From Tabrizicola sp. (GTDB lineage Bacteria > Pseudomonadota > Alphaproteobacteria > Rhodobacterales > Rhodobacteraceae), in NCBI RefSeq assembly GCF_022842145.1, contig NZ_JALHQD010000003.1:124001-188000 (forward strand): 64,000 nucleotides of DNA, in the 5' to 3' direction. A model generated the notes under the pieces. The model was not told where the DNA came from. It worked only from the letters and a program-made list of their open reading frames with translations, and did not search any database. A program made the position numbers and the translations under genes. The stretch's first letter is position 1. Each line of letters starts with the position of its first letter. Below are positions 1 to 64,000 of this stretch, in pieces.

Positions 1-1328
1 GGGGCGACCAGCGGGATCATCCCCATGCCGATGGACACCGCGACCACGAAAAGGTTGTTGCGGTTCTTGGCGAAGTCCACCCCCGCAAGGATGCGGATGC
101 CGGTGGCGGCGACCATGCCGAACATCACGAGGCCGGCGCCGCCGAGGACCATTGTCGGGACGGATTCCACCAGCGCGCCCATCTTCGGCATCAGTCCAAG
201 GACGATCAGGATGATCCCGCCCGCGACGCAGACAAACCGGCTGCGGACCCCGGTCACGCCGACCAGACCCACGTTCTGGCTGAACGAGGTGTAGGGGAAG
301 GTGTTGAAGATGCCGCCGATCAGGGTGCCAAGGCCGTCGGTCCTGAGGCCAGCCGAGAGCATCGGCCGGGTGACGGGCTTGCCGGTCATGTCGCCCAGGG
401 CGAGGAACATGCCGGTGGATTCGATCATCACCACGATCATCACCAGGGTCATGGTGATGATCATCACGAGGTCGAACGTCGGCATGCCGAAGTGGAAGGG
501 CGTGATCAGGCCGAACCAGTCAGCCTCGCCCACCTTGCCGAAGTTCATCTTGCCAAGCGCCACGGCGACGACGGCGCCGATGATGATGCCAAGCAGGACC
601 GAGATGTTGGAGACGAAGCCCTTCGCGAAGCGGGCGATAAGCAGGATCGAGATCAGGACGATCGCCGAGATGCCGATGTTGCCCAAGGGTGCGTAGCCCG
701 GGTTCATCATCGTCGCGGCGGGGGCGAACTTCGGCGGCAGTTCGGTCACGCCGGTGACGGTGCCTGCGGCAGCGCCCTCGGTCACGGCCTTCAGCCAGTC
801 CGCGTGCGCCGGGTCGACGATCATCGGCGCGGTGGGGCCGACGGGGTTGCCGAAGATCCAGTTGATCCCGATCCGCATCAGGCTGACGCCGATCACAAGA
901 ATGATCGTGCCGGTGACGACGGGCGGAAAGAAGCGAAGGAGACGGCTGACGATGGGCGCGATCAGGATCGAGATCACCCCGGCGGCGATGATCGCGCCGA
1001 AGATGGCGCGGGCGCCTTCCGATCCGCCATTGGCGTTGGCCATCGCGACCATCGGGCCGACGGCGGCGAAGGTCACGCCCATCATGACGGGCAGTTTGAT
1101 CCCGAACCACTGGGTTGCACCCATCGACTGGATCAGGGTGACAAGGCCGCAGACGAAGAGGTCGGCCGAGATCAGGAAGGCGACGTCGGCGGGCTCCAGT
1201 TTCAGGGCGCGGCCGACGATCAGGGGCACGGCGACGGCGCCGGCGTACATGACTAGGACGTGCTGCAGGCCAAGCGTGAAAAGCTTTGGCGGTGGCAGCA
1301 TCTCGTCCACGGGATGCGTGGTGGTCAT
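1..1328 (-). CDS. NCS2-family nucleobase (probably urate/xanthine) permease, 3' end cut by window edge
   Basis: About 442 residues of an inner-membrane NCS2 (uracil/xanthine permease family) transporter are visible; the C-terminus lies beyond the left edge. The ATG at 1328-1326 gives an N-terminus beginning MTTTHPVDEMLPP, followed by many hydrophobic helices rich in Gly, Ile and Val. The family signature QNVGLVGVTGVRSR is at about residues 348-361. It is the first gene of a leftward group containing allA, ureidoglycine aminohydrolase and allantoinase/OHCU decarboxylase, so urate or xanthine uptake is the likely role; that substrate is inferred from context. Family assignment is firm. Uracil or another purine cannot be excluded from sequence. 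Confidence 0.9.
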   Translation of the reverse strand, partial: MTTTHPVDEMLPPPKLFTLGLQHVLVMYAGAVAVPLIVGRALKLEPADVAFLISADLFVCGLVTLIQSMGATQWFGIKLPVMMGVTFAAVGPMVAMANANGGSEGARAIFGAIIAAGVISILIAPIVSRLLRFFPPVVTGTIILVIGVSLMRIGINWIFGNPVGPTAPMIVDPAHADWLKAVTEGAAAGTVTGVTELPPKFAPAATMMNPGYAPLGNIGISAIVLISILLIARFAKGFVSNISVLLGIIIGAVVAVALGKMNFGKVGEADWFGLITPFHFGMPTFDLVMIITMTLVMIVVMIESTGMFLALGDMTGKPVTRPMLSAGLRTDGLGTLIGGIFNTFPYTSFSQNVGLVGVTGVRSRFVCVAGGIILIVLGLMPKMGALVESVPTMVLGGAGLVMFGMVAATGIRILAGVDFAKNRNNLFVVAVSIGMGMIPLVA

Positions 1329-1420
1329 TCGGTTACTGTCCTTTTCCCTTGGGGCTTGTTGGTATTCTCGCCGTCTGCGCATTGCCCCTGCCTGCGCTCC
1401 GGTTAGGACGCCCCCCGGGT

Positions 1421-1906
1421 TCAGGGGGCGAGGACCGTCCACGGTTCGGTGTAACGGTGTTCTTCTAGGTTCGGCGTCGGGCCGATCCGGTCCACGACGG
1501 CGAAGAGGCCGGGCGCGTGGAGCGGGGTGAGGACCCCGTGCCAGGTGCCGCGGTGCAGGTTGATGCCCTGCGCGCCGCTGGTGAGGAAAGCTTGCGGCGT
1601 GGCCTCGGGGCCGGTGGCGACGATGACGAGGAACGGGTGATCGGTCATCGGCAGGAAGGCCTGTGAGGCCTCGGGGTGGCGTTCGATCAGGTCGAAGCTG
1701 TAGGGCAGCGCGCGGGGTTGGGCCTGGAAGATCGAGATGCCGGCGCGGGCCCCGCCGTCCTGCGGCCCGAAGTCGAGCGTCGCGCGGTCGTGGTGGCGCT
1801 GGCAGAGGCCGGCGTTGATCAGGCGGAAGTCTCCGGTCGCGTCCAGGACGTCGCCGAAGGGGGCGAAGGCTTCGGCGGTCAGGGGGAAGGGGCGGAGGGT
1901 TCTCAT
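1421..1906 (-). CDS. allA: Ureidoglycolate lyase
   Basis: 161 residues, the usual AllA length. It begins MRTLRPFPLTAEAFAPFGDV, and the 'FAPFGDV' start together with the internal 'INLHRGTWHGVL' and 'VDRIG' segments are typical of ureidoglycolate lyase. The enzyme is cytoplasmic and splits ureidoglycolate into glyoxylate and urea, the last ureide step. The ATG at 1906 is chosen because longer readings of the frame run into an intergenic repeat and add a non-conserved extension. It lies downstream of the ureidoglycine aminohydrolase gene, from which it is separated by that repeat, and upstream of the permease. Confidence 0.9.
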   Translation of the reverse strand: MRTLRPFPLTAEAFAPFGDVLDATGDFRLINAGLCQRHHDRATLDFGPQDGGARAGISIFQAQPRALPYSFDLIERHPEASQAFLPMTDHPFLVIVATGPEATPQAFLTSGAQGINLHRGTWHGVLTPLHAPGLFAVVDRIGPTPNLEEHRYTEPWTVLAP

Positions 1907-1929
1907 GCGTGGCACCGCTTGGCCGCCGT

Positions 1930-1990
1930 GGGAGCGAGGGGTTTCACACCCCTCGCGCTCCCCGTGGGATATTTGTGGACAGATGAACGC
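1930..1990 (+). repeat. Dispersed 25-bp box repeat, copy A (short form with hairpin)
   Basis: A GC-rich hairpin (arms about 1930-1941 and 1949-1962 around TTTCACA) is followed by the 25-bp box at 1966-1990, GGGATATTTG-N4-CA-N2-TGAACGC. This copy matches the family except for the last bases. It sits between two leftward ureide genes and points opposite to them. Confidence 0.75.
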
Positions 1991-1991
1991 A

Positions 1992-2834
1992 TCAGCGAAG
2001 GGGGCCAAAGGCGCCGGGGCCGCGCAGTTTGGCGTGGCGGTTGACGTCCTTGTAGAGAAGGTAGCGGAAGGGGCCCGGGCCAGCGGCGTAGCAGGCCTGC
2101 GGGCAGTAGGCGCGCAGCCACATGAAGTCGCCGGCCTCCACTTCGACCCAGTCCTGGTTCAGCTTGTAGGCGGCCTTGCCTTCCAGGACATAGAGGCCGT
2201 GTTCCATCACGTGGGTTTCCTCGAACGGGATCACGCCGCCGGGCTGGAGGGTCACGATGTTCACATGCGCGTCGTGGCGCAGGTCGTCGGGTTCGACGAA
2301 GCGGGTGGTGCCCCAGCGGTTCTGGGTGTCGGGCATCCATCGGACGGGGACATCGCGTTCGTTGATGACCAGCACCTCGGGCGCGGGGATGCCGGGGGCG
2401 GGCTCGTAGATCTTGCGCAGCCAGTGGAAGCGGCTGGGCTGGCTGCCTTCGGCAAGGAGGGTCCAGGGGGTGCCGGCGGGGATGTAGGCGTAGGAGCCTT
2501 CCTCCATCTCGTATCCGGTGCCGTCGATGGTGAGGGTCGCGAGGCCACCCGTGAAGAAAAGCCAGTGTTCCGCGCCAGTTTCGGCGTCGGGGGCGTCGGA
2601 GCCGCCGCCGGGGGCGACCTCCATCACGTATTGGCTGAAGGTTTCGGCAAAGCCGGACATCGGGCGGGCGATCAGCCAGAGCTTGGTCTTGGTCCAGCCG
2701 GGCAGGAAGCTGGTGACGATGTCGGAAAAGCAGCCCTTGGGGATCACGCAGTAGCTGCCGGTGAAGACGGCGCGCTGGGTCATCAGGGCGGATTGGGGCG
2801 GCAGGCCGCCGGGGGGCGTGTAATAGGTGCTCAC
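1992..2834 (-). CDS. (S)-ureidoglycine aminohydrolase, bicupin
   Basis: 280 residues forming two cupin domains, about residues 50-130 and 180-265. It hydrolyses ureidoglycine to ureidoglycolate plus ammonia with a cupin-bound Mn ion. Visible hallmarks are the N-terminal 'RAVFTGSYCVIPKGCFSDIVTS' type segment (residues 21 on), 'LPGW', and the C-terminal 'GVIPFEETHVMEHGLYVLEGKAAY' type cupin strand carrying the metal ligands Glu, His and Gln/Glu. The start is a GTG at 2834 overlapping the upstream fusion gene's TGA by 4 bp (GTGA), implying translational coupling. Its product feeds AllA directly. Identification rests on family motifs and neighbours. Confidence 0.88.
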   Translation of the reverse strand: MSTYYTPPGGLPPQSALMTQRAVFTGSYCVIPKGCFSDIVTSFLPGWTKTKLWLIARPMSGFAETFSQYVMEVAPGGGSDAPDAETGAEHWLFFTGGLATLTIDGTGYEMEEGSYAYIPAGTPWTLLAEGSQPSRFHWLRKIYEPAPGIPAPEVLVINERDVPVRWMPDTQNRWGTTRFVEPDDLRHDAHVNIVTLQPGGVIPFEETHVMEHGLYVLEGKAAYKLNQDWVEVEAGDFMWLRAYCPQACYAAGPGPFRYLLYKDVNRHAKLRGPGAFGPLR

Positions 2835-4246
2835 GGCAGTTGGTCCTTCAGGCGCAGTTCGGCGATGCGTTCCACCTGGCGGCAGGCGGTGGCGAATTCG
2901 GTCGGGGTGTCGTTGTCGATGCGGGTCTGGAAGGCCTGCAGGATGGTGTCCTTGGAGTTGTCGCGGACGGCGATGATGAACGGAAAGCCGTGCTTGGCGA
3001 CATAGGTTTCGTTCAGGCGCTGGAAGCTGGTGCGTTCATCGTCCGTGAGTGCGTCGAGGGCGGCGCTGGCCTGTTCGGCCGTGCTTTCCGGCGTGAGACG
3101 CTTGGCTGCGGCCAGTTTGCCCGCAAGGTCGGGGTGGGCTTTCAGGACCTTGAGCCGTTCGTCGGGCGAGGCCGACCGGAAGATGCGGGCCAGCGCGTTG
3201 TGCAGGCCCGTGGCGCTGTCATGGGCGGGCCCGAGTTCCAGGTCGAAGGCGCGGTCGGCGATCCAGGGGGAATGTTCGAAAATGGAGCCGAACCGTTCGA
3301 CGAACCTTTCGCGCGACATCTGGCTTGGGCGTTCGTAGCGCTTGTGCGGATGGGTCTTTTTCCAATGTTCGGCAATCTCGATCCGACGAGGAAACCAGAC
3401 GCCGCTGTGGGATTTTGCATAGTCGAGAAAACGCTTCAGCCCGGCGATCTTGCCGGGGCGTCCGATCAGGCGGCAGTGGAGGCCGATGGAGAACATCTTG
3501 GCCGCACCCGCCTCGCCCTCGGCATAAAGCGTGTCGAAGCTGTCCTTGAGATACTGGTAGAACTGCTCGCCCGTGATGTAGCCGGGTGCCGTGGCGAAGC
3601 GCATGTCGTTGGCTTCGAGGGTATAGGGGATCACCAGCTGGTCGTGGTCGCCGTACTCGCGCCAGTAGGGCAGGTCGTCGTCATAGGTGTCCGAGATCCA
3701 GGCAAGGCCCTGCGTCTCGGCCGTCAGGCGCACCGTGTTCATCGAGCAGCGGCCGGTGTACCAGCCCTGGGGCGGAGAGCCGACGACTTCTTCGTGCAGG
3801 CGGAAGCTTTCGGCGATCTGGGCGGCTTCCTCGGCCTCGGACATGTCGCGGTGGTCGACCCATTTGAGGCCGTGGCTGGCGATCTCCCAGCCCGCGGCCT
3901 TCATCGCGGCGACCTGTTCGGGGTTGCGGGCCAAGGCCGAGGTCACGCCGTAGATCGTGACGGGAATATCCATGCCGGTGAACAGGCGATGCAGCCGCCA
4001 GAACCCGGCGCGGGCACCGTAATCGTAGATCGACTCCATGTTCCAGTGGCGCTGGCCGGGCCAGGGGGCGGCCCCGGCGATGTCGGACAGGAACGCCTCG
4101 GACTGGGCGTCGCCGTGCAGGACATTGTTCTCGCCGCCCTCCTCGTAGTTCAGGACGATGGACACGGCGATCTTCGCCCCGCCCGGCCAGCGGGCGTCGG
4201 GGGGAGTGGGGCCGTGGCCTCGGAAGTCGCGGGGATAACGGTTCAC
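2831..4246 (-). CDS. puuE-uraD: Bifunctional allantoinase (PuuE) / OHCU decarboxylase (UraD) fusion
   Basis: 471 residues in two catalytic domains. Residues about 1-310 are a polysaccharide-deacetylase-fold allantoinase, beginning MNRYPRDFRGHGPTPPDARWP with 'LNYEEGGE', 'ASHGLKWVDH' and 'TGRCSMNT'. Residues about 315-471 are 2-oxo-4-hydroxy-4-carboxy-5-ureidoimidazoline decarboxylase, with 'FGSIFEHSPWIADRAF', 'LKAHPDLAGKLA' and 'NETYVAKHGFPFIIAV'. The order in the protein is reversed relative to the pathway: UraD makes (S)-allantoin and PuuE opens it to allantoate. ATG at 4246; it is divergent from hiuH across a 147-bp gap. Comparable fusions are known in alphaproteobacteria. Confidence 0.94.
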   Translation of the reverse strand: MNRYPRDFRGHGPTPPDARWPGGAKIAVSIVLNYEEGGENNVLHGDAQSEAFLSDIAGAAPWPGQRHWNMESIYDYGARAGFWRLHRLFTGMDIPVTIYGVTSALARNPEQVAAMKAAGWEIASHGLKWVDHRDMSEAEEAAQIAESFRLHEEVVGSPPQGWYTGRCSMNTVRLTAETQGLAWISDTYDDDLPYWREYGDHDQLVIPYTLEANDMRFATAPGYITGEQFYQYLKDSFDTLYAEGEAGAAKMFSIGLHCRLIGRPGKIAGLKRFLDYAKSHSGVWFPRRIEIAEHWKKTHPHKRYERPSQMSRERFVERFGSIFEHSPWIADRAFDLELGPAHDSATGLHNALARIFRSASPDERLKVLKAHPDLAGKLAAAKRLTPESTAEQASAALDALTDDERTSFQRLNETYVAKHGFPFIIAVRDNSKDTILQAFQTRIDNDTPTEFATACRQVERIAELRLKDQLP

Positions 4247-4285
4247 GGGAGCGTCTCCTTCTTGTCGGCGAGACTACGGAGTTTT

Positions 4286-4302
4286 CTGGAAGATATTTTC
4301 AG
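4286..4302. promoter_or_regulatory. Candidate operator, imperfect inverted repeat in the puuE-uraD / hiuH intergenic region
   Basis: CTGGAAGATATTTTCAG is an imperfect palindrome in the 147-bp gap between the two divergent purine genes, and the surrounding stretch is noticeably AT-richer than the genes. Its placement could allow control of both promoters. The binding protein is unknown; the nearby LysR-type regulator is a guess. Confidence 0.3.
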
Positions 4303-4393
4303 GATTTCACGGAAAGTCATATGCAGACATCGCCGGGTCGCGCCGAGGCCGCATTCGTGGTCAGATAGGGGGCAAAGCGATGGAGGATGATCA

Positions 4394-4747
4394 ATGGGAC
4401 GGCTGTCGACGCATGTGCTGGACACTGCCAAGGGCAAGCCCGCGGCGGGGGTGAGGATCATGCTTTACCGGATTTCCGGACAAAGTCATCGCAAGGTGAA
4501 GGACGTGGTCACCAACGCCGACGGCCGCACCGACGGGCCGCTTCTGGAGGGAGAGGCGCTGGAGGCGGGGACCTACGAGCTGGTCTTCTGTGCCGGAGAT
4601 TACCTGCGCCAGAGTGGGCAGGCGGGCGAAGGTGTTCTTTTCCTTGACGAAATCCCGATCCGCTTTGGTGTGCCCAATGCCGACCAGCACTATCATGTGC
4701 CGCTCTTGATCTCGCCATTCGGCTATTCGACCTATCGGGGGTCCTGA
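4394..4747 (+). CDS. hiuH: 5-hydroxyisourate hydrolase (transthyretin-related)
   Basis: 117 residues, standard for the family. The N-terminal 'GRLSTHVLDTAKGKPA' carries the catalytic His, the middle has the 'TNADGRTDGPLL' motif, and the protein ends with the diagnostic YRGS tetrapeptide that separates the hydrolase from transthyretin. It hydrolyses 5-hydroxyisourate, the PuuD product, to OHCU, the UraD substrate. No signal peptide is seen, so it is cytosolic. The ATG at 4394 follows a GGAGG-like stretch (gatggaggatgatca). It is divergent from puuE-uraD. Confidence 0.95.
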   Translation: MGRLSTHVLDTAKGKPAAGVRIMLYRISGQSHRKVKDVVTNADGRTDGPLLEGEALEAGTYELVFCAGDYLRQSGQAGEGVLFLDEIPIRFGVPNADQHYHVPLLISPFGYSTYRGS

Positions 4748-4850
4748 CCCGGATCATTTGCCCATAAAAGGTGCGAAAAGCGTCCCTTGCGTAATGGCGG
4801 CGACAGGTCTTATGTGACTGGGCAATTTTTTTGGCTTCAGGGAGAACCGC

Positions 4851-6350
4851 ATGTTTCGGATGAAGACTTATTTGGCCGCCCCGGCCGTCGCGATTTTGAT
4901 GAGCGGGACCGCGCATGCCGCATTGACCGCCGACCAGGTTTGGCAATCGTGGAAAGACGCAGGGTCGATGGTCGGTCTGACCATTTCGGCGGCGACCGAA
5001 AACAATTCGGGCGGCATTCTGACGCTGAACGGCGTGTCGATCGGTGCTGAGGGGATGCCGGGCCTGACGATTTCGGACCTGACCCTGACCGAGCAGGCGG
5101 ACGGGTCGGTGGAAATCGTTCCGGGTGCCGAGATCGGCGCATCGATGACCGGCGAGGCCGAAGGTTCGGTCAAGGTGACGCATGACGGCCTGACGATCCT
5201 GGCGCGCGAAGCCGAAGGCGGGCTGGCCTATGACTATTCGGCGGCGGCGCTGGATGTGGTCTATGACAGCAGCTATCCCGGCGTGTCCTTCGACGGATCG
5301 GAAGCCCCGACGGTGACCGCTGCCGGTGACGTGAAATTCGCCAACCTGTCGGGCACCTATTCCGACACCCCCGGCGCCAACCGGACCTTCGGCTGGTCGC
5401 TGGTTGCGGACACTCTGGCCTACAACACATCGTCGGACGATCCGGGGATGGAGATGAAGACGGTCTCGACCAGCTCGACCGATGGCATCGACATGTCGCT
5501 GACCTTCGCGCTGCCCTCGACGATCGCGCTGACGGCCATCGCGTCGCCCGCCGACTTCACCACGGCCCTGAACGAAGGGCTGAGCTTCACGCTGGCCACC
5601 AAGCAGGGCGCATCTTCCGGCACGATGAAGCAGGAAAGCGCCTTCATGCCGATGGACCTGGTGATGAACGCCGGTGGCGGTGAAGGCTCGGTGGTGTTCA
5701 ACAAGGACACGTTCTCGATCAAGTCCACGGCGGAGGGCCTGGATATCTCGTCGGGCCCGGGGATGATGCCGGTGCCGCTGCAGGTGACCTCGGGGCCGAT
5801 GCAGTTCGACCTGACGACGCCGGTCATCGCGACCGAAGCGGCGGGCGATTACGCGATCCTGTTGAAGCTTTCGGACTTCAGCCTGAACGAGGAAGCCTGG
5901 GCGATGTTCGACCCGAACGGCGCGCTGCCGCGTGATGCGGCGCAGATCGCCATCGACATCTCGGGCAAGACCACGATGGATCTCGGCGCGCTGGTGGCGG
6001 CGGAGGAGAGCGGGGTTCCCTACACTCCGGCGCCGGAAAGCCTGAACATCACCGAACTGGGCGTGCAGGTTGCGGGTGCGGCTCTGGCGGCGACCGGGGC
6101 CTTCACCTTCGACAACTCGATGGGCATCCCGATGCCGCTGGGCGAGGCGAACGTGACCGTGACCGGTGCCAACGCGCTGATCGACGGGCTGATCGCCACC
6201 GGCCTGATCAGCGAGGACGACGCGATGGGCGCCCGGATGATGATGGGGATGTTCATGGTGCCTGGCGCCAATGCCGACGAGCTGACCTCGAAGATCGAAG
6301 CCAAGGAAGGCATGCAGATCCTGGTGAACGGTCAGCCGCTGCCGATGTAA
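4851..6350 (+). CDS. Secreted DUF2125-family protein
   Basis: 499 residues. The N-terminus is a classical signal peptide with cleavage probably after GTAHA (about residue 23), so the mature protein is periplasmic or outer-membrane associated. The rest is rich in beta-strand-like repeats with Thr, Ser, Gly and Asp ('ALTADQVWQSWKDAG' at the mature start, 'ISAATENNSGG'). This resembles DUF2125 proteins common in Rhodobacteraceae, whose function is unknown. The start at 4851 is preceded by AGGGAG at good spacing; an internal ATG at 4860 is an alternative. It stands between purine genes but has its own terminator (6373-6400), so a pathway role is not implied. Confidence 0.75.
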   Translation: MFRMKTYLAAPAVAILMSGTAHAALTADQVWQSWKDAGSMVGLTISAATENNSGGILTLNGVSIGAEGMPGLTISDLTLTEQADGSVEIVPGAEIGASMTGEAEGSVKVTHDGLTILAREAEGGLAYDYSAAALDVVYDSSYPGVSFDGSEAPTVTAAGDVKFANLSGTYSDTPGANRTFGWSLVADTLAYNTSSDDPGMEMKTVSTSSTDGIDMSLTFALPSTIALTAIASPADFTTALNEGLSFTLATKQGASSGTMKQESAFMPMDLVMNAGGGEGSVVFNKDTFSIKSTAEGLDISSGPGMMPVPLQVTSGPMQFDLTTPVIATEAAGDYAILLKLSDFSLNEEAWAMFDPNGALPRDAAQIAIDISGKTTMDLGALVAAEESGVPYTPAPESLNITELGVQVAGAALAATGAFTFDNSMGIPMPLGEANVTVTGANALIDGLIATGLISEDDAMGARMMMGMFMVPGANADELTSKIEAKEGMQILVNGQPLPM

Positions 6351-6372
6351 GGCTTGGACGGTTTTGAAGATC

Positions 6373-6400
6373 AAGGGCGGGGCTTCGGTCCCGCCCTTTT
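6373..6400 (+). terminator. Rho-independent terminator of the DUF2125 gene
   Basis: Nine-bp stem AAGGGCGGG / CCCGCCCTT around GCTTCGGT, followed by TT, 22 bases after the DUF2125 stop codon. The form is classical. Confidence 0.85.
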
Positions 6401-6410
6401 CCTATGCGGC

Positions 6411-6434
6411 GGTGGGCGGATCGCCCACCCTACG
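6411..6434. repeat. Palindromic GGTGGGC...GCCCACCCTACG repeat, copy 1
   Basis: GGTGGGCGGATCGCCCACC plus CTACG. The CTA of the terminal CTACG supplies, on the minus strand, the TAG stop of the LysR gene. Further copies are at 38602, 44658, 46104, 46171 and 63484. Confidence 0.75.
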
Positions 6435-7347
6435 TTTGCAGAAGGCGGCGCAGGTCGTCGCGGATCTGCCCGGCCATGTAATCGGTGAAGAGCTGGACCT
6501 TGGGGTCCTTCAGGCGACGGTGCTGGCTTAGCGCCGAAAGCTGGATCGGAAGCGGCGGCGTGGCGGTGGCGACAGGGACCAGACGGCCTTCGCGCAGGTC
6601 ATCGGCGACCTCGAAAAGCGGCTTCAGCACGATCCCGCGTCCATCCAGCGCCCAGCCGGTCAGCACATCGCCGTCATCGGATTCGAACGGCCCGGTGATC
6701 TCGAACCGGCGGGGGCCCTCGGCGGTCTGCAGGGTCCACTGGAATTCCTTGGCACCGGGGAAGCGGAGGTTCAGGCAGTCATGCTTGTCGCGCACCAGCG
6801 CCTCGCCGTCGGCGGGTATCCCGCGCCGGGCGATATAGGCGGGGGCGGCGCACAGAAGGCGCGGGCAGTCGGCGATGGTGCGGACCTTGAGGGTGGAGTC
6901 CTCCAGGAGGCCGAGGTGGAAGGCGACATCGATCCCTTCCGCGACCACGTCGATGCCGCGGTCGGACAGGCGCAGGCGGACGTCGATCTGGGGATACTGA
7001 TCCTTGAAGGCGGGGACGCGCGGCGCGATGAGGCGGCGGCCGATCCCCAGGGGGGCTGCGACAAAGATCGTGCCGCGCGGGTTTTGCGTGACGTCCATCA
7101 CGGCGGCTTCGGCGTCGTCGATGGCTTCCAGCACCCGCCGGGCCCCGTCATAGAATATGCGGCCGTTCTCGGTCGGTTGCAGGCTGCGGGTGGTGCGGCT
7201 GAAGAGACGCACCCCAAGGTGCTTTTCCAGTTCCGAGATCCGGGCCGAGGCGACGGCGGGCGAAGTGCGCTGATCGCGGGCGGCGGCGGACATGCTGCCC
7301 AATTCGTAGACGCGGACGAACATGCGGATGTTGTTCACATATGACAT
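6430..7347 (-). CDS. LysR-family transcriptional regulator
   Basis: 305 residues. The N-terminal winged helix-turn-helix is at about residues 5-62 ('FVRVYELGSMSAAARDQRTS', 'RISELEKHLGVRLFSRTTR'), followed by a linker helix and a substrate-binding domain from about residue 90. The subfamily with 'SRTTRSLQPTENG' is common among AaeR/CrgA-like regulators. It is divergent from puuD over a 106-bp gap holding GAAAG/CTTTC repeats, so it probably controls urate oxidation in response to a purine metabolite. The effector is not deducible. The TAG stop lies inside a palindromic repeat. Confidence 0.9.
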   Translation of the reverse strand: MSYVNNIRMFVRVYELGSMSAAARDQRTSPAVASARISELEKHLGVRLFSRTTRSLQPTENGRIFYDGARRVLEAIDDAEAAVMDVTQNPRGTIFVAAPLGIGRRLIAPRVPAFKDQYPQIDVRLRLSDRGIDVVAEGIDVAFHLGLLEDSTLKVRTIADCPRLLCAAPAYIARRGIPADGEALVRDKHDCLNLRFPGAKEFQWTLQTAEGPRRFEITGPFESDDGDVLTGWALDGRGIVLKPLFEVADDLREGRLVPVATATPPLPIQLSALSQHRRLKDPKVQLFTDYMAGQIRDDLRRLLQT

Positions 7348-7373
7348 GCAGGGGCCATTCTTCGTCCGTGCTT

Positions 7374-7409
7374 GAAAGTGATGCGGGCTTTCTATGGATT
7401 AACAGAAAG
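7374..7409. promoter_or_regulatory. Candidate LysR operator between the regulator gene and puuD
   Basis: Three half-sites alternate in orientation: GAAAG (7374-7378), CTTTCT (7388-7393) and AGAAAG (7404-7409). The last two form an inverted repeat CTTTCT-N10-AGAAAG containing the T-N11-A pattern expected of LysR-type sites. Its position in the divergent gap suits autoregulation plus puuD control. The protein-site link is inferred. Confidence 0.45.
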
Positions 7410-7453
7410 GTGCCGCGCAGGATAGCGTTTCGGAAACCGGGGGAGGCGCAACG

Positions 7454-8686
7454 ATGTACGACTGGGTCGTCTTGTGGGAATGGGTCGAGATCGCGGCACG
7501 CTGGCTGCATGTGATCACCGCCATCGCCTGGATCGGATCAAGCTTCTACTTCATCGCGCTGGACCTGGGCTTGCACCGGGACCGGAACCTGGCATCCGGT
7601 GCGGATGGCGAGGAATGGCAGGTCCATGGCGGAGGATTCTACCACATCCAGAAATACCTCGTGGCCCCGGGCTCGATGCCCGACCACCTCGTGTGGTTCA
7701 AATGGGAAAGCTATGCGACCTGGCTGTCGGGCTTCGCCATGCTGGTCCTCGTCTACTATCTCGGGGCCGAGCTTTACCTGGTCGATCCGACGGTGATGGA
7801 ACTGGAGGTCTGGCAGGCCGTGGCGATCTCGCTTGCGTCGCTGGCCTTTGGCTGGGTGGCCTACAACACGCTGTGCAAGGTCTTCGTGAACGCGGATCAG
7901 AACGTGCTGATGGTGGCCTTGTTCGTGGTGCTGGTGGGGATGAGCTGGTTTTACACGCAGGTCTTCAGCGGCCGGGCGGCGATGCTGCATCTGGGGGCCT
8001 TCACGGCGTCGATCATGTCGGGGAACGTGTTCTTCATCATCATGCCGAACCAGCGCATCGTGGTCGCCGACCTGAAGGCGGGGCGGAAGCCAGACCCGAA
8101 GTACGGCAAGATCGCGAAGCAGCGGTCGACCCACAACAACTACCTCACGCTGCCCGTCGTCTTCCTGATGCTGTCGAACCATTACCCGCTGGTCTTTGCG
8201 ACCGAGTGGAACTGGGTCATCGCGAGCCTTGTCTTCCTGATGGGCGTTACGATCCGGCACTGGTTCAACTCCCAGCATGCCCGCAAGGGCAACCCGCACT
8301 GGACATGGTTCGCCACCGTGCTTCTGTTCCTGGCCATCGCCTGGCTTTCGACCGCACCAATGCGGACCGTCGAAGGCGAAGCCAAGCTGCAGGGCGCGGC
8401 GCTGGTCTATGCCTCGGCCGAGGGGTTCGAGGATGTCGTCGGGATCGTGCGGGGCCGCTGTTCCATGTGCCACGCGGCGGAACCGGGGTGGGAGGGCCTC
8501 CACTGGGCGCCCAAGGGCGTGGTGCTGGAGACCGAGGCTCAGATCGCGCATGAGGCGCGGCGGATCTACCTGCAGGCAGGCGTAACCCATGCGATGCCGC
8601 CGGGGAACCTGAGCTACATGGAGCCAGAGGAGCGCGCGGCGATTGTGGAGTGGTTCCGACGGGCGGGGTCGGACGACCCGGTCTGA
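7454..8686 (+). CDS. puuD: Membrane-bound urate oxidase with C-terminal cytochrome c domain
   Basis: 410 residues. The first ~300 form a polytopic membrane domain, beginning MYDWVVLWEWVEIAARWLHV, with His residues on several helices ('ARWLHVITAIAWIGSSFYF', 'NNYLTLPVVFLMLSNHYP'). The C-terminal ~90 residues are a cytochrome c domain with the haem motif CSMCH at about residue 336 and a distal Met region ('HAMPPGNLSYM'). This matches PuuD, a urate oxidase of alphaproteobacteria thought to pass electrons to the respiratory chain instead of making peroxide. Its product goes to HiuH. The ATG at 7454 is preceded by GGGGGAGG. Confidence 0.93.
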   Translation: MYDWVVLWEWVEIAARWLHVITAIAWIGSSFYFIALDLGLHRDRNLASGADGEEWQVHGGGFYHIQKYLVAPGSMPDHLVWFKWESYATWLSGFAMLVLVYYLGAELYLVDPTVMELEVWQAVAISLASLAFGWVAYNTLCKVFVNADQNVLMVALFVVLVGMSWFYTQVFSGRAAMLHLGAFTASIMSGNVFFIIMPNQRIVVADLKAGRKPDPKYGKIAKQRSTHNNYLTLPVVFLMLSNHYPLVFATEWNWVIASLVFLMGVTIRHWFNSQHARKGNPHWTWFATVLLFLAIAWLSTAPMRTVEGEAKLQGAALVYASAEGFEDVVGIVRGRCSMCHAAEPGWEGLHWAPKGVVLETEAQIAHEARRIYLQAGVTHAMPPGNLSYMEPEERAAIVEWFRRAGSDDPV

Positions 8687-8699
8687 TTTCGCGCAAGCG

Positions 8700-8767
8700 C
8701 CGATTTCTTCGAAGAAATCGGACCCGAGCCTTTGAAGGCTCCGTTGCGGAGTTTTCGAAAACGCCGC
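8700..8767. repeat. Cluster of three palindromes between convergent genes
   Basis: A perfect loopless 22-bp palindrome (8700-8721, centre TTCGAA) is followed by GAGCCTTTGAAGGCTC (8726-8741) and a 22-bp palindrome with one mismatch (8746-8767, centre TTTTCGAAAA). They lie between puuD and the convergent GFA gene, so a bidirectional terminator is plausible. No U-tract is present, so this role is uncertain. Confidence 0.6.
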
Positions 8768-8786
8768 TTTCGCGCCGGCATGTGGT

Positions 8787-9179
8787 TCAGGCCTCGGACC
8801 GTCCGTCGCTTTCGCGGTTCTTCTCGTAGTGACGCATGCCGGGAAACTCTGGCAGCCAGCCTTCACGGCGGATGGTCCACAGCTCGTAAGTCGGGCGGAA
8901 CTGGTCGGGTGCGTCCAGCGCGCCAAGGTTGATCCCGATCTCGTCGCCGATATGCGCAAAGACTGGCGAGCCGCAGACAGGGCAGAAGCTGCGATCTCGG
9001 TAGTGGCGCACTTCGCCGGTGATGGTCACGGCAGTTTCAGGAAAGATCGCAGAGGCGTGGAAAAGGGCGCCATGGTTCTTGCGGCAGTCCAGGCAGTGGC
9101 AGATGCCGACGCGGTAGGGCGCTCCCGTGGCCGAAAACCGAAGCGCCCCGCAAAGACAGCCGCCCGTGACTGCGTCCAT
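8787..9179 (-). CDS. GFA/CENP-V family zinc protein
   Basis: 130 residues from ATG 9179. The cysteine pattern of the glutathione-dependent formaldehyde-activating (GFA) fold is clear: 'GGCLCGALRFSATG' near the N-terminus, 'GICHCLDCRKNHGALFHAS', then 'FCPVCGSPVF'. Members bind two zinc ions; most have no proven substrate and the formaldehyde-activating role holds for only a few. The start lies 1 nt beyond the stop of the sulfotransferase gene and has GGGGGA upstream inside that gene's end, so the two are probably co-transcribed. Confidence 0.88.
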   Translation of the reverse strand: MDAVTGGCLCGALRFSATGAPYRVGICHCLDCRKNHGALFHASAIFPETAVTITGEVRHYRDRSFCPVCGSPVFAHIGDEIGINLGALDAPDQFRPTYELWTIRREGWLPEFPGMRHYEKNRESDGRSEA

Positions 9180-9180
9180 C

Positions 9181-9999
9181 TCAGTCCCCCAGCTTGGCGT
9201 GAACCTCGTCGAGGTCAACCGGACCCTTCGGCAGCTTGTTCCCCGGGTTCTCGAAATCATAGCGGAAAAGCTGGAAATCCCGTTTGTAGATTTCCCACAT
9301 GAGATGCATCGAGAGATCGTCGAAATAGGCCTCGACCGGATGGGCGCGTTTCGGGCCGTGGCCTTCGCTTTCGTTGAAGCGGGGAATTGCGGCAAGATCG
9401 ACGGGGTGTTTCACCTGGATATTGTCCAGCACGACCTGCATGCCGGGATTGAAATCCTCGGTGAAGAAGATGTGGTTGTAGCGCCCGCCATTGACGATGA
9501 AGGTCGAGACATGGCCCGCCATTGCCGACCAGTGGATGTCCGGCTCCATCGGCTTTTTCCAGCGGATCGTGTCGCGGGCGAACAAGAGGAAGCGGCGGAA
9601 GCTGGCGATCTGGTCGAACTCCTGCTTGCCGTCGTCGCCGCCAACCTCGATCCCGTATTTCTGCACCAGAAGCGGCACGAGGTTGCCGCGGTAGCGCTTG
9701 CCGTTCCTTTGGATGCCGCAAATCTTGTCGAAGAAGGACGACATGATGCGGGTGTAGGGGTTGCGGACGCAGGTGAAGGCAAAGACCTGGCGGGCGCGCA
9801 CGGTGCGTTCGATCACCGGCTGGCTGGCATCCAGCGCCCATTTGTGCAGGCCCGTCGTCGCATCATGGATGTCGCCGTCGAAGAAGCGGCCGTGGTCGGA
9901 GTAGTACATGATCTGCCCGATGGTCGAGCAGGCGCATTTCGGCACCACCCGGTAGACGACGCTTTCGCTTTCCGTCATCCAGGTTCCGGGAAACCCCAT
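9181..9999 (-). CDS. Sulfotransferase family protein
   Basis: 272 residues from ATG 9999 (MGFPGTWMTESESVVYRVVP). The N-terminal 'RVVPKCACSTIGQIMYY' fits the PAPS 5'-phosphosulfate-binding loop of family-2 carbohydrate sulfotransferases. The second motif 'CVRNPYTRIMSSFFDKICG' fits the 3'-phosphate-binding region with its conserved Arg and Ser. It would transfer sulfate to a glycan. A longer in-frame start at 10065 exists but adds a non-family-like stretch. It is divergent from a DUF5928 glycosyltransferase gene with a gap under 150 bp, suggesting a shared glycan product. Confidence 0.82.
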   Translation of the reverse strand: MGFPGTWMTESESVVYRVVPKCACSTIGQIMYYSDHGRFFDGDIHDATTGLHKWALDASQPVIERTVRARQVFAFTCVRNPYTRIMSSFFDKICGIQRNGKRYRGNLVPLLVQKYGIEVGGDDGKQEFDQIASFRRFLLFARDTIRWKKPMEPDIHWSAMAGHVSTFIVNGGRYNHIFFTEDFNPGMQVVLDNIQVKHPVDLAAIPRFNESEGHGPKRAHPVEAYFDDLSMHLMWEIYKRDFQLFRYDFENPGNKLPKGPVDLDEVHAKLGD

Positions 10000-10147
10000 T
10001 GCGCAATACCCTCTCCAACTGCAAATACCACGGAGTGATGCGTGATATCCTATTGCGGCAATCAAGCAGACATATTCGGGCTTTTCAAGGAACCACGGGC
10101 CGGTTTAGTCAGGTCGGGTGCGTTCCAGACAGAATGGTCCTGAAGTA

Positions 10148-11725
10148 ATGACGCAGATCGCCTTCATTCTTCTGTGCCACAAGGACCCCGAAGGGATCAT
10201 CGCGCAAACGCTGCGCCTGACGGCAGCGGGGGATTGCGTCGCGATCCATTTCGACGCGCGGTCGAAGACATCGGACTATGCCCGCATCCGTTCGGCGCTG
10301 GAGGCCAATCCGCAGGTGACCTTCGCGCGTCGGCGGATCAAGTGCGGCTGGGGAGAGTGGAGCCTTGTCGCGGCCACGCTGGAGGCCCTGCGCGCCGCGG
10401 TCGACGCGTTTCCGGGGGCCACGCATTTCTACATGCTGTCGGGCGACTGCATGCCGATCAAGACGGCGGAATACATCCACGCCGCGCTGGAGCGTGAAGA
10501 GGCCGACCATATCGAAAGCTTCGACTTCTTCGGCTCGGGCTGGATCAAGACCGGCATCCAGGAAGAACGTCTGACGTATCGGCACTGGTTCAACGAACGG
10601 CGCCGCAAGAAGCTGTTCTACGCGTCGATCGAGGTGCAGAAGAAGCTGGGCCTCGCGCGCAAGGTGCCCGAGGACCTGAAGATCCGGATCGGCAGCCAAT
10701 GGTGGTGCCTGCGCCGCCGCACGGTCGAGGCGGTGCTGGAGTTCATCGCGCGGCGGCCGGATGTGCGGCGCTTTTTCATGACGACCTGGATTCCGGACGA
10801 GACCTTCTTTCAGACCCTCGTCGCGCATCTGGTGCCCGACCGGGAGATCCGCGCGCGGACGCTGACGTTCCTCATGTTCACCGACTACGGGATGCCGGTG
10901 ACCTTTTACGACGATCATTTCGACATGCTGATCGCGCAGGGCTTTCTCTTTGCGCGCAAGATCAGCCCCGATGCCAGGCACCTGAAAGAGCGGCTGGGCG
11001 CGCTTTATGCCGAGACCGGGCGGGAGTTCGCGATTTCCGACGACGGGCGGCAGCAGTTCGCCTTCCTGACCGGGCGCGGGCGCGAGGGACGGCGCTTTGC
11101 GCAGCGGTTCTGGGAGGCGGAGGCCAGCCTTGGCCGCGACCGGACGCTTCTGGTGGTGGCCTGCAAGAAATGGCACGTCGCCAAGCGGCTGGTCGAACGG
11201 GTGCGCGGGCTGACCGGGCTGCCGGCGGTTGATTACCTCTTCAACGAGGTGGCCACGCCGCTGCCGGACCTGGGCGGCATCCAGAGTTCCATCGACAAGC
11301 GGATGCGGCACCGCCGGGCGCTGGTGCGGATGTTGTTCGAACATTGGGGCACGGACCGGCTGGTGCTATGCGTCGATCCCGGCAGTATCGAGCTGATCCA
11401 GGATTTCCGGCAGGACCGGTCGCGGATGCGGCTTTTGGAGATCGAGTGCGATTTCACCGACGATTACCTGCGCGGGCATGCCCGTCGGGTGGGTCTGGCC
11501 AGTCCCGACACACCGTTGGCATCGATGGAGCTTTTGCTGCCGACGATCCGTCATGACGTGAAGTTTGAAAGCGACCGGTTGCGCGACGTGGACTTTTCCG
11601 GCCATTACCGGATGCGACAGGTCGCAGGCGTGGTCGAGAACGCCGCGGCGCTGGCCGAATTTCTGGGCGTCCCGGCCGAGCAGGCGCAGGAGATTGCCGC
11701 AACCGACTATCTATTCGTGGATTGA
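10148..11725 (+). CDS. DUF5928 / core-2-I-branching (GT14)-like glycosyltransferase
   Basis: 525 residues from ATG 10148; an in-frame GTG lies at 10118. Residues about 1-250 resemble GT14 beta-1,6-N-acetylglucosaminyltransferases: 'IAFILLCHKDPEGI', 'VAIHFDARSK', 'FYMLSGDCMPIK', 'IGSQWWCLRRRTV' and 'WIPDETFFQTLV'. The second half, about residues 270-525, matches the Rhodobacteraceae DUF5928 region of unknown function; it contains 'LLVVACKKWHVAKRLVERV' and may act on nucleotides or sulfate donors. The divergent sulfotransferase suggests synthesis of a sulfated surface glycan or lipid. The GT assignment is good, the acceptor is unknown. Confidence 0.8.
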   Translation: MTQIAFILLCHKDPEGIIAQTLRLTAAGDCVAIHFDARSKTSDYARIRSALEANPQVTFARRRIKCGWGEWSLVAATLEALRAAVDAFPGATHFYMLSGDCMPIKTAEYIHAALEREEADHIESFDFFGSGWIKTGIQEERLTYRHWFNERRRKKLFYASIEVQKKLGLARKVPEDLKIRIGSQWWCLRRRTVEAVLEFIARRPDVRRFFMTTWIPDETFFQTLVAHLVPDREIRARTLTFLMFTDYGMPVTFYDDHFDMLIAQGFLFARKISPDARHLKERLGALYAETGREFAISDDGRQQFAFLTGRGREGRRFAQRFWEAEASLGRDRTLLVVACKKWHVAKRLVERVRGLTGLPAVDYLFNEVATPLPDLGGIQSSIDKRMRHRRALVRMLFEHWGTDRLVLCVDPGSIELIQDFRQDRSRMRLLEIECDFTDDYLRGHARRVGLASPDTPLASMELLLPTIRHDVKFESDRLRDVDFSGHYRMRQVAGVVENAAALAEFLGVPAEQAQEIAATDYLFVD

Positions 11726-11730
11726 CCGAC

Positions 11731-12102
11731 ATGAGCTGGAACTATGACCCGACCAACATCTTCGCCCGCATCCTGCGGGGCGAGATCCCGAACAAGACGG
11801 TGATGGAGACGCCGCACACGCTGGTGTTCCATGACATCCATCCTCAGGCTCCGGTCCATGTGCTGGCGATTCCGAAGGGCGCCTATGTCAGCCTGGACCA
11901 TTTCGGGGCCGAAGCCCCGGCCGAGGAGTTGGTGGATTTCCACCGCACGGTCGCCAAGGTCTGCGCGATCCTGGGGTTGACGGGGGACGAGGGGTTCCGG
12001 GCGATCACCAATGCGGGCGCGCACGGAATGCAGGAGGTGCCGCATTATCACCTGCACATCCTGGGCGGCCGCGTCCTGGGCCGGATGGTCGAGCGGGACT
12101 GA
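11731..12102 (+). CDS. HIT-family nucleotide hydrolase (HINT-like)
   Basis: 123 residues with the histidine triad HYHLHIL near the C-terminus, preceded by 'HGMQEVP', and the N-terminal 'NIFARILRGEIPNKTV' of the HINT branch. Members hydrolyse nucleoside phosphoramidates and related adenylates in the cytosol. It lies 5 bp after the DUF5928 gene. ATG 11731 is preferred; a TTG at 11722 overlapping the previous stop is possible. Confidence 0.93.
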   Translation: MSWNYDPTNIFARILRGEIPNKTVMETPHTLVFHDIHPQAPVHVLAIPKGAYVSLDHFGAEAPAEELVDFHRTVAKVCAILGLTGDEGFRAITNAGAHGMQEVPHYHLHILGGRVLGRMVERD

Positions 12103-12168
12103 TCCCGCAAGGATCGGGTCGTCAGGTCCGTTCAAGGCGGGCATCTTCCGGGGAAAGCGGAGGATGAC

Positions 12169-12624
12169 ATGCGGTTTCAGGCGATACCCACGGAAATTGT
12201 CCGGGCCTACCAGGCCGGCGGAGCTGATGCCAACGGGCAGGTGCCCGAACGGGGGGTGTCGGACGGGGGCGGGAACCCCTGTCGGCATTGTCTGGGGATG
12301 ATCCCGAAAGGGGCCGGAATGCTGGTGCTGGCGCATCGGCCCTTCCCCAGCCTTCAGCCCTATGCCGAGGTCGGGCCGATCTTCCTTTGTGCCGAGGTCT
12401 GCGACGCGGGGGGAGGGCAGGCGCTGCCGGCGATCCTGGCGTCGCCGGATTACATCGTCCGGGGTTACGGCGCGGACGACCGGATCGTCTATGGCACGGG
12501 CGGTGTGGTGGCGACCGCGTCGATCCCGGGGCGTGCGGAAGAACTTTTCGCGGATGCGAGGGTGACTTACCTGCATGTCCGGTCGGCGCGGAACAATTGC
12601 TATCAATGCCGGATCGACCGCTAG
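12169..12624 (+). CDS. DUF1203 domain protein
   Basis: 151 residues matching the DUF1203 family: 'MRFQAIPTEIVRAYQAGG' at the start, a central 'NPCRHCLGMIPKGAGMLVLAHRPF' type CRHC segment, 'YIVRGYGADDRIVYGTG', and a C-terminal 'VRSARNNCYQCRIDR'. The conserved cysteines (CRHC and CYQC) suggest metal binding, but no biochemical function is established for the family. The upstream gap of 66 bp has no evident promoter, so read-through from the HIT gene is possible. Confidence 0.82.
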   Translation: MRFQAIPTEIVRAYQAGGADANGQVPERGVSDGGGNPCRHCLGMIPKGAGMLVLAHRPFPSLQPYAEVGPIFLCAEVCDAGGGQALPAILASPDYIVRGYGADDRIVYGTGGVVATASIPGRAEELFADARVTYLHVRSARNNCYQCRIDR

Positions 12625-12641
12625 AGCGGGGCGGTTTTCGA

Positions 12642-12757
12642 ATGGAGCGACTTGCGTCGCAAGCCTTTTCTCTCGGCCCTGCGCGTGAAGAACGCGCAGG
12701 GCCGAGGCTGATGGGGCGCTGCCCCAAGCCCCGGGATATTTGGAGCCAGGTGAAAGG
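12642..12757 (+). repeat. Dispersed composite repeat, copy B (long form)
   Basis: The long form has, in order, ATGGAGCG, CTTGCG-T-CGCAAG (12651-12663), TTTTCTCTCGGC, and a perfect 15-bp-arm hairpin at 12672-12706 with loop GAAGA. It ends with the 25-bp box at 12733-12757. It lies between the convergent DUF1203 and mmcQ-like genes and could terminate both. It is closely similar to the copy at 61643-61749. Confidence 0.8.
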
Positions 12758-12764
12758 GTTCGGG

Positions 12765-13124
12765 TCAGGACGGCGGGTTGGCCGCGTCCCAGGCCTTCAG
12801 CCAGCGTTTGGGGGCGGCGTCGCGCCACTGCTGGATCAGGCGCGCGCGCGCCCAGCCTTCGTCGATCTTTCCGGCGCGGACGAGGATCAGGTTGTGCGGG
12901 GCGTAATGCGGGTGAAGCGTAAAGGTGTCGGGGTCGGCGGCGATGAGCATCTCGCGTTCATCCCGGGCGGCCTTGAAGACGGCGGCATCCACATAAGGCG
13001 ACCACCAGCACCACATCCTGCCATGCGCCTTCAGGCATTCGTTGCCCCAGGGGTGGTCGATGGTGACCTCGGGCAGGTTCAGGGCGAGGGCGAAGATCTT
13101 GAGGGCGGGCCAGGTGTGGATCAA
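12765..13124 (-). CDS. MmcQ/YjbR family DNA-binding-fold protein
   Basis: 119 residues with family hallmarks: 'ALNLPEVTIDHPWGNECLKAHGRMWCWW' type N-terminal half (residues 15-42) and the C-terminal 'APHNLILVRAGKIDEGW'. The CyaY-like fold has been called DNA-binding, but the physiological role is unknown. The ATG overlaps the upstream YdeI-like gene's TGA by 4 bp (ATGA). It is last in the polA operon. Confidence 0.88.
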   Translation of the reverse strand: MIHTWPALKIFALALNLPEVTIDHPWGNECLKAHGRMWCWWSPYVDAAVFKAARDEREMLIAADPDTFTLHPHYAPHNLILVRAGKIDEGWARARLIQQWRDAAPKRWLKAWDAANPPS

Positions 13125-13687
13125 TGGAACCTCTCTCCCTTTTCCAGCATGGCGAGATAGTCGGCCATGCGCTTGGCGCGGGTTTCGGGGCGTTTGGCGG
13201 TGGTCAGGCGGTAGTAGAGGGCGAAGCGGTTCTGGGCGTTCAGCGTGGCGTAGGTCGCCTTTGCGGCGGGGTTGCCCTCCAGTGCCGCAAGGAAATCGGC
13301 GGGGACCTGGGCGGTCTTCCCGCCGGCGTAGGCATTGTCCCAGCGGCCATCCGCCTTGGCGGCATCGACCTGGGCCTGGCCTGCGGGGGCCATGCGGCCA
13401 TCGGCGATCAGCTTTTCGGCATGGGCGCGGTTCTTCTGGCTCCAGGAGGAGCGGGGTTTGCGCGGGGTGAAGCGTTGCAGCCAGTGGTCAGGGCCGCCGG
13501 GGCGTTTGACGCCGTCGATCCAGCCGAAGGCGAGGGCTTCGACGACCGCTTCCTCCCAGGTTATCGAGGGGGTGCCGCTAGCCTTCTTGTAAAGCTTCAG
13601 CGTCACTTCGGTCCGGGCGGCGTGGTTCGCGTTAAGCCAGGCGCGCCAGTCTGCGGGAGTGGCAAAGGGGAGCGGCTCGTCGGTCAA
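13121..13687 (-). CDS. YdeI/OmpD-associated family protein
   Basis: 188 residues from a TTG start at 13687 that overlaps the polA stop by 4 bp (TTGA). Motifs typical of the family are 'LKLYKKASGTPSITWEEAVVEALAFGWIDG', seen here over residues 29-58, then 'RFTPRKPRSSWSQKN' and the C-terminal 'NRFALYYRLTTAKRPETRAKR'. Function is unknown; some members affect antimicrobial-peptide or osmotic phenotypes. No ATG is available without running far into polA out of frame, which makes the coupled TTG the best start. Confidence 0.85.
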   Translation of the reverse strand: MTDEPLPFATPADWRAWLNANHAARTEVTLKLYKKASGTPSITWEEAVVEALAFGWIDGVKRPGGPDHWLQRFTPRKPRSSWSQKNRAHAEKLIADGRMAPAGQAQVDAAKADGRWDNAYAGGKTAQVPADFLAALEGNPAAKATYATLNAQNRFALYYRLTTAKRPETRAKRMADYLAMLEKGERFH

Positions 13688-16518
13688 TGCGCCTCGGCCC
13701 AGTTGCGTCCCTTTCCGGCCTCCACCGCGAGGTGGACGTTCAGGGTGACGGCGGGGGCGGAGGCGGTTTCCATCACCTCTTTGGCGATGGGGATCAGGCG
13801 GTCGGCATCGGCCTCGGCCACTTCGAACAGAAGTTCGTCGTGGACCTGCAGGAGCATCTTCGCGTCGAGGCCCTTGATCGCCGCGGGCATCCGGATCATC
13901 GCGCGGCGGATGACATCGGCGGCGGTGCCCTGGATGGGCGCGTTGATCGCGGCGCGTTTGGCGAAGCCCGCGCCGGGGCCTTTGGCGTTGATCTCGGGAG
14001 TATTGATCTTGCGGCCAAAGAGGGTTTGGACGTGGCCGTTGGCTTGGGCGAACTTCACCGTGTCGGTCATGTAGCCGCGGATGCCGGGGAAGCGTTCGAA
14101 GTAGCGGTCGATGAAGCCCTGCGCCTCGGCGCGGGGGATGCGCAGGTTGCGGGCAAGGCCGAAGCCCGAGATGCCGTAGATCACCCCGAAGTTGATCGCC
14201 TTGGCCTTGCGGCGGATGTCGCTGGTCATCTGGTCGAGGGGGACGTTGAACATCTCGGAGGCTGTCAGGGCGTGGATGTCGATGCCGTCCTCGAAAGCCT
14301 GCCGCAGTTCGGGGATTTCGGCAATGTGGGCGAGGATGCGAAGCTCGATCTGGCTGTAGTCGAGGCTGACGAGGATGCGGCCCGGCGGGGCCACGAAGGC
14401 CTCGCGGATGCGGCGGCCTTCGTCGGTGCGCACGGGGATGTTCTGCAGGTTCGGGTCGGTCGAGGCCAGCCGCCCGGTGTTGGCCCCCGCGATGGAGTAG
14501 GAGGTGTGGACGCGGCCCGTGTCGGGGTTGATCGCCAGTTGCAGCGCATCGGTGTAGGTGGATTTCAGCTTGGCGATCTGCCGCCAATCCAGGATACGGG
14601 CCGCCAGTTGTGCGCCCTGGGGGTGGGTTTCCAGCGTGGTGATGTCTTCCAGGATGTCCGCGCCGGTGGCGTAGGCGTCGGTCTTGCCCTTGGTGCCGCC
14701 GGGGATTTGCAGCCGGTCGAACAGGATCTCGCCCAGCTGTTTTGGTGAGCCGACGTTGAACTTCTCGCCGGCGACCTGGTGGATCTCTTCCTCCAGCTGC
14801 ACCAGCTTTTGGGCGAAGGCGTTGGACATCATCCGCAGGACCTCGCGGTCGACCTGGATGCCGGCCATCTCCATATCGGCCAGCACCGGGACCAGAGGGC
14901 GCTCCAGCGTTTCGTAGACTGTGGTCACCTTCGCGCGGTGCAGTTGCGGCTTGAAGCGCTGCCAGAGGCGCAGGGTGACGTCGGCGTCTTCGGCGGCGTA
15001 GCAGACGGCTTCCGGGATGCCGACCTTGTCGAAGGTGACCTGTGACTTGCCCGAGCCGAGGAGCGTCTTGATCGGGATCGGGGCGTGGCCGAGATAGCGG
15101 TCGGAAAGTTCGTCCATGCCGTGATTGTGCAGGCCCGCGTGCATGGCATAGGACATCAGCATGGTGTCGTCGAAGGGGGCGATGCGGACGCCAAGGCGCG
15201 CGAAGATCTTCCAGTCGTATTTCATGTTCTGGCCGATCTTCAGGATCGACGGGTCTTCCAGAACCGGCCTTAGCGCGTTTAGCGTTTCGGTCACGGTCAG
15301 CTGGTCGGGGGCGAGCGCGGTGGCCCCGAACAGGTCGCCGCCGCCGGTGGTGTGGGAAAGCGGGATGTAGGCAGCCTTGCCCGCGTCCACCGCCAGGGAG
15401 ATGCCCACGAGTTCGGCGCGCATGTCGTCGAGGCTGGTGGTTTCGGTGTCGATGGCGACGTGGCCGACCTCGCGGATGCGGTCTGTCCAGCGGGCAAGGG
15501 TGGGCAGGTCGCGGATGCATTCGTAGGCGTTGGTGTCGAAGGGCAACTGCTCCTCGTGCGCCTGCGGCTTCTCCTCGCTGGGCGTGGCGACCTGAAGCTG
15601 GGTGGTTTCGGGCAGGGACGGCCGGGCGATGCCCAGCTTGTCGGCCACGCGCTTCGTCAGGGTGCGGAATTCCATCCGGGTGAGGAAATCCATGATCTTC
15701 TCGGGTTCGGGCAGGCGGATTTCCAGGTCGTCCAGCGTCACGTCCAGGGGGGTGTCGCAGTCCAGCGTCACCAATTGGCGCGAGATGCGGATCTGCTCGG
15801 CGTTGTCGATCAGGGCCTCGCGGCGTTTGGGCTGCTTGATCTCGCCCGCGCGGGCGAGAAGCGTGTCGAGATCGCCGTATTCGTTGATGAGAAGGGCTGC
15901 GGTCTTGAGCCCGATACCGGGTGCGCCGGGGACGTTGTCGACGCTGTCACCTGCAAGGGACTGCACGTCGATCACGCGTTCTGGGCCGACGCCGAACTTT
16001 TCCATCACCTCGTCGGGGCCGATGGCGCGGGATTTCATCGGGTCGAACATGTCGACGCCGGGGCGGATCAGCTGCATCAGGTCCTTGTCCGAGGAGATGA
16101 TGGTGCAACTGCCCCCCGCCTCGACCGCGCGGCAGGAGAGGGCGGCGATGATGTCGTCGGCCTCGTAGCCTTCGGTCTCCAGGCAGGCGACGTTGAAGGC
16201 GCGGGTGGCCTCGCGGGTCAGCGGGAATTGCGGGCGCAGGTCTTCGGGCAGGTCGGGGCGGTTGGCCTTGTACTTGTCGTAGATCACATTGCGGAAGGTT
16301 GTCGCTGAGTGGTCGAAAACCACGGCCAGATGGGTCGCTGCCTTGCCGTTCGACGCGGCGCGGGAAAGCTCGTTCCACAGGATGTTGCAGAAGCCCGCGA
16401 CGGCGCCGACGGGCAGGCCGTCCGACTTGCGGGTCAGGGGCGGCAGCGCGTGGTAGGCGCGGAAAATGTAGGCCGAGCCGTCGATGAGGTGCAGGTGGTG
16501 GCCGGTGCCGAAGGTCAT
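13684..16518 (-). CDS. polA: DNA polymerase I
   Basis: 944 residues from ATG 16518. The 5'-3' exonuclease/FEN domain is at about 1-300 ('HLIDGSAYIFRAYHALPP', 'SSDKDLMQLI'). The 3'-5' exonuclease is at about 350-540 with intact acidic motifs: 'AIDTETTSLDDM', 'IGQNMKYDWKIF' and 'YAAEDADVTL'. The family A polymerase follows, with motif A 'LVSLDYSQIELRILAH' at about 716, the O-helix 'RRKAKAINFGVIYG', and motif C 'LLQVHDELLFEV' at about 891. Proofreading residues look present, unlike some PolA lineages. It functions in repair and Okazaki fragment processing, and is first in a coupled run with the YdeI- and MmcQ-like genes. Confidence 0.98.
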   Translation of the reverse strand: MTFGTGHHLHLIDGSAYIFRAYHALPPLTRKSDGLPVGAVAGFCNILWNELSRAASNGKAATHLAVVFDHSATTFRNVIYDKYKANRPDLPEDLRPQFPLTREATRAFNVACLETEGYEADDIIAALSCRAVEAGGSCTIISSDKDLMQLIRPGVDMFDPMKSRAIGPDEVMEKFGVGPERVIDVQSLAGDSVDNVPGAPGIGLKTAALLINEYGDLDTLLARAGEIKQPKRREALIDNAEQIRISRQLVTLDCDTPLDVTLDDLEIRLPEPEKIMDFLTRMEFRTLTKRVADKLGIARPSLPETTQLQVATPSEEKPQAHEEQLPFDTNAYECIRDLPTLARWTDRIREVGHVAIDTETTSLDDMRAELVGISLAVDAGKAAYIPLSHTTGGGDLFGATALAPDQLTVTETLNALRPVLEDPSILKIGQNMKYDWKIFARLGVRIAPFDDTMLMSYAMHAGLHNHGMDELSDRYLGHAPIPIKTLLGSGKSQVTFDKVGIPEAVCYAAEDADVTLRLWQRFKPQLHRAKVTTVYETLERPLVPVLADMEMAGIQVDREVLRMMSNAFAQKLVQLEEEIHQVAGEKFNVGSPKQLGEILFDRLQIPGGTKGKTDAYATGADILEDITTLETHPQGAQLAARILDWRQIAKLKSTYTDALQLAINPDTGRVHTSYSIAGANTGRLASTDPNLQNIPVRTDEGRRIREAFVAPPGRILVSLDYSQIELRILAHIAEIPELRQAFEDGIDIHALTASEMFNVPLDQMTSDIRRKAKAINFGVIYGISGFGLARNLRIPRAEAQGFIDRYFERFPGIRGYMTDTVKFAQANGHVQTLFGRKINTPEINAKGPGAGFAKRAAINAPIQGTAADVIRRAMIRMPAAIKGLDAKMLLQVHDELLFEVAEADADRLIPIAKEVMETASAPAVTLNVHLAVEAGKGRNWAEAH

Positions 16519-16571
16519 GGGTAGGTCTCCCGAGTCTGGTCGGAAGTATTGGCAGAAGGCGCGGGGAAGGG

Positions 16572-17243
16572 CTACCCGGTTTGGCCGGATAGGTGCCGGT
16601 TGAGCGAGAGGGTGACCGACCAGTTGGCGGGGGTCCAAAGGCCGAAGGGGATGCCGGCGGCGCGCAATGTCTCGCCCAGCCAGACGTTGCAGGTGCGCAA
16701 GAGGTGAAAGTGGCCCCGGCCGGGGAAGAACGCGTCGGAGCCGGTGAAACCGGGGTGGTCCAGCTTCGTTTCGCTGGCGATGGCGGCGGCAGTTTCGGTG
16801 AGAAGCGCCTGGAATTGCGCATCGGAAAGCTGGAGGAAGCGCAGGTTCGGAAGCGGCGGCAGAGGACCCAGGGCGTCGAGCCGCACGACCGCATCGTCTC
16901 CGGTGGCGGCGGTCAGGACCGCGCTGGCGGTGATGTCGGCGTAGGTCCCGGCGGTGGTGTAGAAGGCGGCGGACCCCCAGCCGAAGACCAGCCACGCGGC
17001 CTCGGGGTGGTTCAGGGGCACCCCGGCGGCCTCGGCAAAGGCGAAGCGGGCGCGGGTTTCCGGCGTCAGGGGGAAGAGGATGTCAGTGTGGATGGGGCCC
17101 TGCAGGAGGCCGATGCTGTGGACCTGCGGACCGGAGAGGTCGGAGCTTGCGCCGGGGATCAGCGGCAGGATCACCGAGGCGGCAAGGTAAAGGACCGGCA
17201 GCGCCAGGGTCAGGAGGGTCAGACGTAGGGCGCGGCGCATCAA
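16572..17243 (-). CDS. TIGR02117/DUF2459 family membrane-anchored protein
   Basis: 223 residues. One N-terminal hydrophobic segment (residues 5-28) acts as a signal or anchor. Conserved features include 'GPIHTDILFP' (about 50-59), 'WLVFGWGSAAFYTT', and the Cys/Asn motif 'TCNVWLGETLRAAGI' near the C-terminus. Members are often annotated as DUF2459/TIGR02117 with a possible papain-like or NlpC-like fold; the invariant His, Cys and Trp fit that idea, but activity is unproven. It ends 53 bp before polA in the same direction, so co-transcription is possible. Confidence 0.82.
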   Translation of the reverse strand: MMRRALRLTLLTLALPVLYLAASVILPLIPGASSDLSGPQVHSIGLLQGPIHTDILFPLTPETRARFAFAEAAGVPLNHPEAAWLVFGWGSAAFYTTAGTYADITASAVLTAATGDDAVVRLDALGPLPPLPNLRFLQLSDAQFQALLTETAAAIASETKLDHPGFTGSDAFFPGRGHFHLLRTCNVWLGETLRAAGIPFGLWTPANWSVTLSLNRHLSGQTG

Positions 17244-17719
17244 GTTTCCCGGAATTGCATCAGACGCGATGCTGACATGGGATGAGCGCGGGTAAAAGGT
17301 GAGGGAGTCCGTAATGCGGACAGTCGGGTTCGTGGTCGGTGGCCTGGGGCCGGGGGCGGCCTTGCCTTGCTGCTATCCTTGCCGCAGTCCCCGATGTCCC
17401 GGGCCGTGGACCCGCATGGGATGCACCTGATCGGCGTCCTGTTCGTCTCCGGCCCGCTGGGGCGGCTCTGGGGCTGGTGACGGGCCTTGTGCTGGCGCGG
17501 GTCACGCGGCGCTAGGGGCTTGACGGACCGTCCGCCGCGACGCATGTTCGCCCCATGCTGCACCTGATGATCCCTGTCTCGTTTTATTGGACCTGCGCCA
17601 CATAGGCGGCAGGGCAGCGTTTCACGACCGAAACCAACTCCCACGAAGCCGCCCGCGAGGGTTCGGCCAGTTGGTTCACAGGTTCCCCCTCGCCGGGCCC
17701 CCCGCGAAGGAAACCGAAG
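17244..17719. other. 476-bp region without a convincing intact gene
   Basis: Between the divergently arranged TIGR02117 and GNAT genes. The left part contains a possible frameshifted small membrane-protein remnant (see 17361-17514). The right part (17515-17719) shows no recognisable gene, repeat or strong promoter. Confidence 0.5.
17361..17514 (+). pseudogene. Possible frameshifted small membrane-protein remnant
   Basis: One frame reads LALLLSLPQSP, then MDP-like 'AVDPHGMHLIGVLFVSGPLG' and 'RLWGW', with a stop at 17478. Shifting frame at about 17473 continues as LVTGLVLARVTRR with a stop at 17512. Joined, the two halves look like a short protein with two hydrophobic stretches and a basic tail. 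No start codon or ribosome site is convincing. It could equally be chance in GC-rich DNA. Confidence 0.22.
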
Positions 17720-18172
17720 ATGCCTACCCCCAATGTCACTGTCCGGCTTGCGACGCCGGATGACCTGCCAGAAACCCACCGGATGATCATCGCGCTGACG
17801 GCGCAGTTCGGCGGTGCGGCAACCATCACGCCGCCGATGCTGGCGCGGATCGTCGAGGGCCGCGCCTCGCGGGTCTTGGTCGCCCACCTGACCGACAGCC
17901 CGCAGCGTCACCCGGTCGGCTTCGCGCTGCTCCTGGTCGGGCGGAACATGGTGGCGGGGGCGGAGTGGGGGTTCGTCGAGCAGCTGTATGTGCAGGAACC
18001 GGACCGCAAGCGCGGCATCGGGCGCGCGCTTCTGACTGCGGCGCGCGAAACTGCGGCCAAGGCCGGGTGTCAGGGCATGACGGTCAGCTCGAAGCCCGAG
18101 ACGAACAGCTCGGCGCTGGCCTGGCGCGCGCTGGGCGTGGACAGCCTTGAGCCGCGCTTTGCGGCCGAGTGA
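17720..18172 (+). CDS. GNAT-family N-acetyltransferase
   Basis: 150 residues. 'VTVRLATPDDLPETHRMI' at the N-terminus is the usual GNAT start, and 'EQLYVQEPDRKRGIGRALLTAA' contains the acetyl-CoA pyrophosphate-binding motif (R-K-R-G-I-G-R). The C-terminal 'TNSSALAWRALGVDSL' is motif-B-like. The substrate is unknown. The start ATG at 17720 has AAGGAAA a few bases upstream. Confidence 0.88.
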   Translation: MPTPNVTVRLATPDDLPETHRMIIALTAQFGGAATITPPMLARIVEGRASRVLVAHLTDSPQRHPVGFALLLVGRNMVAGAEWGFVEQLYVQEPDRKRGIGRALLTAARETAAKAGCQGMTVSSKPETNSSALAWRALGVDSLEPRFAAE

Positions 18173-18201
18173 CGCCCGGTGCCGGTGACTGGTACCCGTG
18201 A

Positions 18202-18387
18202 CTAATGGTCGTCGTGAGCGTGGTCGCGGTCGATCACGTAGCGCTTGTCGCAGTAGCCGCATTCGACCCAGCCGGTGTCATCCGGGATCGTCAACCAAAC
18301 ACGGGGGTGCCCAAGCGCGCCCTCGCCACCGTCGCAGGCCACTTTCCAGGTGGTGACGGTCTGGGTCTCGGGGGCTTCGGTCGGCAT
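18202..18387 (-). CDS. CHCC zinc-finger protein (NDUFS6-like)
   Basis: 61 residues with '[19 protein letters not shown]' and '[11 protein letters not shown]', the C/H/C/C ligand set of the zf-CHCC family. It is the bacterial relative of the complex I accessory subunit NDUFS6. In alphaproteobacteria this small protein is thought to be a respiratory complex I subunit; that is family knowledge, not shown by context here. The ATG at 18387 has AAAGGA upstream at suitable distance. It is convergent with the GNAT gene. Confidence 0.88.
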
Positions 18388-18501
18388 GGGCAGGGTCCTT
18401 TGCAAGTCCGCACCGTCTTTTAGCGGCGGAGGGGGCGGCGGCACAAGGGGGATGCGGGACCCTGTGGCGCTGAACCACGCCTCTCCCCCGCCAAGATGGT
18501 C

Positions 18502-18550
18502 TTGACAGAATCTGTCCGTTTGTGACATCGATGTCATGACACCGATGTCA
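18502..18550 (+). promoter_or_regulatory. Promoter -35 and tandem LacI-type operators of the sugar operon
   Basis: A TTGACA (18502-18507) is followed by two directly abutting 14-bp operators: TGACATCGATGTCA (18523-18536, perfect palindrome) and TGACACCGATGTCA (18537-18550, one asymmetric position). Both have the central CG typical of LacI-family sites, and they cover the expected -10/+1 region. The first gene downstream is the lacI homologue itself, so autorepression of the whole operon is the simplest reading. Confidence 0.75.
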
Positions 18551-18602
18551 TGCCCCTGGGCGGACGTTGGCCACAGCTGGCGCGGGCTTCGGGGGGAGGC
18601 AC

Positions 18603-19691
18603 ATGTCGACCATTTATGATGTGGCGCGCCGTGCTGGCGTGTCGCCGAAAACGGTCAGCCGGGTGCTGAACTCGGACGGTCCCGTCGGCGAAAAGACCCG
18701 CGAGGCGGTGGAAGCCGCGATGCGCGAACTGGGCTATGTGCGGTCCAACGCGGCGCGGATGATGCGGGCGCAAAAGTCCGGGATCATCGGGCTGATCACC
18801 GGCGCGATTTCCACCAAGAACCAGCCTTCAACGCAGCAGGGCCTGCCTGACCTGTATATCGTGCAGGGCATCCAGCGGGCGCTGGAATCCTCGGGCATGA
18901 CGGTGATGATCGCCGATACGGCAGGCCGCAATGACCGCGTGCCGCACCTGATCGACACCTTCCTGTCGCACCGGGTCGAGGGGCTGATCCATGTCGCGGA
19001 ATACCACCAGGAAGTGAACCTGCCGCGGCTGCCGGACGACACGCCGCTGGTGCTGGCCAACTGCTTCGATGCGCACGGGACACCGTCGGTTGTCCCGGAC
19101 GACCGGCGGCTGCAGCGCGACCTCGTGCGCCGTCTGATCGCCGCGGGCCATCGCCGGATCGCCTATCTGTCGCTGCGCCCCGACATGGTCGCGGGCCGCC
19201 TGCGCCCGCAGGGCTACCGCGAGGCACTGGAAGAGGCGGGGCTGCCGTTTGATCCCGCCCTGCTTCAGCACGTCGACTTCGACCAGTTCGAGATCGGCCC
19301 GCAGCTTCTGTGGGACACCATCGACCGGATGCTGCATCTGGACCAGCCTCCGACCGTGATCTGCAGCGGCAACGACCAGATGGCGATGATGGTCTACGGC
19401 ATCCTGCGCAGCATGGGCCGGAAGATGCCGGACGAGATCGGCGTCGCGGGCTTCGACAATTACCGCGCCATCGCCGAGACGCTGTATCCGCCGCTGACCA
19501 CGGTGGACCTACCCTACAACGCGATCGGCGTGCGTGCCGGCGAGCGTCTCATGCAACTGATTTCCGGCGTGGGCCGGGATGACCACAGCCCGGTCCTGGT
19601 GGCCGGTCCTGTGCACTGGCGCGGCTCGGTCACCGAGCTGCGCCCCGAAAACGTGATAAGTTTCAAAACCCTCAGGGAGGAAAAGCAATGA
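18603..19691 (+). CDS. LacI-family transcriptional regulator
   Basis: 362 residues from ATG 18603. The N-terminal HTH '[21 protein letters not shown]' (residues 3-23) is followed by the hinge '[23 protein letters not shown]' type linker and a periplasmic-binding-like effector domain. It probably senses the imported sugar and represses its own operon through the operators at 18523-18550. The stop overlaps the next gene's ATG (ATGA at 19688-19691), so the regulator and the binding protein are translationally coupled. This arrangement is typical of autoregulated CUT1 sugar operons. Confidence 0.95.
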
Positions 19692-20938
19692 AGATGTTCA
19701 CCTTCGCGGCCTCGGCCGCGATCCTGGCGTGGGGGTCTGCCGCCCAGGCGCAGCAGACCTTGTCGATGTGGTACCACGGTGCCGGCAACGAGGTCGAAAG
19801 CAAGATCATCAATCAGATCATCGCCGACTTCAACGCGAGCCAAGCCGACTGGAAAGTGGAACTGCAAAGCTTCCCGCAAGCCGCCTACAACGACTCGGTC
19901 GTCGCGGGCGCGCTGGCCGGCAACCTGCCGGACATCCTGGACGTCGACGGTCCGGTGATGCCGAACTGGGCCTGGGCTGGCTACATGCAGCCGCTGCAGA
20001 TCGACGAAGCCAAGATCGAGGCCTTCCTGCCCGGCCCCAAGGGCTATTGGGATGGCAAGCTTTACTCGATCGGGCTTTGGGACGCTGCGGTCGCCCTGGT
20101 GACCCGTCAGGCCTACCTGGACGAACTGGGACTGCGCACGCCCACGCTGGAGCAGCCCTGGACCAAGGACGAATTCATGGCCGCGCTGGACGCCGCCAAG
20201 GCTTCGGGCAAGTTCGAATACGCCTTCGATCCCGGCATGGCCTGGACCGGCGAATGGTATCCCTACGCCTTCTCGCCCTTCCTGCAGTCGTTCGGTGGCG
20301 ACATCGTTGACCGCACGACCTACAAGACCGCGGAAGGTGCGCTGAACGGCGAGGCCGCAATGGCCTTCGGCGAATGGTGGCAGGGTCTGTTCAAGAACGG
20401 CTATGCCGCTGCGACCCAGGACCCGGCTGACCGGGACGGCGGCTTTGCGGCTGGCAAGTATGCCTTCTCGTGGAACGGCAACTGGGCGGCGCTGAACACG
20501 CTGAAAGCCTTCCCGGACACCGTCTTCCTGCCCGCGCCCGACTTCGGCAACGGTCCCAAGATCGGTGCCGCCAGCTGGCAGTTCGGCATCTCGGCATCCT
20601 CGAAGCATCCCGAGGGTGCGTCCGCCTTCATCGAGTTCGCGCTCCAGGACAAGTATCTGGCCGACTTCTCGAACGGCATCGGCCTGATCCCGGCGACCAA
20701 GACCGCCGCGGCGATGACCGAGAACTACAAGGACGGCGGCCCGATGGCGGTGTTCTTCGGGCTGACCGAGGGTCAGGCGCTGGTTCGTCCGGTGACCCCG
20801 GGCTACGTGGTCCAGGCCAAGGTGTTTGAAAAGGCGCTGGCCGATATCGCCAACGGTGCCGACGTGGCGGCGACGCTGGACGCGGCTGTCGACGAGATCA
20901 ACGCCGACATCGAAAAGAACGGCGGCTACGGCCACTAA
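19688..20938 (+). CDS. Sugar ABC transporter solute-binding protein (CUT1)
   Basis: 416 residues. The signal peptide is probably cleaved after AAQA (about residue 21). The mature protein begins with 'QTLSMWYHGAGNEVESKI', characteristic of cluster-B (family 1) extracellular binding proteins for oligosaccharides and polyols, and contains 'VAGALAGNLPDILDVDGPVMPNWAW'. It delivers substrate to the two permeases downstream. A strong double hairpin after its stop probably raises its mRNA level over the permeases. The substrate is not deducible; the linked GH68/GH32-like enzyme suggests a fructoside or related glycoside. Confidence 0.93.
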   Translation: MKMFTFAASAAILAWGSAAQAQQTLSMWYHGAGNEVESKIINQIIADFNASQADWKVELQSFPQAAYNDSVVAGALAGNLPDILDVDGPVMPNWAWAGYMQPLQIDEAKIEAFLPGPKGYWDGKLYSIGLWDAAVALVTRQAYLDELGLRTPTLEQPWTKDEFMAALDAAKASGKFEYAFDPGMAWTGEWYPYAFSPFLQSFGGDIVDRTTYKTAEGALNGEAAMAFGEWWQGLFKNGYAAATQDPADRDGGFAAGKYAFSWNGNWAALNTLKAFPDTVFLPAPDFGNGPKIGAASWQFGISASSKHPEGASAFIEFALQDKYLADFSNGIGLIPATKTAAAMTENYKDGGPMAVFFGLTEGQALVRPVTPGYVVQAKVFEKALADIANGADVAATLDAAVDEINADIEKNGGYGH

Positions 20939-20944
20939 GGCCGG

Positions 20945-21009
20945 CGGCCCCGGTCTTGGGATCGGGGCCGGGTTCTCCCCAGAACCTCGGTTGGCGGCGT
21001 CGCCGCCAA
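20945..21009 (+). terminator. Two consecutive hairpins after the binding-protein gene
   Basis: First stem CGGCCCCGGTC / GATCGGGGCCG (20945-20955 and 20960-20970), second TTGGCGGCG-T-CGCCGCCAA (20991-21009). No U-run follows, so they are more likely to stabilise or partly terminate the upstream message than to stop transcription completely. Confidence 0.65.
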
Positions 21010-21040
21010 CCGTCTTTCCCCTTCACGTATCGAGGCGATC

Positions 21041-22114
21041 ATGGCGTCGAAGTTCACCGTGTCCAACGGGACGGGCTGGCTGATGGCGGGACCTGCGGTC
21101 CTTCTGATCGCCGGGTTCGTGATCCTGCCGTTCTTCCTGGCCTTTGCCTTTTCCTTCACCAACCAGCGCCTGATCTCGCCCAACGCGACCGAGTTCGTGG
21201 GCCTCGCCAATTACCGCCAGCTTCTCGACGTCACCACCGTGACGCTGGAGCCGGTCCGTGACGATGCGGGCGCCATCGTGATCAAGGACGGCGCGCCGGA
21301 ATACCCCTCGCTGCGCACCCTGACGCGCAATAACCCCGACCGCCCGGACCTTGCCGGCATGCGGGAGTGGTTCAGCTTTTCCCTTGGCGGCGAGGATCGG
21401 ACCTATGTCCTTGCCCGCGACGTCGTCTTCATGACGGCGGTCATCAACACCTTCATCTTCGTGCTGATCGTCGCTCCCGTGCAGGCGGGCGTTGCCTTGG
21501 GCCTCGCGCTCCTGATCAACCAGCGCCTGCGCGGCATCAACGTCTTCCGGGCGATCTACTTCATGCCGGTCGTCGTCTCGATCGTGGTGGTCTCGCTTCT
21601 GTGGCGGCTGATCTATGACGGCCAGTCGGGCCTTCTGAACAACCTTCTGGGGGCGATCAGCTTCGGCATGATCCCGCCCGTCGACTGGCTGGGCAACCCC
21701 TCCACCGCGCTGGGGGCGATCATCGCCATGTCGATCTGGCAGGCCGTCGGCTTTCACATGGTGATCTGGCTTTCGGGCCTGCAGACCATCAGCCCCACCC
21801 TGTACGAGGCCGCCGCCATCGAGGGCGCGTCCAAGTGGCAGGTCTTCCGCTACATCACCTGGCCCGGCCTGCGAAACACCGCGGTCCTGATCCTGATCGT
21901 CATTACCATGCAAGCCTTCGGCCTTTTCGCCCAGATCGACGTCATGACCAACGGAGGCCCGCTGGACAGCACCCAGACCATCGTCTTCCAGGCCATCGAA
22001 CGCGGCTACGGCAAGCAGGACATCTCGGGCGGATCGGCGATCTCGGTGATCCTCTTCGTGATCGTGCTGTCGATTTCCCTGATCCAACGCTGGCTGACGC
22101 GGGAGAAGACCTGA
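21041..22114 (+). CDS. Sugar ABC transporter permease 1 (MalF-like)
   Basis: 357 residues with about six to seven membrane helices. The first helix is at about 12-35; a periplasmic insertion of about 80 residues (55-130) follows, as in MalF/UgpA types. The coupling EAA motif is 'EAAAIEGASKWQVFRYITWP' at about 254-273. It forms the transmembrane pore with the next gene's product. ATG 21041 follows a 102-bp gap with hairpins; its stop and the next ATG share one base (TGATG). Confidence 0.94.
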   Translation: MASKFTVSNGTGWLMAGPAVLLIAGFVILPFFLAFAFSFTNQRLISPNATEFVGLANYRQLLDVTTVTLEPVRDDAGAIVIKDGAPEYPSLRTLTRNNPDRPDLAGMREWFSFSLGGEDRTYVLARDVVFMTAVINTFIFVLIVAPVQAGVALGLALLINQRLRGINVFRAIYFMPVVVSIVVVSLLWRLIYDGQSGLLNNLLGAISFGMIPPVDWLGNPSTALGAIIAMSIWQAVGFHMVIWLSGLQTISPTLYEAAAIEGASKWQVFRYITWPGLRNTAVLILIVITMQAFGLFAQIDVMTNGGPLDSTQTIVFQAIERGYGKQDISGGSAISVILFVIVLSISLIQRWLTREKT

Positions 22115-22992
22115 TGTCCATGATAGCTGCCGACAACCGTGGCCTGCGCCTTGTGACGCGCTATGCTGTCCTGATCTTGATCGCGATCATCTTCATCTTC
22201 CCGCTGGTCTTCATGCTGATGTCCAGCCTGAAACCCGACCAGCAGCTTCTGCAGGACTCGGGCAACCTCCGCGCCTTCCTTCCGGTGGGCGACATCAGCC
22301 TGCAGAACTATACCGACGCCTTCCAGCGCGCGCCTGTGGCGACCTTCGTCTTCAATTCGGTCCTTGTGACCGGAGTTACCGTCGCGCTGTCGCTTCTCCT
22401 TTGCTCTGCCGCCGGGTTCGCCTTCGTCTTCGTCCGCTGGAAGGGCCGCGACACGCTGCTGGCGCTTCTCCTTGCGACGCTGATCCTGCCGTTCGAGACC
22501 ATCGCCATCCCGCTTCTGATGATGGTGGCACACCTGCCCTGGGTCGGGTTCGACGGGGTCAGCTGGGGCTGGCTCAACAGCTACCGCGTCCAGATCATTC
22601 CCTTCATCGCCGACGGCCTGACGGTCTTCCTGTTCGTCCAGTACTTCAAGGACCTGCCCGGCGAACTGATCGAGGCCGCAAGGGTCGAAGGCGCCTCCTG
22701 GTGGCAGATCTACCGCAAGATCGTGATGCCGCTGTCCGGTCCGATCTTCGCCACGGCGGCGATCCTCAAGTTTCTTGTCATGTACAACCAGTATCTCTGG
22801 CCGCTTATGGTCACCCAGGAGGAAGGCTACCGCCCGGTCATGGTCGGTCTGCAGTACTTCTTCCAGCTCAACGTCGCCTGGGGCGAGGTCATGGCCTACC
22901 TGAGCATGATCACAGTCCCCGTCCTCGCCTTCTATCTTTACCTGCAGAAAGCCTTCATCGCGTCGATCGCCTCGACCGGCGTGAAAGGCTAA
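22114..22992 (+). CDS. Sugar ABC transporter permease 2 (MalG-like)
   Basis: 292 residues, six predicted helices. The EAA loop is 'EAARVEGASWWQIYRKIVMP'. The N-terminal 'IAIIFIFPLVFMLMSSLKP' is the typical MalG/CUT1 second-permease start. It partners permease 1 and the ATPase encoded at 24000. ATG 22114 overlaps the preceding TGA by one base. Confidence 0.94.
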   Translation: MSMIAADNRGLRLVTRYAVLILIAIIFIFPLVFMLMSSLKPDQQLLQDSGNLRAFLPVGDISLQNYTDAFQRAPVATFVFNSVLVTGVTVALSLLLCSAAGFAFVFVRWKGRDTLLALLLATLILPFETIAIPLLMMVAHLPWVGFDGVSWGWLNSYRVQIIPFIADGLTVFLFVQYFKDLPGELIEAARVEGASWWQIYRKIVMPLSGPIFATAAILKFLVMYNQYLWPLMVTQEEGYRPVMVGLQYFFQLNVAWGEVMAYLSMITVPVLAFYLYLQKAFIASIASTGVKG

Positions 22993-23003
22993 GGAGTCCG
23001 AAC

Positions 23004-23996
23004 ATGTCCTTCAAACTTACCGACCGCTGGCTCTGGGACAGCTGGTACATCCAGGATGGCGACATCTGGCACGGCTATTTCTTGCAAGCGCCGAAGTCGC
23101 TGATCGACCCCGACGCCCGCCACATGAACGCGACCCAGCGCCATGCGGTGTCCAAGGACCTGACCAACTGGACCGACATGGGAACCACGTTCGAGCCGCA
23201 GCGCAATGGCGCGGCCTGGGACGACAGCACGACCTGGACCGGATCGGTGGTCAAGGGCGACGACGGACTATGGCACCTGTTCTACACGGGCACCCAGAAG
23301 TCCGAGCAGTCGATGTACCAGCGCGTCGGCCACGCCACCTCGAAGGACCTGCACAACTGGACCCGCGTCGGGGACGGGCTGGCGCTGGACCTGACCGGCC
23401 CGAACGCCGACTGCTACGAGAAGGACCACGTGATCGGCCACTGGCACGACCGGGCGATGCGCGACCCCTGGGTCATGCGCGACCCGGACGGCGGCTGGCT
23501 GATGTACTTCACCGCCCGCGTGCCCGGCGTGCCGGAGCCGAACGCCGGCGGGGCCATCGGCTTTGCCACCTCTCCCGATCTGACGACCTGGACCCTGCAA
23601 CCCCCGGTCTTCCACGGCGGCTTTGGCCAGCTGGAGGTGCCGCAGGTCTTTCAGGTCGGGCAGCACTGGTACTGCCTGTTCTGCACCTCCTCGGTCCACT
23701 GGTCCGACCAGTACCGCCGCGACAACCCGGAAACACCCGTCACCGGCACTCATTACCTGATCGCCGACCACCCGCGCGGCCCCTGGCGCATCGCCCCCGG
23801 TCCCTTCCTGGACGGGGCCGAGCCCTGCCGCCGCTACGCCGCCCGCATCGCCCTTGGCCCGCAGGGGCTGGTGATCCTGGGCTTTGCCGACAGCGGCAAG
23901 GCGACCTTCGGCGGCTACATCATGGACCCCGAGCCGGTGACCATCGGCCCGGACGGACTTCTGCACGTTGAAACCCTCGCACAGGCGGCGGAGTAG
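23004..23996 (+). CDS. Five-bladed propeller glycoside hydrolase, GH68/GH32 (clan J)-like
   Basis: 330 residues, no signal peptide, so cytoplasmic. The triad of clan J can be read off: Asp12 in 'LWDSWYI' (levansucrase-like WDSW), Asp154 in 'MRDPWVM' (RDP transition-state motif) and Glu211 in 'GQLEVPQVF' (acid/base). 'TWTGSVV' (78-83) resembles the WSGSA substrate motif of GH68. It is shorter than true levansucrases (about 450) and may be a hydrolase or phosphorylase of an imported glycoside. AAGGAG precedes ATG 23004. It lies between permease and ATPase genes, so it acts on the transported sugar. Exact family and substrate are uncertain. Confidence 0.78.
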   Translation: MSFKLTDRWLWDSWYIQDGDIWHGYFLQAPKSLIDPDARHMNATQRHAVSKDLTNWTDMGTTFEPQRNGAAWDDSTTWTGSVVKGDDGLWHLFYTGTQKSEQSMYQRVGHATSKDLHNWTRVGDGLALDLTGPNADCYEKDHVIGHWHDRAMRDPWVMRDPDGGWLMYFTARVPGVPEPNAGGAIGFATSPDLTTWTLQPPVFHGGFGQLEVPQVFQVGQHWYCLFCTSSVHWSDQYRRDNPETPVTGTHYLIADHPRGPWRIAPGPFLDGAEPCRRYAARIALGPQGLVILGFADSGKATFGGYIMDPEPVTIGPDGLLHVETLAQAAE

Positions 23997-23999
23997 CAC

Positions 24000-25091
<1,092 letters not shown>

Positions 25092-25129
25092 ACGCCGGCA
25101 CCCAAGTCCTTGAAAGGCAACGCATTGAA

Positions 25130-25151
25130 ACCTGCCCGCACGCGGGCAGGT
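25130..25151. terminator. Bidirectional terminator between the ABC ATPase and FGGY kinase genes
   Basis: Stem ACCTGCCCG / CGGGCAGGT with loop CACG, between two convergent operons. On the plus strand it is followed by TCTG only, so it is not a perfect intrinsic terminator. Confidence 0.65.
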
Positions 25152-25167
25152 CTGCGGATCGCCCTCG

Positions 25168-26613
25168 TCAGCCCATCGCCTGCCGCACCGCCGCCGCCCA
25201 CTGATCCCGCAGTCCGGCCCGGACTTCTGTCGACATTGCCGGGGTCAGAACGGTCCCGCCCTCGGGCAGGGTCAGGCTGACCCCCAGCCCGGCCATCGCC
25301 ATCGCCGCCGCCCCGAAGGCCCCGATCTCCTCGATTCCCGAGACCAGGACAGGCCGACCGATCAGGTCCGCCTGAAGCTGCATCAGGAACCCGTTCCCCG
25401 AAGCCCCCCCATCCGCCCGCAGCTCCGCCAAGGGCTGCCCGACATCCGCCTCCATCGCCTGAAGGACGTCCGCGATCTGCTGGGCAATCGCCTCGAAGGT
25501 CGCCCGGGCCAGGTGGGCCGGCGTGGTCCCGTGGGTCATGCCCGCGACGATCCCCCGCGCCCCGTCGTTCCAGTGCGGCGCCCCAAGGCCAGCCAGGGCC
25601 GGAACGAAGGTCACGCCCCCCGCGTCCGGAACGGTCTGGGCCAGATCCGACAACGCGGCGGCATCCTTCAATCCCAGTAGCCCCGCCATGAACGCCGCCG
25701 CCTGCGCTGAGACGGTGATGTTGCCCTCCAGCGCATGGGCCGTCCCGTTCCGGTCGGTCCAGGCGATGGTCCCGGAAAGTCCGTGACGGGAGGCAGTCCG
25801 GACCGGGGTCAGGGTCATCAGCGAGGATCCGGTTCCATAGGTCGCCTTCACCGCCCCCGGCGCGCGGATGCCGTGGCCATAGAGGGCGGCATGGCTGTCC
25901 CCCATCATGGCCTGGATCGGGACGCCTTCGGGCAGGGCGGTGGCACCTGCGGCGGTGGTGCCGAACCGGCTGTCTGACGGCAGCGGGACTGGCAGGCAGT
26001 CAACCGGGGCCCCGAAGATCGCGCCGAGGTCGGCAGAGAAGGTCAGACTGCGGGTGTCGAACAACTGCGTCCGGCTGGCGTTGGAATGGTCGGTCGCAAA
26101 ACTTGCGCCCCCGGTCAGGTTCCAGAGAAGCCAGGCATCCACGGTCCCCGCGCGCAGGCGGCCTTCCGCATGCAGTGGAGCGGCGGAGGGAACGTTCCGC
26201 AGCACCCAGGCCAGTTTCGAAGCCGGGAAAAGCGGGTTGATGCCAAGGCCCGTCGCGGCGACTACGGCGGGGTCGTGTCCAGTCGAGACAAGCGCCGCGC
26301 AGTCCTCGGCGGTGCGGCGGCATTGCCAGATCGGGGCGGGGCAGATCGGCTTGCTGGTGGCGCTGTCCCAAAGGACCAGCGTCTCGCGCTGGTTGGCGAT
26401 GGCGATGGCGTCCGGGGTTCCAGCCTGCCCGACGATCTTCGCGATGACCTGCTGGACCGAGGCCCAGATGTCGGACGCGGATTGCTCGGCCCAACCAAGG
26501 TGGGGGTAGCTGGTGGTCAGGGGCGCCGCGGCGCGGGCGAGGATGCTGCCGGTCTGGTCAATCAGCAGCGCCTTGGTGTTCGTGGTGCCCTGGTCGATGG
26601 CGAGGACACGCAT
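25168..26613 (-). CDS. FGGY-family carbohydrate kinase (candidate apulose kinase)
   Basis: 481 residues. The N-terminal ATPase fold has 'LAIDQGTTNTKALLID' (phosphate 1), a 'NQRETLVLWD' substrate loop like glycerol kinase, 'GTGSSLMTL' (phosphate 2) and C-terminal 'RADGGASGNGFLMQLQADLIGRP'. Family members phosphorylate glycerol, pentuloses or tetritols. It is last in a leftward operon with an L-fucose-isomerase-like enzyme and a split transketolase. That combination matches non-oxidative D-apiose catabolism, where it would make apulose 4-phosphate. The pathway assignment is inferred from the gene set; the family is certain. Confidence 0.85.
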   Translation of the reverse strand: MRVLAIDQGTTNTKALLIDQTGSILARAAAPLTTSYPHLGWAEQSASDIWASVQQVIAKIVGQAGTPDAIAIANQRETLVLWDSATSKPICPAPIWQCRRTAEDCAALVSTGHDPAVVAATGLGINPLFPASKLAWVLRNVPSAAPLHAEGRLRAGTVDAWLLWNLTGGASFATDHSNASRTQLFDTRSLTFSADLGAIFGAPVDCLPVPLPSDSRFGTTAAGATALPEGVPIQAMMGDSHAALYGHGIRAPGAVKATYGTGSSLMTLTPVRTASRHGLSGTIAWTDRNGTAHALEGNITVSAQAAAFMAGLLGLKDAAALSDLAQTVPDAGGVTFVPALAGLGAPHWNDGARGIVAGMTHGTTPAHLARATFEAIAQQIADVLQAMEADVGQPLAELRADGGASGNGFLMQLQADLIGRPVLVSGIEEIGAFGAAAMAMAGLGVSLTLPEGGTVLTPAMSTEVRAGLRDQWAAAVRQAMG

Positions 26614-26616
26614 CGC

Positions 26617-27573
26617 TCAGGCCTTGCGGGCAAGCGCGCGGTGGGCGGCGGCGGCGATGCCCTCGGGGCTCAGGCCGTATTCCTGGAAGAGCCAGTCGGT
26701 AGAGCCGGTGGGCAGGAAGCCGGGAAAGCCGACGCGTTCGACGGGGACGGGCTTGTTCGCGGACGTGAACTCGGCCACCGCGCCGCCGAGGCCGCCGCGA
26801 ATGGAGGCCTCCTCGACCGTCACGATCGCGCCGGTCGCGGCGGCGGCGTGGAGAGCGGCTTCGTCCAGCGGGTTGATGGTGGAGAAGTTCAGGACGCGGG
26901 CCTGGATGCCTTCGGCCTTGAGGAGGTCGGCCGCGGAAGCGGCAAGGTGGACGGTGGTGCCGCAAGCGATGATCGCAAGGTCGGACCCCTCGTGCACGAT
27001 TTCGGCATGGCCGGGGCGGAACTGGCGGTCGGGGATATTGAGGTCAGGGACCGGCATCCGGGACAGGCGCAGGTAGACCGGTCCTTCGTGCCGCGCGGCC
27101 CACTTCACCGCTTCCGCGGTTTCCCAGGCGTCGGCGGGGACGATGATGGTGAGGTTCGTCAGCGGCCGCAGCCAGGCGAAATCCTCGATGGAGTGGTGGG
27201 TGGCGCCAAGCTCTCCGTAGGCGATGCCGGAGGACTGGCCGACGAGCTTCACGTTGAAGCTGGAATAGGCGATGTCGGCCTTGACCTGTTCCAGCGCACG
27301 CCCGGTCAGAAAGCAGGAGGCGGCGGAGACAAAGGGAATGCGGCCGCCGTTGGCAAGGCCCGCGCCCACGCCGACCATCACCTGTTCGGCGATGCCGACG
27401 TTGATCAGGCGGTCGGGGAACTTCTTCTGGAAGCTGTTCAGCTTGGACGATCCGACGGAGTCGTTGACGACGGCAACGATGCGGGGGTCGGCTTCGGCCA
27501 GTTGTTCCAGTGTGGCAACCCAGGCGTTGCGGCAGTCCTGGAAGCCGGCGGCGGTGGGGGCGGCGGTTGCCAT
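26617..27573 (-). CDS. Transketolase, C-terminal subunit (pyrimidine-binding plus C domain)
   Basis: 318 residues containing the TPP pyrimidine-binding domain ('INVGIAEQVMVGVGAGLANGG', with the conserved Glu) and the C-terminal domain ('VTVEEASIRGGLGGAVAEF'). It lacks the N-terminal domain, which is encoded by the preceding gene. Its ATG shares one base with that gene's stop (TGATG), ensuring equal synthesis. Split transketolases occur in apulose-4-phosphate transketolase (AptAB), and the flanking kinase and isomerase support this. A generic split transketolase remains possible. Confidence 0.88.
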   Translation of the reverse strand: MATAAPTAAGFQDCRNAWVATLEQLAEADPRIVAVVNDSVGSSKLNSFQKKFPDRLINVGIAEQVMVGVGAGLANGGRIPFVSAASCFLTGRALEQVKADIAYSSFNVKLVGQSSGIAYGELGATHHSIEDFAWLRPLTNLTIIVPADAWETAEAVKWAARHEGPVYLRLSRMPVPDLNIPDRQFRPGHAEIVHEGSDLAIIACGTTVHLAASAADLLKAEGIQARVLNFSTINPLDEAALHAAAATGAIVTVEEASIRGGLGGAVAEFTSANKPVPVERVGFPGFLPTGSTDWLFQEYGLSPEGIAAAAHRALARKA

Positions 27574-28388
27574 CAGACCAATTCCTTCATCGCTTGTTCG
27601 TACTGCGCGGCATTGGGAACTCCGTGGTGCCAGGAGGCGACACCTTCCATGAAGGAGACGCCTTTGCCCTTGGTGGTGTTGGCGATCACGCAGCGCGGTT
27701 TGGTGCCCGGAGACGCGCCAAGCACGGCCAAGAGGGCGGCATGGTCGTGGCCGTCGACCTCTTGCACGTCGAAGCCAAAGGCGCGGTACTTGTCGTCCAG
27801 GGGGTCGAGGCCCGAGGTTTCCTCGGTTCCGGCGCCCTGTTGCAGGCGATTGCGGTCGATGATCAGGGTCAGGTTCGCCAGCTTGCGGTGGCCCGCGACC
27901 ATCGCGGCCTCCCAGTTCGAGCCTTCCTGCTGCTCGCCGTCGCCGGTCAGGACAAAGGTGCGGTAGCTGGCGCCGGTGATCTGGCCCGCGATGGCGATGC
28001 CGGTGGCGACGGGGAAGCCGTGGCCGAGGGGGCCGGTGTTGGTTTCCACCCCTGGCAGGTAGTTGCGGTTCGGGTGGCCGTTCAGAAGCGACTTTGGCTG
28101 CATGTAGGTGGGAAGCCAGTCCTCGGGGAAGTATCCCGCCGCGCAGAGGGCGGAATAGAGCGCGCCGGTGGCGTGGCCCTTGGACATGACGAAACGGTCA
28201 CGCTCGGGCATGTCGGGGCGGGTGGGGTCATAGTTCAGCACGCCGAAGTAAAGCGTGGCGAGGATGTCCATCGCCGAGAAGTCGCCGCCGGGGTGCCCAA
28301 GCTGGGCGCGGTGGACCATCGTGAAGGCGGTCCGGCGCATCCAGAGCGCCTTGTCCCGGATCAAGGGGAGCTTGTCGTTTGTCAGCAT
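27573..28388 (-). CDS. Transketolase, N-terminal (TPP-binding) subunit
   Basis: 271 residues with the TPP/Mg motif 'LTGDGEQQEGSNWEAAMVAG' ending in 'NLTLIIDRN'. The active-site His-rich segments 'LGHPGGDFSAMD', 'MSKGHATGALY' and 'GPLGHGFPVATG' are all present. It pairs with the downstream C-terminal subunit. In the proposed apiose route the complex would move a ketol unit from apulose 4-phosphate to glyceraldehyde 3-phosphate, giving dihydroxyacetone phosphate and xylulose 5-phosphate. It starts 4 bp after the isomerase stop. Confidence 0.88.
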   Translation of the reverse strand: MLTNDKLPLIRDKALWMRRTAFTMVHRAQLGHPGGDFSAMDILATLYFGVLNYDPTRPDMPERDRFVMSKGHATGALYSALCAAGYFPEDWLPTYMQPKSLLNGHPNRNYLPGVETNTGPLGHGFPVATGIAIAGQITGASYRTFVLTGDGEQQEGSNWEAAMVAGHRKLANLTLIIDRNRLQQGAGTEETSGLDPLDDKYRAFGFDVQEVDGHDHAALLAVLGASPGTKPRCVIANTTKGKGVSFMEGVASWHHGVPNAAQYEQAMKELV

Positions 28389-28392
28389 GTTT

Positions 28393-29859
28393 TCAGAACC
28401 GGTTCGGGAGGAAAAGTTGCGGCTCGGGTTCGCCGCCGTGGTGGTAGATCGGCCAGCCGAGGTAGCGGGTGACGGCCTCGTTCACCACATCGGCGTGGTG
28501 GCCGCGGACCATCGCGACGTGGTGTTCGAAGCCGTTTTGCGTCACGAACTTCAGAAGTTTGCGGAGGCCTTGCACGCGCGTGGTGGCGATGCCGCCGTCC
28601 ATGCCGAAGGGGTGGTCGGTGAACTCGCCCTGCCCAAGGTAGCACTTCACCGTGCCGCGCCGGTCGTCGGTGGAGAGGCGGAAGTAGGTCATCGGGCCGG
28701 GTTTGACCTTGCCCTTGACCGCACCGAAGCATTTCGACCGGCCGATGCTTTCGCCCAGCACATCCAGTTCGCCCACCTCGGGTGTGTCGCCGATGAAGGT
28801 TTTCGGGAAGTTGCCGCAATGGGTGCAGACGCAGAGGTCTTCCTCGTAGGCGTAGTTGTTGTTCCAGTCGAGGATAGCGGGCGGCGCGCCGGAGGCCAGC
28901 GCGAGGGTGTACATGGAGAGCGCGCCGATGATGTCGACCTCGCAGGCCGAGGGCATCAGGTCTTCGCCCATCATCGACATGGTCAGGCAGGTGGCACAGC
29001 CGAAGTTGTCCTGCAGGGACCGCCAGCACTGGATGGCCGAGGCGTCGCAGCCGTTCTCGGCGATCCAGCGGTTGACGGCGAGGGTCCAGCGGGCTTGTTT
29101 CTCGATCTGGGCGGGCTGGATGTGGGCCGGGATGTTACCGTAGGTCTTGACCTTCTGAAGGGTGGTCAGAAGGGCCGGATCGTCGGGCTGGATTGCGGAG
29201 GCGGCCCCCATCATTTCGCTGAGGTCGACGGTCACGACAGTGACGCCAGCCGCTTGCAGCAGTTTTTCACTGTAGCGCATGGTCTGGAACGCGCCGGTCC
29301 GTGCCCCGATGGAGCCGAGGCGGGCGTTGCGCAGGCCCTTCACGGTGCGGCAGACCCGGGCGAAACGGTCTAAGTCGCGGCCGAATTCCTCACCCCAGGT
29401 GTCGCAGGTGTGGCTCGTCGTCTCGGTGAACGGGACGCCGTACTGCCAGAAGTTGTTGGTCACGCTGATCTTGCCGCAGAACGCGTCGCGGCGTTCGGAA
29501 ACGGAAACCTTCGCGACCTCGTCGTTGGACGCCTGCAAGAGGATGGGCACGTTCAGACGGGCGCGGTTGACAAGTTCGGCGACGGCGATCTCGTCGCCGA
29601 AGTTCGGCAGGCAGATCACCAGCCCGTCGATCTTGTCGGCATTCGCCTTGAAATGGGCTGCGTAAAGGTCGGCATCGGCGATGGATTGCACGGCACCGTT
29701 GGCGGTCGCCTCGAAGGGCAGGATGACCGCGTCGATGTTCAGCTTTGCCAATTGCGCCAGCACGTCATCGCGCGCGGCCTTGCAGGGGGCCGGGCTGAAG
29801 AAGGCGCGGCTGCCGATGACGACGCCAAGACTGATCCGGCGCTGGAAGATGGTGGACAT
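28393..29859 (-). CDS. L-fucose/L-arabinose isomerase-fold enzyme (candidate D-apiose isomerase)
   Basis: 488 residues from ATG 29859, preceded by GGAGGGG. The C-terminal half has the metal and catalytic set of the L-fucose isomerase family: Glu in 'MPSACEVDIIGAL', Asp in 'AILDWNNNYA' and His in 'AMVRGHHADV'. The N-terminal half is an 'ISLGVVIGSRAFF' Rossmann-like domain. Cysteine-rich 'DLCVCTHCGNFP' is notable. It is first in the operon with the split transketolase and FGGY kinase, divergent from the ABC importer, which favours an aldose-ketose isomerase for a branched pentose. Substrate by inference only. Confidence 0.82.
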   Translation of the reverse strand: MSTIFQRRISLGVVIGSRAFFSPAPCKAARDDVLAQLAKLNIDAVILPFEATANGAVQSIADADLYAAHFKANADKIDGLVICLPNFGDEIAVAELVNRARLNVPILLQASNDEVAKVSVSERRDAFCGKISVTNNFWQYGVPFTETTSHTCDTWGEEFGRDLDRFARVCRTVKGLRNARLGSIGARTGAFQTMRYSEKLLQAAGVTVVTVDLSEMMGAASAIQPDDPALLTTLQKVKTYGNIPAHIQPAQIEKQARWTLAVNRWIAENGCDASAIQCWRSLQDNFGCATCLTMSMMGEDLMPSACEVDIIGALSMYTLALASGAPPAILDWNNNYAYEEDLCVCTHCGNFPKTFIGDTPEVGELDVLGESIGRSKCFGAVKGKVKPGPMTYFRLSTDDRRGTVKCYLGQGEFTDHPFGMDGGIATTRVQGLRKLLKFVTQNGFEHHVAMVRGHHADVVNEAVTRYLGWPIYHHGGEPEPQLFLPNRF

Positions 29860-29880
29860 GGTTCCCCTCCGCGGCCTGTG

Positions 29881-29914
29881 TTCGATACTCACAAGCTGTT
29901 TCGAATAGTTTCGA
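29881..29914. promoter_or_regulatory. Candidate DeoR operator near the isomerase promoter
   Basis: TTCGAT at 29881, then TTTCGA at 29899-29904 and again at 29909-29914, exactly 10 bp apart (one helical turn). A weak minus-strand promoter may lie just upstream (TTGTGC complement at 29951-29946, AT-rich -10 around 29928-29923). The phased direct repeats match those at 30023 and 34360. Confidence 0.5.
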
Positions 29915-30022
29915 TTGATGTGTTTTTATCTCGACTGATCCATTTGCACAAGCGCAGAAACCGGACGCAGCCCTGTCCACGGATGTTCGCCTGAGAAAAC
30001 CGATGCGGCAAGCTAAATGATC

Positions 30023-31068
<1,046 letters not shown>

Positions 31069-31086
31069 ACCTGACGGACCGACGAC

Positions 31087-31115
31087 CCGGCGCGCGCGAG
31101 ATCGTCGCGCGCCGG
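31087..31115 (+). terminator. Hairpin after the binding-protein gene
   Basis: Stem CCGGCGCGCG / CGCGCGCCGG (31087-31096 and 31106-31115), followed by TGTTT. It probably stabilises the binding-protein message or partly terminates transcription. Confidence 0.65.
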
Positions 31116-31136
31116 TGTTTCCATTGGAAGACCGCC

Positions 31137-31778
31137 ATGAAATCCCATGTTGTCGCGCTGTGCCTGATGGCCGCGCTGGCCCTGCCGGGCTGCAAGATCG
31201 TCAAGACCGTCGCCGAGGGCGAGGGCGCTGCTGCCGTCGCCGGTGAGGCCGGGGATGACGCCCGGATCGCGGCGCTGCTGGACAAGACCTATGACGCCGA
31301 GCTTCTGCCGCTGCTCGCCAAGGCTTTGCCGGTAGCTGACCTGCGCGCGGCCTTGGCCGGAGGGCTGGAGGCTGCCGGGGCGGCGCACGGCAACAAGGGG
31401 TCGGGCGAGGGTGCGGCGTGGAATTTCGCGGTGAAGGGCGAGGGGAAGGTGGTCGAGGCCAACCTCACCTCCCGCGCGCGCAAGGCGATGGTGGATACGG
31501 ACGGCGATGGTGCCGCGGACGTGATGCTGCAACTGGGTCCGGTGATCAAGGGATCATCGCTGAGGGATGTGGCACCATTCTACCGCTTCGGAGATTTCCG
31601 CGACCAGATCGAATTCGCCAAGCTGGCCCGGGCGCTGAATGACCGGGCTTCGACCGCTCTGGTGGTGCCGGAGGGTGAACTGGTCGGCAAGTCCGTCAGC
31701 TTCGCCGGAACAGTGGACCTGAAGGCGGTCGGGGACGCCTGGCTGGTGACGGTCGTGACCTTTGCGGTCGCACCATGA
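31137..31778 (+). CDS. DUF2291 lipoprotein
   Basis: 213 residues with a lipobox LALPGC (Cys at about residue 19) and the DUF2291-type features 'CKIVKT', 'YRFGDFRDQIEFAKLARALNDRA' and 'GKSVSFAGTVDL'. Genes of this family regularly sit inside ribose-type sugar importer operons, including those thought to import apiose. The function is unknown; an envelope accessory to uptake is likely. Its stop overlaps the ATPase start (ATGA). Confidence 0.85.
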   Translation: MKSHVVALCLMAALALPGCKIVKTVAEGEGAAAVAGEAGDDARIAALLDKTYDAELLPLLAKALPVADLRAALAGGLEAAGAAHGNKGSGEGAAWNFAVKGEGKVVEANLTSRARKAMVDTDGDGAADVMLQLGPVIKGSSLRDVAPFYRFGDFRDQIEFAKLARALNDRASTALVVPEGELVGKSVSFAGTVDLKAVGDAWLVTVVTFAVAP

Positions 31779-33301
31779 CCGACCATCCGATCGGCCTGAC
31801 CATCCGGGGCGGCGTGAAGGTCTACCCCGGCACCCGCGCCTTGAAGGGCGTGGATTTCGACCTGCGGATGGGGGCGGTGAATGTCCTCGTGGGTGAGAAC
31901 GGGGCGGGGAAGTCCACCCTGATGAAGGTGATCGCCGGGGTCGAGACGCTGACCGAGGGCCGGATCGAGATGGAGGGCCGCGAGGTCCACTTCCGGTCGA
32001 AGGGCGACGCGGTGAAGGCGGGGATCGGGATCGTCTTTCAGGAGCTGAACCTGTTTCCAAACCTGACAGTGGCCGAGAACATCTTCATCGGCCACGAGCC
32101 GGTCCGTGCGGGCGTGGACATCGACCAGGCCGCTCAGGCAAACGCGACGGCAGCCCTCATGCGACGGCTGGAGCAGGACATCACGCCGGACACTCCGCTG
32201 GACCATCTGCGGGTCGGGCAGCAGCAGATCGTGGAGATTGCCAAGGCGCTGTCTCAGGACGCGCGGATATTGATCCTGGACGAACCGACCAGTGCGCTTT
32301 CGGCGGCAGAGGTCGAGGTGCTGTTCCGGGTGATCGCCGAACTGAAGGCTCAGGGCGTGGGGATCGTCTACATCAGTCACCGGCTGGATGAGCTGATCCG
32401 CGTCGGCGACTATATCACCGTCCTGCGGGATGGCGAGATCACCGGGTCGCGGGCGATGGCGGGGGTGGATATCCCCTGGATCGTTCGGGCGATGATCGGG
32501 GAGAAGACCAAGGAATTCCCGCGCACCACGGCTGCGGCCTTCGGGGACGAGGTGTTCCGGGCCGAGGACGTGACGCTGCCCCGCGCGGGCGGGGGCTTTG
32601 CGGTGGACCATGTCAACCTCTCGGTCCGCAAGGGCGAGATCGTCGGGCTTTACGGGCTGATGGGCGCGGGCCGGACCGAGTTTCTGGAATGCGTGATGGC
32701 GCAGCACCCGGCCTCGCGCGGCAGGATGTTTGTCGAAGGCGCTCCGCTGGTCGAACGCGACGTGGCGGGCCGGATTGCGCGGGGGATCGCGCTGATCCCG
32801 GAAGACCGCAAGCGTGACGGGCTGGTGCAGATCATGGCGATCCGCGAAAATCTGACGCTGTCCTCGCTGGGGCTGTTCACACGGCTGATGCACCTGGACC
32901 TGAAGGCCGAGGCGGCCAAGGCGATGGAGTTCGTGAAGCGGCTGACGATCAAGGTCGCCAGCCCCGAGAACCCGGTTTCCAGCCTGTCGGGCGGCAACCA
33001 GCAGAAGGTGGTCATCGGCAAGGCGCTGATGACCTCGCCGAAGATCCTCTTGATGGATGAGCCCAGCCGAGGGATCGACATCGGCGCCAAGGCCGAGGTG
33101 TTCCGCACGATGCGCGACCTTGCGGCGCAGGGCCTCGGCATTCTTTTCGTGACCTCTGACCTGGACGAGGTGCTGGCGCTGTCGGACCGCATCCTTGTCA
33201 TGGCGAACGGGCGGATTTCCGGGGAATTCCCGGCCGGCACCGAAGCCGCCACTGTGATCGCCGCCGCGACGCCGAGTTTCAAGAAGGACCAAGCCGCATG
33301 A
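31775..33301 (+). CDS. Sugar ABC ATP-binding protein, RbsA/MglA type (double ATPase)
   Basis: 508 residues with two nucleotide-binding halves. The first has Walker A GENGAGKST (about 41-49), 'LRVGQQQIVEIAKAL' and 'LILDEPTSALS'. The second has a degenerate P-loop GLMGAGRTE, an intact 'LSGGNQQKVVIGKAL' and 'LLMDEPSRGIDIGAK'. This asymmetry is normal for RbsA. It overlaps both neighbours by 4 bp (ATGA at each end). Confidence 0.96.
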   Translation: MTDHPIGLTIRGGVKVYPGTRALKGVDFDLRMGAVNVLVGENGAGKSTLMKVIAGVETLTEGRIEMEGREVHFRSKGDAVKAGIGIVFQELNLFPNLTVAENIFIGHEPVRAGVDIDQAAQANATAALMRRLEQDITPDTPLDHLRVGQQQIVEIAKALSQDARILILDEPTSALSAAEVEVLFRVIAELKAQGVGIVYISHRLDELIRVGDYITVLRDGEITGSRAMAGVDIPWIVRAMIGEKTKEFPRTTAAAFGDEVFRAEDVTLPRAGGGFAVDHVNLSVRKGEIVGLYGLMGAGRTEFLECVMAQHPASRGRMFVEGAPLVERDVAGRIARGIALIPEDRKRDGLVQIMAIRENLTLSSLGLFTRLMHLDLKAEAAKAMEFVKRLTIKVASPENPVSSLSGGNQQKVVIGKALMTSPKILLMDEPSRGIDIGAKAEVFRTMRDLAAQGLGILFVTSDLDEVLALSDRILVMANGRISGEFPAGTEAATVIAAATPSFKKDQAA

Positions 33302-34347
33302 CCGCTTCCATCGCCTCACCCCAGCAGAACTGGCTGCTTCTGGTCCTGCGCTTGCGGACCTTTGTCGCTCTCCTGCTCGTGCTGGCCTATTTCAGCGTCA
33401 TGGCGCCCAACTTCCTGAGTGCGGCGAACGCGGTGATCGTGTCGAAGCACGTGGCGCTGAATGCATTCCTGGCGATCGGGATGACATTCGTCATCATCAC
33501 CGGGGGGATCGACCTGTCGGTCGGCTCCATCGTCGGGCTCTGCGCGATGGTGGCCGGGTGGCTGGTGCTGAACGGGGTCGACCTTGGGATCGGCTATTCG
33601 GTCTGGTTCAACACCTGGGAGATCGTCGGGATCACGCTTCTGGTCGGTGTCGGCGTGGGGCTGGTCAACGGGTTGCTGATCACCCGGCTGAACGTGGCCC
33701 CCTTCATCGCCACCTTGGGCACGCTTTACATCGCGCGGGGGGCGGCGCTGCTGTCGTCCGAAGGGCGGACCTTTCCGAACCTGTCGGGGACCGCCGAGAT
33801 GGGGACCGCGAGCTTTCCCGTGATCGGGACGGGAAACCTGCTGGGCCTGCCGGTGATGATCTGGCTTCTGGTCGCGGTGGCGCTGGGGGCGCATTACGTC
33901 TCGCGCCGGACACCTTTGGGGCGGCACATCTATGCGGTCGGCGGGAACGAGCGGGGGGCGGCGCTTTCCGGGGTCAAGGTCGACCGGGTGAAGCTGTTCG
34001 TCTACATGTTCTCGGGCTTCTGCGCGGGGCTGGTGGGGATCATCATCGCCAGCCAATTGCAGGCCGCGCATCCCGCGACGGGGGAGACGTTCGAGCTGAA
34101 CGCCATCGCGGCGGCGGTCTTGGGCGGAACCTCGATGTCGGGCGGGCGGGGGCGCATCTTCGGGACGATCATCGGTGCCTTCGTCATCGGCATCCTGTCC
34201 GACGGGCTGATCATGATGGGCGTGTCCAGTTTCTGGCAGACGGTGATCAAGGGCGTCGTCATCGTGCTGGCGGTGGTGATCGACCAGGCGCAAAGCCGGT
34301 TGCAGGCGCGGGTGGCGCTGGCGCAGGAGGCTGCGGTGGGCCGTTGA
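33298..34347 (+). CDS. Sugar ABC permease, RbsC type
   Basis: 349 residues, about 8-10 membrane helices. 'NAFLAIGMTFVIITGGIDLSVGSIVG' (about residues 55-80) and 'VGGNERGAALSGVKVDRVKL' are diagnostic of RbsC-family permeases; 'AVLGGTSMSGGRGRIFGTIIGA' follows. It pairs with the RbsA-like ATPase. The start overlaps the ATPase stop (ATGA). Confidence 0.95.
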   Translation: MTASIASPQQNWLLLVLRLRTFVALLLVLAYFSVMAPNFLSAANAVIVSKHVALNAFLAIGMTFVIITGGIDLSVGSIVGLCAMVAGWLVLNGVDLGIGYSVWFNTWEIVGITLLVGVGVGLVNGLLITRLNVAPFIATLGTLYIARGAALLSSEGRTFPNLSGTAEMGTASFPVIGTGNLLGLPVMIWLLVAVALGAHYVSRRTPLGRHIYAVGGNERGAALSGVKVDRVKLFVYMFSGFCAGLVGIIIASQLQAAHPATGETFELNAIAAAVLGGTSMSGGRGRIFGTIIGAFVIGILSDGLIMMGVSSFWQTVIKGVVIVLAVVIDQAQSRLQARVALAQEAAVGR

Positions 34348-34359
34348 GGCCGTTGGTTT

Positions 34360-34389
34360 TTCGGTTCCGTTCGATTACGGTAGGGTTCG
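34360..34389 (+). promoter_or_regulatory. Candidate DeoR operator upstream of deoR-type gene
   Basis: TTCG cores at 34360-34363, 34370-34373 (10 bp apart) and 34386-34389, within the 67-bp gap before the regulator. The same 10-bp phasing is seen at the two divergent promoters, so autoregulation is likely. Confidence 0.45.
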
Positions 34390-34414
34390 TTCACCTTCAC
34401 TTCGGGGACCTCAT

Positions 34415-35224
34415 TTGCTGAAACAGAAAATCGAGGCTGCCCGACAGGACCCGGTGACAGGCCTTCTGTCCGAGCCGCGCAGACGGCGGATTCTGGATTG
34501 GATTCAAGAGGAAGGCAGCGCCCGCGTGCGTGACCTTGCGGTGGCATTCCAGGTGTCCGAGGCCACGATCCGGCAGGACCTTGAACGGTTGGAAACCGAA
34601 GGCCAAATCACCCGCGAACATGGCGGGGCCTTCCTGAACACGGTGCCGGCGCAGGTCGGCACGATGACGCTGCACCACCAGGACAACATGGAAGAGAAGC
34701 GCCGGATCGGGGCGATGGCGGCGGACCTGGTAAAGGACGGCGAGACGATCATTCTGGATGCGGGCACGACGACGACGGAAATCGCGCTGCGGCTGGTGTC
34801 GCGCAAGAACCTTACGGTGATCACCAACGCACTGAACATCGCGATCATCCTGGGCGCGGTTCCGGGGAATGCGGTCCATATGCCGGGGGGCCAGTTCAAG
34901 GCTCCGACCTTGTCGCTGTCCGGCGACAAATCGGTGGAATACTTCCGCAACATCTTTGCGGGAAAGCTGTTCCTGGCCACGGCAGGGGTCGCGCTGGATG
35001 CCGGGCTGACCTATCCGTCCTTCGCCGACCTTCAGCTGAAGGAGGCGATGATCAAGGCGGCGTCGCGCGTCTACCTGGTTGCCGACAGCACCAAGATCAA
35101 CAAGTCCAGCTTCACCCGTCTGGGATCGCTGGAAATGATCCACTCCTTCGTCACCGACAGCGGGATTTCCGAGGCGGATGCGAATGCTTTCCGCGCGCGC
35201 GGGATCGAGATGCTGATCGCCTGA
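34415..35224 (+). CDS. DeoR-family transcriptional regulator
   Basis: 269 residues from TTG 34415; no ATG is nearby and GGGGA lies upstream. The N-terminal winged helix 'RRRRILDWIQEEGSARVRDL' with recognition region 'VSEATIRQDLERLE' is at about 20-60. The sugar-phosphate sensor domain has 'ILDAGTTTTEIALRL', 'ITNALNIAI' and 'YLVADSTKINKSSF'. Such regulators respond to a phosphorylated sugar, here perhaps apulose 4-phosphate. It ends the importer operon and probably controls both divergent arms through the phased TTTCG repeats. Confidence 0.9.
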   Translation: MLKQKIEAARQDPVTGLLSEPRRRRILDWIQEEGSARVRDLAVAFQVSEATIRQDLERLETEGQITREHGGAFLNTVPAQVGTMTLHHQDNMEEKRRIGAMAADLVKDGETIILDAGTTTTEIALRLVSRKNLTVITNALNIAIILGAVPGNAVHMPGGQFKAPTLSLSGDKSVEYFRNIFAGKLFLATAGVALDAGLTYPSFADLQLKEAMIKAASRVYLVADSTKINKSSFTRLGSLEMIHSFVTDSGISEADANAFRARGIEMLIA

Positions 35225-35275
35225 AGGTGCTCTTCGCGGGCCGCTCGTCGATGACTGCGTCACTCCTCGCTGTGG

Positions 35276-36793
35276 TCAGAGCCCACCGACCGCCGAAGAA
35301 AGCCGGAAGCTGATTGCTTCGGCGATGTGCGGTTTGCGGACCGCAGCGCTTTCATCAAGATCGGCGATGGTGCGGGCTACGCGCAGGACGCGGTGATAGC
35401 CGCGGGCGGACAGCCCCATCCGCTCGGCCACGCGGGAGATGAGCGCCTTGCCCTCCGCGTCGGGGGCGGCGTGCTCTTCAAGAGCTGAGCCTTCCAGATC
35501 CGCGTTGACGCGAAGCCCGGGCGCCTCGGTGAAGCGGGCGGTCTGGCGGTCGCGGGCGGCGGCGACGCGTGCGGCGATGGTGGCAGAGCTTTCGCCCGAT
35601 GCCGGCAAGTCCAGGTCGGCAAAAGCGACGGGGGGCACCTCGACCCGCAGGTCGAAGCGGTCGATCAGAGGGCCGGAAATGCGGCCCAGATAATCCTCGC
35701 CACAGATCGGCGCGCGGCCGCAGGCGCGGTTCGGGTCTGACAGGTAGCCGCATTTGCAGGGGTTCGCGGCGGCGATCAGGAGGAACCGGCAGGGGTAGCG
35801 GATATGGGCGTTGGCGCGGGCGACCATGACGGTCCCGGTCTCGATCGGCTGGCGGAGCGTGTCTAGGACGGTGCGGGGAAATTCGGGAAACTCGTCCAGA
35901 AAGAGGACGCCGTTGTGGGCGAGGGAAATCTCGCCCGGTTTCGCGCCGCGCCCGCCGCCGACGATCGCGGCCATCGATGCGGTATGGTGCGGCTCGCGGA
36001 ACGGGCGGTCACGCGAGATGCCGCCTTCGGTCAAGAGGCCCGCAAGCGAATGGATCATCGAGGTTTCCAGCGCCTCGGGCGCGGAGAGCGGAGGCAGGAT
36101 GCCGGGCAGACGGGCCGCCAGCATGGATTTCCCGGAGCCGGGGGTCCCGACCATGAAGAGATGATGCCGCCCGGCGGCGGCGATTTCGAGCGCCCGCTTG
36201 GCGCGCTCCTGGCCCTTCACTTCGCGGAAGTCGCGGGGGCTTGCGGTGCGCGTGACCTCGCCGGCTTCGGCAGGCACGAGGGGGGTACGACCAGTGTAAT
36301 GGTGGAGCACCTCTTCGAGCGAAGCGGCGGCAAGAACCTGCGTCGCACCGACCCAGGCGGCTTCGGCCCCGCAGGCCTTGGGACAAAGAAGGGCGCGGTC
36401 CTCCACTGCGGCGGCCATCGCTGCCGGCAGCGCCCCGGCGACCGGGACAAGGCGGCCGTCGAGCGAAAGTTCCCCCAAGGCGACGGTGCCCTCGACGTCC
36501 TCGCGCGGGATGATTTCCAGCGCCGCAAGAAGCGCGACGGCGATGGGGAGATCGAAGTGCGAACCCTCCTTGGGCAGGTCGGCGGGCGAAAGATTGACGG
36601 TAATCCGCTTGGCCGGCAGCGCGATCGACAGGGCCTGCAGGGCGGCACGGACACGTTCCTTCGCCTCGGTCACCGCCTTGTCGGGCAGGCCCACGAGGGT
36701 GAAGGAAGGCGAGCCCGGGGAGACAGCGCATTGCACCTCGACCAGCCGGGCGTCGACCCCTTCGAAGGCGACGGTATAGGCGCGGGCAGTCAT
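35276..36793 (-). CDS. comM: ComM/YifB family Mg-chelatase-like AAA ATPase
   Basis: 505 residues. The N-terminal Lon-protease-like fold ('VEVQCAVSPGSPSFTLVGLPDKAVTEAKERV', seen at about 18-48) is followed by the AAA domain with Walker A GTPGSGKSM (about 216-224), 'GVLFLDEFPEF' Walker B, and a Cys4 zinc insertion 'NPCKCGYLSDPNRACGRAPIC' (about 342 on). ComM is a hexameric helicase that promotes branch migration during natural transformation. ATG 36793. No competence genes adjoin it here. Confidence 0.95.
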   Translation of the reverse strand: MTARAYTVAFEGVDARLVEVQCAVSPGSPSFTLVGLPDKAVTEAKERVRAALQALSIALPAKRITVNLSPADLPKEGSHFDLPIAVALLAALEIIPREDVEGTVALGELSLDGRLVPVAGALPAAMAAAVEDRALLCPKACGAEAAWVGATQVLAAASLEEVLHHYTGRTPLVPAEAGEVTRTASPRDFREVKGQERAKRALEIAAAGRHHLFMVGTPGSGKSMLAARLPGILPPLSAPEALETSMIHSLAGLLTEGGISRDRPFREPHHTASMAAIVGGGRGAKPGEISLAHNGVLFLDEFPEFPRTVLDTLRQPIETGTVMVARANAHIRYPCRFLLIAAANPCKCGYLSDPNRACGRAPICGEDYLGRISGPLIDRFDLRVEVPPVAFADLDLPASGESSATIAARVAAARDRQTARFTEAPGLRVNADLEGSALEEHAAPDAEGKALISRVAERMGLSARGYHRVLRVARTIADLDESAAVRKPHIAEAISFRLSSAVGGL

Positions 36794-36825
36794 GCGGCGC
36801 GCCGGTGGGTGGGGGCGGTTCTTGC

Positions 36826-36968
36826 AAGGAGCGCGTGCCGCGCAAGGCTTTTATCTCGCCTCTGCGCGCGAAGGGCGCACAGAGGCTCGGCCGCGACAGG
36901 GTTTGCGCGACCCGATGGCGCTAACCCTGTCGCGCCTCCGGCGGGGATACTTGGGCAAAAGTGAAAGG
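36826..36968 (+). repeat. Dispersed composite repeat, copy C (long form)
   Basis: It contains GGAGCGCG, CGCAAGGCTTTTATCTCGCC, a hairpin CCTCTGCGCGC-GAAG-GGCGCACAGAGG, then GCCTCCGGCGGG and the 25-bp box at 36944-36968 (one variant: GGGATACTTG). It lies between comM and the GST gene, pointing opposite to both. Confidence 0.75.
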
Positions 36969-37063
36969 CCTGGGCCCTCGTCCCGGCTAAGTTTTGTATC
37001 CCGCGACTTTCCTGCATTCCGCCCCACCCGATTCACCTTGGTTAACGGGTAGGGTGAAATGGT

Positions 37064-37936
37064 TTACGAGTGGTAAAGGGCCATGAACTTCGGCCAGGCT
37101 TCGGCATCGGCGATGGTCTTGTCGCGGCAGAAGGCGTTGCAGAAACCGTAGCGGCGACCATAGAGCTCCAGCGCATGGGTGACCGGCTTGCCGGAATAGG
37201 GGCAAGTCGCGTTCACCGTATCGGAACAGTCGGCAGCCCTGGCCGGCAGAGGGACCGGGCCCGGCCAGTCGCGGCGCGGATAGTCGCGGCGGTAGAACTC
37301 CTGATCCGCGCCATCGACCAGGCCCATCGCGCGCCAGCGGCGAAAGCTGGGATGCGCGAGGTGGGCGTTTACATAGACCGTCGCGCTGGCATCGACGGGC
37401 AGGTTGTAGGTGGCGATCCGGGTGGCGACGGGGGCGAAGAAGGCATCCGCGGCGGAATAGGCACCGCAGAGCCAGGGCGTGGTGGATTTCGTCGTCTCGC
37501 GCGCCCAGGACCACAGGGTTTCCAGGCGGCGGAGGTCGGCCAGCACTTCGGGCGGCGGCTGGCAATCGGTGTAGCTGACGCGCAGGTTCATCGGGCAGTA
37601 GGACCGCAGCGCGGTGAAGCCCGCGTGCATCTCGGCGGCCAGGACCCGGGCGGTGGCGCGGGCATGGGGGTCGGCGGGCCAGATCCCGGCCTCCGGGTGG
37701 CGGGTGGCCAGTTCCTCGGCGATGGCAATGGTCTCGGGGATGACGGACCCATCAGGCGTGCGCATCGTCGGAGCGGTCTTCGCCGGAAAGAAGTCGCGCA
37801 GGACGGTGGCAAGTTCATCGGTATAGAGCCGGGCCGAGAGGGTGCGCACGGGGATGTCGAACGCATCGAAAAGCAGCCAGCCGCGCAAGGACCAGCTGGA
37901 ATAGGCCCGGTCGCCGATCACGAGATCATAGGTCAT
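37064..37936 (-). CDS. Glutathione S-transferase with C-terminal YHS/TRASH-like zinc module
   Basis: 290 residues. Residues about 1-215 are a GST: thioredoxin-fold 'DLVIGDRAYSSWSLRGWLLFDAF', the glutathione cis-Pro/Ser region 'DGSVIPETIAIAEELA' and an all-alpha C domain. Residues about 240-285 add 'CPYSGKPVTHALELYGRRYG' and 'FCNAFCRDK', the Cys-x2-S-G/F-C-x3-C pattern of YHS/TRASH metal sites. Normal GSTs are about 200-230 residues, so this is a fusion. It may detoxify a metabolite or handle metal; the role is unknown. Start ATG 37936; it is followed by a repeat rather than a terminator. Confidence 0.85.
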   Translation of the reverse strand: MTYDLVIGDRAYSSWSLRGWLLFDAFDIPVRTLSARLYTDELATVLRDFFPAKTAPTMRTPDGSVIPETIAIAEELATRHPEAGIWPADPHARATARVLAAEMHAGFTALRSYCPMNLRVSYTDCQPPPEVLADLRRLETLWSWARETTKSTTPWLCGAYSAADAFFAPVATRIATYNLPVDASATVYVNAHLAHPSFRRWRAMGLVDGADQEFYRRDYPRRDWPGPVPLPARAADCSDTVNATCPYSGKPVTHALELYGRRYGFCNAFCRDKTIADAEAWPKFMALYHS

Positions 37937-38008
37937 GGAGGGTGTCCTTTTTCCCCAATGAAGCGCAGGCCGACGGGAAAGGGAAACGCTGATTTGTGCG
38001 GGGGGGCA

Positions 38009-38572
38009 TCACGGACGGTGATTGACCGAATGGACTGTCGGCGGGGCGATGGTCAGGCAGGTGACCGAAAGATTGTCGATCTTGTGCGCAAAGACCTCGG
38101 GGGCGGTCATGCGGCCGGCGCGTTGCACGGCAGCGAGGATCGGGCCGAAATGGGCCACGACGATCAGGTCGGCGCTGTGACCGTCCAGGCGGTCCAGCGC
38201 GGCCCAGCTGCGCGCGGTCAGGTCGTTCCAGCTTTCCCCCTCGGGCGGGCGGACGTCGCCGGGCGTTTCCCAGAAGGCGCGGATCAGGTCGGGTGTTTCC
38301 GCCTCGACCTCGGCAAAGCCGCGGCTTTCCCACTGGCCGAAGTGGATCTCGCGCAATCCCGGATCATGGGGCAGGCGGGGACGCGGGCCAAGGGCATCCG
38401 CAGTGGCGATGGCGCGGGAGAGATCCGAGGAGATCACCGGGGCATCGGCTGGAAGGTGGTCGGAAAGCCGGGCCAGTGCGGCATGGTCCGACAGGTCTGC
38501 GGGCAGATCGGTCCAGCCGATCATCGCTTTCGCATGGGTGGGGCCGTGGCGGACAAGCCAGAAGCGGGTCAT
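38009..38572 (-). CDS. Histidine phosphatase superfamily protein, probable CobC-type
   Basis: 187 residues. The RHG catalytic motif is 'LVRHGPTHAK' (residues 6-15), with 'SDLSRAIATADAL', 'REIHFGQWESRGF' and 'VVAHFGPILAA' completing the phosphoglycerate-mutase-like set. The neighbour upstream is cobU; with 'FGQWE' this favours alpha-ribazole-5'-phosphate phosphatase in cobalamin nucleotide-loop assembly. A generic phosphatase is possible. It is separated from cobU by a palindromic repeat. Confidence 0.8.
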   Translation of the reverse strand: MTRFWLVRHGPTHAKAMIGWTDLPADLSDHAALARLSDHLPADAPVISSDLSRAIATADALGPRPRLPHDPGLREIHFGQWESRGFAEVEAETPDLIRAFWETPGDVRPPEGESWNDLTARSWAALDRLDGHSADLIVVAHFGPILAAVQRAGRMTAPEVFAHKIDNLSVTCLTIAPPTVHSVNHRP

Positions 38573-38601
38573 GAAGATCTCGGAGTCAGGAAAGTTGCGG
38601 G

Positions 38602-38626
38602 CGTAGGGTGGGCAATCCTGCCCACC
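38602..38626. repeat. Palindromic GTAGGGTGGGC repeat, copy 2
   Basis: CGTAGGGTGGGC-AATCCT-GCCCACC lies between the phosphatase and cobU genes, overlapping neither. It belongs to the six-copy family described at 6411. Confidence 0.7.
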
Positions 38627-38631
38627 TTGTG

Positions 38632-39162
38632 TCAGGGGAGCGTGCCCTTCAGCACCAAGGGCAGGCCCGCGATCACGGTGACCACGAGGTCTGCGGCGGT
38701 TGCAACCCGCCGGTTCAGGCGGCCTTGTTCATCGCGGAAGCGCCGGGCCAGCGCATTCTCGGGAACAATGCCCCAGCCTGTCTCGTTGGTAACCACGACG
38801 ACGGGTGCCTTGCAACTGGCAAGCGCGAGGATCAGCCCATCGGCCTCGGTCGCAAGGTCGTGGTCGGCAAGCAAGTGGTTCGTCAGCCAAAGCGTGGCGC
38901 AATCGACAAGGACGGCTTCGTCGGGCCTGGCCTCGGCCAGGGCGGCGGGAAGATCGAGGGGCGCTTCGACCGTGGTCCAGGCGGCGCCCCGGTCCTGACG
39001 GTGCTGGGCAATGCGCTCGCGCATCTCGTCGTCCCAGGCCTCGGCGGTGGCGATGTAGCGGCGGGGGCGGCTGGTGGCAGTAATCAGGCGCTCGGCAAAG
39101 GAGGATTTCCCCGACCGGGCGCCGCCGATGACAAGAGTAAGGGGCGGAAGTGATCCGGTCAC
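38632..39162 (-). CDS. cobU: Bifunctional adenosylcobinamide kinase/guanylyltransferase
   Basis: 176 residues from GTG 39162, with GAGG upstream. P-loop 'LVIGGARSGKSSFAERL' (about 10-26), 'YIATAEAWDDEMRERIAQHRQDR' with the guanylylated His, 'LVDCATLWLTN' and 'VVVTNETGWGIVPENALARRFRDEQGRLNRRVA' over the C-terminal third are all diagnostic (CobU/CobP). It activates cobinamide in adenosylcobalamin synthesis. A longer ATG at 39210 would add a basic tail and overlap the promoter of rpoH. It is divergent from rpoH. No cobalamin riboswitch was recognised. Confidence 0.95.
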   Translation of the reverse strand: MTGSLPPLTLVIGGARSGKSSFAERLITATSRPRRYIATAEAWDDEMRERIAQHRQDRGAAWTTVEAPLDLPAALAEARPDEAVLVDCATLWLTNHLLADHDLATEADGLILALASCKAPVVVVTNETGWGIVPENALARRFRDEQGRLNRRVATAADLVVTVIAGLPLVLKGTLP

Positions 39163-39177
39163 GGAATTGCCTCGTAG
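39151..39177 (+). promoter_or_regulatory. ECF sigma-E (RpoE/ChrR-type) promoter for rpoH
   Basis: TGATCC (39151-39156), 16 nt, then CGTAG (39173-39177). The published Rhodobacter RpoE consensus is TGATCC with about 15-16 nt to CGTA, so both elements and spacing agree. It starts inside the first codons of divergent cobU and would give a leader of about 40-45 nt before the rpoH ATG. Confidence 0.72.
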
Positions 39178-39228
39178 AAGTTTCAAGAACAGGCGGAACC
39201 GCCGCGGCACGACAATCTGGAGGTGGTC

Positions 39229-40107
39229 ATGGCACTAGACGGATATAGCGATCACGGCGTGTCGCGCCAAGCGATGAAGGCCGAACTTCTGGACGCGGAG
39301 ACCGAGCTGCGTCTGGCCCGCGCCTGGCGCGACCATCGGGATGAGCGGGCGCTGCACCGGCTGATCACCGCCTACATGCGGTTGGCGATCAGCATGGCGT
39401 CGAAATTCCGCCGCTATGGCGCTCCGATGAACGATCTGATCCAGGAAGCTTCGCTGGGCCTGATGAAGGCGGCCGACAAATTCGACCCCGAACGCGGCGT
39501 GCGGTTTTCGACCTATGCGGTCTGGTGGATCAAGGCGTCGATCCAGGATTACGTGATGCGCAACTGGTCGATGGTGCGGACGGGTTCGACCTCCAGCCAG
39601 AAGGCGCTGTTCTTCAATCTGCGCCGGGTGCAGGCCAAGCTGGAGCGCGAGGCATCCCAGCGCGGCGAGGTGCTGGATCAGCACCAGCTGCGCCAGATGG
39701 TAGCGGCTGAAGTCGGCGTGCCGGTCCACGACGTCGAGATGATGGAGGGTCGGCTTTCGGGCAGCGACTATTCGCTGAACGCGACCCAGTCCTCGGACGA
39801 GGATGGCCGGGAATGGATCGACGCGCTTGAGGATGATGGCGTGCAGGCCGCCGAAGCGGTCGAGGGCGCCCATGACGGCGCGCGGTTGCGGGACTGGCTG
39901 GTCAAGGCCATGCAGGGCCTGAACCCCCGCGAGCGCTACATCGTCGCGGAACGGAAGCTGAAGGACGAGGGCCGGACGCTGGAGAGCCTGGGCGAAGAGC
40001 TGGGTCTGTCGAAGGAACGTGTGCGCCAGCTGGAAGCTGCGGCCTTCGCCAAGATGCGCAAAAGCCTGGAAGGCCAGTCCCACGAGGTGCGGCACTTTCT
40101 GGTTTAG
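39229..40107 (+). CDS. rpoH: RNA polymerase sigma factor RpoH, probably RpoH-II type
   Basis: 292 residues from ATG 39229, with GGAGG five bases upstream (a GTG at 39223 lies inside that site). Sigma region 2 has 'RLITAYMRLAISMASKFRRYG' and 'DLIQEASLGLMKAADKFDPERGVRFSTYAVWWIKASIQDYV' across about 45-95. The RpoH box appears as 'SQKALFFNLRR'. Region 4 contains 'ESLGEELGLSKERVRQLEAAAFAKM'. The 'SSQKALFFNLRR' variant and the RpoE-type promoter upstream suggest the second RpoH of Rhodobacteraceae, which acts in photo-oxidative and heat stress. The paralogue assignment is inferred. Confidence 0.93.
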   Translation: MALDGYSDHGVSRQAMKAELLDAETELRLARAWRDHRDERALHRLITAYMRLAISMASKFRRYGAPMNDLIQEASLGLMKAADKFDPERGVRFSTYAVWWIKASIQDYVMRNWSMVRTGSTSSQKALFFNLRRVQAKLEREASQRGEVLDQHQLRQMVAAEVGVPVHDVEMMEGRLSGSDYSLNATQSSDEDGREWIDALEDDGVQAAEAVEGAHDGARLRDWLVKAMQGLNPRERYIVAERKLKDEGRTLESLGEELGLSKERVRQLEAAAFAKMRKSLEGQSHEVRHFLV

Positions 40108-40186
40108 GTCGATGCAGTTTTCAACCGTCCCGGCTTGACCGAAGCTCCCGACTGGTGGGACCATCGGATCAAGAACGGGGACTACG

Positions 40187-40888
40187 ATGCAAGTCACCAG
40201 ACCGCCCAAGCTTACTCCAGACCATATCGCCCGCGTCCATCGCGCTATCGTGGATGCCGGTCCCGCCCCGGGTGTGGAGCAGCAGACCGATGCCGATTAT
40301 GCCGATTGGGTCGCGCGGATCTTGCGCGACCATCCCGCCTTGGGCCGACCGATCCAGCTTTTTGCCTATGGCTCGTTGATCTGGAAACCCGAGCTGGAGC
40401 ATCGCGCCGAGCGGCCCGCCGTGGCGCGGGGCTGGCACCGGGCCTTCTGTCTGCGCACACACCGCTTTCGGGGCACTCCCGACCGGCCCGGCTTGATGAT
40501 GGCGCTGGACCGGGGCGGGCAATGCCGGGGCGTGATCTACGAACTGCCGCCCGAGGACCCCGCGACGCAGCTGGACCGGCTGTTCCGGCGCGAGTTCACC
40601 GTGAAGCCGATAAACTCGATGCCGCGCTGGCTGACAGTGCAGACGCCGGATGGTCCGTTGCAGGCGCTGGGCTTCGTGATGAACCGCGCCTCGCCCTACT
40701 ACGCCCGTCGCCTGCCCCCCGAGGAGGTGGCCCGGACGCTGGCCCGCGCCTGCGGCCATTGGGGGACCGGGGCGGAGTATCTTCTGAACACGGTCACGCA
40801 ACTGGACGCACGTGGCATCCGCGACGCGGGCCTGTGGCGGCTGCAGGCGCTGGTGGCCGAGGAGATCGACCGGATGGCTGCACCTTGA
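40187..40888 (+). CDS. chaC: Glutathione-specific gamma-glutamylcyclotransferase, ChaC family
   Basis: 233 residues. The substrate loop 'LFAYGSLIWKPELEH' (about 58-72) and the C-terminal 'YYARRLPPEEVARTLARACGHWGTGAEYLLNTV' region are typical of ChaC. It degrades glutathione to 5-oxoproline and Cys-Gly. The N-terminal about 50 residues are an extension. The start at ATG 40187 has GGGGA nearby. Its position after rpoH could link glutathione turnover to oxidative stress, though no shared promoter is evident. Confidence 0.92.
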   Translation: MQVTRPPKLTPDHIARVHRAIVDAGPAPGVEQQTDADYADWVARILRDHPALGRPIQLFAYGSLIWKPELEHRAERPAVARGWHRAFCLRTHRFRGTPDRPGLMMALDRGGQCRGVIYELPPEDPATQLDRLFRREFTVKPINSMPRWLTVQTPDGPLQALGFVMNRASPYYARRLPPEEVARTLARACGHWGTGAEYLLNTVTQLDARGIRDAGLWRLQALVAEEIDRMAAP

Positions 40889-40943
40889 GTTTGCCGGGGT
40901 CCACCCCTACACCTTGAGGCAGGCCTTGAAGGGGAACCTGCCG

Positions 40944-42137
40944 ATGTTGGCTGGCAAGCGGATACTTCTGATCATCGGCGGCGGGATCGCGGCCTACAAG
41001 GCGCTGGAGCTGATCCGGCTGATCCAGAAGGCGGGCGGCTCGGTCACGCCGGTGCTGACCCGCGCAGGGTCCGAGTTCGTGACGCCGCTGTCGGTGGGGG
41101 CGCTGGCGAAGTCGAAGGTGCACGAAGCGCTGTTCGACCTGACCTCCGAGGCCGAGATGGGGCATATCGAGCTTAGCCGTTCGGCTGACCTCCTGGTGGT
41201 GGCCCCCGCGACGGCGGACCTGATGGCGAAGATGGCATCGGGGCGGGCGGACGATCTGGCCTCGACCCTGCTTCTGGCGACGGACAAGCGGGTGCTGGTG
41301 GCCCCGGCGATGAATGTGCGGATGTGGCAGCATCCGGCGACGCAGCGGAACCTTGGCGTCCTGCGGTCGGATGGGGTGCTGATGGTTGGCCCCGACGAAG
41401 GCGAGATGGCCTGCGGCGAGTATGGGCCGGGGCGGATGGCGGAACCGGCGGTCATCGTTCAGGCGATTTCGCAGGCGCTTGGCGGGGGACCTTTGGCGGG
41501 AAAGCATGTGATCGTCACCTCGGGCCCGACACATGAACCCATCGACCCGGTGCGATATATCGCCAACCGCTCGTCGGGCGCGCAGGGCGCGGCGCTGGCG
41601 GCGGCGCTTCGGGACCTTGGCGCGCAGGTGACTTTCGTCACGGGGCCGGCAGTGGTGCCGCCTCCTGCCGGGGTCGAGATCGTCCGGGTGGAAACCGCGC
41701 GGGAAATGGCGGTCGCCGTCGAAGCGGCGCTGCCCGCCGATGCGGCGGTGATGGCAGCGGCGGTGGCGGATTGGCGGGTGGCAAATGCCTCGGGTCAGAA
41801 GCTGAAGAAGGACGGCTCGGGCAAGGCCCCCGCGCTGGAGTTCGCCGAGAACCCGGACATTCTGGCGGCGGTCTCGAAGGGCGCAAGGCGGCCGCGGCTG
41901 GTCGTGGGTTTTGCGGCCGAGACGGTGGATGTGGTGGCCCACGCCACCGCCAAGCGGGCCCGCAAGGGCTGCGACTGGATCGTCGCCAACGACGTCTCGC
42001 CCGCAACGGGCATCATGGGAGGGTCGGAGAACGCGGTCACGCTGATCTCGGACACAGGGGCCGAGACCTGGCCCCGGATGGGCAAGGACGAGGTCGCGCG
42101 GAAGCTGGCGGCGCGGATTGCCGAGGCGCTGCGCTAG
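40944..42137 (+). CDS. coaBC: Bifunctional phosphopantothenoylcysteine decarboxylase/synthetase
   Basis: 397 residues from ATG 40944, with AAGGGGAA upstream. The CoaC flavoprotein is at about 1-180: '[19 protein letters not shown]', '[21 protein letters not shown]' with the active-site His, 'APAMNVRMW', and the Cys-containing flap '[13 protein letters not shown]'. The CoaB synthetase is at about 187-397: '[24 protein letters not shown]', spread over residues 190-213, then 'AAAVADWRV' and 'IVANDVS'. It carries out two steps of coenzyme A synthesis. dut follows after a short repeat. Confidence 0.96.
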
Positions 42138-42161
42138 GGGCTTCGTGCGGAGCCTCCGGCT

Positions 42162-42186
42162 GGGATATTTGGACAAAGATGAAAGG
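42162..42186 (+). repeat. Dispersed 25-bp box repeat, copy D (short form)
   Basis: GGGATATTTG-GACA-AA-GATGAAAGG sits between coaBC and dut. Its own ATG (42179) is in frame with dut, and the GAAAGGCGGGG that begins at its end precedes the better dut start at 42194. Confidence 0.75.
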
Positions 42187-42193
42187 CGGGGCG

Positions 42194-42664
42194 ATGGGAC
42201 CGGTGGTGCAGGTGCTGTGGGAGGATTGGGCCGACCGGAGCCTGCCCTTGCCCGCCTATCAGACGGCGGGCGCGGCAGGGGCGGACCTCTGCGCGAACTT
42301 CCCCGAGGCTGGGCGCGAGGCGGGGTTGACGCTGGCACCGATGGGGCGGGCGATCTGCCCCACGGGCGTGCGCGTCGCGATCCCGGAGGGCTATGAGATG
42401 CAGGTCCGCCCCCGGTCCGGGCTGGCGTCGAAGCATGGGATCACGCTTCCCAATACGCCGGGCACCATCGACAGTGATTACCGGGGGCCGCTCGGGGTGT
42501 CCCTGATCAACCTGGGGACCGAGCCATATACGGTGCGGCACGGGGACCGGGTGGCTCAGGTGGTCGTCGCGCCGGTGGTGCAGGTTGGGTTCGCGGTGGT
42601 GGACGCGCTGGACGAGACAGAGCGGGGCGCGGGCGGGTTCGGGTCGACCGGGTTGCGCTCGTGA
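42194..42664 (+). CDS. dut: dUTP pyrophosphatase
   Basis: 156 residues from ATG 42194, with AAGGCGGGG upstream. The five dUTPase motifs are visible: '[11 protein letters not shown]', '[13 protein letters not shown]', '[12 protein letters not shown]', '[13 protein letters not shown]' and the C-terminal '[11 protein letters not shown]' arm. The trimer hydrolyses dUTP to dUMP. An in-frame ATG at 42179 inside the upstream repeat would add five residues. It overlaps the next gene by GTGA. Confidence 0.96.
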
Positions 42665-43695
42665 TCGGGCTGCTGGGTTTCGTCGGGCTCTGGGCGGTCG
42701 GGCGCTGGCGGAACTGGGGGACGCGGTGGTGGTGGCTGGCGGCGGGCTGGTGGGTGATCCTGATGGTCGCCCATCTGCCGATACCGGTGGAGAACCCCGT
42801 GGCGCGGGTCGTCGGTGGTGATTTCAGGGGCTGGACGGTGTTCGGCCTGCTGGCGGCGGTCGTGCTGGGCTACCGCGAGGTGCTGCGGGCCGTGCGGCGG
42901 CGGAAGGTCGAGGAGCCGGTGGCCGCGCCTGTGGTGGGGACCTTCCGCGAGGTCGAGCTGGACCGCTATGCCCGCCACATCATCCTGCGCGAGATCGGGG
43001 GGCCAGGGCAGAAACGGTTGAAGGCGGCGCGCGTGCTGGTCGTGGGGGCGGGGGGGCTGGGGTCTCCGGTCCTGCTCTATCTCGCGGCGGCGGGGGTGGG
43101 GGTGATCGGGGTGATCGATGACGACGTGGTGGAGGGGTCGAACCTGCAGCGGCAGGTGATCCACACCGACGGGCGGATCGGGATGCCGAAGGTTTTTTCC
43201 GCCGAGGTCGCGATGCGGGCCTTGAACCCGTTCATCGAGGTGCGGCCCTATCATCGGCGGCTGACCGAGGAGATCGCGGTGGACCTGGTTCGCGCGTTCG
43301 ATCTGGTGCTGGACGGGACCGACGATTTCGACACGCGCTACCTGGTCAACCGGGCCTGTGTGGCGGCGGGGGTTCCTCTGATCAGCGGGGCGATCACGCA
43401 GTGGGAGGGGCAGGTCAGCCTCTTCGACCCGGCGAAAGGAGGGCCGTGCTATGCCTGCGTCTTCCCGGTGAAGCCTGCTCCTGGTCTGGTGCCGACCTGT
43501 GCCGAGGCGGGGGTGGCGGCGCCCTTGCCGGGGGTCATCGGGGCGATGATGGCGATGGAGGCGGTGAAGTGGGTCACGGGGGCCGGTGAGGGGCTGGCGG
43601 GGCGGCTGATGATCCACGATGCCCTCTATATGGAGACCCGGGTGATCGGGGTGAAGAAGCGGGCGGATTGTGAGGTCTGCGGGGGGGCGCATTGA
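42661..43695 (+). CDS. MoeB/ThiF/HesA-like E1 adenylyltransferase with N-terminal membrane helices
   Basis: 344 residues from GTG 42661 (4-bp overlap with dut). Residues about 1-75 form two or three hydrophobic helices ('[15 protein letters not shown]', '[17 protein letters not shown]', '[14 protein letters not shown]'). From about 100 on it is an E1-like domain: nucleotide site '[20 protein letters not shown]', '[14 protein letters not shown]', a zinc pair 'CYAC' and 'CEVC'. The E1 domain adenylates a ubiquitin-like carrier (MoaD, ThiS) C-terminus. The membrane anchor is unusual and the partner is not in the window. Confidence 0.88.
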
Positions 43696-43831
43696 GGGGT
43701 GCCCACGCGTGGACAGGTTTTTCGGTCTTTTGGAATCAAGGGGTTGAGTGTGGGCGTTTACGTTGCGTTAGGGATTAGGGTGAGTGGTTTGGAGGGCCTT
43801 AGGCGTGGTCGCGGGGTTGGGGCGGGATTGA

Positions 43832-43928
43832 AATTGAGCGCTGACGCGCGCCTTTTGTCTCGCCTCTGGCCTGCGGCCAACCGGCTCCGGAGAGCCTCCG
43901 GCGGGGATATTTGGGGCCAGGTGAAAGG
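43832..43928 (+). repeat. Dispersed composite repeat, copy E (long form)
   Basis: TTGAGCGCTGACGCGCGCC, TTTTGTCTCGCC, a short Gly/Ala-type GC hairpin (GGCCTGCGGCC), GCCTCCGGCGGG and the 25-bp box at 43904-43928. It lies just upstream of the hypothetical gene at 43970. The rest of the 43696-43969 gap shows nothing recognisable. Confidence 0.72.
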
Positions 43929-43969
43929 CGGGGTTTTAGGGTACGGTGAACTGTGAGGTCTGAAGTGTG

Positions 43970-44641
43970 ATGCGTATCCCAAAGCCGATCCTGTGGGCTG
44001 CAGGTCTTGTGCTTGGCGTCTGGTTTCTTTGGCGGATCGCCTATCCGGCATTCGACTGGCATCAGAAGCTGACGCTGGTCGTGGAAACGCCTTCGGGCGA
44101 AGTCACCGGGTCCTCGGTCAGTTCGATGCGGGTGACGATGAGGCCTGGTTTGTTCATGGACTCCCCCAGCATTGGCGTCGCGTTTTTCGGCGAGGCAGCT
44201 TTCGTCGAGGTCGCGGCGGGCCGCTATCTGTTTGCGCTGGTCAGCAATGGCGCCGGTTGGGCGAGCGACACCTTTGCGCCGATCGCAGTGGAGCGGAACT
44301 TCACTTCACGGATGCGCTTGATCGAGGCAAGCAGAGGCGATCCGGCGAAGGATATCCCCAGGGACCGGTGGCCGATGCTGGTGACGTTCGAGGACATTAC
44401 CAAGCCGGAGACGGTGCGGGAGGTGGAACCGGAGGACCTTGCGGCGGTGTTTGGCGAGGGGGTGCGGTTGCAGGCGGTGAGGCTGGAGATCACGGAGGAG
44501 GCGGTGACGGAGGGGGCGTTGGATGCGCTTTTGCCGTGGCTTGAGACTTACCCGGAAGCCGCGCTGCTGCCAAAGATTGATCCGAATGACTGGTCTTTGA
44601 GGGCGACTTTACGCCACGGGGATTTCATCCGGCGACCGTAA
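43970..44641 (+). CDS. Hypothetical single-pass membrane-anchored protein
   Basis: 223 residues from ATG 43970; a GTG three bases upstream is possible. One N-terminal hydrophobic segment, 'ILWAAGLVLGVWFLWRIAYPAF', anchors the protein. The body is mixed alpha/beta with no cysteines or recognisable enzyme motif, including 'LTLVVETPSGEVTGSSVSSM' and 'ITKPETVREVEPEDLAAVFG'. I do not recognise the family. Its GC content looks lower than the neighbours'. It stands alone between a repeat and a palindromic terminator-like repeat. Confidence 0.7.
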   Translation: MRIPKPILWAAGLVLGVWFLWRIAYPAFDWHQKLTLVVETPSGEVTGSSVSSMRVTMRPGLFMDSPSIGVAFFGEAAFVEVAAGRYLFALVSNGAGWASDTFAPIAVERNFTSRMRLIEASRGDPAKDIPRDRWPMLVTFEDITKPETVREVEPEDLAAVFGEGVRLQAVRLEITEEAVTEGALDALLPWLETYPEAALLPKIDPNDWSLRATLRHGDFIRRP

Positions 44642-44657
44642 TTGGATGCGTTGGAAT

Positions 44658-44680
44658 GGTGCGCTGTAGCGCACCCTACG
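44658..44680. repeat. Palindromic repeat, copy 3 (variant GGTGCGC)
   Basis: GGTGCGC-TGTA-GCGCACC followed by CTACG. The CTA of CTACG is, on the minus strand, the amidase stop codon. Confidence 0.65.
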
Positions 44681-46046
44681 ATATCGCAGGGATTTCGGGG
44701 GCGAGGAGGTCGGCCAGGTCGAGGAGGATGTGCTCGTTCCCGCGGTCGGCGAGGGCCTGGATGCCGATGGGGTGCGTAGCGGTGCGGCTGGTGGTGAGGG
44801 CGAGGCCGGGTAGGCCCATGAAGGGCGGGGCGATCTGGGGCATTTGCGCCACGATCACCTTGGCGAAGGCGTTGGGGCTGCTGGTGTCGTAGTGATCGGG
44901 GAAGGGGAGTGCGCCCGAGACGGGGGTCAGGAGGACCGGCCAGTCGGTGAAGAAGGCGCGCCAGAGGCGGGCGAGGCGGGCGCGGGATTGAAGCGCGCGC
45001 ATGAAGCTTTCGAGGGTGGGCGCGGGGGCGAGTCTGGTGAGTTCGCCGTGGACGAAGCTCGCGTCGGGGTCGGCCTCGCGGGCGATGGCGTCGGCGCCAC
45101 CCAGGCCGAATTCGGAGAGCCAGAGGGTGAGTTGCAGCTCCATCGCCTCGCGAAAGGGCGGCAGGGTCGGGGTGCCGATGTCCCAGCCCTGGGCTTCTAG
45201 GGTCTTGGCGGCTTCGGTGAGGGCGGCCTGGATCGCGGGGTCGGTTTGCAACCCGTCGGGGGTAAGGGCAAGGGCGGCGCGTTTGGGGTAGGGCGCGGGG
45301 GAGTAGGCGGTGTGCCAGGGGTCGCGCGGGTCGGGCTGGGAGAGGGCCTGTAGCCCTAGGCGCAGGTCGGCGGCCGAGCGGGCGAGGGGGCCGGAGGTGG
45401 CCATGAGTTGCCCGCCGATCAACCTGTCACCGGCGGTGGCGTTGAAGGCGGGGACGCGGCCGAGGCCGGGGCGCAGGCCGTGGATGCCGCAGGCATAGGC
45501 CGGGTAGCGGATCGATCCTGCGATGTCGGTGCCGTGGGCGATGGCCCCGAGACCGGCGGCGGTGGCGGAGGCGGCGCCTCCGGACGATCCGCCGGGGGTG
45601 AGGGCGGGGAAGGCGGGGTTCTTCGTGGCACCGTGGAGCGCGTTGCGGGTGAACCAGCGCAAGCTGAAGGCGGGCGTGTTGGTGCGGCCGACGATCACCG
45701 CCCCGGCGCGGCGGAGGTTGGCGACGGGCGGGCTGTCCTCGGTGGCGACAAGGTCGGACTGGATGCGCAGGCCGTTCGTGGTGGCCTGGCCCTGCTGGTC
45801 GATGTTGACCTTCACGGTGACGGGGACGCCGGCGAGGGGGCCGGGGTCCTCACCGCGCGCAAGGGCTGCGTCGATGGACTGGGCGGCGGCCAGCGCTTGG
45901 TCATCCATGCGTTGCACGATGGCGTTGAGGCCGGGGTTCAGCCGGTCGATGCGGGCGAGGGTGGCCTGTGCAGCCTCGACTGCGGAAAGCTCGCGGTTGC
46001 GGATCAGGCGGGCGAGGGCTGAAGCGGTGAGGGTGGCGGGGTCCAT
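44676..46046 (-). CDS. Amidase signature family hydrolase
   Basis: 456 residues from ATG 46046. The catalytic Ser-cisSer-Lys triad can be placed: Lys in 'VPVTVKVNID' (about 80), the glycine-serine loop 'GGSSGGAAS' (about 148-156), and 'HGTDIAGSIRYPA' with the nucleophilic Ser. Members hydrolyse amides such as indoleacetamide, aryl amides or glutaminyl-tRNA. It is not GatA-like by context. The substrate is unknown. The stop codon lies inside a palindromic repeat. Confidence 0.9.
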   Translation of the reverse strand: MDPATLTASALARLIRNRELSAVEAAQATLARIDRLNPGLNAIVQRMDDQALAAAQSIDAALARGEDPGPLAGVPVTVKVNIDQQGQATTNGLRIQSDLVATEDSPPVANLRRAGAVIVGRTNTPAFSLRWFTRNALHGATKNPAFPALTPGGSSGGAASATAAGLGAIAHGTDIAGSIRYPAYACGIHGLRPGLGRVPAFNATAGDRLIGGQLMATSGPLARSAADLRLGLQALSQPDPRDPWHTAYSPAPYPKRAALALTPDGLQTDPAIQAALTEAAKTLEAQGWDIGTPTLPPFREAMELQLTLWLSEFGLGGADAIAREADPDASFVHGELTRLAPAPTLESFMRALQSRARLARLWRAFFTDWPVLLTPVSGALPFPDHYDTSSPNAFAKVIVAQMPQIAPPFMGLPGLALTTSRTATHPIGIQALADRGNEHILLDLADLLAPEIPAIS

Positions 46047-46103
46047 GAACGCTCCTTCGTCAGGGCGCAGGGTGGACCGGATCGCCGGGCTTGGGAAGGG
46101 GGA

Positions 46104-46128
46104 GGGTGGGCGATGCGCCCACCCTACG
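46104..46128. repeat. Palindromic repeat, copy 4
   Basis: GGGTGGGC-GATGC-GCCCACCC followed by TACG, directly upstream of the amidase gene. Confidence 0.7.
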
Positions 46129-46170
46129 CGGGTGCGGTGCAGGACGCCGCGCCGGCGGGTGGGCGCAAGG

Positions 46171-46193
46171 GTAGGGTGGGCAATGCGCCCACC
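46171..46193. repeat. Palindromic repeat, copy 5
   Basis: GTAGGGTGGGC-AATGC-GCCCACC, 43 bp from copy 4 in the same gap, ending at the stop of the DODA-type dioxygenase gene. Confidence 0.7.
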
Positions 46194-46197
46194 GTCG

Positions 46198-46992
46198 CTA
46201 GCCGATCCGGTAGCTTGACGCGGTGACGCCGCCGAACAGGCCGGTGTCGTGATAGACCATCTCTGCCGTCTCGCCTTCGGCCGCGCCAAGGGCAGCGAAG
46301 AGGGGGACGAAGTGGTCTTCCTCCTTGTGGCAGGTGCGCGCGTAGGGGGCGTCCTCCCAGTGGATCAGGCGGTTGGTGCGGTCTTCCGGTGCGGCGGCCA
46401 TCGTCTGGGCCAGCCAGGCGTCGAAGGCGTCGGAGGGGACCTTCGCCCCCGGTCCGAAGAGGCGCAGGTTGTGGTAGGAGAGGCCGGAGCCGACGATGAG
46501 GACACCCTCGTCGCGCAGGGGTGCGAGGGCTCGGCCAAGGGCGAAGTGTTCGGCGGGGGAGTAGCCCTTGCGGAGCGAAACCTGGAAGAGCGGCACGCTG
46601 GCGTCGGGGTACATGACGAAGGCGGGCACGAAAGTGCCATGATCATAGCCCTGTTCGGGGTCCAGCCGGACCGGCAGGCCCGCGGCGGCGATCAGGTCAT
46701 GCGCCCTTTGCGCAAGGTCGGGCGCGCCGGGGGCCTTGTACTGGATCTGGAAGGTCTCGGGGGGAAAGCCGGAGTAGTCGTAGACCATCGGCGGGTGGGC
46801 CGAGGACATGACGGCGAATCTTGCGTCCTCCCAGTGACCCGAGATCATCAGGATCGCCTTGGGGCGTTCGGGCAGGTCCTTGACCATCTGGACGAAGCTG
46901 GCCTCCAGGTTTTTGAACATGGCGCGCCAGTCGGGCATCCAGGGCCAGGGGCCGCCGCCGTGGCTGATGAAATAGGTGGGCATGCGGGTCAT
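46198..46992 (-). CDS. DODA-type extradiol ring-cleavage dioxygenase (LigB/YgiD-like)
   Basis: 264 residues from ATG 46992, with GGAGA upstream. Metal ligands of class III extradiol dioxygenases are visible: 'TYFISHGGGPWPW' (His near residue 12), 'ILMISGHWED' (His about 53), 'YDHGTFVPAFVMYPD' (His about 120) and 'GSGLSYHNLRLF'. The closest experimental relatives are 4,5-DOPA dioxygenases such as YgiD. The substrate here is unknown. A start at 47004 is an alternative. Confidence 0.88.
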   Translation of the reverse strand: MTRMPTYFISHGGGPWPWMPDWRAMFKNLEASFVQMVKDLPERPKAILMISGHWEDARFAVMSSAHPPMVYDYSGFPPETFQIQYKAPGAPDLAQRAHDLIAAAGLPVRLDPEQGYDHGTFVPAFVMYPDASVPLFQVSLRKGYSPAEHFALGRALAPLRDEGVLIVGSGLSYHNLRLFGPGAKVPSDAFDAWLAQTMAAAPEDRTNRLIHWEDAPYARTCHKEEDHFVPLFAALGAAEGETAEMVYHDTGLFGGVTASSYRIG

Positions 46993-47162
46993 TGCAGTCT
47001 CCATCGCCGGTTGGAAGGAAGATGGGGGATCGGGGCGGGCCGCGCAATTCCGCGCGCGGGGCGGGCTGGCGTGCGCGGATGCACAGGGCCGCGTCGCGCC
47101 TTGCATCGGCAGGGGACCGTGGCATAGTCGGGATTTGATCAATCAGCCCCGGAGACTGACCG

Positions 47163-47948
47163 ATGAAACTGACCGCTGCTGCCCTGCTTGGCCTTGCTTC
47201 CCTGACCCTGCCTGCCCTGGCGCAGGACCTGCCGGACCTTGGCGGCCGCGAGGTCGTCGTCGTGACCGAGAACGCCTATCCGCCGCTGCAGTTCCTTGAC
47301 AAGGATGGCGCCGCCGTGGGCTGGGAATATGACGCGATGGCCGAGATCGCCAAGCGGCTGAACATCACCGTGAAATATGAGAACACCAGCTGGGATGCGA
47401 TGATCCCGGCGGTGTCGGAAGGCCAGTACGATCTTGGCATGACCGGGATCACCATCAAGGACGAGCGCAAGGAGAAAGTGGACTTCTCGGAGCCCTACAT
47501 GCGGTCGGAAATGCTTATGATCGTGCGCGGCGACGAGGAACGCTTTACCGATGCGGCGTCCTTTGCGGCGATCCCGGAGCTGCTGGTCTCGGCCCAGCCC
47601 GGCACATCCCCCTTCTATGCGGCGATCTACAATATCCTGGACGGCAACGAGGAGAACCCTCGGGTCATCAAGTTCGAGACCTTCGGGGCCGGGCTTGAGG
47701 CGCTGAAGTCGGGCGATGTGGACCTGACGCTGTCGGATTCGACGGCGGCGAACGGCTATGTGCAGGCGTCGAATGGAGGGCTGAAGATCATCGGCGAGCC
47801 GCTGGCGTCCGAGGATTTCGGGTTCATCTTCCCCAAGGGGTCGGACCTGGTCGCGCCCGTGAACGCGGCGATTGCGTCGATGAAGGCGGACGGCACGCTG
47901 GACGGGCTGAACCAGAAGTGGTTCGTCGAGTACAAGATGGGTGAGTGA
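47163..47948 (+). CDS. Amino-acid ABC transporter solute-binding protein
   Basis: 261 residues. The signal peptide is cleaved after PALA (about residue 20). The mature protein shows polar amino-acid binding protein (SBP family 3) features: '[35 protein letters not shown]' at the N-terminus, '[21 protein letters not shown]' and '[10 protein letters not shown]' at the end. A GC hairpin follows the gene. It works with the permease 36 bp downstream. Confidence 0.92.
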
Positions 47949-47954
47949 AGGGCG

Positions 47955-47978
47955 GCCCCCGGTCCCGAGGCCGGGGGC
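47955..47978 (+). terminator. Hairpin between amino-acid binding protein and permease genes
   Basis: Stem GCCCCCGG / CCGGGGGC with an 8-nt loop and no U-tract, so message stabilisation or partial termination is likely. Confidence 0.6.
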
Positions 47979-47984
47979 AACCTG

Positions 47985-48779
47985 ATGGCCCCGAACGCCG
48001 ATCCGGACAAGGACTTTCCCTGGTGGCTGGTGATCCTCGTGGTCAGCGGCCTTTGGCTTTTGTACGAGATGCTGGCGGATGAGGTCTATGCCTCGGCGCT
48101 GCGGGTGTTGTCGAAGGGGCTGGTCATCACGCTGACCGTCGCGGTGGTGGCCTACCTGGGCGCCTGCGCCATCGGGCTGGGGCTCGCGATGATGGGGCTG
48201 TCGCGGTATCTGGTCCTGCGGCAGGTGGCGCGGTTCTACATCGAGGTGATGCGGGGCGTGCCGATCATCGTCCTTCTGCTGTACGTGGCCTTCGTGCTGG
48301 TGCCGGGCGTGGTCGCGGGGGTGAATGCGCTGGCGGGCGACGAGATCATGCGGACCCGCGATGTGCCGTTGCTGTGGCGAGCGGTGCTGGCCCTGATGCT
48401 GGCCTATTCCGCTTTTCTGGCCGAGATCTTCCGGGCCGGGCTGCAGGCTGTGGACAAGGGCCAGATCGAGGCGGCGCAGTCCCTGGGTCTGAACGGCTGG
48501 CAAAGGTTCCGGCATGTTCGATTTCCACAGGCTTTTAGGCTGATCCTGCCGCCCTTGGGCAATGATTTTGTGGCAATGGTGAAAGACAGCTCGCTGGTGG
48601 CGGTGCTGGGAATCTCGGACGTCGCGCAACTGGCCAAGGTCACGGCGGCCGGAAACTTCCGATATTTCGAGACCTACAACGTGGCCGCATTCCTGTACCT
48701 GGTGATGACCATCGGACTGAGCCTGGTGTTGCGGCGGTTCGAGGCCCGGATGCGGTCGCGCGGGCGGGACGGTTCGTGA
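47985..48779 (+). CDS. Amino-acid ABC transporter permease (HisM/GlnP-like)
   Basis: 264 residues with about five to six helices. The HEQRS-family signature is 'VLRQVARFYIEVMRGVPIIVLLLYV' (about 78-102) and the EAA-like loop is 'IEAAQSLGLNGWQRFRHVRFPQAFRLILP' near 160. N-terminal 'DFPWWLVILVVSGLWLLYEM' is an extra helix. There is no ATP-binding gene directly downstream: the next gene is a metallopeptidase after a repeat. Confidence 0.92.
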   Translation: MAPNADPDKDFPWWLVILVVSGLWLLYEMLADEVYASALRVLSKGLVITLTVAVVAYLGACAIGLGLAMMGLSRYLVLRQVARFYIEVMRGVPIIVLLLYVAFVLVPGVVAGVNALAGDEIMRTRDVPLLWRAVLALMLAYSAFLAEIFRAGLQAVDKGQIEAAQSLGLNGWQRFRHVRFPQAFRLILPPLGNDFVAMVKDSSLVAVLGISDVAQLAKVTAAGNFRYFETYNVAAFLYLVMTIGLSLVLRRFEARMRSRGRDGS

Positions 48780-48781
48780 GC

Positions 48782-48895
48782 GGAGCGGCATTCGCCGCAA
48801 GTCCTTTGTCTCGTCGTCGGGCTTCGCCTCCTCCTCGGTCGCTGGGGGTTTTCCACCCCCAGACCCCCGGAGGATATTTGGGCAAATGTGAAAGG
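48782..48895 (+). repeat. Dispersed composite repeat, copy F (long form)
   Basis: GGAGCGGC-A-TTCGCCGCAAG, TCCTTTGTCTCG, and a hairpin CTGGGGG-TTTTCCA-CCCCCAG (48842-48862). It ends with the 25-bp box at 48871-48895. It lies between the permease and the M3 peptidase gene. Confidence 0.75.
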
Positions 48896-48952
48896 CCATG
48901 GGTGGACCTCGTCCGGACGCGCGCCTAGCTTGGCGGGCAAAGGAGATTTGCG

Positions 48953-50962
48953 ATGAACGTGCTTCTGGAAAAGTGGGAAACTCCGTTCGGACTGCCTCCG
49001 TTTGCGGCGATCCGGGACGAGGACTTCGGTCCGGCCTTTGACGAGGCTTTGGCGCGGGCACGGGCGAACATCGCGGCAATTGCGGAGGGTCCGGGGACAA
49101 CCTTCACTGAGGTGATCGAGGCGCTGGAGCTGGCCGAGGGCGACCTCGACCGGGTGGCCGGGGTGTTCTACAATCTGGCGGGTGCCGACAGTACCGAGGC
49201 GCGCGAGGCACTGATGCGGGAACTGGCGCCGAAAATGAGCGCTTTCTCCAGCGAGGTCACCAACAACAAGGCGCTTTGGGCGAAGATCGACGCCTTGTGG
49301 CAGGGGCGCGAAGCCTTGGGTCTGACGCCCGAACAGGGGCGGGTGCTGGAGCTATACCGGCAGATGTTCGTGCGGTCCGGCGCGGCGCTGGAGGGGGCGG
49401 CGGCAGAGCGGCTGACAGCGGTCAAGTCGCGGCTGGCGGTGCTGGGGACGGCGTTCGGGCAGAACCTGCTGGCCGATGAGCGGTCATGGTTCATGGAATT
49501 GGCGGAGGCCGATTTCACAGCCCTGCCGGGCTTCGTCCAGGACGCGGCCAAGGCGGCGGGAGCGGAAAAGGGCACCGGGCCGGTGGTGACGCTGAACCGG
49601 TCGCTGATCGTGCCGGTCCTGCAGTTTTCCCCGAACCGTGCCCTGCGCGAGAAGGCCTATGAGGCCTGGGTCGCGCGCGGGGCCAATGGGGGCGAGACGG
49701 ACAACCGGGCGGTTGCGGCGGAAATCCTGGCTTTGCGGCACGAGCGGGCGCAGCTTCTCGGCTATGCCGACTTTGCCGCCTTCAAGCTGGAGCCGGAGAT
49801 GGCGAAGACTCCGGCTGCGGTGCGCGACCTCTTGATGCGGGTCTGGCAGCCGGCGCGGGGCAAGGCGCTGGCGGATGCGGCGGTGCTGGAGGCGATGCTG
49901 AAAGCGGACGGGCATCCGGGGCCGCTGGAGCCCTGGGACTGGCGCTATTACAGCGAGAAGCGTCGCCGCGCCGAGCATGATCTGGATGAGGCGGTCCTGA
50001 AGCCATACCTGTCGCTGGACGCCATGCTGGGAGCGATGTTCGACTGTTCGACCCGGCTTTTCGGGCTGGAATTCCGCGAGATTGCGGGTCCGTTCTATCA
50101 CCCCGACGTGCGGGGGTGGGAGGTGACCCGCGGCGGCAACCACGTCGCGGTCTTCCTGGGCGACTACTTCGCGCGGGGATCGAAGCGGTCGGGGGCCTGG
50201 TGTTCGGCGATGCGGTCGCAGCGCAAGCTGGGCGGCGAGCAGCGGCCCATCGTGGTGAACGTGTGCAACTTCGCCAAGGGCGATCCGTGCCTTCTGTCCT
50301 ATGACGACGCGCGGACATTGTTCCACGAATTCGGCCATGCGCTGCATCAGATGCTGTCCGACGTGACGTATGGCTTCATCAGCGGGACCTCCGTGGCGCG
50401 CGATTTCGTGGAACTACCGAGCCAGCTTTACGAGCATTGGCTGGAGGTGCCCTCGGTCCTTGAGGCGCATGCGCGGCACCATGTGACCGGCGAGCCCATG
50501 CCCGCCGACATGCTGAAGCGGCTTCTGGATGCCGGGACCTACGACCAGGGCTTTGCCACGGTGGAGTTCGTCGCAAGCGCGATGGTGGACCTGGAGTTCC
50601 ACACCGGCGCGCCGTCCGCGGATCCCTTGCAGAAGCAGGCGGAGGTGCTGGAGGCCCTGGGGATGCCGCGCGCGATCCGGATGCGCCATGCGACGCCGCA
50701 TTTCGCGCATGTGTTCAGCGGCGACGGCTATTCCAGCGGGTACTACAGCTATATGTGGTCCGAAGTGATGGACGCCGACGCCTTCGCGGCCTTCGAGGAG
50801 GCGGGTGATGCGTTTGATCCGGCCACGGCGGCGCGGCTGGAGAAGTTCATCCTGTCGGCGGGCGGCTCTGAAGATGCCGAGGCTCTGTACCTGAAATTCC
50901 GGGGCCGGATGCCGGGCGTGGAACCGTTGCTGAAGGGCCGGGGTTTGCTTGAGCCGGCGTGA
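48953..50962 (+). CDS. M3-family metallopeptidase (Dcp / oligopeptidase A-like)
   Basis: 669 residues, in the usual 650-720 range. The zinc motif is HEFGH in 'LFHEFGHALHQM' at about residue 457, with the third ligand Glu in a downstream 'YEHWLEVPSVLEAHARHH' region. The N-terminus begins MNVLLEKWETPFGLPPFAAI, typical of peptidyl-dipeptidase Dcp. There is no signal peptide, so it degrades peptides in the cytoplasm. GGAGA precedes the ATG. Confidence 0.94.
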   Translation: MNVLLEKWETPFGLPPFAAIRDEDFGPAFDEALARARANIAAIAEGPGTTFTEVIEALELAEGDLDRVAGVFYNLAGADSTEAREALMRELAPKMSAFSSEVTNNKALWAKIDALWQGREALGLTPEQGRVLELYRQMFVRSGAALEGAAAERLTAVKSRLAVLGTAFGQNLLADERSWFMELAEADFTALPGFVQDAAKAAGAEKGTGPVVTLNRSLIVPVLQFSPNRALREKAYEAWVARGANGGETDNRAVAAEILALRHERAQLLGYADFAAFKLEPEMAKTPAAVRDLLMRVWQPARGKALADAAVLEAMLKADGHPGPLEPWDWRYYSEKRRRAEHDLDEAVLKPYLSLDAMLGAMFDCSTRLFGLEFREIAGPFYHPDVRGWEVTRGGNHVAVFLGDYFARGSKRSGAWCSAMRSQRKLGGEQRPIVVNVCNFAKGDPCLLSYDDARTLFHEFGHALHQMLSDVTYGFISGTSVARDFVELPSQLYEHWLEVPSVLEAHARHHVTGEPMPADMLKRLLDAGTYDQGFATVEFVASAMVDLEFHTGAPSADPLQKQAEVLEALGMPRAIRMRHATPHFAHVFSGDGYSSGYYSYMWSEVMDADAFAAFEEAGDAFDPATAARLEKFILSAGGSEDAEALYLKFRGRMPGVEPLLKGRGLLEPA

Positions 50963-50985
50963 CGCCGGGTGACGGGAGAGCTTGC

Positions 50986-51453
50986 TTGGACATCTTTCAC
51001 AGCTGGGACCTCGATGCGGCCCTGTCGAACCTGATCACCCTGGGGGTGGCCTATCTGCTGGCGCTGCCCATCGGCTGGAACCGGGAGCGGGAGGAACGCA
51101 GCGCCGGGCTGCGGACCTTTCCCCTGGTTGCCATCGCATCCTGCGGCTTCGTCATGGTGGCGCTGGACGTGATCGGGCCGAACTCGGGCGAGCATTCGCG
51201 TATCCTGGAAGGCCTGATGACCGGGATCGGCTTCATTGGCGGGGGCGCCATCCTGAAGCAGGGCGACCAGGCCAGGGGTACGGCGACGGCGGCAAGCCTC
51301 TGGGCCACCGGGGCCATCGGCGCGGCCGTGGGGTATGGGCAACTGGACATTGCGGTGATCCTCAGCCTGGTCACGGTGCTGACGCTGATCCTGCTTACTC
51401 CGCTGCGCAGGGTCGTGCAGGACCGCGGCGAATTCGACCGGGAGGAGTCCTAG
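50986..51453 (+). CDS. MgtC/SapB family membrane protein
   Basis: 155 residues from TTG 50986, with GGGAGAG upstream; a GTG at 50959 is the alternative. There are about four helices. Family hallmarks are 'LALPIGWNREREERSAGLRTFPLVAI', here about residues 23-48, and 'GIGFIGGGAILK' with 'VRGTATAASLWATGAIG'-like 'ARGTATAASLWATGAIGAAVG'. Members affect Mg2+ or phosphate homeostasis. The stop overlaps the convergent regulator gene by 4 bp. Confidence 0.88.
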   Translation: MDIFHSWDLDAALSNLITLGVAYLLALPIGWNREREERSAGLRTFPLVAIASCGFVMVALDVIGPNSGEHSRILEGLMTGIGFIGGGAILKQGDQARGTATAASLWATGAIGAAVGYGQLDIAVILSLVTVLTLILLTPLRRVVQDRGEFDREES

Positions 51454-52409
51454 CGGCGCAGGCTGCCCGGCGGCTGGCCGAAGCGGGCGCGAAAGGCGCG
51501 GGACAGGGTGGATGGGCTGGAGAATCCGGTGCGGAGCGCGACCTCGGCGACGGGGTGGCGGGTGTCGGTCAGCATCCGGCGCGCGGCCTGCAAGCGAAGA
51601 TCCAGGGCATGGGCGGCGGGCGTGGTTCCCAGCGCGGTCCGGAACAGCGTTTCCAGGCGGCGCGGGGAAACGCCGACCGCATTGGCAGTGGTGGCCGCAG
51701 GTTCCGGGGCGTCAATCCGCGCCTCCATCCGAGCAAGTGCCTGGGCCACGCGCGGGTCGAGGGTCGGGTCCTGTGCGTCCGCGATCTGCGGCTCGTGGCC
51801 GTGGCGGACCGTGGCCAGGAAGCTGGCGGCGACCTGACGCGCAAGGGCGGCACCGTGGCGGGCGCGGATCAGGTGCAGCATGAAATCGGCGGCCGGTGCT
51901 GCGCCTGCAATGGTCACCCGGTTGCGGTCGATGACGAAGCGGTCGGGCACGACATCGACATGCGGATGGGCGGCGGCGAGGTCCTCGAGATCCTCCCAGT
52001 GGACGGTGGCGCGGTGGCCGTCGAGGAGACCGGCGCGGGCCAGGACCCAGGGGGCGGCGTCGATGCCACCGACGAGCGCGAAGCGGGGCGCGATGCGGCG
52101 AAGGTCGCGGATCAGCGGGCGCGTCGCGACCTCGGCCAGACGGTAGCCGGCGATGACGATCAGGGCGTCGGCACCGGTGGCGTGGGAGAGGGGGCCGGAG
52201 GAAGGAAGCTCGATCCCGCAGGTCAGGGGCACGGGTGCGCCGTCGGGCGAGACGACGCGCCAGCGGTAAGCTTCGTGGCCGAGTTGGCGGTTGGCGTTGC
52301 GCAAGGGGTCAAGGGCCGAGGCGACCTCCAGTATCGAGGCCTGCGGCAGGACCAGAAGCGCGATGGTCAGGGGATCGCGCGCGGGTTGGAAGATGGCACT
52401 TTCCGTCAT
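51450..52409 (-). CDS. GlxA-family regulator (DJ-1/PfpI domain plus AraC HTH), probable carnitine regulator
   Basis: 319 residues. The N-terminal DJ-1-like sensor covers about 15-190; the nucleophile elbow is 'LVGGIDAAPWVLARAGLLDG', with Ile replacing the usual Cys. A C-terminal AraC DNA-binding domain covers about 210-319 ('RRLETLFRTALGTTPAAHALDLRL', 'VAEVALRTGFSSPSTLSRAFRARFGQ'). It is divergent from the beta-keto acid cleavage gene across a 74-bp gap, as CdhR is from carnitine genes in Pseudomonas and rhizobia. Control of the carnitine operon is inferred. Confidence 0.88.
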   Translation of the reverse strand: MTESAIFQPARDPLTIALLVLPQASILEVASALDPLRNANRQLGHEAYRWRVVSPDGAPVPLTCGIELPSSGPLSHATGADALIVIAGYRLAEVATRPLIRDLRRIAPRFALVGGIDAAPWVLARAGLLDGHRATVHWEDLEDLAAAHPHVDVVPDRFVIDRNRVTIAGAAPAADFMLHLIRARHGAALARQVAASFLATVRHGHEPQIADAQDPTLDPRVAQALARMEARIDAPEPAATTANAVGVSPRRLETLFRTALGTTPAAHALDLRLQAARRMLTDTRHPVAEVALRTGFSSPSTLSRAFRARFGQPPGSLRR

Positions 52410-52483
52410 GAAGATTTCGTAAAACGCAAAGCGTGGGCTGGCAAGGGGGCTATGGTGTGGGGAAAGCCTTTGGAGGGAACCCG

Positions 52484-53398
52484 ATGCCGCTCAACATGAA
52501 CAAGGAAGTCTTCATCACCTGCGCGGTGACCGGTTCCGGTGGCACGCAGGACCGGTCCCCCCATGTTCCGCGCAGCCCCAAGCAGATCGCCGAAAGCGCC
52601 ATCGCGGCGGCCAAGGCGGGCGCGGCGGTGGTGCATTGCCATGTGCGCGACCCCGAGACGGGCAAGCCGTCCCGCAAGCTGGAATACTACCGCGAGGTCA
52701 CCGACCGCATCCGCGACAGCGACACCGACGTGGTGCTGAACCTGACCGCCGGGATGGGCGGCGACATGTATTTCGACGATACCGAAACGATGACGACGAT
52801 GGCCGCAAGGTCCGACATGTGCGGTGCCGAAGAGCGGGTGGCGCATATCGTCGAATGCCGCCCGGAAATCTGCACGCTGGACTGCGGCACAATGAACTTC
52901 AACGAGGCCGACTACGTGATGGTCAACACGCCCGGCATGCTGCGCGACATGGCGAAGCGGATGACGGCGGCGGGTGTCAGGATCGAGATCGAGGCTTTCG
53001 ACACTGGCCATCTGTGGCTGGCGAAAGAGCTGGTGAAGGAGGGCGTGATCCCGGAACCCGTGCTGGTGCAGCTTTGCATGGGCGTACCGTGGGGTGCCCC
53101 GGACGACCTGAACACCTTCATGGCGATGGTGAACAACGTCCCCGCCGGCTGGCATTTCAGCGCCTTTGGACTGGGCCGCAACGAGATGGCCTATGTCGCC
53201 GCGGCCACGATTGCGGGCGGCAACGTGCGGGTCGGGTTGGAGGACAACCTCTGGCTGGAAAAGGGCGTCCTTGCGACCAACGCCCAGCTGGTGGAACGTG
53301 CGGCGACCATCGTCGAGAACCTGGGTGCGCGGGTGATCACCCCCGCCGAGGTCCGGGCGCGGCTGAAGCTGGAAAAGCGGGCGCCGGTCACGAAATGA
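52484..53398 (+). CDS. Beta-keto acid cleavage enzyme, likely 3-dehydrocarnitine cleavage (CdhC-type)
   Basis: 304 residues from ATG 52484, with GGAGGGAA upstream. The BKACE (DUF849) zinc site 'AAVVHCHVRDPETG' (His46/His48 approx.), the 'FITCAVTGS' substrate-loop start and 'GLEDNLWLEKGVLATNAQLVERA' are diagnostic. It would condense 3-dehydrocarnitine with acetyl-CoA to give betainyl-CoA and acetoacetate. The linked carnitine dehydrogenase-thioesterase fusion strongly supports this member of a family with many substrates. It is followed after 6 bp by a small membrane-protein gene. Confidence 0.92.
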   Translation: MPLNMNKEVFITCAVTGSGGTQDRSPHVPRSPKQIAESAIAAAKAGAAVVHCHVRDPETGKPSRKLEYYREVTDRIRDSDTDVVLNLTAGMGGDMYFDDTETMTTMAARSDMCGAEERVAHIVECRPEICTLDCGTMNFNEADYVMVNTPGMLRDMAKRMTAAGVRIEIEAFDTGHLWLAKELVKEGVIPEPVLVQLCMGVPWGAPDDLNTFMAMVNNVPAGWHFSAFGLGRNEMAYVAAATIAGGNVRVGLEDNLWLEKGVLATNAQLVERAATIVENLGARVITPAEVRARLKLEKRAPVTK

Positions 53399-53404
53399 TC
53401 GGCC

Positions 53405-53740
53405 TTGGACGTCCTGCTGACCGTGCTGGCGATCATGGCGGCTGGGTACGTCACCCCCGTCCTGATGCCCAACTGGCGCTGGCTGGCGGGGCTTGCGGCA
53501 CTTGGGGCAGTGGCCGGACTTGCGCTGTGGTTCGGCTGGGTCGAACGTCAGACCGACGGGCTTGGGGCGGGGGTGGCGGCGCTGCTCGTCCTTTCGGTCG
53601 CGGGGGTTTTCACGCTGGGCCTTGCGGTCCGCGCGCTGGTGCTGTGGCGCGGATGGACCGGGGGCCGGGCAGCCGTGGCCACGGTGCTGGGGGCGCTTAT
53701 CTGGTTGGGCGCGATCTTCTGGATGATCTGGACAAGCTAA
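53405..53740 (+). CDS. Small three- to four-helix membrane protein
   Basis: 111 residues from TTG 53405. It has four hydrophobic stretches: 'LLTVLAIMAAGYVTPVLM', 'LAGLAALGAVAGLALWFGW', 'GVAALLVLSVAGVFTLGLAV' and 'ATVLGALIWLGAIFWMIW'. I do not recognise a family. It lies inside the carnitine operon (6 bp after the cleavage-enzyme gene, 22 bp before the HD gene) and may be an accessory membrane protein. Confidence 0.72.
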   Translation: MDVLLTVLAIMAAGYVTPVLMPNWRWLAGLAALGAVAGLALWFGWVERQTDGLGAGVAALLVLSVAGVFTLGLAVRALVLWRGWTGGRAAVATVLGALIWLGAIFWMIWTS

Positions 53741-53762
53741 GCCGCAAAGGCAGGGGGTAAGG

Positions 53763-54383
53763 ATGGACAAGGTCAAGTTCACGGCGATGAAGGACGGCGA
53801 TGCCGCCGATTACGCCATGCTGGACGTGCATGAGCGGGACTATGCCGCGGGGACGGCGGATCGGCTGCTGACGGCACTGGTCGAGCTGGATGAAAGCCTG
53901 TCGGGCTATCAGGTCACCCGGCTGGGCCATTCCTTGCAGGCGGCGACCCGCGCCTGGCGGGCAGGGGCGGATACCGACTGGGTGGTCGCGGCCCTGCTGC
54001 ATGACATCGGCGACATCTATGCGCCCTACAATCACGACGAATACGCCGCCGCGATCCTGAAGCCCTTCGTCCGGGAACAGGTGACCTGGGTGGTGGAAAA
54101 GCACGGCGATTTCCAGCGGCTCTACTACGCCCACCACGTTGGCGGGAACCAGCATGCCCGCGACCGTTTCAAGGGCCATGCCTATTATGACGACTGCGCC
54201 CAGTTCTGCGAAGCCTGGGACCAGTCCAGCTTCGATCCCGCCTATCCGATGATGTCGGTCGCAGACTTCGCGCCCCTGGTGCGCGAGGTCTTTGCCCGCA
54301 AGGCCTATGATCCGGCCGTGATCCGGTCCGGTGAGCGGGTGCCGCTGACCGACCCCGCCCTTGCGGCCGGGCGGGCTGGATGA
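53763..54383 (+). CDS. HD-domain protein resembling PhnZ/TmpB mixed-valent di-iron oxygenases
   Basis: 206 residues. The core 'VTRLGHSLQAATRAWRAGAD' followed by 'VVAALLHDIGD' has the VT-x-L-x-H-x-LQ-x-A and ALLHDIG pattern of PhnZ-type HD oxygenases. Putative ligands in order are His56, His80-Asp81, His91, His114 or His124/125, and Asp153; this six-ligand set fits a di-iron site, unlike a one-metal HD phosphohydrolase. The lid Tyr/Glu pair of PhnZ is not conserved (Ser47 and Tyr49 at those positions by my alignment). In a trimethylammonium catabolic operon it may oxidise such a substrate; hydrolase activity cannot be excluded. Confidence 0.8.
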   Translation: MDKVKFTAMKDGDAADYAMLDVHERDYAAGTADRLLTALVELDESLSGYQVTRLGHSLQAATRAWRAGADTDWVVAALLHDIGDIYAPYNHDEYAAAILKPFVREQVTWVVEKHGDFQRLYYAHHVGGNQHARDRFKGHAYYDDCAQFCEAWDQSSFDPAYPMMSVADFAPLVREVFARKAYDPAVIRSGERVPLTDPALAAGRAG

Positions 54384-54658
54384 GGTCGTTCGCGCTGATC
54401 GCGGCGCTGGCGCTGTCGGCCTGTACCCCGGAGCCGGTCTGGGTCACGCCGGCCGGGGTGTCTTTGGGGGTGGTCGACTGCGACAGCCCGGCGCCTCTGG
54501 TGAGCGGCAAACGGGTTGAGGTGTGCCTCGCCCGTGCCATAGCCCAGACGCCGGTCGAGATCGCGCGGTGCGAAAGGGATGGCGGGCGGGTCGGACCGAT
54601 CTCGCCCATCGATGACAGGTTTGCCTGCACCTACCGCAAGCCGGGGGCGGGGGTGTGA
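54380..54658 (+). CDS. Small lipoprotein
   Basis: 92 residues with lipobox 'LALSAC' (Cys at about residue 15). The mature part contains three further Cys, in 'VDCDSPAP', 'VEVCLARAIAQTPVEIARCERDG' and 'FACTYR', which may form disulfides. No family recognised. The ATG overlaps the HD gene stop (ATGA at 54380-54383). Confidence 0.72.
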   Translation: MRSFALIAALALSACTPEPVWVTPAGVSLGVVDCDSPAPLVSGKRVEVCLARAIAQTPVEIARCERDGGRVGPISPIDDRFACTYRKPGAGV

Positions 54659-54680
54659 GGACATGATAGGGGACGGAAAG

Positions 54681-56159
54681 ATGAACAGGAAAGCGGCAAT
54701 CATCGGGGGCGGAGTGATCGGCGGCGGTTGGGCCGCGCGGTTCCTGCTGAACGGCTGGGATGTTGGCGTCTTCGACCCCGACCCCGAAGCCGAGCGGAAG
54801 ATTGCGGCGGTGATGTCGAATGCACGGGCCGCGCTGCCTGCGCTGTCGGACGTCCCGATGCCGCCGGAGGGGAAGCTGACCTTCCACGGCACCATCGGCG
54901 AGGCGGTCGAGGGCGCGGAATATGTGCAGGAGTCGGTCAGCGAGCGGATCGAGCTGAAGCACAAGGTCTATGCCCAGTTGCAACAGGCCAATCCGGGCGT
55001 GCTGATCGGGTCCTCGACCAGCGGGTTCAAGGCCAGCGACCTGCAGAAAGGGTCGCCCGCGCCGCAGAACATCATCGTCGCGCATCCGTTCAACCCGGTC
55101 TACCTGCTTCCCTTGTCCGAGGTGTCGGGATCGGACCGGAACCCGGTCGAGGTGGTGGAAAAGACCGTGCAGATCATGAAGGACATCGGGATGTTCCCCC
55201 TGGTGATCCGGCACGAGATCGACGCCTTCATCGGCAACCGCTTTCTGGAAGCCGTCTGGCGCGAGGCGTTGTGGATGCTGAAGGACGGCATCGCCACCAC
55301 CGAGGAGATCGACGAGGCGATCCGCATGGGCTTTGGCCTGCGCTGGGGGCAAATGGGCCTTTTCGAGACCTACCGAATTGCGGGCGGCGAGGCGGGGATG
55401 CGGCACTTCATGGCGCAGTTCGGCCCGGCGCTGAAATGGCCCTGGACCAAGCTGATGGATGTGCCCGAGTTCAACGAGGAACTGGTGGACCTGGTGGCCA
55501 ACCAGTCCGACGCGCAGTCCGGGATGTACACGATCCGCGAGCTGGAGCGCATCCGCGACCGGAACCTCGTGGGGTTCTTGCGGTCGCTCAAGGATCGGAA
55601 CTGGGGCGCGGGCAAGGTCCTGAAGGAACATGACGAACGCCGCGCCGCCGCCTTCCTCGCGCAGATGCAGACGGGCCTCGACACCTCGGCGAAGCCGGCG
55701 CCGCTGGTGATGTGGCAGGGCCAGGTCCTGCCGGGCTGGATCGACTACAATGGCCACATGACCGAGAGCCGCTACCTCTTCGCCTGCTCGGAAACCGTCG
55801 ACAACTTCCTGCGGATGATCGGCGCAGGCATGGATTACGTCGAAGCCGGTCACAGCTACTACGCCGCCGAAACCCATATCCGCCACCTGGCCGAAGCCAA
55901 GCTCGGCGACCAGATCCGTGGCGAGTTGCAGATGATCAGCGCCGACGAGAAGCGCTTCCGCCACTCCGTGCGGCTCATGGTCGGCGACACCTGCGTCGCC
56001 ACGGTGGAGCAGCTCTACCTCCACGTCGACATGAAGGTCGGCAAGTCCGTTCCGGCCGCGCCCGAGGTCTGGAAGAAACTGGAGACACTGGCGAATGCCC
56101 ACGCCGAACTGCCCATGCCGGATGGCGCGGGCCGGGCGGTCGGGCAAAAGAAGGGATAA
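54681..56159 (+). CDS. Carnitine 3-dehydrogenase fused to hotdog thioesterase
   Basis: 492 residues from ATG 54681, with GGGGACGGAAAG upstream. Residues about 1-310 are a 3-hydroxyacyl-CoA dehydrogenase-like oxidoreductase: 'AAIIGGGVIGGGWAARFLLNGW' NAD site, 'SSTSGFKASDLQ', 'AHPFNPVYLLPL' with catalytic His, and 'RFLEAVWREALWML'. Residues about 345-470 are a 4HBT hotdog thioesterase with 'DYNGHMTESRYLF'. The dehydrogenase oxidises L-carnitine to 3-dehydrocarnitine and the thioesterase can release glycine betaine from betainyl-CoA. The fusion is characteristic of rhizobial and rhodobacterial carnitine use. Confidence 0.93.
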   Translation: MNRKAAIIGGGVIGGGWAARFLLNGWDVGVFDPDPEAERKIAAVMSNARAALPALSDVPMPPEGKLTFHGTIGEAVEGAEYVQESVSERIELKHKVYAQLQQANPGVLIGSSTSGFKASDLQKGSPAPQNIIVAHPFNPVYLLPLSEVSGSDRNPVEVVEKTVQIMKDIGMFPLVIRHEIDAFIGNRFLEAVWREALWMLKDGIATTEEIDEAIRMGFGLRWGQMGLFETYRIAGGEAGMRHFMAQFGPALKWPWTKLMDVPEFNEELVDLVANQSDAQSGMYTIRELERIRDRNLVGFLRSLKDRNWGAGKVLKEHDERRAAAFLAQMQTGLDTSAKPAPLVMWQGQVLPGWIDYNGHMTESRYLFACSETVDNFLRMIGAGMDYVEAGHSYYAAETHIRHLAEAKLGDQIRGELQMISADEKRFRHSVRLMVGDTCVATVEQLYLHVDMKVGKSVPAAPEVWKKLETLANAHAELPMPDGAGRAVGQKKG

Positions 56160-56162
56160 GCG

Positions 56163-57326
56163 ATGGATTTCGGACTGACCGAAGAACAGCGGATGATCGT
56201 CGACACGACGCGGGCCTTCGTGGAGACCGAGCTTTATCCGCACGAACTTGCGGTGGAACGCACGGGCGTCCTGCCGGTCGAGCTGATCCGCGAGATCCAG
56301 CAAAAGGCCATCGCCGCGGGGCTTTACGCGGCCAACATGCCGGTCGAGGTCGGCGGCGCGGGGCTCGATACCTTGTCGTGGCTGCTTTACGAAAAGGAAC
56401 TGGGCCGGGCGAACTATGCGCTGCACTGGACCTGCGTGGCGCGGCCGTCGAACATCCTGCTGGCGGGTAATGCCGAGCAGCGGGAGCGGTATCTGATGCC
56501 CTGCATCCGGGGAGAGACCTGGGATTGCCTGGCGATGACCGAACCCGGCGCGGGGTCGGATCTGCGGGGGATGAAGGCCTCGGCCCGCCCGGACGGCGGC
56601 GATTGGGTGCTGAACGGGACGAAGCATTTCATCAGCCACGCCGATCTGGCGGGGTTTGCGATCGTGTTCATGGCAACCGGAGAGGAACAGACGTCGCGCG
56701 GCCCGAAAAAGCTGATCACGGCGTTCTTCGTCGACAAGGGAACGCCCGGGTTCACTGTGCGCGAGGGGTATCGGAACGTCAGCCACCGGGGCTACACGAA
56801 CGCGGTGCTGGAGTTCGACGATTGCCGGGTGCCTGCGGCGAACGTGCTGGGGGAGGTCCACAAGGGCTTCGAGGTGGCGAATTCCTGGCTGGGTGCGACC
56901 CGGTTGCAGGTGGCTTCGACCTGCCTTGGCCGGGCGGAGCGGGCCTTGGGTCACGCGATTGCCTATGCGGCAGAGCGCAAGCAGTTCGGGCAGGCGATCG
57001 GCAAGTTCCAGGGGGTGTCGTTCAAGCTGGCCGACATGGCGATGGAGCTGAAGGCGGCCGAGCTTCTAACGCGGGAAGCCGCGTGGAAATACGACCAGGG
57101 GACGGTGACCGAGGCCGACATGTCGATGGCCAAGCTGAAGGCGACCGAAGTGCTGGCCATGGTCGCGGATGAGGCGATCCAGATTCATGGCGGCATGGGG
57201 CTGATGGACGAGCTGCCTCTGGAGCGGATCTGGCGGGACTCACGCGTGGAGCGGATCTGGGAGGGTACCTCGGAAATCCAGCGGCACATCATCAGTCGCG
57301 AATTGCTGAGGGCGGTCGGGGGCTGA
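56163..57326 (+). CDS. Acyl-CoA dehydrogenase (probable gamma-butyrobetainyl-CoA dehydrogenase)
   Basis: 387 residues, 3 bp after the carnitine dehydrogenase fusion. Three-domain ACAD: N-terminal helices, beta domain 'LAMTEPGAGSDLRGMKASARP', and C-terminal helices with 'QIHGGMGLMDELPLERIWRDSRVERIWEGTSEIQRH', where the Glu in 'WEGTSEIQ' (about 367) aligns with the usual catalytic base. FAD-dependent. A crotonobetainyl-CoA-forming role is inferred from the carnitine neighbours; CaiA-like activity is the nearest analogue. Confidence 0.88.
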   Translation: MDFGLTEEQRMIVDTTRAFVETELYPHELAVERTGVLPVELIREIQQKAIAAGLYAANMPVEVGGAGLDTLSWLLYEKELGRANYALHWTCVARPSNILLAGNAEQRERYLMPCIRGETWDCLAMTEPGAGSDLRGMKASARPDGGDWVLNGTKHFISHADLAGFAIVFMATGEEQTSRGPKKLITAFFVDKGTPGFTVREGYRNVSHRGYTNAVLEFDDCRVPAANVLGEVHKGFEVANSWLGATRLQVASTCLGRAERALGHAIAYAAERKQFGQAIGKFQGVSFKLADMAMELKAAELLTREAAWKYDQGTVTEADMSMAKLKATEVLAMVADEAIQIHGGMGLMDELPLERIWRDSRVERIWEGTSEIQRHIISRELLRAVGG

Positions 57327-57336
57327 GCCGTCGGCA

Positions 57337-57390
57337 GCGGGGGTTTCACACCCCCGCACCCCCGTGGGATATTTGAGGACAGATGAAAGG
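57337..57390 (+). repeat. Dispersed box repeat, copy G (hairpin plus box)
   Basis: Hairpin GCGGGGG-TTTCACA-CCCCCGC (57337-57357) and the 25-bp box at 57366-57390. It forms an inverted pair with copy H, which lies 110 bp downstream. Confidence 0.78.
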
Positions 57391-57500
57391 GTTTGTTAAC
57401 CTTGGCCTGCAAGAGTGATCGGGCGGTACAGGCGGGGACGCCGATGACCGCGACAGGTGAAATCCTGCCTCGGCCCGCCGGGGCAGGGAGCCATTCCCTC

Positions 57501-57550
57501 CATTTCATCTGTCTGAAAATATCCCGGGGGTCCGGGGGCAGCGCCCCCGG
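57501..57550 (-). repeat. Dispersed box repeat, copy H (inverted)
   Basis: The box occupies 57501-57525 on the minus strand (complement reads GGGATATTTT-CAGA-CA-GATGAAATG). The associated hairpin CCGGGGG-CAGCG-CCCCCGG lies at 57532-57550. Between copies G and H nothing else is recognisable. Confidence 0.75.
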
Positions 57551-57577
57551 CGGATCCGGCCGGGCCGGAGGCCGCAA

Positions 57578-59566
57578 ATGACGCGCCTTGACCGCCTGCT
57601 TCGCCCGCGCCACATCGCCGTACTTGGTGCCGGCTGGGCGCTGAATGTCATCGAGCAGTGCGCCAAGATGGGCTTCAAGGGCCCGGTCTGGCCGGTGCAT
57701 CCGACCAAGTCCGAGATCGGCGGGCTGAGGGCTTATGCCTCGCTCGCCGACCTGCCAGAGCCACCCGACGCGGTCTTCATCGGGGTGAACCGCTTTGCCA
57801 CCATTGATGTGGTGGCCGAGCTGGCCGCGATGGGGGCGGGGGGGGCGATCTGTTTCGCCTCGGGCTGGACCGAGGCGGGGGAGCCGGGGCTGCAGGACAA
57901 GCTGGTCGCTGCGGCGGGGGAGATGCCGATCCTCGGCCCGAACTGCTATGGGGTGATCAACTACCTTGACGGCGCGCTGCTCTGGCCGGATCAGCATGGC
58001 GGGGTTCCGGTTTCCAGCGGGGTGGCGCTGGTCAGCCAGTCGTCCAACATCGTGATCAATCTTGGCATGCAGCAGCGCGGCCTGCCGGTCGCCTATGTCG
58101 CCTGTCTGGGTAATGCGGCCGTGGTGGGTCTGGCCGAACTGACCGGCGCCCTGTTGGACGATCCGCGGGTTACGGCCGTCGGCCTATACATCGAGGGGAT
58201 CGATGACGCCCCGGCCTTTGCCGCTTTGGCCGAGAAGGCGCGGGCGATGGGCAAGGGGGTTGTCGCGATCAAGTCCGGGAAGACCGAGCTTTCGCGGACC
58301 GCTGCGGCCTCGCACACGGCCTCGCTGGCGGGCGGGGGGGCGGCGTCCAGCGCCTTTCTGCGCCAGATCGGGGTGGCGGAAGTGGACAGCCCATCCGAAC
58401 TGGTCGAGGCCCTGAAGATCTTTCATGTCCACGGGCCGCAGATCGGGCGGCGGCTGTGTTCGCTGTCCTGTTCCGGCGGCGAGGCGGGGCTGGTTGCGGA
58501 TCTGGCCGCACCTTTCGGGCTCGCGTTTCCGCCGGTGCCGCAGGCGACGCATGACCGGTTGTTTGCCGTGCTGGGAGAGATCCCCACGATCTCCAACCCC
58601 TTGGATTACCATACCTTCATCTGGGGCGATGGCCCCAAGACCACCGAGGTTTTCACCGCGATGCTGGAGGCCTATGACGCCGGCATCTACATCATTGACG
58701 CCCCCCGGGACGATCGCTGCGATCCGTCGGGCTATGATCCCGCCTTCCGCGCCATCATCGATGCGCAGAAGGCGACCGGGAAAATCGCTTTTCCGGTCGC
58801 CTCGATGGCCGAGAACTTCGGCGAAGGCCGGGTGCAGTCTATGATGGCGGAAGGCGTCTGCGCGCTTCTGGGGCTGGAGACGGCGCTGGCGGCGATCCGT
58901 GCGGCCCAGACCGCTCCGGGTGTTGCGGGATGGCGGCCGGTGGTGGCGCTGCCCCCCCGCGAGACGCGGATGCTGTCGGAGGCGGAGGGGAAGGCTTTGC
59001 TTGCGGCGGCGGGTGTCGCGGTGCCGGGCTCTGTCACCGGGGCGACGATTGCCGAGGTCGCGGGGAGGGTGCGTTTCGGCGCGCCCTATGTGCTGAAGGG
59101 CCTTGGCTTTTCGCACAAGACCGAGGCCGGTGCGGTGCGTCTGGGGCTTGCCGCGCTGGAGGGGCAGGCCGAGATGCCGGGTGCGACCGGGTATCTGGTC
59201 GAGGAGATGGTGACCGGGGCGGTGGCCGAGGTGCTGATCGGCCTGCGGCGCGACCCGGTCTACGGGGTGACGCTGACGCTGGGCATGGGCGGGGTGACGG
59301 CCGAGGTGCTGGCGGACACGGTGACGATGGTGCTGCCGGTGAGCGAGGCTCATGTTCTGGAAGCGGCGCGGGGCTTGCGGCTTTGGCCCTTGCTGGATGG
59401 ATACCGGGGGCGGGCGAAGGCGGACATGGTGGCGGTCGCGGCAATGGCGGTGCGGCTGGAGGCGCTGATGCTGGCGGACGAGGGTCTGGAAGAGATAGAA
59501 ATCAATCCGGTCATGGTGCGCGAACAGGGCGCCGTGGCGGTGGATGCGTTGGTCAGGAGGATATGA
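57578..59566 (+). CDS. Acetate-CoA ligase family / NDP-forming acyl-CoA synthetase
   Basis: 662 residues. Order: CoA-binding Rossmann domain (1-130, 'HIAVLGAGWALNVIEQCA'), succinyl-CoA ligase-like domains (to about 460) with the phosphorylated His in 'AASHTASLAGG' (about 245), and an ATP-grasp domain (about 475-660) with 'PYVLKGLGFSHKTEAGAVRLGL' and 'EIEINPVMV'. It forms acyl-CoA with ADP or GDP rather than AMP release. In this operon it is the likely gamma-butyrobetaine or carnitine CoA-activating enzyme. The start is behind the inverted repeat pair. Confidence 0.9.
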   Translation: MTRLDRLLRPRHIAVLGAGWALNVIEQCAKMGFKGPVWPVHPTKSEIGGLRAYASLADLPEPPDAVFIGVNRFATIDVVAELAAMGAGGAICFASGWTEAGEPGLQDKLVAAAGEMPILGPNCYGVINYLDGALLWPDQHGGVPVSSGVALVSQSSNIVINLGMQQRGLPVAYVACLGNAAVVGLAELTGALLDDPRVTAVGLYIEGIDDAPAFAALAEKARAMGKGVVAIKSGKTELSRTAAASHTASLAGGGAASSAFLRQIGVAEVDSPSELVEALKIFHVHGPQIGRRLCSLSCSGGEAGLVADLAAPFGLAFPPVPQATHDRLFAVLGEIPTISNPLDYHTFIWGDGPKTTEVFTAMLEAYDAGIYIIDAPRDDRCDPSGYDPAFRAIIDAQKATGKIAFPVASMAENFGEGRVQSMMAEGVCALLGLETALAAIRAAQTAPGVAGWRPVVALPPRETRMLSEAEGKALLAAAGVAVPGSVTGATIAEVAGRVRFGAPYVLKGLGFSHKTEAGAVRLGLAALEGQAEMPGATGYLVEEMVTGAVAEVLIGLRRDPVYGVTLTLGMGGVTAEVLADTVTMVLPVSEAHVLEAARGLRLWPLLDGYRGRAKADMVAVAAMAVRLEALMLADEGLEEIEINPVMVREQGAVAVDALVRRI

Positions 59567-60366
59567 TGGCGATGCAAATGCGGTCCGAGGGGCCGATACT
59601 TACGCGGCGGGAAGGGGCGATCCTGGAAGTCACGCTCGACGCGCCGAAGGCGAATGCGATCAGCCTCAAGACCAGCCGTGTGATGGGGCTGGTGTTCCGG
59701 GATTTCCGCGATGACGACAGTTTGCGGGTCTGCATCCTGCGCGCGGCGGGGGAGAAGTTCTTCTGCCCCGGTTGGGACCTGAAGGCGGCGGCCGAGGGCG
59801 ATGCGGTGGACGGCGACTACGGCGTAGGCGGTTTCGGCGGGTTGCAGGAGTTGCCGAACCTCAACAAGCCGGTGATTGCCGCGGTGCAGGGCATCTGCTG
59901 CGGTGGCGGGCTGGAACTGGCGCTGTCGGCGGACCTGATCCTGTGTTCCACCAACGCGACCTTCGCCTTGCCGGAAATCCGGTCTGGCACCGTGGCGGAC
60001 GCGGCCAGCATCAAGCTGCCCAAGCGCATTCCGTATCACGTGGCGATGGACCTGCTTCTTACGGGGCGCTGGTTCGATGCCGAGGAGGCGCATCGCTGGG
60101 GCCTGATCAAGGAGATCTGCGCGCCGGACGAGTTGCTGGGCAAGGCCTGGGACCTGGCGCGGCTTTTGGAAAGCGGGCCGCCGCTGGTCTATGCGGCGAT
60201 CAAGGAAGTGGTCCGCGAAGCGGAGGCTATGCGCTTCCAGGACGCGCTGAACCGGGTCACCAAGCGGCAGATGCCGACGGTGGACCGGCTTTATTCGTCC
60301 GAGGACCAGCTGGAGGGGGCGAAGGCGTTTGCGGAGAAGCGAGAGCCGGTCTGGAAGGGGAAGTAA
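59566..60366 (+). CDS. Enoyl-CoA hydratase family protein, probable carnitinyl-CoA dehydratase
   Basis: 266 residues. Start ATG 59566 has AGGAGG five bases upstream; ATGs at 59563 and 59572 are in frame. The crotonase oxyanion motif 'ICCGGGLELALSADLIL' and the 'FALPEIRSGTVADAASIKLPKRIPY' loop with conserved Glu place it near CaiD. It would hydrate crotonobetainyl-CoA to carnitinyl-CoA. Its frame overlaps the CoA-ligase stop by 1 bp, so both are co-translated. Confidence 0.88.
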   Translation: MAMQMRSEGPILTRREGAILEVTLDAPKANAISLKTSRVMGLVFRDFRDDDSLRVCILRAAGEKFFCPGWDLKAAAEGDAVDGDYGVGGFGGLQELPNLNKPVIAAVQGICCGGGLELALSADLILCSTNATFALPEIRSGTVADAASIKLPKRIPYHVAMDLLLTGRWFDAEEAHRWGLIKEICAPDELLGKAWDLARLLESGPPLVYAAIKEVVREAEAMRFQDALNRVTKRQMPTVDRLYSSEDQLEGAKAFAEKREPVWKGK

Positions 60367-60432
60367 AGCGGCGTGCTGGACACGCACACTTACCGTGCCT
60401 AGCCTATGAAAAGGCTGCGGAGAATGTCCGGA

Positions 60433-61128
60433 ATGAAGAAAGTTGCTCTGGTCACGGGTGGTTCGCGTGGGATCGGGCGGGCAATTGCGCTTGATCTGGC
60501 GCGTGATCACCATGTGGCGATCACATGGCTGACGTCCGAACCTGCCGAGTTTTCGGACAGCATCCTGATAATCAGGGCCGATCTGACCAACGCCAACGTT
60601 GGGTCAGAAATCATGGAACAGGTTATGGCGCGGTTTGGCCGTCTTGACGTTATCATCAACAATGCCGGTGCCGTTGCCCCTTCTGCGCCTGACAGCTTTG
60701 ATGTCAGTGCCTTGCGTGCCATGCTTGACATCAACCTGCTGGCCCCGGGAATGTTGCTTGCTGCCGCTCTGCCGCACCTGAGATCCGGTTCATCAATCGT
60801 CAACATCTCTTCAGGAAATGCAGTTTTGCCGCCACGCGGGGCCGCGATCTATGGCGCTAGCAAGGCAGCGCTGAACTTGTGGACGCGTGGGATGGCCAAA
60901 GAGCTTGGTCCTCGGGGAATTCGGGTGAATGCGGTGGCTCCGGGCGCCACCAACCTGCCTGAAGCGCCGCGTTCGCCTGAACTCACACAGCTTTTCGTCA
61001 ATGACACTGCACTTGGTCGCATTGGAACACCGCTGGACGTTGCCCGCGCCGTCCGGTTCCTGGCTGGCGATGAGGCCGGATTCATCACTGGTCAAGTACT
61101 TGAGGTCTCGGGCGGATACCGCCTTTGA
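60433..61128 (+). CDS. Short-chain dehydrogenase/reductase with atypically low GC
   Basis: 231 residues from ATG 60433, with GGAGA upstream. NAD(P) motif 'VALVTGGSRGIGRAIALDLA' (TGxxxGIG), 'NNAGAVAPS', catalytic 'NISSGNAVLPPRGAAIYGASKAALNLW' with Ser-Tyr-Lys, and 'VAPGATNL'. The substrate is unknown. Hand counts on four of its 60-base rows gave 50-62% GC, against about 72% in an equal row of the crotonase gene, which suggests recent acquisition. It is not obviously part of the carnitine route. Confidence 0.88.
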   Translation: MKKVALVTGGSRGIGRAIALDLARDHHVAITWLTSEPAEFSDSILIIRADLTNANVGSEIMEQVMARFGRLDVIINNAGAVAPSAPDSFDVSALRAMLDINLLAPGMLLAAALPHLRSGSSIVNISSGNAVLPPRGAAIYGASKAALNLWTRGMAKELGPRGIRVNAVAPGATNLPEAPRSPELTQLFVNDTALGRIGTPLDVARAVRFLAGDEAGFITGQVLEVSGGYRL

Positions 61129-61153
61129 CGCCCACCGAATTCGGGAGCCAACC

Positions 61154-61624
61154 ATGCCCAACCACGACTACACTACCCGCATCCTTTGGACTGGCAACCG
61201 GGGCGAGGGGACGGCGCATTACAAGGGGTATGACCGGACCTGGGACATCGCGGTGCCGGGGAAGGCTGTCGTGCACTGCTCGAACGACCCGCTTCTGGGC
61301 GGTGATCCGGGCAAGATGAACCCGGAGGACCTTCTGTTGTCCGCGCTCTCGGCCTGCCACATGCTTTGGTACCTGCACTATGCCGCGGATGCGGGGATCG
61401 TGGTGACGTCCTACACCGATGCGCCGGTCGGGGTCGGCGAGGTCGGGCGCGGTGGGGCGGGGCGGTTCGTGAAGGTGACGCTGCGGCCGCATGTCGGGGT
61501 GGCTCCGGGAACTGATCTTGTGGCGGCGGAGGCGGTCCACCACCGGATCCACGAGGTCTGCTTCATCGCGCGGTCGGTGAATTTCCCGGTGGACTATGCT
61601 CCGACTTTCGAGATCGCGTCCTGA
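61154..61624 (+). CDS. OsmC-family peroxiredoxin-like protein
   Basis: 156 residues. Both peroxidatic cysteines are present in the usual places: 'LLSALSACHMLWYLHYA' (about 66) and 'VHHRIHEVCFIARSVNFPV' (about 139). OsmC/Ohr proteins reduce organic hydroperoxides by thiol chemistry. ATG 61154 follows GGGAGCC. The next gene is 218 bp away behind a repeat. Confidence 0.9.
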   Translation: MPNHDYTTRILWTGNRGEGTAHYKGYDRTWDIAVPGKAVVHCSNDPLLGGDPGKMNPEDLLLSALSACHMLWYLHYAADAGIVVTSYTDAPVGVGEVGRGGAGRFVKVTLRPHVGVAPGTDLVAAEAVHHRIHEVCFIARSVNFPVDYAPTFEIAS

Positions 61625-61642
61625 AACAGGCTGCGGTTATCA

Positions 61643-61749
61643 AATGGAGCGCCTTGCGGCGCGAAGTCCCTTTGTCTCGGCTTCGCGCGTGAAGGACGCG
61701 CGAAACCTCGGGCGGCCTCCGGCGGGGATATTTGCTGCCAGGTGAAAGG
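61643..61749 (+). repeat. Dispersed composite repeat, copy I (long form)
   Basis: ATGGAGCG, CTTGCG-G-CGCGAAG, TCCCTTTGTCTCGG, a hairpin with arms GCGCGT / ACGCGC around GAAGG, GGCCTCCGGCGGG, and the 25-bp box at 61725-61749. It aligns with copy B along nearly its whole length. Confidence 0.8.
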
Positions 61750-61842
61750 TTCTTGTGAGTTGGGCGACATCCCGTGTCGCGAACAAACATTCCGCCGCAC
61801 TGAAGGCGCTTAGGTTGACGCTCAAAACGCCCGGGGGCCTGG

Positions 61843-63456
61843 ATGGACGAGACCGATTACATCATCGTGGGCGCGGGGTCGGCGGGCTGCGTGCTGGCGG
61901 ACCGCTTGACCGCCTCTGGCAGGCACAAGGTCACGGTGCTGGAGGCGGGCGGGTCGGATCGGCGGTTCTATGTGCAACTGCCGCTGGGCTATGGAAAGCT
62001 GTTCTACGACCCCTCGGTGAACTGGCTTTACAAGACCGAGCCGGACCCCGGGCTGGCGGGCGCGCGGGACCATTGGCCGCGGGGCAAGGTCCTGGGCGGG
62101 TCGTCCAGCATCAACGCGATGGTCTGGATCCGGGGCCACCGGGCAGATTACGAGGATTGGGGCCGCGACAATCCCGGTTGGGGCTGGGACGAGTGCCTCG
62201 CGGCCTACCGTGCGCTGGAGGACAACGAGGCGGGCGGCGATGAATGGCGCGGCGCGGGTGGGCCGCTTTTCATCTCGGCCAACCGCTCGGGTCTGCACCC
62301 GCTGGTGAAATCCTACGTCGCGGCCTGCGGCGAGAGCGGCTTGGCGGAGAACCCGGATTTCAATGGCGCCGTGCAGGAGGGTGCCGGGATCTACCAGATG
62401 ACGATCCGGAATGCGCGGCGGAACTCGGCGGCGCGGGCCTTCCTGCGTCCGGCCATGAAACGGCCGAACCTGCGGGTGATCACCGGGGCGCTCGCGACGA
62501 AGGTGGTCATCGAGGGCGGTCGGGCGGTCGGCGTCGAATACCGGCAGGGCAACGCGATCCGGGTGCTGCGCGCGAGGGCCGAGGTGATCCTGGCAGGGGG
62601 GGCGATCAACTCGCCGCAGCTTTTGCAGCTTTCGGGGATCGGGCCGGGGGGGCTGTTGCAGGGGTTGGGCATTCCGGTCGTCCGGGACAACGCGAACGTC
62701 GGCGATCACCTCAGCGACCATCAGGGCATCAACTATACCTGGTCGATGAAAGTGCCGACCTACAATGACGAGCTTCGGCCTTGGTGGGGCAAGCTTCGGG
62801 CCGGTCTGCAGTACTTCATCGGCGGCGGGGGACCGCTGGCCAAGTCGATCAATCATGGCGGCGGCTTTTTCCGGACCCGGGCGGACATGGACCGGCCGAA
62901 CATGCAATTGTACTTCCAGGCGTTCTCGACGCTGGTGCCGCGCGACGGAGAGCGGCCGATCCTGAACCCGGACCCCTGGTCGGGCATGTCGATCGGGCTG
63001 TCGAACTGCCGCCCGACCAGCCGGGGGCATATCCGGCTGCGAACCGCGCTGGCCGAGGATCATCCGGTGATCACGGCAAACGCGTTTTCCACCAACAACG
63101 ACGTCGAAGAGATGCTGGCGGCGGTCAAGCACCTGCGCCACATCGCGGCCCAACCGGCGCTTTCGCGGCTTATCAAGGAAGAGTTGCGCCCCGGACCGGA
63201 GGTCGTGACCGACGAGGCGCTGATCGCCGACTTCCGCGCGCGGTCGGGAACGGTCTATCATCCAAGCTGCACCTGCCGGATGGGGCGGGATGCGGCAGGG
63301 TCGGTCGTGGACGCCGGCCTGAAGGTGCATGGGGTCGGCGGTCTGCGGGTGATCGACGCCAGCGCCTTCCCGAACATCATCGCCGGGAACACGAACGCTC
63401 CGGCGATGCTGATGGGCTGGAAGGGCGCGGAACAGGTGCTGGCCGACGCGCGGTGA
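61843..63456 (+). CDS. GMC-family FAD oxidoreductase (choline dehydrogenase-like)
   Basis: 537 residues. FAD motif 'DYIIVGAGSAGCVLADRL' and 'RGKVLGGSSSINAMVWIRGH' near the N-terminus; 'AGGAINSPQLLQLSGIGP' in the second GMC signature. The C-terminal active-site His is in 'YHPSCTCRMG' (about 471), and 'NTNAPAMLMGWKGAE' follows. It resembles BetA-type alcohol dehydrogenases of the glycine betaine branch, but choline specificity is not provable here. It lies near carnitine genes that yield glycine betaine. Confidence 0.88.
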   Translation: MDETDYIIVGAGSAGCVLADRLTASGRHKVTVLEAGGSDRRFYVQLPLGYGKLFYDPSVNWLYKTEPDPGLAGARDHWPRGKVLGGSSSINAMVWIRGHRADYEDWGRDNPGWGWDECLAAYRALEDNEAGGDEWRGAGGPLFISANRSGLHPLVKSYVAACGESGLAENPDFNGAVQEGAGIYQMTIRNARRNSAARAFLRPAMKRPNLRVITGALATKVVIEGGRAVGVEYRQGNAIRVLRARAEVILAGGAINSPQLLQLSGIGPGGLLQGLGIPVVRDNANVGDHLSDHQGINYTWSMKVPTYNDELRPWWGKLRAGLQYFIGGGGPLAKSINHGGGFFRTRADMDRPNMQLYFQAFSTLVPRDGERPILNPDPWSGMSIGLSNCRPTSRGHIRLRTALAEDHPVITANAFSTNNDVEEMLAAVKHLRHIAAQPALSRLIKEELRPGPEVVTDEALIADFRARSGTVYHPSCTCRMGRDAAGSVVDAGLKVHGVGGLRVIDASAFPNIIAGNTNAPAMLMGWKGAEQVLADAR

Positions 63457-63483
63457 TCGTGGCGGCACCCTGATCCTGCGGGC

Positions 63484-63524
63484 GGTGGGCGAACCTGCCT
63501 TGCGGCAGAACCACCCACCCTACG
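63484..63524. repeat. Palindromic repeat, copy 6 (with insertion)
   Basis: GGTGGGC at the left and GCCCACCC-type CCACCCACCCTACG at the right, with an inner hairpin CTGCCTTGCGGCAG. It lies between convergent GMC and isomerase genes and probably acts as a bidirectional terminator. Confidence 0.6.
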
Positions 63525-63532
63525 CCCGTGCG

Positions 63533-64000
63533 TCAGGCCGAGCCGCCGATCAGGACGCCACGCGACTTCAGTGCGGCAAGCCAGCCGAGACCCTGGGCCG
63601 TGCCCTTGGCCGGGCGATATTCGGCGGCGATCCAGACCGGCGGGCCGCCATTGTCGATGGCATCGCAGAGGTCGGGCAGTGAGAACCCGCCGCCGCCCGG
63701 CTCGTTCCGGCCCGGAAAGCCCGCGATCTGGACGTGGTTGATGTGGTGGCGGTGGGCGGTCCAGACAGCGCCTGCATCGCCGTGGAGGCGCGCCGCGTGC
63801 CAGACGTCGTACTGGATGCCGATCCGGGGATCGGCGATGTCGTCCAGGATGCGGGCGGCCTGGTCGTAGTCGTTCAGGAAGTAGCCCGGCATGTCGTCAG
63901 GGTTCAGGGGTTCGAGGCAGAGCGTCAGATCCGGTGCCTCGGCCAAGGCCCAGGTCAGGTTTTCCGCGTAGCATTGTTCGGCCTGCGGGCCCTTGGCGAC
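63533..64000 (-). CDS. Hydroxypyruvate isomerase-like TIM-barrel protein, 5' end cut by window edge
   Basis: About 155 residues of the C-terminal part are visible; the start lies beyond the right edge. 'LTLCLEPLNPDDMPGYFLN' with the metal Glu, 'IGIQYDVWHAARLHGDA' and 'HHINHVQIAGFPGRNEP' match the Hyi/xylose-isomerase-like fold of hydroxypyruvate isomerase and OtnI-like proteins. C-terminal 'WIAAEYRPAKGTAQGLGWL' also fits. It isomerises hydroxypyruvate with tartronate semialdehyde in glyoxylate use, if the family assignment holds. Start and operon are unknown. Confidence 0.85.
   Translation of the reverse strand, partial: VAKGPQAEQCYAENLTWALAEAPDLTLCLEPLNPDDMPGYFLNDYDQAARILDDIADPRIGIQYDVWHAARLHGDAGAVWTAHRHHINHVQIAGFPGRNEPGGGGFSLPDLCDAIDNGGPPVWIAAEYRPAKGTAQGLGWLAALKSRGVLIGGSA

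Follow-up and report, generated by a model that had tools for sequence, protein, structure and literature searches.

The window, a stretch of 64,000 nucleotides from a Tabrizicola genome, carries a carnitine-type operon, and within that operon lies a gene for an HD-domain protein (Table 1). Its reading frame has an ATG start and encodes 206 amino acids, in which the motifs VTRLGHSLQAA and ALLHDIG are read. The original prediction had placed exactly this frame, with these motifs, between a cleavage enzyme and a carnitine dehydrogenase-thioesterase. The sequence agrees to the letter, and the matches that identify the two neighbours lie on either side.

Table 1. Genes of the operon and its regulator, with positions in the window
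Feature	Position	Strand	Basis
GbdR/CdhR-like AraC-type regulator, divergent	51450..52409	-	NF052371 (GbdR) 189.2 bits, below cut-off of 480; DJ-1/PfpI and HTH_18 domains
BKACE (beta-keto acid cleavage enzyme)	52484..53398	+	PF05853, 337.8 bits; dehydrocarnitine cleavage type by context
Small 111-aa protein, lineage-specific	53405..53740	+	No Pfam or NCBIfam match
HD protein, putative two-metal site H56, H80, D81, H91, H114, D153	53763..54383	+	Sequence, conservation, profile, fold
Small 92-aa protein, start overlapping the HD stop codon (ATGA)	54380..54658	+	No family match
L-carnitine 3-dehydrogenase fused to thioesterase-like domain	54681..56159	+	NF005716, 741.3 bits (cut-off 592); 4HBT_2
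Acyl-CoA dehydrogenase, probably for gamma-butyrobetainyl-CoA	56163..57326	+	Acyl-CoA_dh domains; same operon in related loci
ATP-grasp acyl-CoA ligase, ADP-forming acetate-CoA ligase type	57578..59566	+	Family match; below NCBIfam cut-offs
Enoyl-CoA hydratase-like protein, start approximate	59566..60366	+	Named by reading the sequence; conserved in the operon

The two small reading frames that flank the HD gene were considered as parts of the same system and rejected, being lineage-specific. That for 111 amino acids is present only in locus L015 among the best 80 of at least 568 relatives' loci; that for 92 amino acids is also found in L015, and in G001 (L126), where the HD gene is absent. 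The CoA ligase is less well kept than the genes around it: compared with Mesorhizobium it stands at about 46%, and the acyl-CoA dehydrogenase at about 83%. As had been predicted, no phosphonate gene is nearby: none was found among the nine neighbours of the HD gene that were run through Pfam and NCBIfam, two of which gave no match at all. The sole match to TIGR03276 in the window's genome is the HD gene itself, at 36.8 bits.

The HD superfamily signature H...HD...D is present in the protein (PF01966, 29.9 bits against a cut-off of 22). Conservation was judged with 160 unique homologues, drawn from 184 loci with a match, 172 of them with a clean frame. Here, all 160 have H80, D81, H91, H114, and D153, and 159 have H56; R34, R53, Q59, D84, Q118, R133, C149, and Q154 are invariant as well. 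In its accessible part, a review of HD enzymes defines the mixed-valent di-iron oxygenases by six ligands in the order H...HD...H...H...D (PMC8177086, section 1.4), and the HD protein has all six. The same source describes one-metal HD hydrolases as being without the extra conserved histidine ligands, which the HD protein has (PMC8177086, accessible part). Thus, the six-ligand set of a putative two-metal site that had been proposed is supported, and by sequence the site is not of the one-metal type. For the fourth ligand (counting the HD pair as one), H114 had been offered along with H124 or H125 as alternatives. H114 stands; H124 (116 of 160) and H125 (147 of 160) are less conserved and were rejected as ligands.

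The comparison with known structures points the same way. A search of the PDB with the single sequence gave PhnZ at 4e-6 and TmpB at 0.004, followed by Cas10 and MIOX at E of at least 0.085. A profile built from 108 homologues gave PhnZ at 7e-11, TmpB at 4e-9, the HD domain of Cas10 at 0.007, and an unrelated lipase at 0.39; up to an E of 10, it matched nothing else. An AlphaFold model made from the 108-row alignment has a mean pLDDT of 96.0 and a pTM of 0.91. With this model, Foldseek returned 151 matches with E up to 10. The ten below 0.001 are all chains of PhnZ or TmpB, with TM-scores of 0.57 to 0.70, and neither an HD hydrolase nor MIOX is among them. Next, among the best 50 of the 151, come a tRNA processing enzyme (0.10), the alarmone hydrolase RelH (0.81), and the dNTP hydrolase 2dqb (1.5). 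The predicted fold is therefore closer to PhnZ and TmpB than to the HD hydrolases by profile, model, and Foldseek alike, and the two oxygenases that the original prediction had named are indeed the nearest.

Likeness to these oxygenases is, of course, not membership in their families. PhnZ (4mlm, 4n6w), which oxidizes 2-amino-1-hydroxyethylphosphonate, shares the fold, the ligand order, and the HSLQ motif with the HD protein; it differs in sequence (23-24% identity), in a longer spacing between the HD pair and the next histidine, and in lacking an arginine three residues before the first histidine. TmpB (6npa), the (R)-1-hydroxy-2-trimethylaminoethylphosphonate oxygenase, is alike in fold (best E 3e-5) and in ligands, with an identity of 20-22%. 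The NCBIfam models place the protein far outside both: TIGR03276 gives 38.3 bits where 214.6 are needed, and NF049941 and NF052439 (cut-offs of 300 each) give 29.6 and 30.3, the 29.6 being the value for TmpB. In the accessible part of the review, a YxxE lid marks PhnZ (Y24/E27) and TmpB (Y30/E33) (PMC8177086). The corresponding stretch of the HD protein is L46-S-G-Y49, with L46 in 150 and Y49 in 157 of the 160 homologues, so the earlier statement that the Tyr/Glu lid is not kept was correct. These residue matches to PhnZ come from sequence alignments rather than from structural superposition.

Two further positions differ. After HDxG the HD protein has Asp (D84) instead of His, and four residues after H114 it has Gln (Q118) instead of Lys, both in 160 of 160 homologues. 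In a Phn-HD reference protein (L014, 216.6 bits with TIGR03276 against the cut-off of 214.6), all six ligands align and the His and the Lys are present. We take this His (in HDxGH) and this Lys (four after the fifth ligand) to bind the phosphonate. Y49, where the lid has its Glu, could instead hold a trimethylammonium group. The description of the protein as a "PhnZ/TmpB-like HD di-iron protein" thus survives for the fold and the two-metal ligands; placement in the PhnZ or the TmpB family was rejected. MIOX has a two-metal HD site in common with the HD protein, and its C-C cleavage is of the type proposed below, but the MIOX match in Pfam is weak (19.3 bits, below the cut-off of 25).

A neighbourhood survey asked how far the setting of the HD gene recurs. 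Within the window's genus, the carnitine dehydrogenase is found in 31 of 32 genomes and an intact HD gene in 7 of 32, where its coordinates always adjoin those of the carnitine dehydrogenase. The family profile matches in 59 of 398 Pseudomonadota genomes. These two observations imply that the gene is more than a chance arrival. Among the best 80 of at least 568 relatives, from named genomes, 32 loci keep the order BKACE, HD, carnitine dehydrogenase, acyl-CoA dehydrogenase, ligase, hydratase. These loci (L015-L045 and L050) are from Tabrizicola, Pseudotabrizicola, Mesorhizobium, Hoeflea, and metagenome-assembled genomes or isolates with less exact names. The remaining 48 gave no match to BKACE or to carnitine dehydrogenase within the stretch covered, which is short for some contigs. 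The same operon occurs in five of 40 loci outside the bacterial family (40 of 50 such places), and only one of the 89 HD loci of the family sample, L160, lies in a carnitine operon.

Viewed from the other side, 60 stretches around carnitine dehydrogenase genes were collected: the 30 best from genomes whose HD gene is unlinked, and the 30 best from the family sample. The HD gene is absent from 58 of these and present only in the window's own and in L134, which makes it an optional addition to carnitine operons. A quick tree (the 130 rows left of the 160 homologues after thinning at 90% identity, with SH-aLRT values and no bootstrap) puts the carnitine-linked proteins in one clade of 11 from two orders of Alphaproteobacteria (SH-aLRT 96), with L134 elsewhere. 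This implies at least two origins for the carnitine linkage, although the placement of L134 could also reflect replacement or tree error. A further case is L347, from another class of Pseudomonadota, where a regulator, BKACE, and carnitine dehydrogenase are divergent from a TmpA-like hydroxylase and an HD gene, next to which lies a gene whose product reads as a betaine-type binding protein. The predicted linkage to carnitine genes therefore recurs in related genomes rather than failing there. It needs to be qualified in that the HD gene is optional and most members of its family are found elsewhere.

Where the HD gene lies elsewhere, it is often preceded by a gene for a 2-oxoglutarate hydroxylase. 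Leaving aside the carnitine operons of the first kind, 137 loci were available: 48 from the best 80 of at least 568, and 89 (L160 included) from 246 evenly sampled genomes of the family. In 59 of these (23 of 48 and 36 of 89), a PhyH gene is directly upstream of the HD gene on the same strand, identified as PF05721 in the three examples tested. The last base of the PhyH stop codon is the start of the HD match in 28 of the 59. Three of the 59 have a partial PhyH gene: L049, at a contig end, and L062 (~9762-9992) and L072 (~9777-9968), where C-terminal remnants directly precede an intact HD gene. These two remnants imply that the hydroxylase can disappear while the HD gene persists. L181 has its PhyH gene at a distance of 1.5 kb, and another gene intervenes. 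The paired PhyH proteins keep H115, D117, H204, and R215 in at least 95% of 56. Paired-type PhyH was found in 50 of the 246 genomes, and 48 of those 50 have the HD gene, as against 39 of the other 196. In the window's genome no paired-type PhyH was found, only two other PhyH proteins.

A second kind of hydroxylase takes the same place in four loci. In L272, L316, L317, and L347, a gene resembling those for TmpA and gamma-butyrobetaine dioxygenase is directly upstream of the HD gene, with NCBIfam TmpA scores of 347.5, 317.7, 358.0, and 422.8 against a cut-off of 400. That in L347 (5546-6724, minus strand) exceeds the cut-off within a carnitine locus, where reading of the sequence gave no phosphonate gene within 10.5 kb; the TmpA model may thus give the name TmpA to gamma-butyrobetaine-type hydroxylases. 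No TmpA match was found in the window's genome, in a search that was silent in control genomes too and so leaves absence unproven. These two layouts, PhyH-HD and TmpA-like-HD, are those of PhnY-PhnZ and TmpA-TmpB.

The HD proteins from the two settings can themselves be compared. In majority residues, the ligand-bearing stretches of 35 carnitine-linked proteins and of the 41 nearer PhyH-linked proteins are near-identical, and at the thresholds used only positions 28, 60, 123, and 132 separate them. This, in turn, favours one substrate class for both. It also favours the view that a PhyH hydroxylase would make elsewhere what the CoA route would make in the window's operon. Nine more distant PhyH-linked HD proteins differ more around the ligands.

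Other settings are more scattered. Downstream of the TmpA-like and HD genes of L272 are genes for a choline-binding protein, a choline dehydrogenase, and an aldehyde dehydrogenase. An amidohydrolase-Rieske ferredoxin-HD arrangement occurs in second Mesorhizobium copies (L047, L048, L051), in L311, and in Rhizobium L274. Near the HD gene, choline-dehydrogenase-like genes are seen in L274 and L051, and MttB-like and trimethylamine-dehydrogenase-like genes in L047 and L311; the genes of L047, L051, L274, and L311 were named by reading and by tblastn of one locus against another rather than with family models. Beyond the bacterial family, 27 of the 40 loci had no match to carnitine, amine, or hydroxylase queries. 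In L275, L344, L346, and L349 the HD gene adjoins a class II aldolase/adducin gene (annotated in L275, otherwise named by reading), which suggests a further sub-family with another role. A gene read as valS follows the HD gene in 28 of the 48 loci without carnitine genes; it was taken as gene order only, with no functional reading.

Co-occurrence was counted in the 246 genomes (245 genera), with cut-offs of E 1e-30 for the HD protein and 1e-90 for carnitine dehydrogenase. The former is found in 87 genomes and the latter in 182. Carnitine dehydrogenase is present in 84 of the 87 HD genomes and in 98 of the 159 others (Fisher 9e-11, with kinship between genera uncorrected). An unrelated control, the window gene at 46201-46992 (minus strand; an extradiol-type dioxygenase by reading), shows no association (30 of 39 and 152 of 207; 0.84). 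However, full-length Phn-HD-type genes, taken as those that reach 190 bits with TIGR03276 and found in 35 genomes (190-210 bits, all under the cut-off of 214.6), associate with carnitine dehydrogenase in the same way, in 35 of 35. Genome-level co-occurrence was for this reason rejected as proof of a carnitine role and is only supporting. With the Phn-HD-type genomes removed, the counts are 56 of 59 with the HD gene and 91 of 152 without (1e-7, kinship again uncorrected). The HD gene and full-length Phn-HD-type genes also share genomes above expectation (28 of 87, against 7 of 159).

The reading that we prefer, with a probability of about 0.58, is that the HD protein is a di-iron oxygenase of the mixed-valent type that cuts a hydroxylated trimethylammonium compound, giving glycine betaine as a product. 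We infer its iron, its oxygenase chemistry, and its substrate class, and these parts are not equally firm. An oxygenase function is likely; a quaternary ammonium substrate is more probable than not; any single exact substrate is a guess. Against the oxygenase reading stand the hydrolase-like R53, the missing YxxE lid, the failure of the searches to find a partner hydroxylase of either kind in the window's genome, the optional presence of the gene, the many relatives without such neighbours, and the fact that, to our knowledge, the textbook carnitine route leaves no gap for such an enzyme.

A warning is R53, which is invariant, lies three residues before the first ligand, and had gone unmentioned in the original prediction. 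By the accessible part of the review, an arginine typically at this position is common to the HD phosphohydrolases (PMC8177086, Fig. 3 legend). SAMHD1, YfbR, YqeK, and others share it, together with the HD signature, and it would speak for a two-metal phosphohydrolase or phosphodiesterase whose substrate would be a nucleotide or an ester of the CoA type and whose role would be regulation or clean-up. YqeK and the HD phosphodiesterases are further described there as having similar ligand sets with an extra histidine (PMC8177086, accessible part), and some relatives are annotated "HD domain-containing protein" or "phosphohydrolase," another being called an "inositol oxygenase family protein." Yet the only HD hydrolase within reach by sequence is the HD domain of Cas10, listed as a hydrolase in the review's table (PMC8177086, accessible part) and far behind PhnZ and TmpB, and none comes under 0.001 by fold. 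Nor is there an evident reason for a hydrolase to be paired with 2-oxoglutarate hydroxylases of two superfamilies. A hydrolase is, on balance, quite unlikely. Far more improbable is a true TmpB or PhnZ phosphonate oxygenase relocated into a carnitine operon: these are the nearest characterised relatives, and TmpB shares the trimethylammonium theme, but the low scores, the missing lid, the replaced His and Lys, and the tested neighbours all contradict it. A substrate other than a phosphonate is, as first proposed, the better guess.

The protein could also be an HD oxygenase whose substrate lies outside carnitine metabolism, such as a hydroxy acid that PhyH produces, and be a passenger in the carnitine operon. 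Most family members found here are, after all, unlinked to carnitine genes; the PhyH pairs of marine Rhodobacteraceae have almost no matches to carnitine or amine queries within ~6 kb; and some distant members are near the aldolase genes already mentioned. Against this count its hold on the same slot in two orders of Alphaproteobacteria with at least two origins, its reappearance beside carnitine genes in another class (L347), and the choline- or methylamine-type genes near it in L272, L274, L051, and L311. We regard this explanation as unlikely, if worth keeping in mind.

As a quaternary ammonium oxygenase, the HD enzyme would work like PhnZ, TmpB, and MIOX. A mixed-valent di-iron centre would bind the substrate through its hydroxyl, the other iron would bind O2, and a hydrogen would be abstracted from the carbinol carbon. 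The neighbouring C-C bond, rather than a C-P bond, would then be cleaved in a four-electron oxidation that needs no outside reductant. TmpB acts on Me3N+-CH2-CH(OH)-PO3 and releases glycine betaine, according to the accessible part of a phosphonate review (PMC10574752). The substrate of the HD enzyme would most likely be of the carnitine or gamma-butyrobetaine type, Me3N+-CH2-CH(OH)-X, which is the TmpB substrate with its phosphonate replaced. Carnitine itself is Me3N+-CH2-CH(OH)-CH2-COO-, and its breakdown route likewise ends in glycine betaine. The hydroxyl would be supplied in the window's operon by CoA-dependent steps (ligase, acyl-CoA dehydrogenase, hydratase), and in relatives by the enzyme encoded just upstream, either PhyH or one resembling TmpA and gamma-butyrobetaine hydroxylase.

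Several reactions balance with one O2: carnitine to betaine and glycolic acid, 3-dehydrocarnitine to betaine and glyoxylic acid, and 2-hydroxy-3-trimethylammoniopropionate to betaine, CO2, and H2O. The first two allow a tentative and rather doubtful proposal, in which the HD enzyme would cleave C2-C3 of carnitine or 3-dehydrocarnitine to give glycine betaine and glycolate (or glyoxylate), as an O2-dependent, iron-only branch that bypasses CoA chemistry. If so, the HD enzyme and an upstream gamma-butyrobetaine hydroxylase, of the PhyH or the TmpA-like kind, would make up a two-enzyme pathway from gamma-butyrobetaine to betaine, the carboxylate counterpart of TmpA/TmpB. Trimethylaminoacetone forms when 3-dehydrocarnitine loses CO2; its salvage by the HD enzyme is possible and was set aside, as it would need an added hydroxylation.

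The HD oxygenases named in the accessible part of one review are MIOX, PhnZ, and TmpB (PMC8177086); the fungal fusion PhoF and a PhnZ variant that acts on hydroxymethylphosphonate appear in the accessible part of a more recent phosphonate review (PMC10574752). The titles and abstract openings listed, in a search that left most subscription literature outside, held no description of this HD family or of HD proteins encoded in carnitine operons. The family may therefore be an undescribed branch of the HD oxygenases, acting on carnitine-, choline-, or betaine-like compounds. If this is true, the class would extend to enzymes that cleave C-C bonds in quaternary ammonium compounds, a function could be given to proteins that now bear the labels "HD domain-containing protein" or "phosphohydrolase," and there may be an additional O2-dependent route to glycine betaine. 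A last, minor observation concerns L333 and L336, where a gene for a small membrane-like protein is directly upstream of the HD gene; by eye, this protein presumably resembles the DUF962/Mpo1 2-hydroxy-fatty-acid dioxygenases.
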